Notes under the pieces: generated by a model | Database searches by the model: none | The model's input: only the letters and a program-made list of their open reading frames with translations | What the model was told of the DNA's origin: nothing | IMG/VR virus record: IMGVR_UViG_3300009000_000014 | Coordinates: 1-37,679 of that record | Source: a virus | Direction: 5' to 3' (one strand) | Length of the DNA stretch: 37,679 bases | In this document: positions 1 to 37,679 of the stretch, one piece after another | How positions within the stretch are numbered: position 1 is the stretch's first letter | Layout of the letters: the number at the start of each line of letters is the position of its first letter | Made by a program: the position numbers and the translations under genes

Positions 1-804
1 GTAGCACAAAACTCATTCAACGAAATGGCATTCTCGATCGAGAAAGTTGCAGTAACTGCAGTTAGCCGTGCGTTGAAAGCAGAATACACCATGGAACTTG
101 CTCAAGATCTTAAAGCAATCCATGGCTTGGACGCTGAAACTGAACTTAGCAACATTCTTTCTTCGGAAATTCTTGCTGAGATCAACCGTGAAGTTGTTCG
201 CACGATCAACTACTCAGCTGTTGCTGGTGCTCAGAAAAACACTGCAACCGCTGGTACTTTCAACCTTGACACCGATTCAAACGGTCGTTGGGCAGTTGAA
301 AAGTTCAAAGGTCTTATGTTCCAAATCGAGCGTGACGCCAACGAAATTGCGAAAGCAACACGTCGTGGTAAAGGTAACGTCATGATCACTTCATCTGATG
401 TGGCTTCTGCCCTTCAAATGGCTGGTGTTCTTGATTACACCCCTGCTCTTACGAACAACCTTCAAGTAGATGACACAGGTAACACATTCGCTGGTGTACT
501 TAACGGTCGTATTAAAGTTTACATCGACCCATACTTCAGCGACACTGTAAACCAATATTACACGATCGGTTACAAAGGCACGAATGCTTTTGACGCTGGC
601 TTGTTCTATTGCCCATACGTGCCACTACAAATGGTTCGTGCAGTTGGTGAAAACACCTTCCAGCCAAAAATCGGCTTCAAAACTCGTTACGGTATGGTTG
701 CTAATCCTTTCGCAACTAACGATGGTAACGGTGTTGCTGCCCGTGTTGGTACTGGCGATGGTAACATCTACTACAGATTGGTTAAAGTTACCAACCTTAT
801 GTAA
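1..804 (+). CDS. 23: Major capsid protein gp23, C-terminal part
   Basis: The frame is open from the first base of the window, so the N-terminus lies upstream; the ATG at 25 is an internal methionine. The visible 267 residues match the C-terminal half of T4 gp23: the MAFSIEKVAVTAVSRALKAE stretch, then ELAQDLKAIHGLDAE, the FKGLMFQIERDANEIA helix, the FAGVLNGRIKVYID strand and the IGFKTRYGMVANPFA segment near the end. In this family the protein has an HK97-type fold, forms the hexamers of the head, and is cut near its N-terminus by the prohead protease gp21 during maturation. A strong terminator follows directly. Identity is close to certain; only the start is missing. Confidence 0.97.
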   Translation, partial: VAQNSFNEMAFSIEKVAVTAVSRALKAEYTMELAQDLKAIHGLDAETELSNILSSEILAEINREVVRTINYSAVAGAQKNTATAGTFNLDTDSNGRWAVEKFKGLMFQIERDANEIAKATRRGKGNVMITSSDVASALQMAGVLDYTPALTNNLQVDDTGNTFAGVLNGRIKVYIDPYFSDTVNQYYTIGYKGTNAFDAGLFYCPYVPLQMVRAVGENTFQPKIGFKTRYGMVANPFATNDGNGVAARVGTGDGNIYYRLVKVTNLM

Positions 805-812
805 GAAAAAGA

Positions 813-867
813 GTTGGGCTAACCAACCTTCGAATTACAGGGGAGAGTCTTCGGACTCTCCCTTTTT
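813..867 (+). terminator. Rho-independent terminator after gp23
   Basis: The core is a perfect 9-bp stem, GGGAGAGTC at 841-849 and GACTCTCCC at 854-862, closed by a TTCG loop and followed by five T at 863-867. The UUCG tetraloop is exceptionally stable. A smaller hairpin (GTTGG at 813-817 with CCAAC at 823-827) lies just upstream. Position and form fit termination of the abundant capsid transcript, with a late promoter restarting transcription a few bases later. Confidence 0.93.
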
Positions 868-872
868 CGTTA

Positions 873-880
873 TATAAATA
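873..880 (+). promoter_or_regulatory. Late promoter TATAAATA for the gp19-like gene
   Basis: An exact TATAAATA octamer lies between the gp23 terminator and the tail tube gene. This is the T4 late -10 element read by RNA polymerase carrying gp55, and a gp55 gene is present at 3902-4471. The predicted start near 887 would leave a very short leader that starts at the AAGGAG ribosome site at 886-891, so transcription may begin slightly further upstream. Confidence 0.8.
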
Positions 881-897
881 GTCGTAAGGAGTTTAAT

Positions 898-1425
898 ATG
901 GCACTTAATAGTACACAACCAGATAGTCATAATTTTCTATCGCCTGTCGGCTTTCAGTTCGGTATTCAAAAGTTGCCGAATGTAAACTACTTTGTAACAA
1001 AAGCAAACATACCAGACATTACTCTTGGTCAGATCGACACAGTAGAAAACACGTTCATCAAAATTCCAGTTCCTGGAGATAAGTTATCGTTTGGATTGTT
1101 AAACGTTACATTTAATGTTGATGAAGACTTGAATAACTACAAAGAAATTTACGACTGGATGATTGGCTTGGGATTCCCTGACAATTTCTCACAAAGAGGT
1201 GGATTAGCAGTAGGTCAAGGGATTCAACAAGACGGTGTATATTCTGATGCTACTCTTATCGTGACTACGGCACAGTATAGACCAAACATGAACGTTAGAT
1301 TTATTGACACGTATCCAGTAAATCTTACAACTCTAGAGTTTGATGTTCAATCTACAGATATTGAATATCTAACCGCTTCAGCAACGTTTGCATATAGAAA
1401 ATATGAACTTGACGTTATTGTTTAA
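898..1425 (+). CDS. 19: Tail tube protein, gp19 family
   Basis: This 175-residue protein is close in length to T4 gp19 (163 residues) and starts at an ATG with AAGGAG at 886-891. Family traits are the N-terminal SPVGFQFGIQKLPNVNYFV segment, the central DEDLNNYKEIYDWMIGLGFP motif typical of phage tube subunits, and a beta-rich C-terminus ending TASATFAYRKYELDVI. Such proteins stack as hexameric rings to form the tube through which DNA passes. It sits alone between a late promoter and the early-type promoter of uvsY, as fits a structural gene. Marine T4-like phages often carry several tube-like paralogues (gp19, gp48 and gp54 share the fold), so a baseplate-tube paralogue remains possible. Confidence 0.88.
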   Translation: MALNSTQPDSHNFLSPVGFQFGIQKLPNVNYFVTKANIPDITLGQIDTVENTFIKIPVPGDKLSFGLLNVTFNVDEDLNNYKEIYDWMIGLGFPDNFSQRGGLAVGQGIQQDGVYSDATLIVTTAQYRPNMNVRFIDTYPVNLTTLEFDVQSTDIEYLTASATFAYRKYELDVIV

Positions 1426-1437
1426 TTAGTATATAAT
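1409..1437 (+). promoter_or_regulatory. Sigma70-like promoter for uvsY
   Basis: TTGACG at 1409-1414 and TATAAT at 1432-1437 are separated by 17 bp, a near-consensus host-type promoter placed over the last codons of the gp19-like gene. Transcription would start near 1444, about 30 bases before the GTG of uvsY. It separates the late structural unit from the recombination and replication genes. Confidence 0.75.
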
Positions 1438-1472
1438 AGTATTATTTGCGTAATACAACTACAGGTGAGAAT

Positions 1473-1904
1473 GTGAAGATTGAAGAAATTATGACCGAAT
1501 GGGACAAAGACTGTAAGATTGACGAAACAGAACTTGGCTCAGAGTCTACAAAAATCCCCCAACTACATAATAAATATTTAAAGATATTCATGACAGAACG
1601 TATGCGTCTGTTAAAGATAAAATCAGAGTTTAAGAAAACAAGAAGGTTGTTGCTTGAATACTATCTTGGTGAATTAGATCAAGACGAATTACAGCAAATT
1701 GGGCGTGATCAGTTTTATAAAAAACTTTTAAAGAATGAAGTTGACGTTTATATTGATAGTGATGATATGATGACAGATATTACTATCCGTCAGGCAGCAC
1801 AGCATGAAAAGGTTGATTACATTGAAAGTATTATCAAAAGTATTAACACACGTGGGTTCCAAATTAAAAATGCTATCGAATGGAATCGTTTCATTACTGG
1901 TTAG
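1473..1904 (+). CDS. uvsY: UvsY recombination mediator
   Basis: I take the GTG at 1473 as start: AGGTGA at 1463-1468 is well spaced, and the resulting N-terminus MKIEEIMTEWDKDCKID aligns with T4 UvsY MRLEDLQEELKKDVFID. A longer reading from a TTG at 1446 has no ribosome site. The 143-residue product is close to T4 UvsY (137) and keeps the central helix with LLLEYYLGE and the C-terminal block IIKSINTRGFQIKNAIEWNRF, which matches T4 ALDAIKSRGFAIKHIQDMRAF. UvsY helps load the UvsX recombinase (25940-27001) onto ssDNA coated by gp32. The gene lies next to uvsW as in T4. Confidence 0.93.
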   Translation: MKIEEIMTEWDKDCKIDETELGSESTKIPQLHNKYLKIFMTERMRLLKIKSEFKKTRRLLLEYYLGELDQDELQQIGRDQFYKKLLKNEVDVYIDSDDMMTDITIRQAAQHEKVDYIESIIKSINTRGFQIKNAIEWNRFITG

Positions 1905-2136
1905 TTTCCGTAAAGATTTTACAGAACTCGATAGAATATGTGAAGAAAATGAAAAATCTATAAAAGCTAGTAATGAAAGAGTTGAGAAAATTAAAAATGA
2001 AATTCAGTATTTGTTGGATAATGTAGAATGGTTGAGGATTCCCCTACCACCAATTTCGAAGAAAGAATCACCGCCTCCAGAAAAGACGAAGTCTACATCA
2101 GACTTGGATGCGATAAGGGCATCGCTCAGGAAATAA
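1870..2136 (+). CDS. Small coiled-coil-like protein between uvsY and uvsW
   Basis: This frame runs between uvsY and uvsW and overlaps both. The ATG at 1870 gives 88 residues and overlaps the uvsY end by 35 bases; an in-frame ATG at 1804 lies deep inside uvsY and looks accidental. The middle part, FTELDRICEENEKSIKASNE followed by VEKIKNEIQYLLDNVEWLR, is charged and heptad-like. It ends in a proline-rich linker and DLDAIRASLRK. The C-terminal 36 codons overlap the start of uvsW in another frame. T4 has small uvsY.-1 and uvsY.-2 genes in this position; by position this could be an equivalent. The start site is uncertain and no function is assigned. Confidence 0.65.
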   Translation: MLSNGIVSLLVSFRKDFTELDRICEENEKSIKASNERVEKIKNEIQYLLDNVEWLRIPLPPISKKESPPPEKTKSTSDLDAIRASLRK

Positions 2137-3512
2137 GTGATTACTTCACATTTGAAGTTCCAGGAGCAAAATTTATGCCTGCATATAAAAGCAGGTATTG
2201 GGACGGAAAGATCCGCCTGTTCAATAGACAGGCGATGACTCTATATTCAGGTCTACTAAAACATCTTCAAAAATTTTGTGATGAGCGCAATTACGAACTT
2301 GCGATAAATGATGACCTAGAATGCGTCAACGATATATCTACAGAAGAAGCCAAAAAGATGTTCGAAGGAATGAAGTATGTTCCTCGTGAATATCAAATAG
2401 GTGCGTTCACTCATGCAGTGCGCACAAATCGTGCTTTAATTCTCTCGCCTACGGCGAGTGGGAAATCACTTATAATTTATATGTTATGTCGCTATTACAG
2501 CGGCAGGAAACTAATCATCGTTCCGACAACCTCGTTGGTGCATCAGATGGCTAGTGACTTCGAAGATTATTCCGAAAATCAACAGATTTATTCTACTGCA
2601 AAAATACTATCAGGTCAACAGAAAAATAACACTGAAGACATTATTTTTTCAACATGGCAGTCAATATACAAAATGCCGAAGAAATGGTTTGATGCTTTTG
2701 ACGTAGTAATAGGCGATGAGGCGCATTTATTTAAGGCGCAGTCGCTTACAAATATTATGACGAAACTTACTGATTGTAAATATCGCTTTGGCTTTACAGG
2801 GACTCTGGACGGCACGCAGACGCATAAGTTAGTCCTTGAGGGATTGTTTGGTCCAGTTATGAGAGTCGTTCAAACCAAGCAATTGATTGAGGATAAAACA
2901 CTTTCTGACTTTAGAATCAAAGGGTTAGTGTTGAAGTATCCGCCTGAAGTATGCAAAGAGATGAAGCAGTCAACCTATCAGGATGAGATTAAGTTCTTGA
3001 TATCAAATGAAAAAAGAAATATTTTCATTAAGAACTTGACTTTATCTAGAAAAGGCAATACACTACTACTATATCAAATGGTTGAAAAGCATGGTGCAAT
3101 TTTGTATGACCTAATAAATAGTGAGGCAGCAGAAAACAGAAAAGTATTTTTCATACACGGAGGTGTTGACGCTGATGAGCGTGAGCAGGTCAGATCAATT
3201 ACAGAGCAAGAAGATGATGCCATCATCGTTGCCTCTTATGGCACTTTTAGTACTGGCATTAATATTAAGCGCCTGCACAACGTCATCTTCGCCTCCCCAA
3301 CAAAGTCCCGAGTCAGAACCCTCCAGTCAATCGGAAGAAGTCTCAGAAAAGGAGACGGGAAAAGCACAGCGACTCTTTATGACATTGCTGATAATCTTTC
3401 GTGGAAATCATGGCACAACCACACGTTAAAGCATTTTGCTGTTCGTGTTAAGATGTATAACGAAGAAGAGTTTGAATACAAGATATATAATATAAGGATA
3501 AAAAATGATTAA
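2028..3512 (+). CDS. uvsW: UvsW DNA/RNA helicase
   Basis: This 494-residue superfamily 2 helicase resembles T4 UvsW, which unwinds R-loops and branched DNA and drives fork regression, switching replication from origin to recombination mode. Visible elements: an N-terminal domain with YFTFEVPGAKF and RYWDGKIRLF; Walker A SPTASGKS near residue 140; motif II DEAH near 229; motif III GFTGTL; and motif VI QSIGRSLRKG near 434. The ATG at 2028 is the only possible start because a stop lies three codons upstream (2019-2021). The first 109 bases overlap the preceding small gene. Confidence 0.96.
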   Translation: MVEDSPTTNFEERITASRKDEVYIRLGCDKGIAQEISDYFTFEVPGAKFMPAYKSRYWDGKIRLFNRQAMTLYSGLLKHLQKFCDERNYELAINDDLECVNDISTEEAKKMFEGMKYVPREYQIGAFTHAVRTNRALILSPTASGKSLIIYMLCRYYSGRKLIIVPTTSLVHQMASDFEDYSENQQIYSTAKILSGQQKNNTEDIIFSTWQSIYKMPKKWFDAFDVVIGDEAHLFKAQSLTNIMTKLTDCKYRFGFTGTLDGTQTHKLVLEGLFGPVMRVVQTKQLIEDKTLSDFRIKGLVLKYPPEVCKEMKQSTYQDEIKFLISNEKRNIFIKNLTLSRKGNTLLLYQMVEKHGAILYDLINSEAAENRKVFFIHGGVDADEREQVRSITEQEDDAIIVASYGTFSTGINIKRLHNVIFASPTKSRVRTLQSIGRSLRKGDGKSTATLYDIADNLSWKSWHNHTLKHFAVRVKMYNEEEFEYKIYNIRIKND

Positions 3513-3900
3513 CTTAATCAAACTTACGAATGGCGAAATGATTGTTGGTGACGTGATAGACCAAACAGATTCTCACCTGTCAATCAAAGATCCTTTAGAG
3601 GTCAAGATTACATACTTGACTGGTGCGCCCTCAATAATTGCAACTTTCTGGATCCCTATAAGCGATAAGGGAACCATTCAAGATATTCGTCAGCAACATA
3701 TAATTGCGGTTGCTGAAGTAAATGAAGAGATTGAATCTTATTATATACGATCTCTTGAAAAAATTGTAAAACCATATAAAACTATGGAAGAAATAGAACT
3801 AGAAGAAAATTATGATCCTGTGGAAGAAAATCTCAGGGAAGAATATATTGACTTTGTTAGACAACGAATAGCGAATACAAGTGGTGGGATGATACATTGA
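3505..3900 (+). CDS. Conserved phage protein, LSm-like N-terminal domain
   Basis: This 131-residue protein starts at an ATG with AAGGAT about 6 bases upstream and overlaps the uvsW stop by 8 bases. Its first 70 residues (INLIKLTNGEMIVGDVIDQT, then SIKDPLEVKI) have the beta-strand and conserved-Gly pattern of Sm-like domains, also seen in small conserved proteins of marine T4-like phages. The C-terminal part is acidic and helical (MEEIELEENYDPVEENLREE). The Sm-like reading is mine, from strand pattern only; an RNA-related role is not shown. It is probably cotranscribed with uvsW and gp55. Confidence 0.75.
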   Translation: MINLIKLTNGEMIVGDVIDQTDSHLSIKDPLEVKITYLTGAPSIIATFWIPISDKGTIQDIRQQHIIAVAEVNEEIESYYIRSLEKIVKPYKTMEEIELEENYDPVEENLREEYIDFVRQRIANTSGGMIH

Positions 3901-3901
3901 T

Positions 3902-4471
3902 ATGGAAAAGAAAAAAAGACAACGACAAAATTATGTAGATAATAAAAAATTCTTGGCAGCTATGATTGAGTTTCGTGATTCGGTTATAGAAGCGGAGGAA
4001 AAGGGAGAAAGGCGACCAATGGTTCCAAACTACGTCGCTGAATGTATTATGAAGATTGCTATACATTTATCATATAAACCAAACTTCTCGAACTATACCT
4101 TTAGAGAAGATATGATTAGCGATGGCGTTGAGAATTGTCTTCAATATATTGACAATTTTAATCCAGATAAATCCAATAATCCATTTGCCTATTTTACACA
4201 AATAATATATTATGCATTCTTGAGACGTATTCAAAAGGAAAAGAAACATCTCTATACGAAGTATAAAGTCTCTGAACACGTCAATGTATTTGACATGACG
4301 AGTGAGAACCAAGAAGGCGATGATGGTAGCTATATCGAAAAGGGCAAGGCTAACGAATGGTCGCAAGAATATATGTCAGAGTTTATTGAGAACTTTGAAG
4401 AAACAAAACGCAAAAAGAAAAAGAAAAAGACTAGCGTATCAACTTTGGACAAATTTATAGCGGATGAATAA
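3902..4471 (+). CDS. 55: gp55 late-transcription sigma factor
   Basis: The 189-residue protein is collinear with T4 gp55 (185 residues): N-terminal QNYVDNKKFLAAMIEFRD, the IMKIAIHLSYKPNFSNY segment, the MISDGVENCLQYIDNFNPDK helix and NPFAYFTQIIYYAFLRRIQK, which correspond to sigma region 2 and recognise the late -10 element. The C-terminus, TLDKFIADE, resembles the hydrophobic tail with which T4 gp55 binds the sliding clamp, preceded here by a run of lysines. The TATAAATA sites at 873, 22353, 32019 and 34082 are its expected targets. The stop codon touches the gp47 start (TAAATG). Confidence 0.95.
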   Translation: MEKKKRQRQNYVDNKKFLAAMIEFRDSVIEAEEKGERRPMVPNYVAECIMKIAIHLSYKPNFSNYTFREDMISDGVENCLQYIDNFNPDKSNNPFAYFTQIIYYAFLRRIQKEKKHLYTKYKVSEHVNVFDMTSENQEGDDGSYIEKGKANEWSQEYMSEFIENFEETKRKKKKKKTSVSTLDKFIADE

Positions 4472-5533
4472 ATGAAAATAGCATTGGTCACAGATACGCA
4501 TTGGGGTATTCGTAACGACAGTCAAATATTCCTTGACTACTTTGAAAAATTTTATGGAAACGTTTTCTTTCCTTATCTACAAGAAAACAATATCAAAACA
4601 ATTTGTCATCTTGGCGATATTGTTGATCGCCGTAAATACATCAACTATGTTACGCTTCGTCACCTCAAAAAACATTTCATCGATCGTTGTGTAAATGAGA
4701 ATATTGATTTACATGTCATCGTAGGTAATCATGATGTGCCATATAAAAACACCAATGAAGTAAATGCCATGGAAGAATTGTTTGATAAAGCCAATATCAA
4801 ATATTATTCTGAGGCTGAGGATGTCATGTTTGATGACACTCTTATTACCATCATGCCATGGATTAATTCGGGCAATTATTTAAACGCAATCGATCATATG
4901 AAACAAACTCCAGCGCAAGTGCTATTCGGTCACCTCGAAGTTGCTGGATGCTTGATGAATCGTGGTGTAGTAAATGACCATGGTATGGACGTTGCTGAGT
5001 TTAGTAAATTTGATGTTGTATGCTCTGGACATTTTCACACCAAGTCGCAAAGAGACAACGTACACTATTTGGGTTGCCCTTATGAATTGACTTGGGCTGA
5101 TTATCAAGACCCTAAAGGATTTCACATCTTTGATACAGAGACTCGTGAGATTGAGTTTATTCGCAATCCTTATCGAATGTTTCATAAAGTTTTCTATGAC
5201 GACTCTGATAAGACCATGGAAGAAATTCTAGAAAAAGACTTCTCAGGATTTACAGGAACATTCGTAAAGGTGGTCACACAAAACAAAGAGAACCCATACT
5301 GGTTCGATAAGTTTATGGATAAGATCTACCAATCAAATCCATACAACATTCAAGTTGTTGACGACCACCTCAATCTTAACCTTGAAGATGATGAAGACAT
5401 TATCAACGAGGCAGAGGATACACTTACGATTCTCTCTAAATATATTGATGGCGTTGAAACAAAAGTTTCTAAAAAAAGACTTGACCTTTTAATGCGTTCA
5501 TTATATAATGAAGCATATAGTATGGAGATTTGA
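4472..5533 (+). CDS. 47: gp47 recombination nuclease subunit (Mre11-like)
   Basis: This 353-residue calcineurin-like phosphoesterase has the full metal-binding series: DTHWG at residues 8-12, HLGDIVDRR near 46-54, VGNHD near 84, GHLEV near 154 and SGHFHTK near 187. With gp46 it forms the Mre11/Rad50-type complex that resects DNA ends for recombination-dependent replication and helps degrade host DNA. It begins directly after gp55 and is separated from gp46 only by a 54-codon gene, so the two subunits are likely made from one mRNA. Confidence 0.96.
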   Translation: MKIALVTDTHWGIRNDSQIFLDYFEKFYGNVFFPYLQENNIKTICHLGDIVDRRKYINYVTLRHLKKHFIDRCVNENIDLHVIVGNHDVPYKNTNEVNAMEELFDKANIKYYSEAEDVMFDDTLITIMPWINSGNYLNAIDHMKQTPAQVLFGHLEVAGCLMNRGVVNDHGMDVAEFSKFDVVCSGHFHTKSQRDNVHYLGCPYELTWADYQDPKGFHIFDTETREIEFIRNPYRMFHKVFYDDSDKTMEEILEKDFSGFTGTFVKVVTQNKENPYWFDKFMDKIYQSNPYNIQVVDDHLNLNLEDDEDIINEAEDTLTILSKYIDGVETKVSKKRLDLLMRSLYNEAYSMEI

Positions 5534-5537
5534 TTAG

Positions 5538-5702
5538 ATGGATGAGTTGACATTCCATGGTAGAACTATAGAAGCTGCTCGATATGTTATCGAAAATTTC
5601 GGCACACCTGAAATGCGAGAGTTCTATAAAGACAATATGAGTTTCAACATATGGTTGGAGCAATGTGAAACCATAATGGGCTTCGGGAGAGCGAACAATT
5701 GA
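5538..5702 (+). CDS. Small conserved-position protein between gp47 and gp46
   Basis: The ATG at 5538 opens a 54-residue frame: MDELTFHGRTIEAARYVIEN, then FGTPEMREFYKDNMSFNIWL, ending in GFGRANN. Its stop overlaps the TTG start of gp46 by 3 bases, which suggests translational coupling. T4 has small genes 46.1 and 46.2 in this interval; homology to them cannot be judged from here. It looks alpha-helical and soluble. No function is assigned. Confidence 0.75.
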   Translation: MDELTFHGRTIEAARYVIENFGTPEMREFYKDNMSFNIWLEQCETIMGFGRANN

Positions 5703-7414
5703 TTCTGTTTAAAACTATTCGTTGGAAGAATTTTCTTTCAACAGGGAACGTGTTTACTGAGGTTCAACTAACACGTTCGCCAAACACTATCATTGTTGGT
5801 GAGAACGGCGCAGGGAAGTCTACTATCCTTGACGCTCTTTGCTATGTTCTATTTAACAAACCCTTTCGCAAAATCAACAAGCCACAAATGATGAACACGA
5901 TCAATCAACGTGATATGATCGTTGAGATTGAGTTTTCTATTGGTAGAAGAAACTATAAAGTCGTTCGTGGTTATAAGCCGAATATATTTGAGATTTATCA
6001 GGATGATGTTTTATTAAACCAACCTGGAAGTAGTCGTGACTATCAAGCGCAACTTGAAGAAACTATCCTTAAATTAAACTATCGGTCGTTCACTCAAATT
6101 GTGGTGCTTGGCTCATCAACCTTTGTTCCCTTTATGCAATTGGCAGCGTCGCATCGCCGTGAGGTTATTGAAGATCTACTCGACATCGGCATCTTTACAA
6201 ATATGGGTAAATTGTTGAAAGATCGAATTGCTGAGAACAAAGATAATATTAAAGAATCAGAATATCAATGCGAACTTATGTTGAGTAAAATTGAGACTCA
6301 AGAACAGTATATTGAGAAGCTGAAAAAGCAAAGCGAAGAAACTGTTTCTAAGTTTATGAGTCTTATTGAAGAAGCATGGGCGGAAATTGACTCGCTGGAA
6401 TCTGTAAATGCTATCACTGGTGTTCAAGTAAGAGAAGCATTACAGGAAGTTGCTGAGGCTGAAAAACTTAACAAGAAGTCCACTAAGATTTTTGATCTAA
6501 TCAATAAACTTAAAGAGAAACACAACAAAGCGCATAAGCGTATTGATTTCTTTGAGAACCATGATAACTGCCCGACCTGCGAGCAGTTAATTGACGCTGA
6601 AATTAAAGCAACTAAAATTCAAGAAACCAATGACATAATTGATTCGGTTAAGGGTGGCGTTTCTGACCTTGAAAAAGAATACGAAGAACTTCAGAAGCAA
6701 ATAGTTGAGATGCAAAAGAAGCAAGAAGAAATATCTCAACTACAGTCATCCATAAATAATAACAGCACAGAGATTGCGACTATTAAAAAGTCTATCGATA
6801 AGAATCAGGCTGAAATTGATAAGTTGCGCCAAGAAAGTGCTGATGATAAAGATGAACTTGATAAGTTGGAATTGATAAAACAAGAACTCTTTATTTTTGA
6901 AAAGCGTAGAGAAGAACTTGTTGAAGAGCGTGAAGTATATAAAGTTGCGGCGGATATGTTGAAGGATGGTGGCATCAAGACTAGAATCATTCGTCAGTAT
7001 GTTCCTGTCATGAATAAACTAATCAACAAATATCTTGCGGCACTAGACTTCTTCGTTTCATTTGAACTGGATGAGGAATTTAATGAGGTTATTAAGAGTC
7101 GCCATCGTGACGTTTTCACTTATGCTTCGTTCTCCGAAGGAGAGAAAATGCGTATCGATCTTGCGTTATTGTTTACATGGAGAGCCATCGCCAAACTTAA
7201 AAATTCCACTAATACAAATCTACTCATCCTCGACGAAGTCTTCGACGCCTCGCTCGATACGTCAGGTTGTGACGAGTTTCTTAAACTCTTGCAGGAACTT
7301 GGTGGAGAGACCAACGTCTTTGTTATCAGTCATAAAGGTGATATACTCCAAGATAAATTCAGAAGTCAAATTCGTTTTGAGAAAGTTAAAAATTTTAGTA
7401 GGATAGCGGCATGA
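5699..7414 (+). CDS. 46: gp46 recombination nuclease subunit (Rad50-like ATPase)
   Basis: This 571-residue SMC-type ATPase has Walker A GENGAGKST near residues 34-42, the Q-loop region with SFTQIVVLGSSTFVPFMQL, a coiled coil, a zinc-hook CPTC near 291, a second coiled coil, the signature ASFSEGEKMRIDLALLFTWR near 477-496, Walker B LLILDEVFD near 508 and the VISHK switch. The start is probably TTG at 5699: GGGAGA at 5684-5689 is well placed and the N-terminus FKTIRWKNFLSTGN matches the T4 strand KLNRVKYKNIMSVGQN. ATP-driven movement of this subunit controls the gp47 nuclease. Confidence 0.96.
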   Translation: MILFKTIRWKNFLSTGNVFTEVQLTRSPNTIIVGENGAGKSTILDALCYVLFNKPFRKINKPQMMNTINQRDMIVEIEFSIGRRNYKVVRGYKPNIFEIYQDDVLLNQPGSSRDYQAQLEETILKLNYRSFTQIVVLGSSTFVPFMQLAASHRREVIEDLLDIGIFTNMGKLLKDRIAENKDNIKESEYQCELMLSKIETQEQYIEKLKKQSEETVSKFMSLIEEAWAEIDSLESVNAITGVQVREALQEVAEAEKLNKKSTKIFDLINKLKEKHNKAHKRIDFFENHDNCPTCEQLIDAEIKATKIQETNDIIDSVKGGVSDLEKEYEELQKQIVEMQKKQEEISQLQSSINNNSTEIATIKKSIDKNQAEIDKLRQESADDKDELDKLELIKQELFIFEKRREELVEEREVYKVAADMLKDGGIKTRIIRQYVPVMNKLINKYLAALDFFVSFELDEEFNEVIKSRHRDVFTYASFSEGEKMRIDLALLFTWRAIAKLKNSTNTNLLILDEVFDASLDTSGCDEFLKLLQELGGETNVFVISHKGDILQDKFRSQIRFEKVKNFSRIAA

Positions 7415-7644
7415 CAGATTTAATTTACAAAGTGGCAGAATCGCACGATCATAATCCAGAATTAAGAACGTGGTATTATGATGACTTCGGTAATCGTGTT
7501 GATAAGAAAACAGGTCAATTTTTGGTTCTTCTAAAAGACGAAGAAGAATTGGCAAAAGCGAAAGAAAGAAATGTAGTGTATCTACATGGATTAGAAACAG
7601 CGAGAAAGAAAGATTATGATACTAAACCTTGTGACACCGAATGA
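7411..7644 (+). CDS. Hypothetical protein, 77 residues
   Basis: It starts at an ATG overlapping the gp46 stop (ATGA), with GGATAG shortly upstream, and its last 29 bases overlap the peptide deformylase gene. The sequence is polar, with ESHDHNPELRTWYYDDFGN near the N-terminus and a lysine- and glutamate-rich middle. No membrane segment, signal peptide or known motif is visible. The tight overlaps on both sides support it as a translated gene. I do not recognise the family. Confidence 0.7.
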   Translation: MTDLIYKVAESHDHNPELRTWYYDDFGNRVDKKTGQFLVLLKDEEELAKAKERNVVYLHGLETARKKDYDTKPCDTE

Positions 7645-8143
7645 TTCAGTTTTAAAGCAGGTTGCCGAGCCATTTAATTTTGACAATCCGCAAATGGATC
7701 CTACCGAGTTATTCCATAATCTTCGTGATACTATGTGTCAGAATAATGGAATCGGATTAGCTGCACCACAAGTGGGCATTCCACTTCGTGTATTCGTTAT
7801 AGGAAATCCAGCAGATCCTGACAGTGCAATCCCTGTATTTAATCCTAAGATTGTTGACTTTTCGGAATTAACCGTTCCTGATGAAGAAGGGTGCTTGACT
7901 TTTCCAGGACTTTATATTAGAATAAAAAGATCAAGAACGATTCGTGCAAGATACACGACTCATGAAAACGTCACTGACACCATCAAATTCGATGGGCTGA
8001 CTGCTAGAGCGTTTCAACATGAGTATGACCATCTTGACGGTGTGCTTTACTTAAATAGAGCAAACAGGTATCATATTGATAGAGCCAAAAGGCAGAAATC
8101 TAAAATGGACAAGTTAAGGGCAAAGAATGTTGGAAGATATTGA
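7616..8143 (+). CDS. pdf: Peptide deformylase
   Basis: The 175-residue protein has all three deformylase motifs: GIGLAAPQVG (motif 1, near residues 45-54), EGCLTFPG (motif 2, the metal-ligand Cys) and QHEYDHLDG (motif 3, HExxH-type ligands, near 134-142). The enzyme removes the formyl group from the N-terminal methionine of new proteins, using Fe or another divalent metal. Phage copies are common in marine T4-like phages and usually lack the longer C-terminal helix of bacterial enzymes; here the C-terminus is a short basic helix. It opens the accessory block and overlaps the genes on both sides. Confidence 0.95.
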   Translation: MILNLVTPNDSVLKQVAEPFNFDNPQMDPTELFHNLRDTMCQNNGIGLAAPQVGIPLRVFVIGNPADPDSAIPVFNPKIVDFSELTVPDEEGCLTFPGLYIRIKRSRTIRARYTTHENVTDTIKFDGLTARAFQHEYDHLDGVLYLNRANRYHIDRAKRQKSKMDKLRAKNVGRY

Positions 8144-9545
8144 AGTTATTGAAATCAACGGACGTAAGTGGAAAAAGTTCGTTGGCAATGAAGGGCAAGA
8201 TGTTTATGTTGCTCAGTTTGTTATGAATGAAGAAGATGTCATTGGCAGATATGTTGATGAAGATTCTTATGATATTCTTATTGATAAAGATTCCGACTTT
8301 TATCTCCCAACATCTTTAAACGTTTCTGATGAAGATATTTTAGATGAAACACAAATTGCATTTAAGTTTCGTAAGAACGTCTTTACTCAAGAAGAACAGC
8401 TTGGAGCATTTGAAGGTTTATTCGATGCCGCAGTTGAATCGAACAATCGTGGTATGGCGGCTGGTCCAAGAGAAGCAACGCAAAGCGGTCGTGAATGGGT
8501 GACGTCATTTCAACAAGACATTTTAAAATATTATATTGATCGCCAACCAAAAGCGATTGATGGCTCAGATCAAATCGAAACTCTTCGCAAAAAACATGAA
8601 AAAGGAAAATATGAAATTCGTGGCGGAGTTTGGTTAACGAGTAAGATTGAAGAAGAATACGACGACTATAAAAATTTCTTTCCCGAAGCAATGAAAAAAA
8701 TGGCAAGTATGTCGGTCGACGACGCTGCAGAATATGCAACCAAACTTAAAAAAGAATGGGTCAGCGACACTTCATACGCAACTGCCATCTGGTCTGGTAT
8801 TGCTGGCTTCTATGGTCGCTATCCTAGAATTCCTTATGGTCGTGCGACTGCTTATGTAGATCATAATCGTGAGAAGTTTGAGAAATGTTATCCATTCGCT
8901 CGTAAACTCGATAAAGAAATGGCTCGCCTTTTACCGCAACGTTATGCGGCTCAGAAAGCATATGCTGATCGATTGGATAACAAATTTCTAATTGGTGAAG
9001 ATACAACCTTCACAACCATTACTGTTAACACAACTAGCAAAGATCGCAATGCTCGTATGGCTTGTCATCGTGATGCTGGCTCGCTTAATGCTGGATATTC
9101 TAATCTTACAGTTATCACCAAAGATGGTAAAGATTGGAAGGGTGGATATCTTGTAACTCCAGAAGTTCGTGCAGCGATTAATGTTCGTCCAGGAGACCTA
9201 TTGCTTATTGACAATATGCGTATCATTCACGGCAATACACCAATTGAAGCGCCAGAATCTGGAGAAGATAATATGTTGCGCATGTCATTGGTATTCTACT
9301 TCCGTGAGGACATGGATAAACTTGGTTCTTGGGATTATGAAATGACTCGCCGCAACTTCGTTGACGATCGCCGACTTAATAAAGAACACCCAATGTGGCG
9401 TGAATATTGGAACGGTGTATCTCCTGATATGTGGAGCAGTAAAGAATGGTATGACTACTTGACTTTAAAGATGGGTGAGGGTATACTAAAAGAATATCAT
9501 CCAGAAGCACTGGAACAAAAGGGATCGCTTGAAGGGTTTTTCTAA
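8127..9545 (+). CDS. TET/JBP-family 2-oxoglutarate/Fe(II) DNA base dioxygenase
   Basis: The C-terminal half shows the TET/JBP fold: GRYPRIPYGRATAYVD, then TFTTITVN, the Fe ligands H314 and D316 in CHRDAGSLN, a strand GGYLVTPEVR, the distal ligand H368 in IIHGNTPI, and the 2OG-binding R385 in LRMSLVFYFRE. The last two blocks resemble the human TET2 HATTPL and RISLVFY segments. The family oxidises the methyl of 5-methylcytosine or thymine in DNA to hydroxymethyl and beyond. Residues 1 to about 200 are a helical region I do not recognise. The gene overlaps pdf by 17 bases and shares TAATG with the amidotransferase gene, so it heads a tightly coupled set. With no 5mC methyltransferase here, thymine is a reasonable guess as substrate; this is inference. 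Confidence 0.9.
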   Translation: MLEDIEVIEINGRKWKKFVGNEGQDVYVAQFVMNEEDVIGRYVDEDSYDILIDKDSDFYLPTSLNVSDEDILDETQIAFKFRKNVFTQEEQLGAFEGLFDAAVESNNRGMAAGPREATQSGREWVTSFQQDILKYYIDRQPKAIDGSDQIETLRKKHEKGKYEIRGGVWLTSKIEEEYDDYKNFFPEAMKKMASMSVDDAAEYATKLKKEWVSDTSYATAIWSGIAGFYGRYPRIPYGRATAYVDHNREKFEKCYPFARKLDKEMARLLPQRYAAQKAYADRLDNKFLIGEDTTFTTITVNTTSKDRNARMACHRDAGSLNAGYSNLTVITKDGKDWKGGYLVTPEVRAAINVRPGDLLLIDNMRIIHGNTPIEAPESGEDNMLRMSLVFYFREDMDKLGSWDYEMTRRNFVDDRRLNKEHPMWREYWNGVSPDMWSSKEWYDYLTLKMGEGILKEYHPEALEQKGSLEGFF

Positions 9546-10150
9546 TGTGTGCTGTGATTGGCATTAAACTTGATAACGTCGACGACCAAAGTCTGGCGTT
9601 GATTCGCCGCATTTTTATCGAGTCTCGTATTCGTGGTTTGCATGCCACAGGAGTCTCTTATCTCATGGGTGGTGAAGTTATCACTCATAAAGAGCCTATT
9701 TCAGCTGAAAAATTTATCGAAAAATATGATCCTTCCGAATGGGTCGAAGGAAACTCAATTACAGCCATAGGACACTGTCGATACAGTACCTCGAGCCTCG
9801 AGAGCAATCAACCTATTGCAAACGATGTAATGTCTGTAGTTCACAATGGAGTCATCTCTCAGGAACTTCCAGCCTTCTGGGAGGGTTTATATGGCATAAA
9901 ATGCGAAACCGAGAACGACACCGAATTGCTATTTCATAGACCTGATTTAGATGAGTGGAAAGACGCTTCTATTTCGGCTATCTTTTTAACCAAAGATGGT
10001 TTAACATATGATAGAAACGGTAAAAGACCACTGTGGGTCTCTTTTGTTGACAACGGAGTTATTGTTACTTCGACTGAAGATATTGCTATCAGAAGCGGAA
10101 TAGACACCGCTAAAAGAGTAGAGTTTGAAGGTGAGGATTTACAACCATGA
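9545..10150 (+). CDS. Class II glutamine amidotransferase domain protein
   Basis: The protein begins MCAVIGI, so removal of Met would expose Cys at the N-terminus as the Ntn-hydrolase nucleophile. GHCRYSTSS with NQPI (near residues 76-90) and HNG (near 100) complete the class II glutaminase signature found in GlmS, PurF and asparagine synthetase B. At 201 residues it has no synthetase or isomerase domain, so it should supply ammonia or act on an amide for a partner. The amidoligase gene follows with an ATGA overlap and is the natural partner. Predicted similar gene sets in phages have been linked to base hypermodification; the exact reaction is unknown. Confidence 0.88.
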   Translation: MCAVIGIKLDNVDDQSLALIRRIFIESRIRGLHATGVSYLMGGEVITHKEPISAEKFIEKYDPSEWVEGNSITAIGHCRYSTSSLESNQPIANDVMSVVHNGVISQELPAFWEGLYGIKCETENDTELLFHRPDLDEWKDASISAIFLTKDGLTYDRNGKRPLWVSFVDNGVIVTSTEDIAIRSGIDTAKRVEFEGEDLQP

Positions 10151-11022
10151 ATTATGATAAGAACACTTTTACTTGGGGCTATGAGGTTGAGTGGGGCGAT
10201 ATCGATCGTCGCCTGCAGATCCCTCCTCATCTAGGAAAATGGGAATATGCTGAGACTGACATTGTAAACATACATGACCCAGTTAAATATGTTGCCTGCG
10301 ATCCTCTTGGTGAAGAACCTCATTTTGGAGGCGAAGTGAATACGATGCCAACCAAAACATGGGAAGAGCAAGTCGATCGTATCATGGAACTAAAACGATT
10401 CTTTGAAGACAATGGTAATCAACCATCAGCTTCATGTGTCAATCATGGGCATCTTCACGTTTACGTCCCTCAACTAAAAGAAGATCTCGATGGATTGAAA
10501 CGACTCATCAAATATATCAAGGCAAATCAAGACGACGTAATTGAAAACTGCTATCGTTACTATGATGACCCAATGATGAAGAAAGCAAAGGGTGCTACCA
10601 TGTATTTGAAATATGATGGTGGTCGTGCCATGCCAGATTATATGTGCGACAATATTGTAAACCTAGCAGAAAACTTCGATCATTTTATTAGACTACATGC
10701 GGCTGGTAAAGACGGTGTATCAATGGGTCGTCCATTTCGTTATGCTATCAATACATATTGTATGAAGCATACAGGAACAATCGAGTTTCGTTGCTTTCGC
10801 TCCTCTGTCAATCGTCAGGAAATTGAAGATCAATTTATTTTCGCCGAAAGATTTATTGATGCTGCATTGAACGATGGTCCAAGCGTCAGAGAAATATTGG
10901 CTGAGAGGAAATATAACTTTCCACCATTCATTTGGAATCTTAGTGAATATCTTGGTTGGGTGAAAACGAAATATGACAAAAGTCGTGGCGAAAAGAAACG
11001 TGAATATCATGATGTTGCGTAG
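10147..11022 (+). CDS. Putative amidoligase (COOH-NH2 ligase family)
   Basis: The 291-residue protein has the pattern of the amidoligase family related to the glutamine synthetase/GCS fold: an N-terminal WGYEVEWGDI strand with acidic metal ligands, HFGGEVNTMPT, the paired-histidine strand NHGHLHVYVPQL near residues 99-110 and TIEFRCFRSS near 207-216. Members join a carboxyl to an amine using ATP. Its place between a glutaminase and a GNAT acyltransferase, behind a TET/JBP enzyme, suggests it decorates a hydroxymethylpyrimidine or makes a small molecule for that purpose. The start ATG overlaps the upstream stop. Confidence 0.8.
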   Translation: MNYDKNTFTWGYEVEWGDIDRRLQIPPHLGKWEYAETDIVNIHDPVKYVACDPLGEEPHFGGEVNTMPTKTWEEQVDRIMELKRFFEDNGNQPSASCVNHGHLHVYVPQLKEDLDGLKRLIKYIKANQDDVIENCYRYYDDPMMKKAKGATMYLKYDGGRAMPDYMCDNIVNLAENFDHFIRLHAAGKDGVSMGRPFRYAINTYCMKHTGTIEFRCFRSSVNRQEIEDQFIFAERFIDAALNDGPSVREILAERKYNFPPFIWNLSEYLGWVKTKYDKSRGEKKREYHDVA

Positions 11023-11548
11023 TGTAACAGCCGAACAATTTTCAAAAGCAATAACCGAAGATCCTGCCGACAAATTCGCCAAAACATTTGTTGCTAAAGC
11101 CAACATGCAAGGTCAATGGGATTATTGCATAGGCGCATGGGATGGCGATGAATTGATGGGTGCCATCATTACCACAGTATCAAAAAGAAAACCTCACGTG
11201 GCGAATCTTCAATTGTTGCATACATTCGCAAAACATCGCCGCAAAGGTGTTGCTGCAAAACTCTGTGAAGATTCTTTGAAATATGCAAAGCAATTTAATG
11301 CCGAATACTTTCGTGTATCAGCTGAACCTGATGCGGTTGTATTTTATGAAAGAATAGGATTCAAATTCCTTGGAAGGCAAAAGAGCGGAGCACAGCTATC
11401 AATGTTTCGAATCGCTGGAGAAACATTCTTCGACGGAGAATATGATATAGAAGATCCGATAATCTACAAGGCAGTCCACAAGAAGGGCAAGGGTGGATGT
11501 GTAGATTTTTTTGTTGAGAATCAAGGGCTTACAAGTTTTTTTAATTAG
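11009..11548 (+). CDS. GNAT-family acetyltransferase
   Basis: A 179-residue GNAT protein. LLHTFAKHRRKGVAAKLCED holds the acetyl-CoA pyrophosphate loop (RxxGxA), followed by EYFRVSAEPDAVVFYERIGF, the typical motif B with a Tyr before the conserved GF. I chose the ATG at 11009, which overlaps the amidoligase end by 14 bases; an ATG at 10973 is in frame but would add 12 lysine- and asparagine-rich residues. The substrate could be an amino group on a modified base or on a small molecule made by the neighbours. A host protein target is also possible. Confidence 0.85.
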   Translation: MMLRSVTAEQFSKAITEDPADKFAKTFVAKANMQGQWDYCIGAWDGDELMGAIITTVSKRKPHVANLQLLHTFAKHRRKGVAAKLCEDSLKYAKQFNAEYFRVSAEPDAVVFYERIGFKFLGRQKSGAQLSMFRIAGETFFDGEYDIEDPIIYKAVHKKGKGGCVDFFVENQGLTSFFN

Positions 11549-11551
11549 GTG

Positions 11552-11585
11552 TTTGCTTTATTGACTAATTGATGTATACTTTAAT
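11552..11585 (+). promoter_or_regulatory. Early/middle promoter, TTTGCTTTA type, before the ParB-like gene
   Basis: TTTGCTTTATTGACT begins at 11552. Two readings are possible: TTGCTT (11553-11558) with TATACT (11575-11580) at 16 bp, or the TTTATT element (11557-11562) with TTTAAT (11580-11585) at 17 bp, the spacing shared with the sites at 22957 and 29017. The nine bases TTTGCTTTA equal the T4 MotA box core, but the spacing is longer than in T4 middle promoters. The start would fall about 25-30 bases before the ATG at 11614. Confidence 0.65.
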
Positions 11586-11613
11586 TATTGTTAACCGAAT
11601 AGAGGATAAAAAC

Positions 11614-12885
11614 ATGTTAAGTAATAGTGCAAAAGTTTATGCGTGGCGCAATCAAGAATCAGGTAGAATGTATGTGGGGTTAGAACCCCCAGGAAAATCG
11701 CATTATATTTCATCATCTGGAAATGATGCTTTCTGGGAAGACTATGCGAAGGGAATTCTTAGAAGAAGCGTGCTATATGAGGGTGATCTAGATACAGCAA
11801 AAACACTAGAGTGGTTTGCCCTTCGTTATGGTACTAAGACTGCGGATATGTACAACTATAAGAACAATGCTCACTGCGTTGATGAAAGTTTACTGACTTC
11901 TGAAATGAAACAAATTGTAGTTGATTATCTTGAGGGTGGTGAGGCTCTTGCCCAAATCAATTCTTATGATAAAGAAAATCAGCGCATGTTAAAAATGCTT
12001 GACGATATTAAGAATGACGTTTACGAGACTGTACATGTTTCAAAGAATGAAGTATCAAAATATAGTGCGAATCAAGTGAGAGTAGAAGCTATCAATCCGA
12101 CTCACGTTAGGAATCTGGTGAATGCTATGGAAGAGAATCCAGAGAGGACTTCTGAGTTATTTGATCCGATCATCGTTATCGTACAACAATCTGGCGATCG
12201 TACTATTGGCGATGGCAATAGCCGCAGAGCAGCGGCAATGAAGGTGCGTGGTATGTCTACTGTACCAGTTAAGTTCATTAATGATTCAGATTTTGGCGAA
12301 GATGAAAAGACTCGTAAACAGAACTACAAAATCTTTGGATTGTTAATGAACAAACAAGATGAAAAGATTCGTTTGGTCAACAACGACGAGGATATCAAAC
12401 GACAGATTCATAATTTCATATATGATGAGGGTCTTGATATTTCTAAACCGCTCCAAGAAGAACGTGCCCGAAAGCTGATTTATGATCGTTTTTCCATCGT
12501 CGTTCCTTCAAAGAAAAAACTGAGTGGTCTGATCAAGTCTGTTCAAACCCGAATTAAGAAAGATGAAGCGGCTCTAAAATATCAAACAAACCTCATTGCA
12601 TATGATGATGCATTTTTTGAGCGTTATGAATGGGAAACCTACGAAAAAAACGATGTTGCGACTATTCATGCAACAATGTCGAAAGCGAAACACGGTCAAG
12701 CATTTGGTTATATCTGTCGTCGTATGAAAAACATTGGAGCGAATAAAGGTGCTATCATCCTACACTATACCTCTAAGCCAGAAATCGTTGAACACGAGGA
12801 TGGTCTTTGGTTAAAGGATCTGAAAGATACTATAGAATTTCATAACCTAGATATTGTTATTGATGTTCTACCAGCCTTTGAGTGA
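11614..12885 (+). CDS. ParB/Srx-domain protein with a GIY-YIG-like N-terminal region
   Basis: The ATG at 11614 with AGAGGAT upstream gives 423 residues. Residues 165-255 form a ParB/sulfiredoxin-type domain: NQVRVEAINPTHVRNLVNAM, FDPIIVIVQ, then the signature GDGNSRRAAAMKVRGMSTVPV near 199-220. Such domains bind or cleave DNA or hydrolyse CTP/ATP, and they occur next to predicted phage base-modification enzymes. The first 85 residues (KVYAWRNQESGRMYVG, YISSSGNDAFWEDYAKG, a later LEWFALRYG) have the layout of a degenerate GIY-YIG domain; this is my reading by eye. The rest is helical, with a basic segment FSIVVPSKKKLSGLIKSVQT near 290-310. It might target or regulate the modification, or act as a nuclease. 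Confidence 0.78.
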   Translation: MLSNSAKVYAWRNQESGRMYVGLEPPGKSHYISSSGNDAFWEDYAKGILRRSVLYEGDLDTAKTLEWFALRYGTKTADMYNYKNNAHCVDESLLTSEMKQIVVDYLEGGEALAQINSYDKENQRMLKMLDDIKNDVYETVHVSKNEVSKYSANQVRVEAINPTHVRNLVNAMEENPERTSELFDPIIVIVQQSGDRTIGDGNSRRAAAMKVRGMSTVPVKFINDSDFGEDEKTRKQNYKIFGLLMNKQDEKIRLVNNDEDIKRQIHNFIYDEGLDISKPLQEERARKLIYDRFSIVVPSKKKLSGLIKSVQTRIKKDEAALKYQTNLIAYDDAFFERYEWETYEKNDVATIHATMSKAKHGQAFGYICRRMKNIGANKGAIILHYTSKPEIVEHEDGLWLKDLKDTIEFHNLDIVIDVLPAFE

Positions 12886-12887
12886 TT

Positions 12888-13907
12888 ATGGATTATAGAT
12901 TAAAGGAAAATCGCAGAGAAGCATTTGTAAAATGGTATGCTTGGTCTTTAGAATATAAAGACTGCGATCCAGCGGTATGGCTTACGAATTATCTCAATAA
13001 ACGTTTTGAGCATAATTCCGAACAGAGAATTTGGTTCAGCTGGCTATATGGTAATACATATTATCTACCCACTGCATGGATTCTTATCAATGAATATCCA
13101 GACTTTGAATTGGCAACATATGATAGGATGAATCTCTGGAATACCGAAAACTATAAACGTCTGCGTTATCAGACGGACACAAAATGGTCAAAGGGACATT
13201 TGCCTGATATGTTCAATTCATATCAGAAGTTTGTTGGCGAACATTCTCAGCGTTTCGCATTTGAAAGATATCTTGGAGACAACGAGCATCAAAACTTCAA
13301 CAATCTATATCAGATCGTTAAAGAAGAATTTTATAAGTTCGGTCGTTACTCGACATGGTTCTTTCTTCAACATCTAAATCATACAGCTGATATACCAAAT
13401 GTCCCTGACACTTTGTTGCTCAATGATTATTCGGGCAGTCGTTCTCATCGTAATGGTTTGCTCTTTGCTCTTGGTATGGAAGACAAATATGATGAGAAGT
13501 TGACAGCCAAGGAATATGATCTTCTTGAAAGTCAAGCCAAAGAAATTATGATAGAGATAAAAAGTAGATTCCCCCACTTGACTTTTGAAGTAAATGCGTT
13601 TACAATGGAGACATGTTTATGTTCATTCAAGAAAATCTTTCGTGAGCATCATGGGAGATATCTTGGGTATTATAACGACCGTGTGGCTGAAGAAATAAAA
13701 AAGGTTGAGCAAGATAATTGGAATGGCATTGAATGGGAAGTTCTTTGGCAAGCACGTGAAGAAACTTTGGATAAAAAATTAAGTCGATCTAAGTCTATAC
13801 AAAAGACCAAATTCTCAGAATTCTTAAATAGTGGTAACATTGATAGACTTGATTGGATGTTTGACGAAGATGAAAAAATGATGGTCGGTCTTGAAGCATT
13901 TATGTGA
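12888..13907 (+). CDS. Alpha-glutamyl/putrescinyl-thymine pyrophosphorylase-like protein
   Basis: The 339-residue helical protein contains RIWFSWLYGNTYYLPTAWIL, ENYKRLRYQTDTKWSKGHLP, FYKFGRYSTWFFLQHL, LLLNDYSGSRSHRNG and METCLCSFKKIFR with GRYLGYY, the pattern I associate with the aGPT-PPlase group (probably clade 3), which has a DNA-glycosylase-like fold. Characterised relatives displace pyrophosphate from a hypermodified 5-hydroxymethyl-dU in phage DNA with an amine such as putrescine or glutamate. The kinase that would activate the base follows after 6 bases. I chose the ATG at 12888; a GTG at 12882 is also possible. The family call rests on remembered sequence patterns and needs an HMM test. 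Confidence 0.75.
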   Translation: MDYRLKENRREAFVKWYAWSLEYKDCDPAVWLTNYLNKRFEHNSEQRIWFSWLYGNTYYLPTAWILINEYPDFELATYDRMNLWNTENYKRLRYQTDTKWSKGHLPDMFNSYQKFVGEHSQRFAFERYLGDNEHQNFNNLYQIVKEEFYKFGRYSTWFFLQHLNHTADIPNVPDTLLLNDYSGSRSHRNGLLFALGMEDKYDEKLTAKEYDLLESQAKEIMIEIKSRFPHLTFEVNAFTMETCLCSFKKIFREHHGRYLGYYNDRVAEEIKKVEQDNWNGIEWEVLWQAREETLDKKLSRSKSIQKTKFSEFLNSGNIDRLDWMFDEDEKMMVGLEAFM

Positions 13908-13913
13908 GGAATT

Positions 13914-14462
13914 ATGAAACTAATTGGCATTATTGGTATTCCAGGAACTGGAAAAACGACACTGATGAAAGAATGGATGGCTTCTAAGGAATGGGTTGCT
14001 GGTAGACCAGTCGAACTGCTTGACTCTCATTTAAGCGGAAACATTCGTGTTCTTGGTAAATATGAGGATGGCGAAACATTCGCTGGAACCGATCGTTTGA
14101 GCATGGCTGTTCAGCCAAAGGTTATTGAATATTTGAAAGACAACAAAACTGAAAACGTGATATTCGAGGGAGACCGATTGAGCAGTGTAAAACTATTTCA
14201 AGCGGCACAAAGCGAAGGTTATGATGTTTCTATTATCTGCCTGTCAGCTTCAAAGGATGAGGTTCAGAGAAGATACGATGAGCGTGGCTCAGATCAATCT
14301 GAGAAGTTTATACAGGGAAGGCAAACAAAAGTAGACAATATCAGGTCGACTTTTGGTCCAACGATTTTGACAGGCGAAGAAGGATGCATCATTGAAGAAA
14401 CGCATCAGACACCTGAAGACACCAAAAGAATTTGTGAATTAATTGATAAGTTATTGATTTAG
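13914..14462 (+). CDS. P-loop kinase, probable 5-hydroxymethylpyrimidine DNA kinase
   Basis: The 182-residue protein opens with a Walker A GIPGTGKTT (K14), then has FEGDRLSS as the likely Walker B/substrate aspartate (near residues 83-90), an EVQRRYDERGSDQSEKFIQG lid rich in arginine, and a short C-terminal helix. TGAGGA lies just before the ATG. The fold is that of small nucleoside/nucleotide kinases. Next to TET/JBP and aGPT-PPlase-like genes, the best reading is a base kinase that phosphorylates the hydroxymethyl group in DNA to make it a leaving group. Taken alone, it could be a nucleotide or nucleoside kinase. Confidence 0.78.
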   Translation: MKLIGIIGIPGTGKTTLMKEWMASKEWVAGRPVELLDSHLSGNIRVLGKYEDGETFAGTDRLSMAVQPKVIEYLKDNKTENVIFEGDRLSSVKLFQAAQSEGYDVSIICLSASKDEVQRRYDERGSDQSEKFIQGRQTKVDNIRSTFGPTILTGEEGCIIEETHQTPEDTKRICELIDKLLI

Positions 14463-14482
14463 AACAATTTTATTTTCATCTT

Positions 14483-14516
14483 TTTGCTTTACTTTTAATG
14501 CGTCTTATACAATAAT
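14483..14516 (+). promoter_or_regulatory. Early/middle promoter, TTTGCTTTACTTTTA type, before the VWA gene
   Basis: TTTGCTTTACTTTTA starts at 14483. With TTTACT at 14488-14493, AATAAT at 14511-14516 lies 17 bp downstream; alternatively TTGCTT (14484-14489) pairs with TATACA (14506-14511) at 16 bp. It lies in the 83-base gap after the kinase gene and is followed by TTAGGAG and the ATG at 14546. The upstream element closely matches the sites at 22955 and 29015. Confidence 0.72.
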
Positions 14517-14545
14517 AAGAATATAGAGAGACGTTAGGAGAAGAG

Positions 14546-16660
14546 ATGTCCTTAAATATTACCAGTAAAGAAGTCTTGGCGAGGTTGATGGCTAATGAGA
14601 ACATCACCGTCGTTCACAAGAAAACCGAGACAGCTTCCTTTGATGTGAAGAATCGTGTTCTCACGCTTCCTCAGTGGAAAGACATGGGCAATGAGACTTA
14701 TGACCATCTTGTTGGTCATGAAGTTGGGCACTCTTTATATACTCCAGCTGATGAATGGTTCGCTGCCTGTAAAGATAAAGACGAAGGGTATCGTAGTTTC
14801 GTCAACGTCATTGAAGATGCTCGTATCGAAAAATTAATTCAGCGTCGCTATCCTGGATTGCGTCGTTCATTCATCAAGTCATATCGTAAAATGTTGGCTG
14901 ATGGTTTCTTCGGCAAAGACGAAGCTGAAATTAACAACTTCAAATTAATCGACCGCCTCAATGTTTTCTTCAAATGCGGTGCTTCGCTTGGTGTTGAATT
15001 TTCTTCCAACGAACGTGATTGGGTTAAGAAAATTGAAAACGCTGAGACCTTCCAAGATGTTCTTAATATCGCCAACGGTTTATATGGCGATGCCTCTGAA
15101 GAGTATGAGAAAGAACAAGAAATCAAACGACTTGCCATGTTCGGTGAAGATGGTGAAGGCGAAGACGATGAAGAAGATGGTGATGAAGTTGAAATTCCAT
15201 TTGGCGGTGGTAATGACGACGACTTCGAAGACGCTGAAGAAATTGAAACCGATGAAGAAAGCGATGACACTTTCGTTGGCCAAGGTGCTGGCGAACAAGA
15301 AGTTGATGGACCGCTCTCTGAAACCGATCGTGCTTTGCAGCAAAATATCTTTAACACTTTTGTTGATGGTAATATTGAAGTCAACAATTTCTTTTTGAAT
15401 GATTGTAAAATTGATGGTCTTATTGAAGACTATAAACAAATTATTGAAAAACATTCTACAGAAGAATATGCCGATCTTCGTGAAGCTGGTGCAGAGATGT
15501 TTAAGAATTTCAATCTTAACAGCAAAAACTCAATCAACTATATGGTAAAAGAATTTGAAATGCGCAAGTCTGCGGCAGCATACAGTCGTGCTAAGATTGC
15601 CAAAACTGGTGTGATTGATTCTGTGAAAATGAACAATTACAAATTCAGCGATGACATCTTTCGCAAAATGACAGTACTGCCTGAAGGTAAGAACCATGGA
15701 ATGATTATGTTTATTGACTGGTCTGGTTCAATGGCTGAGCACCTGAAAAACACATTTGATCAGCTTTTGAATATGGTTCTGTTTTGTAAGCAAGTGAATA
15801 TCCCATTCGAAGTCTATGCGTTTACAGATCGCCGTTCAAATAATAATTCACAAAACTTTTCTCAAACTCAAGTCGATAATCAATTGATGTATAGTTCAGA
15901 ATTTGGTTTAATGAAATTTTTTGATAATAAAATGAACCGCAAACAGTTGAGTGAAATGGCTGGGATTCTTTTGGCAACAGCCACTTATTTCAATTCCAGA
16001 AAACAATATTCAATAAACTATGACTTGTGGTTGGGTGGAACACCACTTGCTGAAACGATTATGGCTGCATTTAAAGTTTATGAAAATTTCAAAAAGTCTA
16101 ATCGTTGCGATATCGTCAATACAATCTTTTTGACTGATGGAGACGGGGACTATATTGATGTTGCTTTTCAAAATCAATATGGAGTTCTTAGAGAAGCAAG
16201 AGTTGGATCGTTCTTTAGCACATGGAAAGATACAACAAAAATAGTTAATCTTGTAGATCCTGTTACAAAAAAATCATATCGTGCTAATCATTCGAATGAC
16301 ATTTCCGCAACGTTGTTGAAAATGTATCGTGACCGCACTGGTGAAACAGTAATTGGATATCGTTTGGTTCCTTCAACTAAAGGTCGTTTTATCAGTCAAA
16401 TAGGTTGGGACTTGGGTTATAGTGAAAAGTATACTGCTTGGGAAGAACTTAAAAAGCATCGTTTCACTACCATTAAATCTAAAGCATATGATGAATATTT
16501 CCTTATCCTTGGTGGTAAAAATCTGGAAACCTCAAATGGTGAAATCGAGGTGGCCAGCGACGCTTCTAAAGCCAAGATTCGGTCTGCCTTCCGCAAAGCG
16601 AATACAGGAAAGCGTGAGAGCCGTGTATTATTATCAAAATTTATTGAAAAAATTGCATAA
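14546..16660 (+). CDS. CobT-like protein: HExxH domain plus VWA domain
   Basis: The 704-residue protein has three parts. Residues 1-190 contain HEVGH (58-62) and, downstream, NVIEDARIEKLIQRR, the layout of an HExxH zinc peptidase whose third ligand would be the Glu of NVIEDAR. Residues about 200-260 are an acidic linker of Asp, Glu and Gly. The rest carries a VWA domain with a complete MIDAS: DWSGSM near 391, GGTPLAE near 497 and LTDGDGD near 529. This resembles the CobT subunit of cobaltochelatase and DUF2201-like metallopeptidase/VWA proteins. Its partner ATPase is the next gene. Marine phages often have a CobS-like gene without a cobalamin pathway, so a chaperone or peptidase machine acting on an unknown target is as likely as cobalt insertion. 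Confidence 0.85.
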   Translation: MSLNITSKEVLARLMANENITVVHKKTETASFDVKNRVLTLPQWKDMGNETYDHLVGHEVGHSLYTPADEWFAACKDKDEGYRSFVNVIEDARIEKLIQRRYPGLRRSFIKSYRKMLADGFFGKDEAEINNFKLIDRLNVFFKCGASLGVEFSSNERDWVKKIENAETFQDVLNIANGLYGDASEEYEKEQEIKRLAMFGEDGEGEDDEEDGDEVEIPFGGGNDDDFEDAEEIETDEESDDTFVGQGAGEQEVDGPLSETDRALQQNIFNTFVDGNIEVNNFFLNDCKIDGLIEDYKQIIEKHSTEEYADLREAGAEMFKNFNLNSKNSINYMVKEFEMRKSAAAYSRAKIAKTGVIDSVKMNNYKFSDDIFRKMTVLPEGKNHGMIMFIDWSGSMAEHLKNTFDQLLNMVLFCKQVNIPFEVYAFTDRRSNNNSQNFSQTQVDNQLMYSSEFGLMKFFDNKMNRKQLSEMAGILLATATYFNSRKQYSINYDLWLGGTPLAETIMAAFKVYENFKKSNRCDIVNTIFLTDGDGDYIDVAFQNQYGVLREARVGSFFSTWKDTTKIVNLVDPVTKKSYRANHSNDISATLLKMYRDRTGETVIGYRLVPSTKGRFISQIGWDLGYSEKYTAWEELKKHRFTTIKSKAYDEYFLILGGKNLETSNGEIEVASDASKAKIRSAFRKANTGKRESRVLLSKFIEKIA

Positions 16661-16666
16661 TAGGTG

Positions 16667-16695
16667 TTTACTTTAATTGAGAATTGCGATAATAT
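16667..16695 (+). promoter_or_regulatory. Early/middle promoter before the CobS-like gene
   Basis: GTTTACTTTAATTG at 16666 contains TTTACT at 16667-16672, and TAATAT at 16690-16695 lies 17 bp downstream; GATAAT at 16688-16693 is an alternative -10. It is the same element type as before the VWA gene, so the two subunits may be expressed at the same time. The leader is about 25 bases and includes GAGAGGAA before the ATG at 16729. Confidence 0.6.
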
Positions 16696-16728
16696 TGTAT
16701 TATAGGTTGAAAGAGAGGAATTTATATT

Positions 16729-17889
16729 ATGAAATTGAATGCTAAACAAATTGCTTTTGTGCAGCTTGCTATTGAAAATGTTGGTGGTAATGAGATCACC
16801 AATAAGCAAATCAATGAGATCGTGAAGAACGAAAATGTCTCATATCCAAGCTGGTTGGCCAGTGACGCTTATCGTATCGGTCGTGGTCTGTATCGACTCC
16901 CCAATATCATGGGAGAAGCTGAGGTTGAAGAGACCGCCGAAGTTGCGCTTCAAACCAAACAGTTGGTTGGCGATCTGAACGTTGATACCAATGGCTTTAC
17001 TGAAAACTTGGTTCCTGAAGTTGACGACCTCTTCGTTGCTTTCGGCGAGTTCAAATCAGTAAAGCAGATTCTGAAGTCAAAATTATTTTATCCGATTTAC
17101 ATTACTGGTCTTTCTGGTAATGGTAAGACATTTGGTGTTGAGCAAGCCTGTGCTCAGTTGAAACGTGAAGTCATCCGTGTCAACTTCACTGTTGAAACCG
17201 ACGAGGATGACCTGATTGGTGGCTTCCGTCTAGTAAATGGTGACACCAAATACTTCAAAGGTCCAGTGATCAATGCTATGGAAAAAGGTGCGGTCTTGCT
17301 CCTTGATGAGATCGATCTGGCTAATCCTGCGAAGGTCATGTGCCTTCAGTCTATTCTTGAGGGTAAAGGATACTTCATCAAAAAGACTGGCGAGTTTATC
17401 AAACCTGCTAAGGGATTCACAGTCGTTGCGACTGCAAACACGAAAGGCAAGGGTTCAGAGGATGGTCGTTTCATCGGCACTAACGTAATGAACGAAGCAT
17501 TCCTTGAGCGTTTCCCAATCACCTTTGAACAGGAATATGCCCCTGTTGCTGTCGAGAAAAAGATCCTCAGCAAAGTCTTTGAGAGTCTTGAAGTTGATGA
17601 TGTTGAGTTTGTTGAGAAACTTGTAGACTGGGCTGACATCATTCGTAAGACTTTCTATGATGGTGGTGTTGACGAAGTTGTCTCTACTCGCCGTCTGGTA
17701 CACATTGCGAAAGCATACTCTATCTTTGAAGATCGTATGCGTTCCATCGAAGTTTGTATCAATCGCTTTGATGAAGATACGAAACAGTCCTTCAAAGATC
17801 TCTATACCAAGATCGATGCGGATGTGATTCCAGAGCAAGAGCAAGAAGTCGAAAATAATTTAGAAACGACTGATGAAGTTCCTTTCTAA
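16729..17889 (+). CDS. cobS: CobS/MoxR-like AAA+ ATPase
   Basis: The 386-residue protein has an N-terminal winged-helix-like region (residues 1-60, YPSWLASDAYRIGRGLYRLP) and an AAA+ domain: Walker A GLSGNGKT near 126-133, VNFTVETDEDDLIGGFRLVNG (the CobS/MoxR substrate loop region), Walker B LLLDEIDLANP near 189-199, sensor 1 TVVATANT, an arginine finger region NEAFLERF, and sensor 2 STRRLVHIAKAY. It pairs with the VWA protein upstream as the motor of a MoxR-VWA machine. In cobaltochelatase the same pair drives Co insertion by CobN; no CobN-like gene is in this window. Annotation as cobS in marine phages is customary. Confidence 0.88.
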   Translation: MKLNAKQIAFVQLAIENVGGNEITNKQINEIVKNENVSYPSWLASDAYRIGRGLYRLPNIMGEAEVEETAEVALQTKQLVGDLNVDTNGFTENLVPEVDDLFVAFGEFKSVKQILKSKLFYPIYITGLSGNGKTFGVEQACAQLKREVIRVNFTVETDEDDLIGGFRLVNGDTKYFKGPVINAMEKGAVLLLDEIDLANPAKVMCLQSILEGKGYFIKKTGEFIKPAKGFTVVATANTKGKGSEDGRFIGTNVMNEAFLERFPITFEQEYAPVAVEKKILSKVFESLEVDDVEFVEKLVDWADIIRKTFYDGGVDEVVSTRRLVHIAKAYSIFEDRMRSIEVCINRFDEDTKQSFKDLYTKIDADVIPEQEQEVENNLETTDEVPF

Positions 17890-17909
17890 TCGACTATATA
17901 ATATTGACT

Positions 17910-17934
17910 GGGGGGTTTACTTAAATCCCCCTTT
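17910..17934 (+). terminator. Hairpin terminator after cobS-like gene, overlapping the next promoter
   Basis: GGGGGG at 17910-17915 pairs with TCCCCC at 17926-17931 (five G-C pairs and one G-T), extended by TTT/AAA, with an ACTT loop, followed by TTT. The stem is strong but the T tract is short. The loop side contains the TTTACT element of the downstream promoter, so termination and initiation signals share bases. Confidence 0.7.
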
Positions 17935-17944
17935 CAGTTACAAT
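17916..17944 (+). promoter_or_regulatory. Early/middle promoter embedded in the hairpin, before the glycosyltransferase
   Basis: TTTACT at 17916-17921 and TACAAT at 17939-17944 are separated by 17 bp, the spacing seen for the other TTTACT sites. The upstream bases are GGGGG rather than TGC because they form the terminator stem. The transcript would start near 17951, with AGGAG at 17964-17968 before the ATG at 17979. Confidence 0.62.
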
Positions 17945-17978
17945 GAATTTATTATGATAATGACAGGAGTATATAATA

Positions 17979-18839
17979 ATGGAAATACAAATTGACTTGG
18001 AGCAGTTGCGTAAACGTAAACTGTTCGTCGCCACTCCAATGTATGGTGGGCAATGTCATGGTATGTACACTAAGTCTACAGCTGACCTTGCGAAACTCTG
18101 CCAAGCATATGGCATCGAATGTAAGTTCTTTTATCTCTTCAATGAATCACTGATCACTCGTGCACGCAACTATTGCGTTGACGAGTTTTTGCGCAGTGAC
18201 TATACGCATCTGATGTTCATTGATTCGGATATTGGCTTTGATCCCAATGACGTGTTGACGCTTATGGCTTTGGCTGATCCAGATATTCAGGGCGAAGATC
18301 GGAAAGAGATTTTATGTGGACCATATCCTAAGAAAACGATTGCTTGGGAAAAAATCGTACAGGCAGTCAACAAAGGGTATGCTGACGACAATCCAGGAAA
18401 CCTTGAGAAATATGTTGGTGATTATGTCTTTAATCCTAAAGGCGACCAACCATCGATTCGTATTGATGAGCCAGTGAAAGTTCTTGAGGGTGGTACAGGA
18501 TTTATGATGGTTCAGCGTAGTGCTTTCGAGAAGTTTGATGATGTATATCCTGATTACAAATACAAACCTGACCATGTGCGCACCAAGCACTTCGATGGTT
18601 CACGTTATATCATGATGTATTTCCAAGCACTCATCGATCCAGACTCAGAACGTTATTTGTCTGAAGACTATATGTTCTGTCAGTGGATGGATAAGATCGG
18701 CGTTCATACTTGGATGTGTCCTTGGATGAAACTGCTTCATACAGGTTCTTATACTTTCGGTGGTAGTTTGGTTGACATTGCTCAACTTGGTGCTTCGGCA
18801 ACAGCTGACGTTGAGCAAATTAAGAATATGAAGAAGTGA
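17979..18839 (+). CDS. GT-A type glycosyltransferase
   Basis: A 286-residue protein with KLFVATPMYGGQ at the N-terminus, LITRARNYCVDEFLRSDYTH, the acidic metal-binding motif MFIDSDIGFDPNDV near residues 77-90, GGTGFMMVQRSAFEKF near 170, and a C-terminal SEDYMFCQWMDKIGVHTW typical of GT-A enzymes that place acceptor and metal near that segment. No membrane segment is visible, so it should act in the cytoplasm. Possible acceptors are hydroxymethylated bases made by the TET/JBP enzyme, or a virion protein. It has its own promoter and is separated from the modification cassette by the CobT/CobS pair. Confidence 0.82.
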   Translation: MEIQIDLEQLRKRKLFVATPMYGGQCHGMYTKSTADLAKLCQAYGIECKFFYLFNESLITRARNYCVDEFLRSDYTHLMFIDSDIGFDPNDVLTLMALADPDIQGEDRKEILCGPYPKKTIAWEKIVQAVNKGYADDNPGNLEKYVGDYVFNPKGDQPSIRIDEPVKVLEGGTGFMMVQRSAFEKFDDVYPDYKYKPDHVRTKHFDGSRYIMMYFQALIDPDSERYLSEDYMFCQWMDKIGVHTWMCPWMKLLHTGSYTFGGSLVDIAQLGASATADVEQIKNMKK

Positions 18840-19132
18840 TGAGCAAATTTAAATTTAATGAGGATAAGATCCTCAAAGAACTTTATGATTATGTGGCTGC
18901 AACCTATGATGGGCATTATGCTCTTAATAAGTTTCAGTCAACCGAGTTTATAATTGACAATGGACACGGTGAAGGATTCTGTCTTGGCAACATTATCAAA
19001 TATGCGCAACGCTATGGTAAAAAAGAAGGCAAGAACAGAAAAGACTTGCTAAAAGTCGCACATTATGCTATAATTGCATTGTATATTAACTCTCTTGAAA
19101 ATAATGAGGTGAATGAAGATGAAGATCAGTGA
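18839..19132 (+). CDS. DUF3310-like protein
   Basis: The ATG at 18839 overlaps the glycosyltransferase stop and gives 97 residues. The segment EFIIDNGHGEGFCLGNIIKY followed by AQRYGKKEGKNRKDLLKVAHY is the hallmark of DUF3310 proteins (FxxGNxIKYxxRxxxK, then a Leu/Lys helix), common in phages and often annotated as nucleotide kinase-like without proof. It ends with an acidic tail. The last codons overlap the sliding clamp gene. No activity is established. Confidence 0.75.
   Translation: MSKFKFNEDKILKELYDYVAATYDGHYALNKFQSTEFIIDNGHGEGFCLGNIIKYAQRYGKKEGKNRKDLLKVAHYAIIALYINSLENNEVNEDEDQ
19046..19074 (+). promoter_or_regulatory. Extended -10 promoter for the sliding clamp
   Basis: TTGCTA at 19046-19051 and TATAAT at 19069-19074 are 17 bp apart, with TGC directly before the -10 (19066-19068) as in extended -10 promoters. 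It lies inside the end of the DUF3310-like gene, and the start near 19081 leaves about 38 bases before gp45. Confidence 0.7.
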
Positions 19133-19784
19133 AGAAACATTTGACGTATTGAAAAACTTTTCATCAATCAATCCGTCTATTGCCATCAAACAAGGTAATG
19201 TGATTCGTACAATTTCTGAGCAGAAGAATATTTTGGCTCAAGCAGTTGTAAATGAATCCATGCCTGTAGACTATGCAATCTATGACTTGAATCAGTTTTT
19301 GGGTCTTTCGAGTTTATTCGAAGAACCAGACTTTGCTTTTGGCGAAATGGATGTGACCATTCGTGATAATAATACTCGTTCACGTTACACATTCACCGAC
19401 CCAGCAATGATCACTTCTCCTCCGGAGAAAAACATTCAGTTGGATTCCCCTGAGATCGATTTCCAAATGCCGTATGCTTCTCTGAAGCGTGTTATCAATG
19501 GCGCCAATCAGCTTGGCTTGCCAGAGATCGCTGTGCGTGGTGGTGCTGGGATTATCTCTCTTGTTGCTACGAATACCAAAAACCCAACAACGAATGAGTT
19601 TAGTGTTGACGTCGGTCAAACGAATGCGAACTTCCAGATGATTTTCAAAACTGAGAATCTCAAATTTATGGCTCTTGACTATTCTGTTAAGATCTCTTCA
19701 AAGGGCGTGTCTCAATTTACCAACGAATCAAAATCTATTGATTATTGGGTTGCCACAGAAGCAGGAAGCGAGTATAATGGCTAA
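19119..19784 (+). CDS. 45: gp45 sliding clamp
   Basis: I prefer the ATG at 19119, because AGGTGA at 19107-19112 is well spaced and MKISEETFDVLKNFSSINPS aligns with T4 MKLSKDTTALLKNFATINSG; an ATG at 19113 would add two residues. The 221-residue length matches T4 gp45 (228). AIYDLNQFLGLSSL is the conserved interdomain segment of the trimeric clamp. gp45 tethers gp43 to DNA and activates late transcription through gp55; C-terminal tails suited to clamp binding are visible on both partners here. Confidence 0.95.
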   Translation: MKISEETFDVLKNFSSINPSIAIKQGNVIRTISEQKNILAQAVVNESMPVDYAIYDLNQFLGLSSLFEEPDFAFGEMDVTIRDNNTRSRYTFTDPAMITSPPEKNIQLDSPEIDFQMPYASLKRVINGANQLGLPEIAVRGGAGIISLVATNTKNPTTNEFSVDVGQTNANFQMIFKTENLKFMALDYSVKISSKGVSQFTNESKSIDYWVATEAGSEYNG

Positions 19785-19959
19785 TGTTGTTTTGTCTGAA
19801 CAAGACGCAAAGAATATTTTGATTATTATTGACACCTGCTCCAAGCGTGGAGCGTTTGAGGGTGCTGAACTTGCTGGCGTTGGTCAAACTCGAAACAATG
19901 TTGTAATCGCTCTTCAAGAGTTGAGCGAAATCGTTTCGAAGGTAGAAGATGCCCAATAA
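19777..19959 (+). CDS. Small protein between clamp and clamp loader
   Basis: The ATG at 19777 follows CAGGAA at a good distance and opens 60 residues: MANVVLSEQDAKNILIIIDT, then CSKRGAFEGAELAGVGQTRN and a helical end LQELSEIVSKVEDAQ. It overlaps the gp45 end by 8 bases, and gp44 begins 17 bases after its stop, so it belongs to the clamp/clamp loader operon. The sequence looks like a compact helical protein. I do not know its function. Confidence 0.8.
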   Translation: MANVVLSEQDAKNILIIIDTCSKRGAFEGAELAGVGQTRNNVVIALQELSEIVSKVEDAQ

Positions 19960-19976
19960 TTTGGAAGGACTATATT

Positions 19977-20918
19977 ATGAAAGAAGAATTTCTCTTTGTC
20001 GAGAAATATCGACCGAAAACTGTGGAAGAAACTATTCTTCCTGATGACTTGAAAAACACCTTTCAAACTTTTGTTGACACTAAAAATATTCCAAACCTAA
20101 TTCTCTCAGGCACTGCTGGTGTTGGTAAGACCACCATCGCTAAAGCAATGCTTGAGGAATTGGGCTGTGATTATATCGTCATCAATGGTTCCGATGAGGG
20201 ACGATCTATCGATGTGCTTCGTAATGAGATTAAGAACTTTGCTTCTTCAGTTTCATTTGCTGGCGGTCGTAAGTATGTGATTCTTGATGAGGCAGATTAT
20301 CTAAATGCCAACTCAACACAACCTGCTCTTCGCAATTTCATGGAAGAGTATAGTAAGAACTGCGGTTTTATTCTCACCTGTAATTTTCTCAATCGTATCA
20401 TTGAACCATTACATTCACGTTGCTCAGTCATTCAGTTTAGATTGAGCAAAGAGGATAAGCCAAAGATGGCAGCGCAATTCTTCAAGCGTGTTCAAAATAT
20501 TCTTAAAACTGAGAATATCGAATATGATGACAAAGTGGTTGCCGAACTTATCAAAAAATATTTTCCTGACAATCGTCGTGTGCTGAATGAGATTCAACGT
20601 TATTCTGTAACTGGTAAGATTGATGCTGGCATTTTAAGCAAGATGTCTGATGTCAATATATCAGAACTAATGAATGCGTTGAGAGATAAAGAGTTTAGCA
20701 CAGTTCGTAAGTGGGCTGCACTTAATGTTGATGGCGAGACTACACCTATCTTTCGTAAGATCTATGATAGCATGTATGATTATGTTAAGCCAGAAAGCAT
20801 TCCGCAAGTCGTTGTGACGCTCGCCGACTATCAATACAAGTCTGCATTCGTTGCCGATTATGAGATCAATATGGTTGCTTGTCTTACTGAACTGATGGTA
20901 GATTGTGAGTGGAAATGA
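19977..20918 (+). CDS. 44: gp44 clamp loader large subunit
   Basis: A 313-residue AAA+ ATPase: N-terminal EKYRPKTVEETILP, Walker A GTAGVGKTT near residues 45-53, Walker B ILDEADYL near 103-110, sensor 1 FILTCNFLNRI, the arginine-finger motif SRC in LHSRCSVIQFR near 143-153, and sensor 2 FPDNRRVLNEIQR. Four gp44 and one gp62 form the loader that opens gp45 and closes it on primed DNA. The stop overlaps the gp62 start (ATGA), which fits coupled synthesis in a fixed ratio. Confidence 0.97.
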   Translation: MKEEFLFVEKYRPKTVEETILPDDLKNTFQTFVDTKNIPNLILSGTAGVGKTTIAKAMLEELGCDYIVINGSDEGRSIDVLRNEIKNFASSVSFAGGRKYVILDEADYLNANSTQPALRNFMEEYSKNCGFILTCNFLNRIIEPLHSRCSVIQFRLSKEDKPKMAAQFFKRVQNILKTENIEYDDKVVAELIKKYFPDNRRVLNEIQRYSVTGKIDAGILSKMSDVNISELMNALRDKEFSTVRKWAALNVDGETTPIFRKIYDSMYDYVKPESIPQVVVTLADYQYKSAFVADYEINMVACLTELMVDCEWK

Positions 20919-21307
20919 GTAATCCGTTTGACTATGTAAATGCCATCTCTCAAACTAAAGAAAACATGGTGCGTAATACTGAAAACGACGAGTTGGCGAT
21001 CAAAGGTTACAATCCATTCTTGACTAACAAATCCTTATCTTATCACATTGACACTATTGGTGTTGCAAACGAGATGAACATGCGCCACGATGCGGATGCT
21101 CGAATGCAGTTTGAATATTTACTAAATAGTGTCAGACCCAAAAAAAGGTTTGCTAAGTGGGTGAAAAGAGTTGAGGACGAAGATATATCGTCCATAAAGG
21201 AGTATTATGGATACAATGATGTTAAAGCAGAGCAAGCATTGTCTATCCTAACTCCCCAACAACTTGAACTTATTAAGCAGAAACTCTCAAAGGGTGGAAA
21301 GAATTAA
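20915..21307 (+). CDS. 62: gp62 clamp loader small subunit
   Basis: The ATG at 20915 overlaps the gp44 stop and gives 130 residues, shorter than T4 gp62 (187) as is usual in marine relatives. FEYLLNSVRPKKRFAKWVKR aligns with the T4 FNYLMAAVPRGKRYGKWAK block. The C-terminal half is helical (LTPQQLELIKQKLSKG). There is no strong ribosome site, so translation probably depends on gp44. It serves as the non-ATPase collar subunit of the loader. Confidence 0.9.
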   Translation: MSNPFDYVNAISQTKENMVRNTENDELAIKGYNPFLTNKSLSYHIDTIGVANEMNMRHDADARMQFEYLLNSVRPKKRFAKWVKRVEDEDISSIKEYYGYNDVKAEQALSILTPQQLELIKQKLSKGGKN

Positions 21308-21333
21308 CTGCGTGACTAAGAAGGATAAAAAAT

Positions 21334-21732
21334 ATGTCTATCAGTTTGGAAAACTTGATTGAAGTGAGGTTGAAAGAAGACGATGATTTTCTTAAAATCC
21401 GTGAAACGCTTACAAGAATTGGTGTGGCTTCTCGTAAAGACAAGACCATCTATCAATCTTGCCACATTTTACACAAGCAAGGCAAATACTACATTGTACA
21501 CTTCAAGGAACTATTTGCTCTTGATGGCAAACCCAGCAATTTTGACGAAAGCGATATCGGTCGTAGGAACGCTATAACCAAGTTGCTTGCTGAGTGGGGA
21601 TTAATTGATATTGTAAGTGAGGATAAAGTAAACGATCCTGTCGCTCCAATGTCTCAGATTAAAATCCTACCATATCGTGAAAAGGATGAGTGGACGCTGA
21701 CAGCAAAATATAATATTGGCAAAAAAAGATAA
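21334..21732 (+). CDS. regA: RegA translational repressor
   Basis: The 132-residue protein matches T4 RegA (122 residues): DFLKIRETLTRIGVASRKDK, IYQSCHILHKQGKYYIVHFK with ELFALDG, ITKLLAEWGLIDIV and the C-terminal EWTLTAKYNIG. The N-terminus is about six residues longer than in T4. AAGGAT precedes the ATG. RegA binds near start codons of many early mRNAs, including those of clamp and clamp loader genes and its own. It sits directly after gp62 as in T4. Confidence 0.96.
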   Translation: MSISLENLIEVRLKEDDDFLKIRETLTRIGVASRKDKTIYQSCHILHKQGKYYIVHFKELFALDGKPSNFDESDIGRRNAITKLLAEWGLIDIVSEDKVNDPVAPMSQIKILPYREKDEWTLTAKYNIGKKR

Positions 21733-21740
21733 AATTGCCC

Positions 21741-21771
21741 TTGTATATGGTATTCAAAAATACTATATAAT
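21741..21771 (+). promoter_or_regulatory. Possible promoter for hsp20
   Basis: TATAAT at 21766-21771 is perfect, but the best -35 candidate, TTGTAT at 21741-21746, is 19 bp away, longer than usual. The site is in the 105-base gap after regA. A start near 21778 would give a leader of about 60 bases, beginning with a short hairpin (GAAC with GTTC, CCGA with TCGG, 21777-21797). Confidence 0.5.
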
Positions 21772-21804
21772 AACGTGAACGCCGAACGGTCGGGTTCATA
21801 ATCA

Positions 21805-21829
21805 ATCTTGCTTTAACAAAAAAGGAGAT
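21805..21829 (+). promoter_or_regulatory. Leader hairpin over the hsp20 ribosome site
   Basis: ATCTT (21805-21809) can pair with GAGAT (21825-21829) and TTT (21812-21814) with AAA (21820-21822), with a two-base mismatch between them and a five-base loop. The paired strand contains the AAGGAG ribosome site (21822-21827). An imperfect, weak stem over the ribosome site is the design of bacterial RNA thermometers before small heat-shock genes. This is a paper fold only; its stability was not calculated. Confidence 0.35.
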
Positions 21830-21837
21830 AACATAAC

Positions 21838-22245
21838 ATGACCAGAACACAATCTTTATTTCCACAATCTGCGTTTATTGGTTTTGAACGTCTTTTGGAT
21901 GATATGGAATTTGCAACAAAACATGCTAATGACCATTATCCTCCACATAATATCATTAAAGAAAGCGATACAGAATACACCATTGAGGTGGCTGTTGCAG
22001 GCTTTTCGAAAGAAGACATCAAAGTCGAGCAGAAAGAAAGATCACTGAAGATCACTGGCGAATACAAGTCTAAAGGGCGTGATGTAATCCATCGTGGAAT
22101 TTCAACACGAAACTTCAAAAGACAATTTCGCCTTTCCGAGTATGTTCAAGTAACTGGAGCATCTTTTCGAGACGGTCTACTTGCAGTAACATTGAAGATA
22201 GAAATCCCAGAAGAGAAGCAGCCTCGTCAAATCACTATCGATTAA
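21838..22245 (+). CDS. hsp20: Hsp20/alpha-crystallin small heat-shock protein
   Basis: The 135-residue protein has a short N-terminal arm (FERLLDDMEFATK), then the alpha-crystallin domain: IIKESDTEYTIEVAVAGFSK, EDIKVEQKERSLKITGEY, GISTRNFKRQFRLSEYVQV, ASFRDGLLAVTLKIEIPEE (the A-x-x-x-G-L signature), and a C-terminal PRQITI with the I-x-I anchoring motif. It binds unfolding proteins without ATP and forms oligomers. Small heat-shock genes near this position are a regular feature of marine T4-like phages, presumably aiding replisome or capsid proteins. Confidence 0.94.
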   Translation: MTRTQSLFPQSAFIGFERLLDDMEFATKHANDHYPPHNIIKESDTEYTIEVAVAGFSKEDIKVEQKERSLKITGEYKSKGRDVIHRGISTRNFKRQFRLSEYVQVTGASFRDGLLAVTLKIEIPEEKQPRQITID

Positions 22246-22259
22246 AACGAGGAAATACA

Positions 22260-22346
22260 ATGACTGATTTTACAACCAATGTAATCTTTGCAGTTATCAC
22301 ACTGTGCATGATTACAGTAGTTTTACAACCATTAATCTTAATGTAA
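22260..22346 (+). CDS. 28-residue single-pass membrane peptide
   Basis: An ATG at 22260 with GAGGA upstream at 6-base spacing opens MTDFTTNVIFAVITLCMITV followed by VLQPLILM and a stop. Residues 7-28 form one hydrophobic segment with two prolines or polar breaks at most, long enough to span a membrane. It lies 14 bases after hsp20 and before the lysozyme gene. It is too short to be a standard holin, and no family is recognised; the good ribosome site is the main support. Confidence 0.55.
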   Translation: MTDFTTNVIFAVITLCMITVVLQPLILM

Positions 22347-22350
22347 AACT
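22319..22350 (+). repeat. Perfect 9-bp inverted repeat upstream of the lysozyme promoter
   Basis: AGTTTTACA at 22319-22327 and TGTAAAACT at 22342-22350 are exact inverted copies with a 14-base loop. The second arm ends two bases before TATAAATA. There is no T tract after it, so it is not a typical terminator; it could protect the 3' end of the hsp20 transcript or bind a protein near the promoter. Confidence 0.6.
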
Positions 22351-22352
22351 TA

Positions 22353-22360
22353 TATAAATA
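22353..22360 (+). promoter_or_regulatory. Late promoter TATAAATA for the lysozyme
   Basis: An exact TATAAATA octamer lies 51 bases before the lysozyme ATG. The predicted start near 22367 falls inside the downstream hairpin, so the mRNA would begin within or at the 5' side of that stem. Late timing suits a lysis enzyme. Confidence 0.78.
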
Positions 22361-22361
22361 A

Positions 22362-22381
22362 GGGGAGGCGAAAGTCTCCCC
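22362..22381 (+). terminator. GNRA-loop hairpin between hsp20 and lysozyme genes
   Basis: GGGGAGGC (22362-22369) pairs with GTCTCCCC (22374-22381) in an 8-bp stem with one G-T pair, closed by a GAAA tetraloop, and is followed by GATTTATTTT. It reads as a terminator for the regA-hsp20 region, placed just after the -10 of the late promoter. Late transcripts would start inside it and so could avoid forming the full stem. Confidence 0.75.
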
Positions 22382-22410
22382 GATTTATTTTAAACTAAGG
22401 AGTTAGCATA

Positions 22411-22857
22411 ATGAATAGAGAATCTGTATTCGAACAATTAAAAATCGACGAAGGCGTCGAGTATGAAGTTTACAAAGACCACCTTGGATATCCAACATTC
22501 GGTGTAGGTCATCTTATCCTCGAATCAGATCCAGAGCATGGCGCAGAAGTCGGAACTCCTGTGAGCGAAGATCGTGTTAAAGAATGCTTTGAAAAAGATC
22601 TAGACATCGCAATTGATGAGTGTAAAGTATTGTATGAAAACTGGGATGATTTTCCAGGTGAAGTACAAGAAGTTCTCGTCAACATGATGTTCAATATGGG
22701 TCGTCCACGTTTGAGTGGTTTTAAAAACTTTAAAGCGGCACTTGATGAAGGCGATTGGGCACGTGCTGGTGTTGAAGGTCGTGACTCCAGATGGTACAAA
22801 CAAGTAGGCAATCGTGCTGAAAGACTTATGGCACGTCTTGAGGCTCTAGCAGACTAG
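22411..22857 (+). CDS. e: T4-type lysozyme (endolysin)
   Basis: The 148-residue protein has the T4 lysozyme active site: E14, D23 and T29 in LKIDEGVEYEVYKDHLGYPTF, with the same spacing as T4 E11, D20 and T26, followed by GVGHLI. Further matches are EVLVNMMFNMGRPRLSGFKN and SRWYKQVGNRAERL at the C-terminus. It hydrolyses the bond between MurNAc and GlcNAc in peptidoglycan. There is no signal peptide, so it would need a holin; none is recognised here. AAGGAG precedes the ATG. A lysozyme domain of gp5 type is less likely because the protein stands alone. Confidence 0.93.
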   Translation: MNRESVFEQLKIDEGVEYEVYKDHLGYPTFGVGHLILESDPEHGAEVGTPVSEDRVKECFEKDLDIAIDECKVLYENWDDFPGEVQEVLVNMMFNMGRPRLSGFKNFKAALDEGDWARAGVEGRDSRWYKQVGNRAERLMARLEALAD

Positions 22858-22865
22858 GCAATAAA

Positions 22866-22949
22866 ATGGTATAGCGTCTATCTTTCGTAGCAAATACTGT
22901 AACATATAGATGGAACGAAGAAACCCAAAACTGGGATGAAGTGACGTAA
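22866..22949 (+). pseudogene. Possible remnant of a small gene
   Basis: In the 134-base gap before the polymerase, ATG at 22866 is followed by GTA and a TAG (22872-22874). The same frame then runs on, free of stops, for 24 codons to TAA, ending NTVTYRWNEETQNWDEVT. That tail looks like real protein, but it has no start codon of its own after the TAG. The overlapping frame from 22858 reads AIKWYSVYLS before stopping at 22888-22890. A small gene broken by an indel, or one needing frameshifting or readthrough, would explain this; chance cannot be excluded. Confidence 0.35.
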
Positions 22950-22956
22950 ATATCGC

Positions 22957-22985
22957 TTTACTTTTATTCTTGATTTTTATATAAT
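22957..22985 (+). promoter_or_regulatory. GCTTTACTTTTA promoter for DNA polymerase, start at the ATG
   Basis: CGCTTTACTTTTA contains TTTACT (22957-22962), and a perfect TATAAT (22980-22985) follows at 17 bp. The expected start, 6-7 bases after the -10, coincides with the A of the ATG at 22992, and no ribosome site lies between. The mRNA would be leaderless or nearly so. Confidence 0.8.
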
Positions 22986-22991
22986 GATATT

Positions 22992-24425
22992 ATGATCTTT
23001 TACACAAACACCTATTCCAGAGGAAACTTCGTCTACATTCGTGGCTATCACGATGGCAAACGATTCATGGACAAGATTCCGTATAAGCCAACATTTTTTG
23101 TCCCAGCGAAACAACAAACTCAATACAAAACGATTCATGGACAGTATGTCGAGCCGATAGAGCAGGGTTCGATACGTGAGGCACGTGACTTTCTTACTAA
23201 GTATGAAGACGTTGATGGATTCACCATCTATGGCTCTAACTCCTTCGCATATACTTGTCTTAATGAACAGCATGGCAAAGATTATGATGTAGACCTAATT
23301 CGTATCGCAAATATCGATATTGAGGTTGCATCTGAAGATGGCTTTCCAGATCCAGATCTTGCCAATCAAGAGATCACGGCAATTACTGTAAAATATAAAG
23401 ACACCTTCTTCGTTCTTGGTACAGGTGACTTCGAAACGGATCGTAATGACGTAAAGTATCTGAAGTGTAGCAATGAGAAAATTCTAATTCAGAACTTTAT
23501 CAACATGTGGGAGAAAATGGATGTTGACATTATTACTGGTTGGAACGTTCAGTTTTTTGATATTCCTTATCTGTGGAATCGTATTACTCGACTCTTTGAT
23601 GAGAAGGCAGCTTCCAAACTTTCGCCGTATGGCTTCGCTTATTCAAGAAGTGTTCGAATGATGAATAGAGAACACACCATCGTCGATCTTCCAGGATTGT
23701 GTGTTCTTGACTATCTCGAACTTTACAAAAAATTCACATACAGCAATCAGGAATCATATCGCCTTGATCACATAGCAACAGTTGAACTTGGTGAAAAGAA
23801 AATTGATTACTCTGAATATTCTAGCCTTCATCAACTTTATAAACTTGACTATCAAAAGTTTATAGAGTATAATATCAAAGACGTTGAACTTGTGGCGAAA
23901 ATTGAAGACAAGATGAAGTTGATTGAGATGGCTCTGGCTTTAGCATATGATGCGAAAGTAAATTATGATGATGTGTTCACGCAGGTGCGCATGTGGGATG
24001 TGCTCATTCACAATTATTTGATTGAGCGTAATATCGTCGTGCCACCCAAAACTGACAAGAGAAAAGATGCACAATATGCTGGCGCATATGTCAAAGATCC
24101 GCTCGTTGGTCAACATAACTGGGTCATGTCCTTTGACCTTAACAGTCTGTATCCGCATTTGATTATGCAATATAATATTTCTCCCGACACGTTCCTCAGC
24201 GGCGAGTATCAACAAGTTTCAATTGATAAAATTATTGAGCGTGATATTGAAACTCCAGATGATAAGGTGTTGTCTGCGAGTGGATATTATTTCTCACGTG
24301 ACAGTCAAGGATTTCTTCCTGCCATGATGGAGATGATGTATAATGAGCGTGTGATCTACAAAAAGAAAATGCTTGAAGCCGAATCCGAACTTGAAGAAGT
24401 GAATAGGAAACTTAAAGAGTTATGA
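22992..24425 (+). CDS. 43A: DNA polymerase gp43, N-terminal half (gp43A: exonuclease, palm start)
   Basis: This 477-residue family B polymerase part carries the 3'-5' exonuclease and the first polymerase motif. Exo I is NIDIEVASEDG near residue 107, Exo II GWNVQFFDIPYLWNR near 181-195, Exo III YNIKDVEL near 294-301; motif A is SFDLNSLYPHLIMQY near 379-393. It ends in the first fingers helix (MYNERVIYKKKMLEAESELE followed by EVNRKLKEL), so motifs B and C are missing and sit in the next gene. The stop TGA overlaps the ATG of gp43B. Together the two halves have about 840 residues, like an intact marine gp43. A sequencing indel is the alternative explanation. Confidence 0.93.
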   Translation: MIFYTNTYSRGNFVYIRGYHDGKRFMDKIPYKPTFFVPAKQQTQYKTIHGQYVEPIEQGSIREARDFLTKYEDVDGFTIYGSNSFAYTCLNEQHGKDYDVDLIRIANIDIEVASEDGFPDPDLANQEITAITVKYKDTFFVLGTGDFETDRNDVKYLKCSNEKILIQNFINMWEKMDVDIITGWNVQFFDIPYLWNRITRLFDEKAASKLSPYGFAYSRSVRMMNREHTIVDLPGLCVLDYLELYKKFTYSNQESYRLDHIATVELGEKKIDYSEYSSLHQLYKLDYQKFIEYNIKDVELVAKIEDKMKLIEMALALAYDAKVNYDDVFTQVRMWDVLIHNYLIERNIVVPPKTDKRKDAQYAGAYVKDPLVGQHNWVMSFDLNSLYPHLIMQYNISPDTFLSGEYQQVSIDKIIERDIETPDDKVLSASGYYFSRDSQGFLPAMMEMMYNERVIYKKKMLEAESELEEVNRKLKEL

Positions 24426-25513
24426 ACAAGAACGAACTCCTACAGCGCAAAGCACAGCTGGAGAAGGATATCTCCAAATACAAAAACCTTCAGCTTGCCA
24501 AAAAGGTTCAGCTAAACTCAGCTTATGGCGCACTTGGTAACAAATACTTTCGCTTCTTTGATATTCGCCAAGCGGAATCTATCACGCTATCTGGTCAGCT
24601 TTCTATCAAATGGATTGAACGTCGTGTGAATGAATATATGAACAAACTACTTGAAACCGATGACGTTGATTATGTTATTGCTTCAGATACAGACAGTTTG
24701 TATATTCGTTTTGACGAACTTGTCAATAAGATATTCCCTAATGGTGCAAGCGACGATGAGATTGTTAATTGGCTTGACAAAGCAGCAAAGCAAAAGATCG
24801 AGCCATTCATTGATAAGAAATATCAAGAACTCGCAAACCTGATGAATGCTTATGATCAGAAAATGTTTATGAAGCGTGAGGCGATCGCAAACAAAGGTAT
24901 CTGGACTGCCAAGAAGCGTTACATTCTCAATGTATATGATAATGAAGGTGTGAGATATTCTGAACCAAAACTGAAGATGATGGGTATTGAAGCGGTTAAG
25001 TCGTCAACTCCAGCATCTTGTCGTGATAGCATTAAGAAAGCACTTGGCATTATCATGAATGAAGATGAGACTGCGGTGCAAAAATACATATCAAACTTTC
25101 GTAAAGAGTTTAGTAAACTGCCATTTGAAGATGTTGCCTTTCCTAGATCGGTATCAGATTTGTCCAGCTATCAAACTCGAAGTAAAGACTTTGAACTGAA
25201 AAAGGGAACTCCTATTCATGTTCGTGGAAGTCTGGTCTATAATCATCTTCTCAAAGAATACAATCTCACCAAACAGTATGAAACCATCAAGGATGGCGAA
25301 AAGATTAAGTTTTGTTATTTGAAAATACCTAATCCGACTCGCCAAAATATTATATCTATTGTGACAACTCTCCCGAAGGAATTTCAGCTTGATAAATATA
25401 TCGACTATGACCTTCAGTTTGACAAGGCATTCCTTGAGCCACTCAGAATTATTTTGGAGAGTATTGGCTGGTCATCAGAACATAAACAAACATTAGAGGA
25501 CTTTTTCGGATGA
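24422..25513 (+). CDS. 43B: DNA polymerase gp43, C-terminal half (gp43B: fingers, palm, thumb)
   Basis: The 363-residue product begins with a helical stretch NELLQRKAQLEKDISKYKNL and continues with motif B, LAKKVQLNSAYGALGNKYF, near residues 25-43, the ITLSGQLSIKWIERR helix, motif C ASDTDSLYIRF near 86-96 carrying the catalytic aspartates, and the thumb. The C-terminus LEDFFG resembles the clamp-binding tail of T4 gp43. The start ATG overlaps the gp43A stop by four bases in the -1 frame, so it is translationally coupled. The halves should associate through the paired fingers helices, as described for the split gp43 of some Aeromonas T4-like phages. Confidence 0.93.
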   Translation: MNKNELLQRKAQLEKDISKYKNLQLAKKVQLNSAYGALGNKYFRFFDIRQAESITLSGQLSIKWIERRVNEYMNKLLETDDVDYVIASDTDSLYIRFDELVNKIFPNGASDDEIVNWLDKAAKQKIEPFIDKKYQELANLMNAYDQKMFMKREAIANKGIWTAKKRYILNVYDNEGVRYSEPKLKMMGIEAVKSSTPASCRDSIKKALGIIMNEDETAVQKYISNFRKEFSKLPFEDVAFPRSVSDLSSYQTRSKDFELKKGTPIHVRGSLVYNHLLKEYNLTKQYETIKDGEKIKFCYLKIPNPTRQNIISIVTTLPKEFQLDKYIDYDLQFDKAFLEPLRIILESIGWSSEHKQTLEDFFG

Positions 25514-25770
25514 GCGACGAATTTGATTTTGGCTTCTTCGCTGTCGATGAGACAGAGTTGGAAGCTGTTCAACAAACTACAGCAAAAGCAGAGTCAGCAG
25601 AAAAAAATGTCTTGACTTTACAAGAGAAATGCGATACATTATACAATATGGTAATGCCGTTGCTGAACAACTTGGCTAAAAATCCTGAGAAGGATTATAT
25701 CTATTGGCCAAACAGATTAAGTAAGATTGAACAATTCAGAGACAAACTTGATGAGGTGTATACAGGATGA
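25510..25770 (+). CDS. Conserved hypothetical protein after gp43
   Basis: It starts at an ATG overlapping the gp43B stop by four bases. The 86 residues comprise an acidic, aromatic N-terminus (MSDEFDFGFFAVDETELEAV), a helical, coiled-coil-like middle (VLTLQEKCDTLYNMVMPLLN) and NPEKDYIYWPNRLSKIEQFR. The YIYWPNR segment looks strongly conserved-type and is, as far as I recall, found after gp43 or before uvsX in other marine T4-like phages. The function is unknown; the position suggests a replication accessory role. Confidence 0.8.
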   Translation: MSDEFDFGFFAVDETELEAVQQTTAKAESAEKNVLTLQEKCDTLYNMVMPLLNNLAKNPEKDYIYWPNRLSKIEQFRDKLDEVYTG

Positions 25771-25940
25771 ATGAAATTTTTGGCGAATATGACGCTGACA
25801 AAGTTGGCGAAAAATTAAGAGAAGAACATGTGGTGATTGAACGAGAGGGTGATAGAATTCTTTTGAAAAAATACATTCGCCGTTATTATCCTGGTTCTTA
25901 TTATGGCTATACAGATTCTTACACCGTGGAGGTTTTATAA
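25767..25940 (+). CDS. Small hypothetical protein before uvsX
   Basis: The ATG at 25767 overlaps the previous stop and follows ACAGGA. It encodes 57 residues: MNEIFGEYDADKVGEKLREE, then HVVIEREGDRILLKKYIRRY and a tyrosine-rich end with YPGSYYGYTDSYTVEVL. The stop shares TAATG with the uvsX start. A small beta-rich basic protein is likely; no family is recognised. The coupling on both sides supports expression. Confidence 0.75.
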   Translation: MNEIFGEYDADKVGEKLREEHVVIEREGDRILLKKYIRRYYPGSYYGYTDSYTVEVL

Positions 25941-27001
25941 TGAGTGATTTTTTAAATAGTGTGATCAGTGGTATCGATGGAACAAATATTGCTTCAACTG
26001 GTGAAAATAGTTCTGAGTTCTCTGGAGCCATTGACACTGGTTCTTACATTTTAAATGCAGCATTGTCAGGCAGTTTATTTGGTGGTGTGCCAAATAACAA
26101 GATCACCGCATTTGCTGGTGAGTCTGCCACTGGTAAAACTTTCGTCGTGCTTGGCGTGTTGAAACGTTTTCTTGATGATAACCCTACAGGCGGTGTTGTT
26201 TATTTTGATACAGAAGCTGCAGTAACAAAAGAGATGATGGAAACACGTGGTATCGATGTCAGCCGTGTTGCTATTTCTGAGCCACAATCTATTGAAGAGT
26301 TTCGTACTAATGCTGTTCGTATGCTTACAAAGTACATTGAAACTAGCAAGAAAGATCGCCCACCAATGATGATGGTTCTTGATTCTCTTGGTATGCTCTC
26401 ATCTGCTAAAGAACTTGAAGATGTCGAAAGCGGTAAGGCTGCACGTGACATGACCAAAGCACAATTGCTTCGTGGTACGTTCCGTGTTCTTTCGTTGAAA
26501 CTTGCAAAAGCTGGAGTTCCTCTGCTTGTCACCAATCACGTTTATGATGTCGTAGGATCTTATGTTCCTATGAAAGAAATTAGTGGTGGCTCTGGTCTTA
26601 AATATGCAGCATCGTCAATCGCTATGCTTTCAAAGAAGAAAGATAAAGATGGAACTGATGTTGTTGGTAACATCATCAAAGTCAAGATGCATAAATCTCG
26701 TTTCACCAAAGAAGAAAAGATGGTTGAAGTAAAACTGTCTTACGATAAAGGTCTCGATCGTTATTATGGTCTGCTTGACCTTGCCGAGAAATATGACATC
26801 ATCAAAAAAGTTTCTACACGATACGAACTTCCTGATGGAACTAAAGTATTCGGCAAGAATATTAATGAAGAACCTGAAAAATATTTCACTGATGATATTA
26901 TGCAACAACTTGAGGTGGCTGCGAAAGCGGAGTTTATGTATGGCCAGGAACAGGAAATTAAACAAGATCAAGAATATTCAGATGCGGAGGCGGCTGAGTA
27001 A
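25940..27001 (+). CDS. uvsX: UvsX RecA-like recombinase
   Basis: The 353-residue protein has a RecA core: Walker A GESATGKT near residues 60-67, GGVVYFDTEAAVTKEMMETR (the catalytic Glu strand), Walker B MMMVLDSLGML near 134-144, the DNA-binding loop region after DVESGKAARDMTKAQLLRGT, VPLLVTNHVYDV and ISGGSGLKYAASSIAML. It forms filaments on ssDNA, catalyses strand invasion and starts recombination-dependent replication with UvsY and gp41. GTGGAGG lies just before the start. Confidence 0.96.
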   Translation: MSDFLNSVISGIDGTNIASTGENSSEFSGAIDTGSYILNAALSGSLFGGVPNNKITAFAGESATGKTFVVLGVLKRFLDDNPTGGVVYFDTEAAVTKEMMETRGIDVSRVAISEPQSIEEFRTNAVRMLTKYIETSKKDRPPMMMVLDSLGMLSSAKELEDVESGKAARDMTKAQLLRGTFRVLSLKLAKAGVPLLVTNHVYDVVGSYVPMKEISGGSGLKYAASSIAMLSKKKDKDGTDVVGNIIKVKMHKSRFTKEEKMVEVKLSYDKGLDRYYGLLDLAEKYDIIKKVSTRYELPDGTKVFGKNINEEPEKYFTDDIMQQLEVAAKAEFMYGQEQEIKQDQEYSDAEAAE

Positions 27002-27002
27002 T

Positions 27003-27152
27003 ATGGGTATTGGATTTCCCGAAGACTTTAAATCAACAGAAGAAAAAGAATTTTGGCATCACTTTTGCCCAGTGCAAGGTGGTAAAATTGGATTTGAAAA
27101 AGGAGCAGAATGTGACTGGTGTGGAAGAAGTGAAGACGACGATACAGTATGA
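27003..27152 (+). CDS. 49-residue cysteine-containing small protein
   Basis: The ATG at 27003 comes two bases after the uvsX stop. The product reads MGIGFPEDFKSTEEKEFWHH, then FCPVQGGKIGFEKGAECDWC and an acidic end GRSEDDDTV. Two His, one Cys and a later CxxC (HHFC, CDWC) could form a zinc site. It overlaps the next gene by 41 bases. It looks like a conserved small phage protein, but its role is unknown. Confidence 0.72.
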   Translation: MGIGFPEDFKSTEEKEFWHHFCPVQGGKIGFEKGAECDWCGRSEDDDTV

Positions 27153-27453
27153 AATTATAGAACACCCTAAAGCGTTTCATGATGAGCATTGGTGCATTAG
27201 AATTGCTGAAGGCGAATATGAGGGTGTTGTTTATCAGTATGACACAATTGAAATGAAAATCGAAGAGACAGAAGAAGGTGATGCTGTCATAAAATTTGAT
27301 TACATAAAAGTTGACAATCCTAATGATTTAGACCTTGACTCAAATGAATTTGTGACTATAATAGGTGATATTCTTACTGAATTTCTGCAACGCTATCTAG
27401 AGGAAACTGATGAGCAACATGGAACTGGTGGTGCTGAAGCACCTGTTGAATGA
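27112..27453 (+). CDS. Conserved hypothetical protein before gp41
   Basis: I chose the GTG at 27112 because AGGAG at 27101-27105 precedes it at ideal distance; the frame extends upstream to 27010, but only over the previous gene. The 113 residues contain IQYEIIEHPKAFHDEHWCIR, EYEGVVYQYDTIEMKIEE, then strands and a helix GDILTEFLQRYLEE. It seems to be a single mixed alpha/beta domain. It overlaps the gp41 start by 44 bases. No function is known; the neighbours are UvsX and the helicase. Confidence 0.78.
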   Translation: MTGVEEVKTTIQYEIIEHPKAFHDEHWCIRIAEGEYEGVVYQYDTIEMKIEETEEGDAVIKFDYIKVDNPNDLDLDSNEFVTIIGDILTEFLQRYLEETDEQHGTGGAEAPVE

Positions 27454-28831
27454 TGAAGACTATGCGAGAAGAACACTACCATATTTGAAAGAAGAATATT
27501 TTTCTGATAGAATAGAGAAAAACGTTTATCGTCATATTGATGACTTCATTAAGAAGTACAATAATCAGCCAACAAGAGAAGCGTTGATTATTGAAATGGA
27601 TAATGATGGTAAGATTTCTGATGAAGAGTTTTCAAGAACAACATCATACATCGGAAATCTTGTGATTGAAGAGGAAGAAGATCGTGAATGGCTTATTGAA
27701 AAGACTGAAAAGTTTTGTCAAGAAAAAGCAATTTATAATGCCATTATGGAATCTATTGGTATCATTGATGGGGAAGATAAGGGTAAAGACAAAGGCTCTA
27801 TTCCTGAAATATTGGCTGACGCTCTTTCTGTTAGTTTTGATCCTCATATCGGGCATGACTTTATTGACGATTCTGACAATCGTTATGATTTTTATCATCG
27901 CATAGAAGAACGCATTCCCTTTGACCTTGAATATCTAAATGCAATCACGAAGGGTGGTCTCCCAAATAAAACTCTTAATATAATTCTTGCTGGTACAGGC
28001 GTTGGTAAATCCTTGGCGATGTGTCATATGGCGGCTGCTAATCTGCTCAATGGTAAGAATGTGTTGTACATCACAATGGAGATGGCTGAGGAAAAGATCG
28101 CTGAACGTATCGACGCTAATTTGTTGAATGTTACTTTGGACAATCTAAAAGAATTACCAAAGGCGATGTATGATCAAAAGATACAACGAGTCAAAGGTAA
28201 AACTTCTGGCAAGTTGATCATTAAAGAATATCCTACAGCTGGCGCACACGTTGGACATTTTCGTCATCTAATCAACGAACTTAAACTCAAGCGTCAGTTC
28301 AAACCTGATATCATTTATGTTGACTATTTGAATATCTGTATGTCGTCTCGTATTCGTACAGGGTCTAACGTCAACTCTTATACTCTAGTCAAAGCTATCG
28401 CTGAAGAACTTCGTGGCTTGGCTGTTGAGATGGTTGTTCCTATCATCTCTGCTACTCAAACGACAAGAAGTGGTTTTACAAACTCTGATGTTGGTCTTGA
28501 AGACACTTCAGAATCATTTGGCTTGCCAGCAACGGCAGACTTTATGATTGCTCTTATCTCAACTGAAGAACTGCAAGAACTTGATCAGATTATGGTCAAG
28601 CAGTTGAAGAATCGCTACAATGATCCAAATATCAATAAGCGATTTGTCGTTGGTGTCGATCGTGCTAAGATGCGTCTATATGATGCAGAAGTCTCGGCGC
28701 AAGACGGTGTTATGTCCGACAAACCAGTTATGGACAATGCTGAGTTTGGTCAACGATATGACGAGGAAGAAAAGATGAAATGGTCGACCAAGAAAATGGG
28801 CAGAAAAGATTTTAGTGGTATCAAGATATAA
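27410..28831 (+). CDS. 41: gp41 replicative DNA helicase (DnaB-type)
   Basis: The 473-residue protein has an N-terminal helical domain (residues 1-140, LKHLLNDEDYARRTLPYLKE) and a RecA-type helicase domain with Walker A GTGVGKSLA near 195-203, NVLYITMEMAEEKIAERI (H1a), Walker B PDIIYVDYLN near 300-309, ISATQTTRSG (H3) and VGVDRAKMRLYD (H4). It is the hexameric 5'-3' helicase of the lagging strand, loaded by gp59 and paired with primase gp61, neither of which is in this window. The C-terminus is basic (STKKMGRKDFSGIKI). Confidence 0.96.
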   Translation: MSNMELVVLKHLLNDEDYARRTLPYLKEEYFSDRIEKNVYRHIDDFIKKYNNQPTREALIIEMDNDGKISDEEFSRTTSYIGNLVIEEEEDREWLIEKTEKFCQEKAIYNAIMESIGIIDGEDKGKDKGSIPEILADALSVSFDPHIGHDFIDDSDNRYDFYHRIEERIPFDLEYLNAITKGGLPNKTLNIILAGTGVGKSLAMCHMAAANLLNGKNVLYITMEMAEEKIAERIDANLLNVTLDNLKELPKAMYDQKIQRVKGKTSGKLIIKEYPTAGAHVGHFRHLINELKLKRQFKPDIIYVDYLNICMSSRIRTGSNVNSYTLVKAIAEELRGLAVEMVVPIISATQTTRSGFTNSDVGLEDTSESFGLPATADFMIALISTEELQELDQIMVKQLKNRYNDPNINKRFVVGVDRAKMRLYDAEVSAQDGVMSDKPVMDNAEFGQRYDEEEKMKWSTKKMGRKDFSGIKI

Positions 28832-28844
28832 TCGAGGAGCAGAA

Positions 28845-29012
28845 ATGAAATACGAAGTTCGCCGCCATGGCAAAAAATATAAGATATATGAAATACCAAC
28901 GAAGCAATACATTCATTATAGCTGGAGTAGAGTTTCTGCAGAAGAACTCTGTAGATCCCTCAATAAAGGCTCTGGATTTGACGGAAATACACCCCCATTT
29001 TTTGTGAAATAA
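28845..29012 (+). CDS. Small basic hypothetical protein after gp41
   Basis: The ATG at 28845 has GAGGAG at 28834-28839. The 55 residues start MKYEVRRHGKKYKIYEIPTK and end with GFDGNTPPFFVK, with EELCRSLNKG as a short helix. Strands in the first half and SAEELCRSLN resemble small beta-beta-alpha domains. It is the last gene before a promoter at 29017. No function is recognised. Confidence 0.72.
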   Translation: MKYEVRRHGKKYKIYEIPTKQYIHYSWSRVSAEELCRSLNKGSGFDGNTPPFFVK

Positions 29013-29045
29013 ATGCTTTACTTTTATTCATAAATATGCTATTCT
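29012..29045 (+). promoter_or_regulatory. GCTTTACTTTTA promoter before the peptidase gene
   Basis: AATGCTTTACTTTTATTC contains TTTACT (29017-29022); TATTCT (29040-29045) follows at 17 bp and has TGC directly upstream (29037-29039), an extended -10. Twelve bases, GCTTTACTTTTA, are identical to the gp43A promoter and to the VWA promoter. The start near 29052 leaves about 13 bases to the ATG at 29065, including GAGAGGTG. Confidence 0.78.
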
Positions 29046-29064
29046 AAGAATAGAGAGGTGCTTA

Positions 29065-29511
29065 ATGCTAGTTTTAGAAGTTAGAGGCGGTAGCAAAACC
29101 AAGCGCAAGCGAGTAGCAGACGCCGCATATTACGCATATTCAGAACTATTACCAAGAAGGAAGAAACCAGTTTACCTCGAGATAGATATAGAGCGTGTAG
29201 AGAAGGGGTTTGAGGGTTTTTGTCACGAAAGCGGCGAGGACGAGTATTACATAGAGGTCAGTAATAAGATTAAGTCAGAAGACCTTATTACCGCAATTTT
29301 TCACGAAATGGTACATATAAAACAAGGGGTTAGAAAAGAACTAATCGAAAAAGAGGGCAGGCAGTATTGGAAGGGCGAAGACCACACCAACACCGAATAT
29401 TACGACCAGCCTTGGGAGATAGAAGCATATCAGCTTCAAGAGGAACTTTTAGAAAAATACAAAAAAAGCGGTTTTTTTACAAAAAAACACTTGACCTTAA
29501 TTGAAATTTAG
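29065..29511 (+). CDS. HExxH zinc metallopeptidase-like protein
   Basis: This 148-residue protein holds FHEMVHIKQG (HExxH near residues 79-83), preceded by a strand and helix EYYIEVSNKIKSEDLITAI and followed by PWEIEAYQLQEEL, whose Glu could be the third zinc ligand. The arrangement suits a minimal SprT-like or related zincin domain. The N-terminal part is basic (GGSKTKRKRVADAAYYAYSE). The 3' end is a run of A7, GCGG, T7, AC, A7. It starts a new transcript after gp41. The substrate is unknown. Confidence 0.75.
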   Translation: MLVLEVRGGSKTKRKRVADAAYYAYSELLPRRKKPVYLEIDIERVEKGFEGFCHESGEDEYYIEVSNKIKSEDLITAIFHEMVHIKQGVRKELIEKEGRQYWKGEDHTNTEYYDQPWEIEAYQLQEELLEKYKKSGFFTKKHLTLIEI

Positions 29512-29519
29512 TCTACAAT
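29491..29519 (+). promoter_or_regulatory. Sigma70-like promoter before the 29551 gene
   Basis: TTGACC (29491-29496) and TACAAT (29514-29519) are 17 bp apart. The -35 lies in the last codons of the peptidase gene, and the start near 29526 is 25 bases before the chosen ATG at 29551. TTGACCTTAATTG also resembles the TTTACTTTAATTG element at 16667. Confidence 0.68.
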
Positions 29520-29550
29520 TAAGTATAGTTAAATGAGAGAGGAAATGAAT

Positions 29551-29751
29551 ATGTATGTAATTAGGCAAGGTAAAGCAGACGGTCGTATTGTTGCTGGTTT
29601 GTTAGAAGAGATTGGGACTGAACAAGAAGCAATTCAGATTTGTGTGAAGATGCAAAGGAAAGCCGAAAAAGCAGGAATCAATTTGGGTATGTTGTATATT
29701 CAAAAAGAACAAGGTGACTATGAAGGTCTTACTACAGTGGAGTTTGCATAA
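29551..29751 (+). CDS. Small hypothetical protein, 66 residues
   Basis: Three in-frame ATGs (29533, 29545, 29551) are possible; GAGAGAGG at 29535-29542 suits the last best. The protein starts MYVIRQGKADGRIVAGLLEE and has a helix TEQEAIQICVKMQRKAEKAG and an acidic end YEGLTTVEFA. It is soluble, mixed alpha/beta and without recognised motifs. Its stop shares TAATG with the next gene, so the two are co-translated. Confidence 0.72.
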   Translation: MYVIRQGKADGRIVAGLLEEIGTEQEAIQICVKMQRKAEKAGINLGMLYIQKEQGDYEGLTTVEFA

Positions 29752-30125
29752 TGTTATCGTTTGAAGTGAATAAAAATTTAGATGTATGTGGAACTTGTTT
29801 CCAAGGAACTGTCAAAGCATCATACCAACAATTGGTAGATCTTTTCGGACTACCTCAATTTTATGGTGACAATAAAATCCAAGCTGAATGGAGAGTTTTA
29901 TTTTCAGATCGGTTCTCAGACGGAACAATCAATTATGTGAAAGCAACTATATATGATTGGAAACAAGATAAAGACCCAGAAACTCTTGTTGAGTGGCACG
30001 TTGGTGGAAATAGCTTCAATGCATGTATTCTTGTAAATGATGCTCTAGAATTACATCAACATGCTTTTATGATGGAACAGGATATTAATGGATTAGACAC
30101 GGCGACCTCTCTCACTCTCCTCTAG
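29751..30125 (+). CDS. Conserved hypothetical protein, 124 residues
   Basis: The start overlaps the previous stop. The sequence contains GTVKASYQQLVDLFGLPQFY, then KIQAEWRVLF, VKATIYDWKQDKDPETLVEW and HVGGNSFNACILVNDALEL. This pattern (a TVxAxYxxLVxxFG start, a strand with AEW, then IYDWK and WHVGG) looks familiar from small conserved proteins of marine phages and some bacteria. Function is unknown. The 3' end codes part of the first of two hairpins, whose second arm includes the stop codon. Confidence 0.78.
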   Translation: MLSFEVNKNLDVCGTCFQGTVKASYQQLVDLFGLPQFYGDNKIQAEWRVLFSDRFSDGTINYVKATIYDWKQDKDPETLVEWHVGGNSFNACILVNDALELHQHAFMMEQDINGLDTATSLTLL

Positions 30126-30133
30126 CCGTGTCT
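30095..30133 (+). repeat. Hairpin with polypyrimidine loop at a gene end
   Basis: AGACACGGC (30095-30103) and GCCGTGTCT (30125-30133) are perfect 9-bp inverted copies. The 21-base loop is almost pure pyrimidine (CCTCTCTCACTCTCCTCT). The stop codon of the 29751 gene lies at the 3' arm. There is no T tract. It directly abuts the next hairpin. Confidence 0.7.
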
Positions 30134-30180
30134 GGTGAGTGGGAAGGTTGAGTATTCCTTTCCTCCCTTTCCACTCACCA
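30133..30180 (+). terminator. Long-stem hairpin, probable terminator
   Basis: TGGTGAGTGGGAAGG (30133-30147) pairs with CCTTTCCACTCACCA (30166-30180) in 15 pairs including one G-T, with an 18-base loop. It is followed by ACTTATTTTTGG, a broken T tract. It is much longer than ordinary terminators here and forms a tandem with the preceding hairpin. Confidence 0.65.
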
Positions 30181-30200
30181 ACTTATTTTTGGTAATTGAT

Positions 30201-30536
30201 ATGACTATGCATTTATTGAAACCACACTTTACCACCACTTCCTACAAAAAACGTAGGAGCAAGAAACCTGCGCTCCAGCAAGACCCCAAGTTCCTGAAGA
30301 GGATGGGTTATACTGGTACGAAAGAATACAAAGTTTCTTTCCCTGACTTGTCTGTCGAGCGCAGGATCCCCACATCCGACCGCATCTGTGCTGAAACGCA
30401 TGGTAGAAAAGTATCAACCGAAGATGCGGCTCGTGTATCCAGCAAATATGTAATTGGCCAAGCATACAATAAAGGCGGATTTCAAGTCCTGTCTAAAGCT
30501 GAAGCCAGCGACCCAACTACAGGAAAGAGAAGATAA
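30201..30536 (+). CDS. Conserved basic hypothetical protein
   Basis: I chose the ATG at 30201 (an ATG at 30207 is also possible); frames further upstream would run through the hairpin. The 111 residues are basic: MHLLKPHFTTTSYKKRRSKK, then DPKFLKRMGYTGTKEYKVSF and a C-terminal part with KYVIGQAYNKGGFQVLSKAE, ending in DPTTGKRR. The MHLLxPHFTTT start and a C-terminal IGxAxxKGGxxxxSK region recall a conserved small protein of marine T4-like phages. A nucleic-acid role is plausible from the charge but is not shown. The stop shares TAATG with the MazG-like gene. Confidence 0.78.
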   Translation: MTMHLLKPHFTTTSYKKRRSKKPALQQDPKFLKRMGYTGTKEYKVSFPDLSVERRIPTSDRICAETHGRKVSTEDAARVSSKYVIGQAYNKGGFQVLSKAEASDPTTGKRR

Positions 30537-30904
30537 TGTATCAAATTGATGTTAGAAAATTTATGGATGCTTGCGACCAACCTTCAGATCAAGGATGGGG
30601 AGAGCAAGCGGCTCTCTATATGGATCTAATTACAGAAGAATATAAGGAAACACTGGATGCTTATAACAAGGGAGACCTTGTAGAAGTTGCTGATGGTCTT
30701 GCCGATATGGTATGGGTCATTATGGGGCTGGCAAACACATTGAGTATTCCTTTTGATGATGTGTGGCGTGAAGTTAAAAATTCAAACATGAGTAAGTGTG
30801 TTGATGGCAAAGTTATTAAGAACGAAGCAGGTAAAGTTATGAAACCAGATACATACTTCCCACCAAACATCGCTAAGATTATTGGAGTTCAAAATGAGGT
30901 ATAA
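30536..30904 (+). CDS. mazG: MazG-like nucleotide pyrophosphohydrolase
   Basis: The 122-residue all-alpha protein has LITEEYKETLDAYNKGDLVE and VADGLADMVWVIMGLANTL, the EExxE...ExxD layout of MazG-type enzymes that bind Mg and cut NTPs to NMP and pyrophosphate. Phage MazG proteins have been linked to clearing (p)ppGpp or damaged nucleotides or recycling host dNTPs; the substrate cannot be read here. It contains one MazG domain only. The start overlaps the previous stop and the next gene overlaps its end by 11 bases. Confidence 0.85.
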   Translation: MYQIDVRKFMDACDQPSDQGWGEQAALYMDLITEEYKETLDAYNKGDLVEVADGLADMVWVIMGLANTLSIPFDDVWREVKNSNMSKCVDGKVIKNEAGKVMKPDTYFPPNIAKIIGVQNEV

Positions 30905-31097
30905 AATTATTCCAGCTAAATACGAATTATCAGAGCAGTTGGGTAAAGAATTGGTAAATTGTTCCGAGCCAATGTATCACGTGGAAATTTATCGTGATAA
31001 AGAAAGAACTGCTTATCTAACCAGAAAAACTTATGATGAGGCAAAAAAGTCAGCTGAAGAATATGTGAGGTTACTTAATGAAATACATAATGATTGA
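30894..31097 (+). CDS. Small hypothetical protein, 67 residues
   Basis: The ATG at 30894, with GGAG at 30884-30887, gives MRYKIIPAKYELSEQLGKEL, then strands with YHVEIYRDKERTAYLTRKTY and a helix DEAKKSAEEYVRLLNEIHND. The layout of two strands and a helix suggests a small alpha/beta domain. It overlaps both the MazG-like gene and the next gene, fitting an operon of small proteins. It is not recognised. Confidence 0.74.
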   Translation: MRYKIIPAKYELSEQLGKELVNCSEPMYHVEIYRDKERTAYLTRKTYDEAKKSAEEYVRLLNEIHND

Positions 31098-31356
31098 ACA
31101 CCATAGGGTGACATTGATAAAAGAAATGGAAATTGACGATAATGAAATTATTGACGCTGGTGTCACATCAGAACAGTTTGAAGAATATCTAATCGATCAA
31201 GATAGTGTTGATGCAGAGATCGCCGACAAATGTTGGGATCTTGTTTATTCGTGCTCAGAATGCATGGACACTGATGAAGATTGGGTTTCTGATCGCAAAG
31301 GATTTACGGAAGTAGAATATAAGTTGGGTAGCTTTGATGATCCTTGTAAAGAATGA
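31078..31356 (+). CDS. Acidic hypothetical protein with CxxC
   Basis: It starts at an ATG at 31078 after GAGG and overlaps the previous gene by 20 bases. The 92 residues are acidic: MKYIMIEHHRVTLIKEMEID, then EEYLIDQDSVDAEIADKCWD and CSECMDTDEDWVSD. The CSEC plus two further cysteines could bind a metal, but they are not in a standard finger. There is no known family. Confidence 0.72.
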   Translation: MKYIMIEHHRVTLIKEMEIDDNEIIDAGVTSEQFEEYLIDQDSVDAEIADKCWDLVYSCSECMDTDEDWVSDRKGFTEVEYKLGSFDDPCKE

Positions 31357-31386
31357 AAACTTTTTAAATAGAATAGGAAAATAATT

Positions 31387-31938
31387 ATGAAAGAAGGTGT
31401 AGTATTACCTGTTGTTGATTTTCAAACTCGTGTGAGAGACGAAACTATCAGCGGTCCAAACCCCTATCGCTGGGAAACCGTGAGCAGTTCATCTCTTTTT
31501 GGCGAAGAAAATATCAACGATGTAACAAGGCGTGTGGTACTTTTCTCACTTCCTGGAGCGTTTACACCAACGTGTTCGACATATCAACTACCAGGATTTG
31601 AGAAAAAAGTTTCTACTTTTAGAAAACTTGGTATTGACGAAATTTACTGCATGTCAGTAAATGATGCCTTTGTAATGAATTGCTGGGCAAAACAACAAAG
31701 CATTTTGAACGTGAAGGTTATTCCTGATGGGAGTGGTCGCTTCACTCGTCAAATTGGTATGCTTGTTGATAAAGACAATCTCGGCTTTGGATATCGTAGC
31801 TGGCGATATGCCGCAGTCATTAAGAATGGCGTGGTCGAGAAGTGGTTTGAAGAACCAGGAAGAGAAGATAATCACGAAGAAGATCCTTATGGAGAAACTT
31901 CGCCTGAGAATGTTCTTGCCTATCTCGAATCATTATAA
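31387..31938 (+). CDS. Peroxiredoxin (Prx5-like, AhpC/TSA family)
   Basis: The 183-residue protein has the peroxidatic motif PGAFTPTCS with C63, in the strand-helix context VVLFSLPGAFTPTCSTYQLP, followed by GFEKK, MSVNDAFVMNCWAKQ, IPDGSGRFTRQIGM and the Arg-containing WRYAAVIKNGVVEKWF. This is the Prx5-type pattern: the Cys reduces hydrogen peroxide or alkyl peroxides, with glutaredoxin or thioredoxin as reductant. No glutaredoxin domain is fused. As a viral auxiliary gene it may protect the infected cell from oxidative stress. Its promoter is uncertain; TTTAAATA at 31363-31370 is one mismatch from the late element. Confidence 0.92.
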   Translation: MKEGVVLPVVDFQTRVRDETISGPNPYRWETVSSSSLFGEENINDVTRRVVLFSLPGAFTPTCSTYQLPGFEKKVSTFRKLGIDEIYCMSVNDAFVMNCWAKQQSILNVKVIPDGSGRFTRQIGMLVDKDNLGFGYRSWRYAAVIKNGVVEKWFEEPGREDNHEEDPYGETSPENVLAYLESL

Positions 31939-31942
31939 GTTT

Positions 31943-32013
31943 CTTGTTTCTTTCAAAAACAAGTGGTGCCGCTACTTGGGCAGTGGGGATTGGGTCAAAC
32001 CGATCCCCATTTT
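31943..32013 (+). terminator. Terminator region after peroxiredoxin
   Basis: The main hairpin pairs TGGGGAT (31984-31990) with ATCCCCA (32003-32009), extended by a T-G and two G-C pairs, with a six-base loop, followed by TTTTATTTTTA. An upstream stem-loop, CTTGTTT (31943-31949) with AAACAAG (31957-31963), could act as a helper. The late promoter follows within ten bases. Confidence 0.85.
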
Positions 32014-32018
32014 ATTTT

Positions 32019-32026
32019 TATAAATA
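32019..32026 (+). promoter_or_regulatory. Late promoter TATAAATA for the 32049-34075 genes
   Basis: An exact TATAAATA octamer follows the terminator and lies 23 bases before the ATG at 32049, with AAAGGAG between them. The predicted start near 32033 gives a short leader, as at 873. It marks the following genes as late and so probably virion- or packaging-related. Confidence 0.8.
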
Positions 32027-32048
32027 GTGGCATGCAAAGGAGTAGAAA

Positions 32049-32852
32049 ATGATTAAGAGTTTTTCTGAGTACAATGATGATGTTCTAAAAGAGAGTATCG
32101 GTCAAGCTGGATTGGATTATGAATTGAAAGTCCACTCAGCTATGAAAACTGCAAACATTCCAGGATTAAATGCTGGCGATAAGCCAGGAGCAGGATTCTC
32201 TAATGTTGGCGCTGGCGATATTGAAGCATCATATAACGGAAAGGCATTCAATATCGAAATCAAAGCCTCAGCTAAAGATCAGATGGGCGGCGGTTCTTTT
32301 CGCTATGATATGGCAACCAAAACTTTCACACCAGTTAAAGAACTCGATCCTGAAGATTTGGATCTATTGATGGCAGCTGCAAAGGAAAAGATTGACGATA
32401 TTGATAACTATATCAAAGCTGCAAGAAAACTCGATCCAGTTGAATACCATAAAAACATTAATGGCATTCCTTTAAAGATTTCAAAAGAGGGTAGAGAAGA
32501 ACTTAAGAAAAGAGGACTTCTTGCTAAAATCAATAAAAACGTAAAAACTCAAGCAAATTTTATTATCAAACATTACAATAAAAAGGGTGTTTTCTATATT
32601 AATGTTGGGGGTGCTGGTCTATTTTATATGGGTAAAAATCCATTAAAACTTCCAGTCCCAGAACTTAAAGGTGAGATTCAAGTTGAAATGCGTTTAGGGT
32701 TTTCTGGTGGCAAACTAAATTTCCCAACAGATCCACCAACAGATGCTCGTGCAGCTGGTCTTAGACTTCAAGGAAGATTGTTGACTAAAGGGAAATCACC
32801 GTATAGTTTAGATAACGTCGAAGACATTAAAAAATTATTTGGTGTAAAATGA
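32049..32852 (+). CDS. PD-(D/E)xK nuclease-like late protein with capsid-targeting-like leader
   Basis: The 267-residue protein has a helix with LDYELKVHSAMK (E25), then GAGDIEASYNGKAFNIEIKA, giving D57, E70 and K72: the D-x12-E-x-K layout of restriction-endonuclease-like folds. The rest has a basic helical middle (RKLDPVEYHKNINGIPLKIS) and a strand-rich end with GVFYINVGGAGLFYMG. Its first 15 residues, MIKSFSEYNDDVLKE, followed by S, recall the T4 internal-protein leader MKTYQEFIAE, which ends at an L/I-x-E site cut by gp21. It is the first gene after a late promoter. It may be packaged and act on DNA at entry or during packaging; both the nuclease call and the targeting are inference. Confidence 0.7.
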   Translation: MIKSFSEYNDDVLKESIGQAGLDYELKVHSAMKTANIPGLNAGDKPGAGFSNVGAGDIEASYNGKAFNIEIKASAKDQMGGGSFRYDMATKTFTPVKELDPEDLDLLMAAAKEKIDDIDNYIKAARKLDPVEYHKNINGIPLKISKEGREELKKRGLLAKINKNVKTQANFIIKHYNKKGVFYINVGGAGLFYMGKNPLKLPVPELKGEIQVEMRLGFSGGKLNFPTDPPTDARAAGLRLQGRLLTKGKSPYSLDNVEDIKKLFGVK

Positions 32853-34075
32853 AGAAATTTTCAGATGTTCTTTTAGAGAACAAAAACACACATATGGAAC
32901 ATTTAGAAGATTATGTACTCAATGGAGGAGTGAATGGAGCAAGACAAGCGATCAACTTTCTTAGGGGACTCAGGGATTCTCTTGCTGGTAGTTCTAGTAG
33001 TTCTATCAATGTTACTGTTAAATGGGATGGTGCTCCTGCTATATTCGCTGGTAACGACCCTAGAGACGGTAAGTTCTTCGTTGCCAAAAAAGGTATCTTC
33101 AATAAAAACCCGAAGGTTTATAAGACGCCAGAAGAGATTGATGCTGATACGAGTGGTGACTTGGCAACGAAACTTAAACAAGCATTGGAGTATCTCCCGA
33201 AACTTGGTATCAAAGGCGTGGTTCAAGGCGACTTTCTTTTTAGCAAAAAAGACTTAAAAATCAAGAAAATTGATGGTGTGCGTTATGTTACGTTTCATCC
33301 TAACACCATTATGTATGCTGTCCCTACAAATACACCGCTTGGCAAAAGAATACTGAAATCTAAATTCGGTATCGTATGGCACACAACATATACTGGCAAA
33401 GACTTCGAGTCTATGAAAGCATCGTTCGGTAAAAACATCGCATCAAATCTTGTATCTTCCCCTGACGTTTGGTCAGTAGATGCAATGTATAATGACGCTT
33501 CAGGGTCAGCAACATTTACGGCAGATGAAACTAAAGCACTAACTGCGATTCTATCAAATGCTGGAAAATTATTTAACAAAATAGATGCCAAAACTCTCAA
33601 CTCTATTTCTGCTAATGATGAGTTGTTAATTCGTATGAAAACATTTTTAAATACGAAAGTTCGTGAACAGGAAAAAATCACCAACGTTAAGAAAACTGTT
33701 CGTGAAATGATCGATTATTTCCATAACTATTATAAAGGCGAAGAGAGCAAACGTAAAACCGAAAAGGGAAAGTCTGCTGTACAGGATCGCAAAAAAGAAG
33801 TAATGAAGATTTTTACATCTGGCAATGCTAGATCTTTAGAAAATATCCTCACTCTTATGAATCTAATCGTCGATGCCAAACTAATGATTATTGATAAATT
33901 AAATAAATCGAAAAGCATTGACACTTTTCTGTTGACTGCCGATGGTATTCGTGCTACAGGACAGGAAGGGTTTGTTGCTATTGATAAGGGTGAAAATGCA
34001 GTTAAATTGGTAGATAGATTAGAATTCAGTTATGCTAACTTTAATCCAAATGTGATTAAGGGTTGGCAAAGATAG
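32849..34075 (+). CDS. Nucleotidyltransferase/ligase-like late protein (DUF6267-like)
   Basis: This 408-residue protein overlaps the previous stop (ATGA). Residues 54-85 read VTVKWDGAPAIFAG, then GKFFVAKKGIFNKNPKVY, like motif I (KxDG, K58) and the following strand of RNA/DNA ligases and capping enzymes. GVVQGDFLF near 136 resembles motif III, and EGFVAIDKGENAVKLVDR near 376-393 motifs IV/V. The order fits an AMP/GMP transferase fold. The N-terminus MKKFSDVLLE aligns residue by residue with the T4 capsid-targeting leader MKTYQEFIAE. I recall closely similar proteins, named DUF6267, in cyanophages. Lysine at motif I suggests activity, but no substrate is known. Confidence 0.72.
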   Translation: MKKFSDVLLENKNTHMEHLEDYVLNGGVNGARQAINFLRGLRDSLAGSSSSSINVTVKWDGAPAIFAGNDPRDGKFFVAKKGIFNKNPKVYKTPEEIDADTSGDLATKLKQALEYLPKLGIKGVVQGDFLFSKKDLKIKKIDGVRYVTFHPNTIMYAVPTNTPLGKRILKSKFGIVWHTTYTGKDFESMKASFGKNIASNLVSSPDVWSVDAMYNDASGSATFTADETKALTAILSNAGKLFNKIDAKTLNSISANDELLIRMKTFLNTKVREQEKITNVKKTVREMIDYFHNYYKGEESKRKTEKGKSAVQDRKKEVMKIFTSGNARSLENILTLMNLIVDAKLMIIDKLNKSKSIDTFLLTADGIRATGQEGFVAIDKGENAVKLVDRLEFSYANFNPNVIKGWQR

Positions 34076-34081
34076 TATTAT

Positions 34082-34089
34082 TATAAATA
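34082..34089 (+). promoter_or_regulatory. Late promoter TATAAATA before the 866-residue protein
   Basis: An exact TATAAATA octamer in the 96-base gap after the ligase-like gene. The transcript would start near 34096, giving a leader of about 75 bases, longer than at the other late genes. No terminator is seen between the upstream stop and this site, so read-through from 32019 is also likely. Confidence 0.78.
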
Positions 34090-34171
34090 CTTCATAAAGG
34101 CGACAACTTATTCTATCGTATATTGAGTAAGAAGTCAAGTAAAAAAAACGTTAAGTCCACGGAAAACACGT

Positions 34172-36772
34172 ATGAAAAAGATAGTATTCACATTCGGGAG
34201 AATGAATCCCCCAACGATCGGTCATGAAAAGCTGGCGGATAAGATCAAAGCAGTAGCGAAACGTGAAAATGCTGACGCTCGTATCTATCTTTCTCATACG
34301 CAAAACGACAAAAAAGATCCCCTCCCATATTCCGATAAGATTCGATTTGCTCAAAAAGCATTTGGAATCGCACATAAATCAAACGCAAAACAGATCTTTC
34401 AAATTCTTCCTGAACTAGAAAAAGATGGATATACCGAAATCATTATGGTTGTCGGTTCAGATCGTGCGGTTGAATTCAAGAATACTTTGAACAAATATAA
34501 TGGTAAAGAATACAACTTCGACAAAATCAGAATCGTTTCCGCAGGGCAACGTGACCCTGACGCTGAAGGAGTTGAAGGGATGTCAGGTACGAAACTGAGA
34601 GGTTTAGCTATGAGTGGCGACGAAAAAACATTTAAGAGTGGTTTAGCGTCTAAACTTTCTGATGCAGATAAAACGAAGATCTACAATATGCTCAGAAAAA
34701 ATCTAAAAGAAGAATTTGATGCTGATGAGTTTTTAAATGATGACAGAGATTACGAAGAAGAAATTTTAGATTACATTCTAACAAGCGATGAAGACCACAG
34801 CGAGTTGATTGGATTTCTCGATGTAGATGAAGCTGTGATGACTGTTCAACAAAGACTTGCTCGTAAAAGAATGATGAAGCGTATTGCTCATAAGATTCAA
34901 CGTGGCAAAAGGATTCGTGCCAAGCGCATGGCTGATTCTGAGCGTTTGATCAAGAGATCAAGAAAGGCAGCAAAATCTGTTCTTCGCAAAAAGTTTGCTG
35001 GTAAATTAGGACAAGAATATAAAGGGCTTTCATTATCACAAAAAGTTGCCGTTGATAAAATGGTAGATAAGAAAGCAACCCCAGCCAGAATCGAGAAACT
35101 TGCCAGAAAATTATTACCAAAGGTGAGAAAGGCTGAGATCGAAAGAGTCAAAAAAGCCAGAACATCTAAGAATGAAGAATTTATTTTAGAAAGACAAGAT
35201 CCAGAGATTAAAGATCGTGAGGGCACACAGCCAGCAAAGTATCATTCTGGTCTTAAGAAATCAACTAAAGTTGCAAGAGATCGTCAATTTAAGAAAGGTG
35301 CTGAAAAGCATCATGATGATCCATCTGCATATCCTGATAAACATGCTGGAGACACGGGAGCAAAAACCAAAATGAGCAAACATACGAAGAAATATCGTGA
35401 TATGTTTGGCGAAGCTCGTAGAGGTAGAAAATCGGCAGAAGAAGCTGAGAATATCTTGATGGGCTTGCGAAAAGCAGTATCACTCAAAGGGAAAGACATT
35501 CAGTTTGACAATGGTAAGAAATCCAAAGTCGACGATGTCACAGCAAGAAAAGCATTAGCAATTTATGATAATCTTCGCACCTCGATTGAGAAGGGTGTGT
35601 TCATGAAGAAGTTATCTGGTTCTCCTGAATCATTTGCAGCAGCATTAAAAGATCCTAATCCTGGAAAACCTGCAGCAAAAAGAGGAATTTCCTTAGGAGG
35701 CAAATTCGGAAAAAAGGCTAACGAGGGTGCTGTAGATACGGCGAAAGCATCCATCGAAAGAGAAAAGAAACAGGACAAGGCGAAATTTGACCGTATAATG
35801 GATCGTGCTAGACTCGCCGACACCAGAGCAAAAAATAGGGAGGAATCTGTAAATTTTCCTCTGACCGAATCTGCTGATGCGGCATTAAAAAAGAAAGCAG
35901 ATAAATCTGGAATTCCTGTAGGAATTCTTAAACAAGTTTATAATCGTGGTATGGCAGCATGGCGCACAGGGCATCGTCCTGGAGCCACCCAACAACAATG
36001 GGCGTTTGCCAGAGTAAATTCTTTCATTACTGGTGGTAAAACTAGAACTACAGCTGACGCCGATTTATGGAAAAAAGCTAAAGGAAGAAAAGAAGAACTT
36101 GGTGAAGAAGGCGGTGCTGGGGAGTGGGGAACTGATGCTCTTACGAAAAAATACAAGAGCGACACTCCTGGACAAAAGGAAGACTTATTGTTTAGCACAG
36201 AAAACTTATCATCTTTAAAAACATTTTTCTTAAAGATGAAGTTAAAACCAAAAATAGAAATGGCGGTTCGCCTGTTCTTAAAGCAAAAAGAACAAAACCC
36301 TAAAATTGACGACCATCAATTAGTATTAAGAGTTGTTCAAGATACAGGGCTACCAATTAGAATTGGTGCAACAGAAATTAAGAAAGCATTGAAAAAACTC
36401 GTTGATACAAACGCTATACCAAAAAGCATGTATCAAGAACAAGCGTTAGATGAAGCCTGTTGCGATGATTGCGAAAACTATTTCGATCATCAAATTACTG
36501 AATCTGAATATCAAGGCAGAAAAGTAAAACTAAATGACCCTTTCCGTGCACCTGCTGGTGACAAGAAAAAGTTTTATGTTTATGTGAAAAACGAAAAGGG
36601 CAATGTAATCAAGTTAGGATTCGGTGATCCTAATATGGAAATTAAACGAGACGATCCTGCAAGAAGGAAAAGTTTCAGAGCCAGACACAACTGCGATAAT
36701 CCTGGACCAAAATACAAAGCCAGATATTGGAGTTGCTATCAATGGCGTGCTGGCGCAAAGGTTGATAACTAA
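34172..36772 (+). CDS. Mosaic late protein: NMN adenylyltransferase-like domain fused to basic and structural modules
   Basis: Residues 1-160 resemble cytidylyl/adenylyltransferases: FTFGRMNPPTIGHEKLADKI (GxxxPxxxGH) and MSGTKLRGLA (the ISSTKIR-like motif). Then come an acidic stretch (about 180-220), a long basic helical region with ARKRMMKRIAHKIQRGKRIR (about 222-335), a TQPAKYHSGLKKSTKVARDR module (about 345-410), a DUF5872-like domain with QVYNRGMAAWRTGHRPGATQ (about 570-630), and a C-terminal module with DDPARRKSFRARHNCDNPGP and RYWSCYQW. The motifs FILER, NFPLTES, LDEA and ITES between modules look like L/I-x-E prohead-protease sites. A polyprotein-like head or core protein that is cut during maturation is possible; an NAD-related enzyme alone would not need this size. 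Confidence 0.75.
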   Translation: MKKIVFTFGRMNPPTIGHEKLADKIKAVAKRENADARIYLSHTQNDKKDPLPYSDKIRFAQKAFGIAHKSNAKQIFQILPELEKDGYTEIIMVVGSDRAVEFKNTLNKYNGKEYNFDKIRIVSAGQRDPDAEGVEGMSGTKLRGLAMSGDEKTFKSGLASKLSDADKTKIYNMLRKNLKEEFDADEFLNDDRDYEEEILDYILTSDEDHSELIGFLDVDEAVMTVQQRLARKRMMKRIAHKIQRGKRIRAKRMADSERLIKRSRKAAKSVLRKKFAGKLGQEYKGLSLSQKVAVDKMVDKKATPARIEKLARKLLPKVRKAEIERVKKARTSKNEEFILERQDPEIKDREGTQPAKYHSGLKKSTKVARDRQFKKGAEKHHDDPSAYPDKHAGDTGAKTKMSKHTKKYRDMFGEARRGRKSAEEAENILMGLRKAVSLKGKDIQFDNGKKSKVDDVTARKALAIYDNLRTSIEKGVFMKKLSGSPESFAAALKDPNPGKPAAKRGISLGGKFGKKANEGAVDTAKASIEREKKQDKAKFDRIMDRARLADTRAKNREESVNFPLTESADAALKKKADKSGIPVGILKQVYNRGMAAWRTGHRPGATQQQWAFARVNSFITGGKTRTTADADLWKKAKGRKEELGEEGGAGEWGTDALTKKYKSDTPGQKEDLLFSTENLSSLKTFFLKMKLKPKIEMAVRLFLKQKEQNPKIDDHQLVLRVVQDTGLPIRIGATEIKKALKKLVDTNAIPKSMYQEQALDEACCDDCENYFDHQITESEYQGRKVKLNDPFRAPAGDKKKFYVYVKNEKGNVIKLGFGDPNMEIKRDDPARRKSFRARHNCDNPGPKYKARYWSCYQWRAGAKVDN

Positions 36773-36783
36773 GGAGAAATAAA

Positions 36784-37679
36784 ATGTCATTAGAGAAAGC
36801 AATTAGAGATATGCTTGCGCCAAAACAAATCGTTGAGGCGGTAGACCCTGACGATAAGGGAGAATACGATAACGAAGGTGAAATGGCGAAAACGCAACTT
36901 CAAACTATGATTGATGCGGCTGAGCAACTTCGTGGTATGTTAAAAGACGAAGAAAATATGCCCGAGTGGGTTCAAAATAAAATTACGAAAGCAGTAGATT
37001 ATATCGACTCTGCTCGTGATTATATGAAATCAAAGGGCGATGACGGTAAAGCACCTGTCGGCGAAGAAGTCGAAGAATCTCTTGATGAAGAATCAGACCT
37101 TGAAGAAGGAACATGGGCACTACCAGAAACTCCTAAGTCAAAAGCTGCATTAAAAGCATTAATGAAAAAACCAATTAAACTTGGAAAAAATGGCGACGAT
37201 GCTTCAAAAAAACTTTACAGCCTAGTTGGAGACGACGAAGTATTTGACGATCTCTTTGTAGCTGGTAAAAAGAATCCAAACGGCGACGCACGTGATGTTG
37301 TCAAAAAACACGCAAAGCGTTTGGGCTTAAAGTTTGAAGAATTAGAATTAGAAGAAATGGAAGAGATTGTAGAGGCTGTCATGGAAGAAGATAAAGAAAT
37401 TTTAGCGGCATTGGATGATAATGCAATTTCCTTAGACGATGTTGTCAGATCAATTGTTTTTGAAAAGAAACTCGACAAAGTTGATCCTAAAGCAGTTAAG
37501 AAAGACTTTAAAGATCGCAAAGACAAAGACATTGATAACGATGGCGATGTAGATGATTCCGATGAGTATCTGCACAAGCGTCGTCAGGCAGTGTCAAAAG
37601 CCACTAAGAAAGAGAGCGATGACGAAAATGGTGATAAGGAAGATAACTCCGATACAGACGATAATGGCGTTCTCAAAAA
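36784..37679 (+). CDS. Acidic late protein with Ca-binding-like repeat, C-terminus beyond the window
   Basis: The frame starts at an ATG with AAGGAG at 36771-36776 and stays open to the last base, 298 codons. The first part has EYDNEGEMAKTQLQTMIDAA and NMPEWVQNKITKAVDYIDSA with RDYM, a helical domain that I recall as recurring in marine T4-like structural proteins. Near codons 85-110 are acidic repeats with EEVEESLDEESDLEEGTWAL. Then ALKALMKKPIKLGKNGDDAS, a long acidic helix, and DRKDKDIDNDGDVDDSDEYL, whose D-x-D-x-D-x-D spacing matches a dockerin or EF-hand calcium loop. It continues directly from the mosaic protein operon. A prohead core or scaffold role is plausible. Confidence 0.78.
   Translation, partial: MSLEKAIRDMLAPKQIVEAVDPDDKGEYDNEGEMAKTQLQTMIDAAEQLRGMLKDEENMPEWVQNKITKAVDYIDSARDYMKSKGDDGKAPVGEEVEESLDEESDLEEGTWALPETPKSKAALKALMKKPIKLGKNGDDASKKLYSLVGDDEVFDDLFVAGKKNPNGDARDVVKKHAKRLGLKFEELELEEMEEIVEAVMEEDKEILAALDDNAISLDDVVRSIVFEKKLDKVDPKAVKKDFKDRKDKDIDNDGDVDDSDEYLHKRRQAVSKATKKESDDENGDKEDNSDTDDNGVLK

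What the first reader, a model, noticed from the sequence alone, without database searches (positions are those of the whole stretch)
32049..32896. Late nuclease-like and ligase-like proteins share a T4-type capsid-targeting leader
The 32849 protein starts MKKFSDVLLE, matching T4 internal-protein leader MKTYQEFIAE position by position (M-K-x-aromatic-x-acidic-x-hydrophobic-x-E), and the 32049 protein starts MIKSFSEYNDDVLKE. Both end in L-x-E, the cleavage rule of prohead protease gp21. If so, both proteins are packed inside the head and could be injected with the DNA.
Basis: inference. Interest (0 to 1): 0.65.

Follow-up and report, generated by a model that had tools for sequence, protein, structure and literature searches.

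The report
Capsid-packaging tags on marine phage enzymes
Two neighbouring genes of a marine T4-like virus of bacteria encode proteins whose first 10-15 amino acids match the T4 tag that sends a protein into the virus head and is then cut off; related viruses carry the same tag on at least 23 unrelated protein families, so this locus looks like a swappable set of proteins loaded into the particle and probably injected into the host.

Summary
The 32849 protein (DUF6267) starts MKKFSDVLLE. In about 80 metagenomic relatives the same spot reads M-x-x-[FL]-x-x-[FY]-[LI]-x-E, directly before the conserved domain: the T4 IPIII positions known to matter (4 and 7 for targeting, 8 and 10 for cutting). 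The 32049 protein (nuclease-like by motif) has a longer leader, MIKSFSEYNDDVLKE, like T4 IPI; its relatives have the 10-residue form.

A T4-derived pattern fixed in advance matches 92 of 938 distinct genes around DUF6267 (0.2 expected), in 23 unrelated families. Replacing the final E by any of ten other residues leaves 0-1 matches. Relatives encode prohead protease gp21 and conserve its L-x-E site in gp23. In cyanophage S-SM1 the best leader-bearing protein (T4-GC190) was detected in virions by published mass spectrometry; the leaderless S-PM2 version was not. A T4-type late promoter lies 22 nt before 32049.

Not shown: cleavage, packaging or injection of the window's own proteins. "Ligase-like" rests on motifs only. 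The 32849 leader has V at position 7, where F or Y is usual. Known mechanism, new breadth: a new variant of a known kind.

The parts
32019..32026 (+). T4-type late promoter-like motif TATAAATA, 22 nt before the 32049 start codon
   Evidence: All 4 window copies are on the + strand and lie 17-82 nt before an ORF (898, 22411, 32049, 34172); the count itself is not significant (20 of 100 shuffles have 4 or more).
32049..32093 (+). Leader of the nuclease-like protein: MIKSFSEYNDDVLKE, predicted cut after E15 (extended form, like T4 IPI)
   Evidence: Relatives: MLTFTEHQNLQE, MKAFKEVLEE, MGIFKQYLTE, MHSFKEYLEE, each before the same [ST]-[IV] domain start.
32049..32852 (+). Slot gene upstream of DUF6267: 267-aa nuclease-like protein by motif (E25, D57, E70-x-K72); phrog_26930, unknown function
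   Evidence: no Pfam or PDB-sequence match.
32849..32878 (+). Leader of the DUF6267 protein: MKKFSDVLLE, predicted cut after E10
   Evidence: E10 is nearly invariant in 35 aligned homologues.
32849..34075 (+). DUF6267 protein (408 aa; T4-GC 71), ligase-like by motif only: K58-x-D60-G61, E373-G374-x-V376, K386
   Evidence: PF19782 E=1.5e-111; invariant motifs in 35 homologues; no profile support for ligase homology.
34082..34089 (+). TATAAATA motif before the cytidyltransferase-like gene
34172..36772 (+). Cytidyltransferase-like multi-module protein (866 aa) without a leader in the window; relative of T4-GC190, which has the leader and is a virion protein in S-SM1
1..804 (+). C-terminal part of major capsid protein gp23 (context: T4-like head genes; gp21 would lie upstream of the window)
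   Evidence: PF07068 E=1.3e-110

Best explanation
The first 10 residues of the DUF6267 protein (32849) and the first 15 of the 32049 protein are capsid-targeting propeptides of the T4 internal-protein kind. Expressed late, each protein is bound through its leader to the scaffold core of the prohead (inferred). The prohead protease gp21 then cuts after L-x-E (inferred from the conserved rule). The mature proteins stay in the head with the DNA and are ejected into the host at infection (inferred from T4). The locus is a cargo site: DUF6267 is the constant member, and the gene in front of it is swapped among unrelated families, several of them nuclease-like or other enzymes. The proteins most likely act in the first moments of infection on host or incoming DNA or on host defences. 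Step probabilities: leader is a capsid-targeting propeptide 0.88; both window proteins packaged 0.8; injected 0.65; acting as early takeover or counter-defence enzymes 0.45.
For: Leader nearly invariant in about 80 DUF6267 homologues at T4 positions 4, 7, 8, 10. Fixed T4 pattern in 92 of 938 genes against 0.22 expected, 23 of 385 families against 0.32, and E10 not replaceable. Upstream slot filled by 22 unrelated families, 12 with leader-bearing members. gp21 in relatives. L-x-E at the T4 gp23 cut site in 11 of 11 genomes. S-SM1 GC190 carries MKKFSAFLNE and was detected in virions, whereas S-PM2 GC190 lacks a leader and was not. Leaderless cyanophage DUF6267 proteins start about where the mature protein would. 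T4 internal proteins recovered by a matrix trained on marine leaders. Genes at the gp67/68 core position carry similar leaders. Late promoter motif in front of 32049. Synonymous codon variation at positions 8 and 10 shows selection on the protein. T4 precedent for packaging and injection.
Against: No virion, cleavage or injection data for this phage. The 32849 leader has V7 instead of F/Y and scores below the training range; the 32049 leader has a shifted cut site. In many cyanophages DUF6267 has no leader, so packaging is not essential to the family. S-PM2 non-detection may reflect assay sensitivity. gp21 of this phage lies outside the window. Depletion of internal L-x-E in mature cargo was inconclusive.
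Confidence: 0.8

Rival explanations
1. The leaders direct the proteins into the prohead core, but the proteins serve head assembly or simply stay with the capsid and are not injected effectors.
For: Similar leaders on genes at the gp67/68 core position; DUF6267 is conserved across hundreds of phages, unlike typical host-specific effectors.
Against: The slot before DUF6267 turns over among 22 unrelated families, unlike an assembly part. T4 proteins with this leader are injected and act on host restriction enzymes.
Confidence: 0.2
2. The conserved N-terminus is part of the protein's own function (an amphipathic start helix, a partner-binding or membrane-binding element) and has nothing to do with head packaging.
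For: Short amphipathic N-termini are common; no cleavage has been shown in these phages.
Against: The same leader occurs on at least 23 unrelated families, with an absolutely conserved E10; it is missing in some homologues whose domain starts right after the cut position; S-SM1 GC190 with the leader is a virion protein.
Confidence: 0.07
3. The leader is a translation or recombination feature conserved as DNA (start-codon context, or a crossover site for swapping genes), not as protein.
For: Genes in the slot are exchanged among phages, so shared DNA at the start could help recombination.
Against: Fixed residues are encoded by many synonymous codons: at position 8 seven Leu/Ile first- and third-base variants are common, at position 10 GAA 36 and GAG 15; second-base entropy is zero while third-base entropy is high.
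Confidence: 0.02
4. The family-wide signal is real, but the two leaders in this window are decayed and no longer work, so these two proteins are not packaged here.
For: 8.5 bits for 32849 and 1.8 bits for 32049, against 12.6 or more for the training set.
Against: L-x-E is intact in both. T4 Alt (MELITELFDE, seen) lacks aromatics at 4 and 7, and IPI has a delayed site, yet both are packaged in T4. The closest relatives of 32049 share its extended form (MLTFTEHQNLQE).
Confidence: 0.1

Closest known systems
[quoted passage not shown]
   Same: Short N-terminal leader with the same spacing (aromatic 4, aromatic 7, I/L 8, E 10; or extended as in IPI), shared by otherwise unrelated proteins; L/I-x-E rule; in T4 the proteins are packaged and injected.
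   Different: T4 cargo are small inhibitors encoded in two loci; here the cargo are larger enzyme-like proteins, at least 23 families, next to DUF6267, in Kyanoviridae-like marine phages. No packaging experiment has been done.
T4 Alt
   Same: A larger enzyme packaged by a short leader ending in E10 (MELITELFDE) and preceded by a late promoter.
   Different: Alt is an ADP-ribosyltransferase unrelated in sequence to these proteins; its leader lacks the aromatic residues.
Cyanophage T4-GC190 (putative cytidylyltransferase) of S-SM1
   Same: Leader MKKFSAFLNE, gene next to DUF6267, detected in virions.
   Different: Its homologue in the window (34172) has no leader; here the leader is on DUF6267 and the slot protein instead.
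Head proteins with propeptides in giant phages phiKZ and SPN3US
   Same: Propeptides cut by a gp21 homologue after x-E, with proteins packaged and ejected (PMC5694885; PMC9026906).
   Different: Several propeptides exceed 100 residues, the cut motif differs (S/A-x-E in phiKZ), and there is no widely shared short leader of this type.

Membership tests
T4-type capsid-targeting propeptide | N-terminal segment of 10-19 residues ending in L/I-x-E | tested here: met
   Both window proteins; E10 invariant in 51 distinct DUF6267 leaders.
T4-type capsid-targeting propeptide | Aromatic residues at positions 4 and 7 (targeting determinants of IPIII) | tested here: inconclusive
   Met in the family. In the window, 32849 has F4 but V7; 32049 has F5 and Y8, shifted by one.
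T4-type capsid-targeting propeptide | Same leader on unrelated proteins of the same phage group | tested here: met
   23 of 385 families against 0.32 expected; several per genome in C48C1, Melnitz and G003.
T4-type capsid-targeting propeptide | gp21-type prohead protease with L/I-x-E specificity in the phage | tested here: inconclusive
   gp21 present in relatives and gp23 cut site conserved; this phage's gp21 lies outside the window.
T4-type capsid-targeting propeptide | Leader-bearing proteins are in the virion | not testable with these tools
   Not for this phage. Literature: S-SM1 GC190, with the leader, detected in virions.
T4-type capsid-targeting propeptide | Cleavage after E and injection into the host | not testable with these tools
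   Needs semi-tryptic proteomics and infection assays.
Pfam DUF6267 (PF19782), for 32849 | Score above the curated cut-off over the whole domain | tested here: met
   373.8 bits against a cut-off of 27, residues 13-400.
Covalent nucleotidyltransferase (DNA/RNA ligase) superfamily, for 32849 | Motif I KxDG and motif IV EGxV(xK), lysine in motif V | tested here: inconclusive
   K58-x-D60-G61, E373-G374-x-V376 and K386 invariant in 35 sequences; the motif IV lysine is missing (EGFVAID).
Covalent nucleotidyltransferase (DNA/RNA ligase) superfamily, for 32849 | Profile similarity to a known ligase family | tested here: not met
   hhalign against T4 Rnl2 relatives: probability 0.3; no PDB-sequence or Pfam ligase match. 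Both profiles are shallow (Neff below 3), so a remote relation is not excluded.
PD-(D/E)xK nucleases, for 32049 | D...(D/E)-x-K core with an upstream acidic residue | tested here: inconclusive
   E25 and E70-x-K72 invariant, D57 nearly so; no profile match.

The most novel reading that the evidence does not exclude
Marine T4-like phages carry a dedicated, rapidly exchanged locus of injected effector enzymes: a constant ligase-like DUF6267 protein and a swapped partner (nuclease-like proteins, a zeta-toxin-like kinase, HD and HAD proteins and many unknowns), all loaded into the capsid by one short cleavable tag, so that a pre-made enzyme kit acts in the host before any phage gene is expressed.
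Probability: 0.5. Interest if true: 0.8.

Novelty: new variant of a known kind. Interest (0 to 1): 0.68.

Why it matters
T4 internal proteins are textbook, but which proteins the far more abundant marine T4-like phages carry in their heads is largely unknown. The conserved leader gives a sequence handle: any protein bearing it can be predicted to be capsid cargo. This turns dozens of 'hypothetical' families, including the widespread DUF6267 (relatives in 467 sequenced phages, although many cyanophage members lack the leader), into testable candidates for packaged and injected proteins, and points to a hotspot where counter-defence or host-takeover functions are likely to be found. The papers I could search describe no such leader in cyanophages or relatives, but most subscription papers are not held.

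Tried and rejected
Polyprotein idea: the 34172 and 36784 proteins looked like strings of modules joined by L-x-E linkers. L-x-E density in 34172 equals chance (7 against 6.8 expected), so I do not claim it; a few relatives (L081, 18 against 6.5) keep it open.

Depletion of L-x-E inside mature cargo, as protection from gp21: suggestive for DUF6267 (2.02 against 2.92) and the nuclease-like family (0.62 against 1.83), but inconclusive across families.

Ligase membership by profile: negative (unrelated control of similar score). PADLOC search of the two window proteins: nothing. Profile comparison of two slot families: weak, and it aligned the leader and little else, so no common nuclease fold was shown.

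The late-promoter count in the window alone is not significant. My own start-codon caller missed some leaders (including the window's 32849), so later scans considered all plausible starts.

Full report
What is there. The window is a 37.7-kb fragment of a T4-like virus (IMG/VR record). It begins inside gp23. The two proteins named in the finding are real, adjacent and translationally coupled: 32049-32852 (267 aa) and 32849-34075 (408 aa), with starts MIKSFSEYNDDVLKE and MKKFSDVLLE. The second is DUF6267 (PF19782, E=1.5e-111), which is T4-GC 71 of cyanophages. Relatives occur in 467 phage records, mostly cyanophages plus Methylophilales, Pelagibacter and Stenotrophomonas phages. A TATAAATA late promoter-like site lies 22 nt before 32049. 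In the related genomes the same motif stands before many head and tail genes, and in T4 before alt.

The leader in relatives. Of 79 metagenomic DUF6267 relatives, nearly all start M-x-x-[FL]-x-x-[FY]-[LI]-x-E, and the E sits immediately before the domain start (x-K-N-[TLVS]-H-M). Examples are MKTFKKFIAE and MKSFKTFLNE, beside T4 IPIII MKTYQEFIAE. The conserved positions are 4, 7, 8 and 10. These are the positions that amber-suppressor work on IPIII assigned to targeting (4 and 7) and processing (8 and 10); gp21 cuts after L/I-x-E (PMC9026906). At positions 8 and 10 the codons vary synonymously while the residue class is fixed, so selection is on the protein.

More than chance. I fixed the T4 pattern M..[FYW]..[FYW][LI].E beforehand and counted matches at gene starts in 99 related loci. 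It matches 92 of 938 distinct genes, against 0.22 on average and 3 at most in shuffles, and 23 of 385 families, against 0.32. Replacing E10 by D, Q, K, A, S, N, T, G, L or V gives 0 or 1 genes each. A wider pattern found 178 of 1257 genes, against 9.4 in shuffles and 7 at a downstream control position. The gene directly upstream of DUF6267, the slot that 32049 occupies, belongs to 22 unrelated families, 12 of which have members with the leader. Cargo with recognisable domains includes a zeta-toxin/AAA_33 kinase, an HD_4 protein, a HAD phosphatase and a weak ParB_N match, and a protein matching a type II restriction enzyme model. Most of the rest have no convincing Pfam match.

Independent checks. 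A position matrix trained only on the marine DUF6267 leaders was applied to whole genomes. In T4 it ranks IPII and IPIII third and fourth and IPI seventh of 275 genes. In S-SM1 it gives one strong hit, T4-GC190 (MKKFSAFLNE, 16.3 bits; the next is a 55-residue ORF at 10.9). Published mass spectrometry found T4-GC190 in S-SM1 virions, and the same paper notes that it had not been detected in S-PM2 virions (PMC3037559). In S-PM2 the DUF6267 start has no leader and GC190 continues the DUF6267 sequence, so it has none either. Cyanophage DUF6267 proteins of P-HM2 and S-PM2 begin about where the mature N-terminus would be. gp21 is present in all seven reference genomes tested and in five of eight IMG/VR relatives, some of which are fragments. 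The gp23 cut site keeps L-x-E in 11 of 11 genomes. In several relatives the gene between portal and gp21, where T4 has core proteins 67 and 68, carries a similar leader.

The two window copies. The 32849 leader keeps F4, L8 and E10 but has V at 7, and scores 8.5 bits, below the training range. The 32049 leader has the aromatic pair (F5, Y8) and then a delayed L-x-E. Its closest relatives share an extended form (MLTFTEHQNLQE), others the 10-residue form (MKAFKEVLEE, MGIFKQYLTE). T4 IPI (MKTFKEFTSTTTPVSTITE) and Alt (MELITELFDE) show that both kinds of deviation occur in packaged T4 proteins. I therefore regard both window leaders as probably functional.

What the proteins do. 'Nuclease-like' for 32049 rests on conserved E25, D57 and E70-x-K72. 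'Ligase-like' for DUF6267 rests on invariant K58-x-D60-G61, E373-G374-x-V376 and K386. By analogy with T4, where IPI, IPII and IPIII are injected inhibitors of distinct GmrSD enzymes (PMC12373910; PMC9391042), a swapped, leader-bearing slot suggests early host takeover or counter-defence. This last step is inference.

Verdict. The mechanism is the known T4 one. What is new, as far as the papers I could search show, is its presence and breadth in marine T4-like phages, with enzyme-like cargo and a hypervariable slot next to DUF6267.

Noticed in passing
T4 NC_000866 18966-19130 (gp61.1): The best T4 match to the marine leader matrix is gp61.1, a 54-aa hypothetical protein starting MKTFKEFIKE (16.4 bits); it may be an unrecognised T4 internal protein.
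   Followed up: partly
window 34172-36772 and 36784-37677; L081 3985-7071; G003 96556-98106: Multi-module proteins (cytidyltransferase, DUF5824, phrog_7595-like, DNDGDVD-type modules). Some modules are separate leader-bearing proteins in other phages, and one module recurs in a gene between portal and gp21 in G003. L081's version has 18 L-x-E sites against 6.5 expected: possibly cut up by gp21.
   Followed up: partly
C48C1 OQ984149 63553-64857: The annotated cytidyltransferase start (63688 in L002 numbering 13688, MNPPTIGH) is probably too late: the upstream start gives MIKNFSQYLLEEEREVYFTFGRMNPPTIGH, with a leader.
   Followed up: no
S-PM2 NC_006820 103025-104804: DUF6267 and cytidyltransferase lie in one continuous relation but are split by a frame change in this record, so T4-GC190 there includes half of DUF6267; LN828717 shows a single match.
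   Followed up: partly
window 22992-24425 and 24422-25513: Two overlapping ORFs look like one DNA polymerase B split in two (second starts MNKNELLQRKAQLEKDISKYKNLQLAKKVQLNSAYGALGNK); read by eye, not searched.
   Followed up: no
L103 3829-4785 and relatives (L141; DLP6 L003 11079-11996): A slot protein with leader MLSFKSFLNE matches a PADLOC type II restriction enzyme model (E=6e-11): a restriction-type nuclease that may be carried inside a phage head. The DLP6 slot protein looks similar by eye but has no leader.
   Followed up: partly
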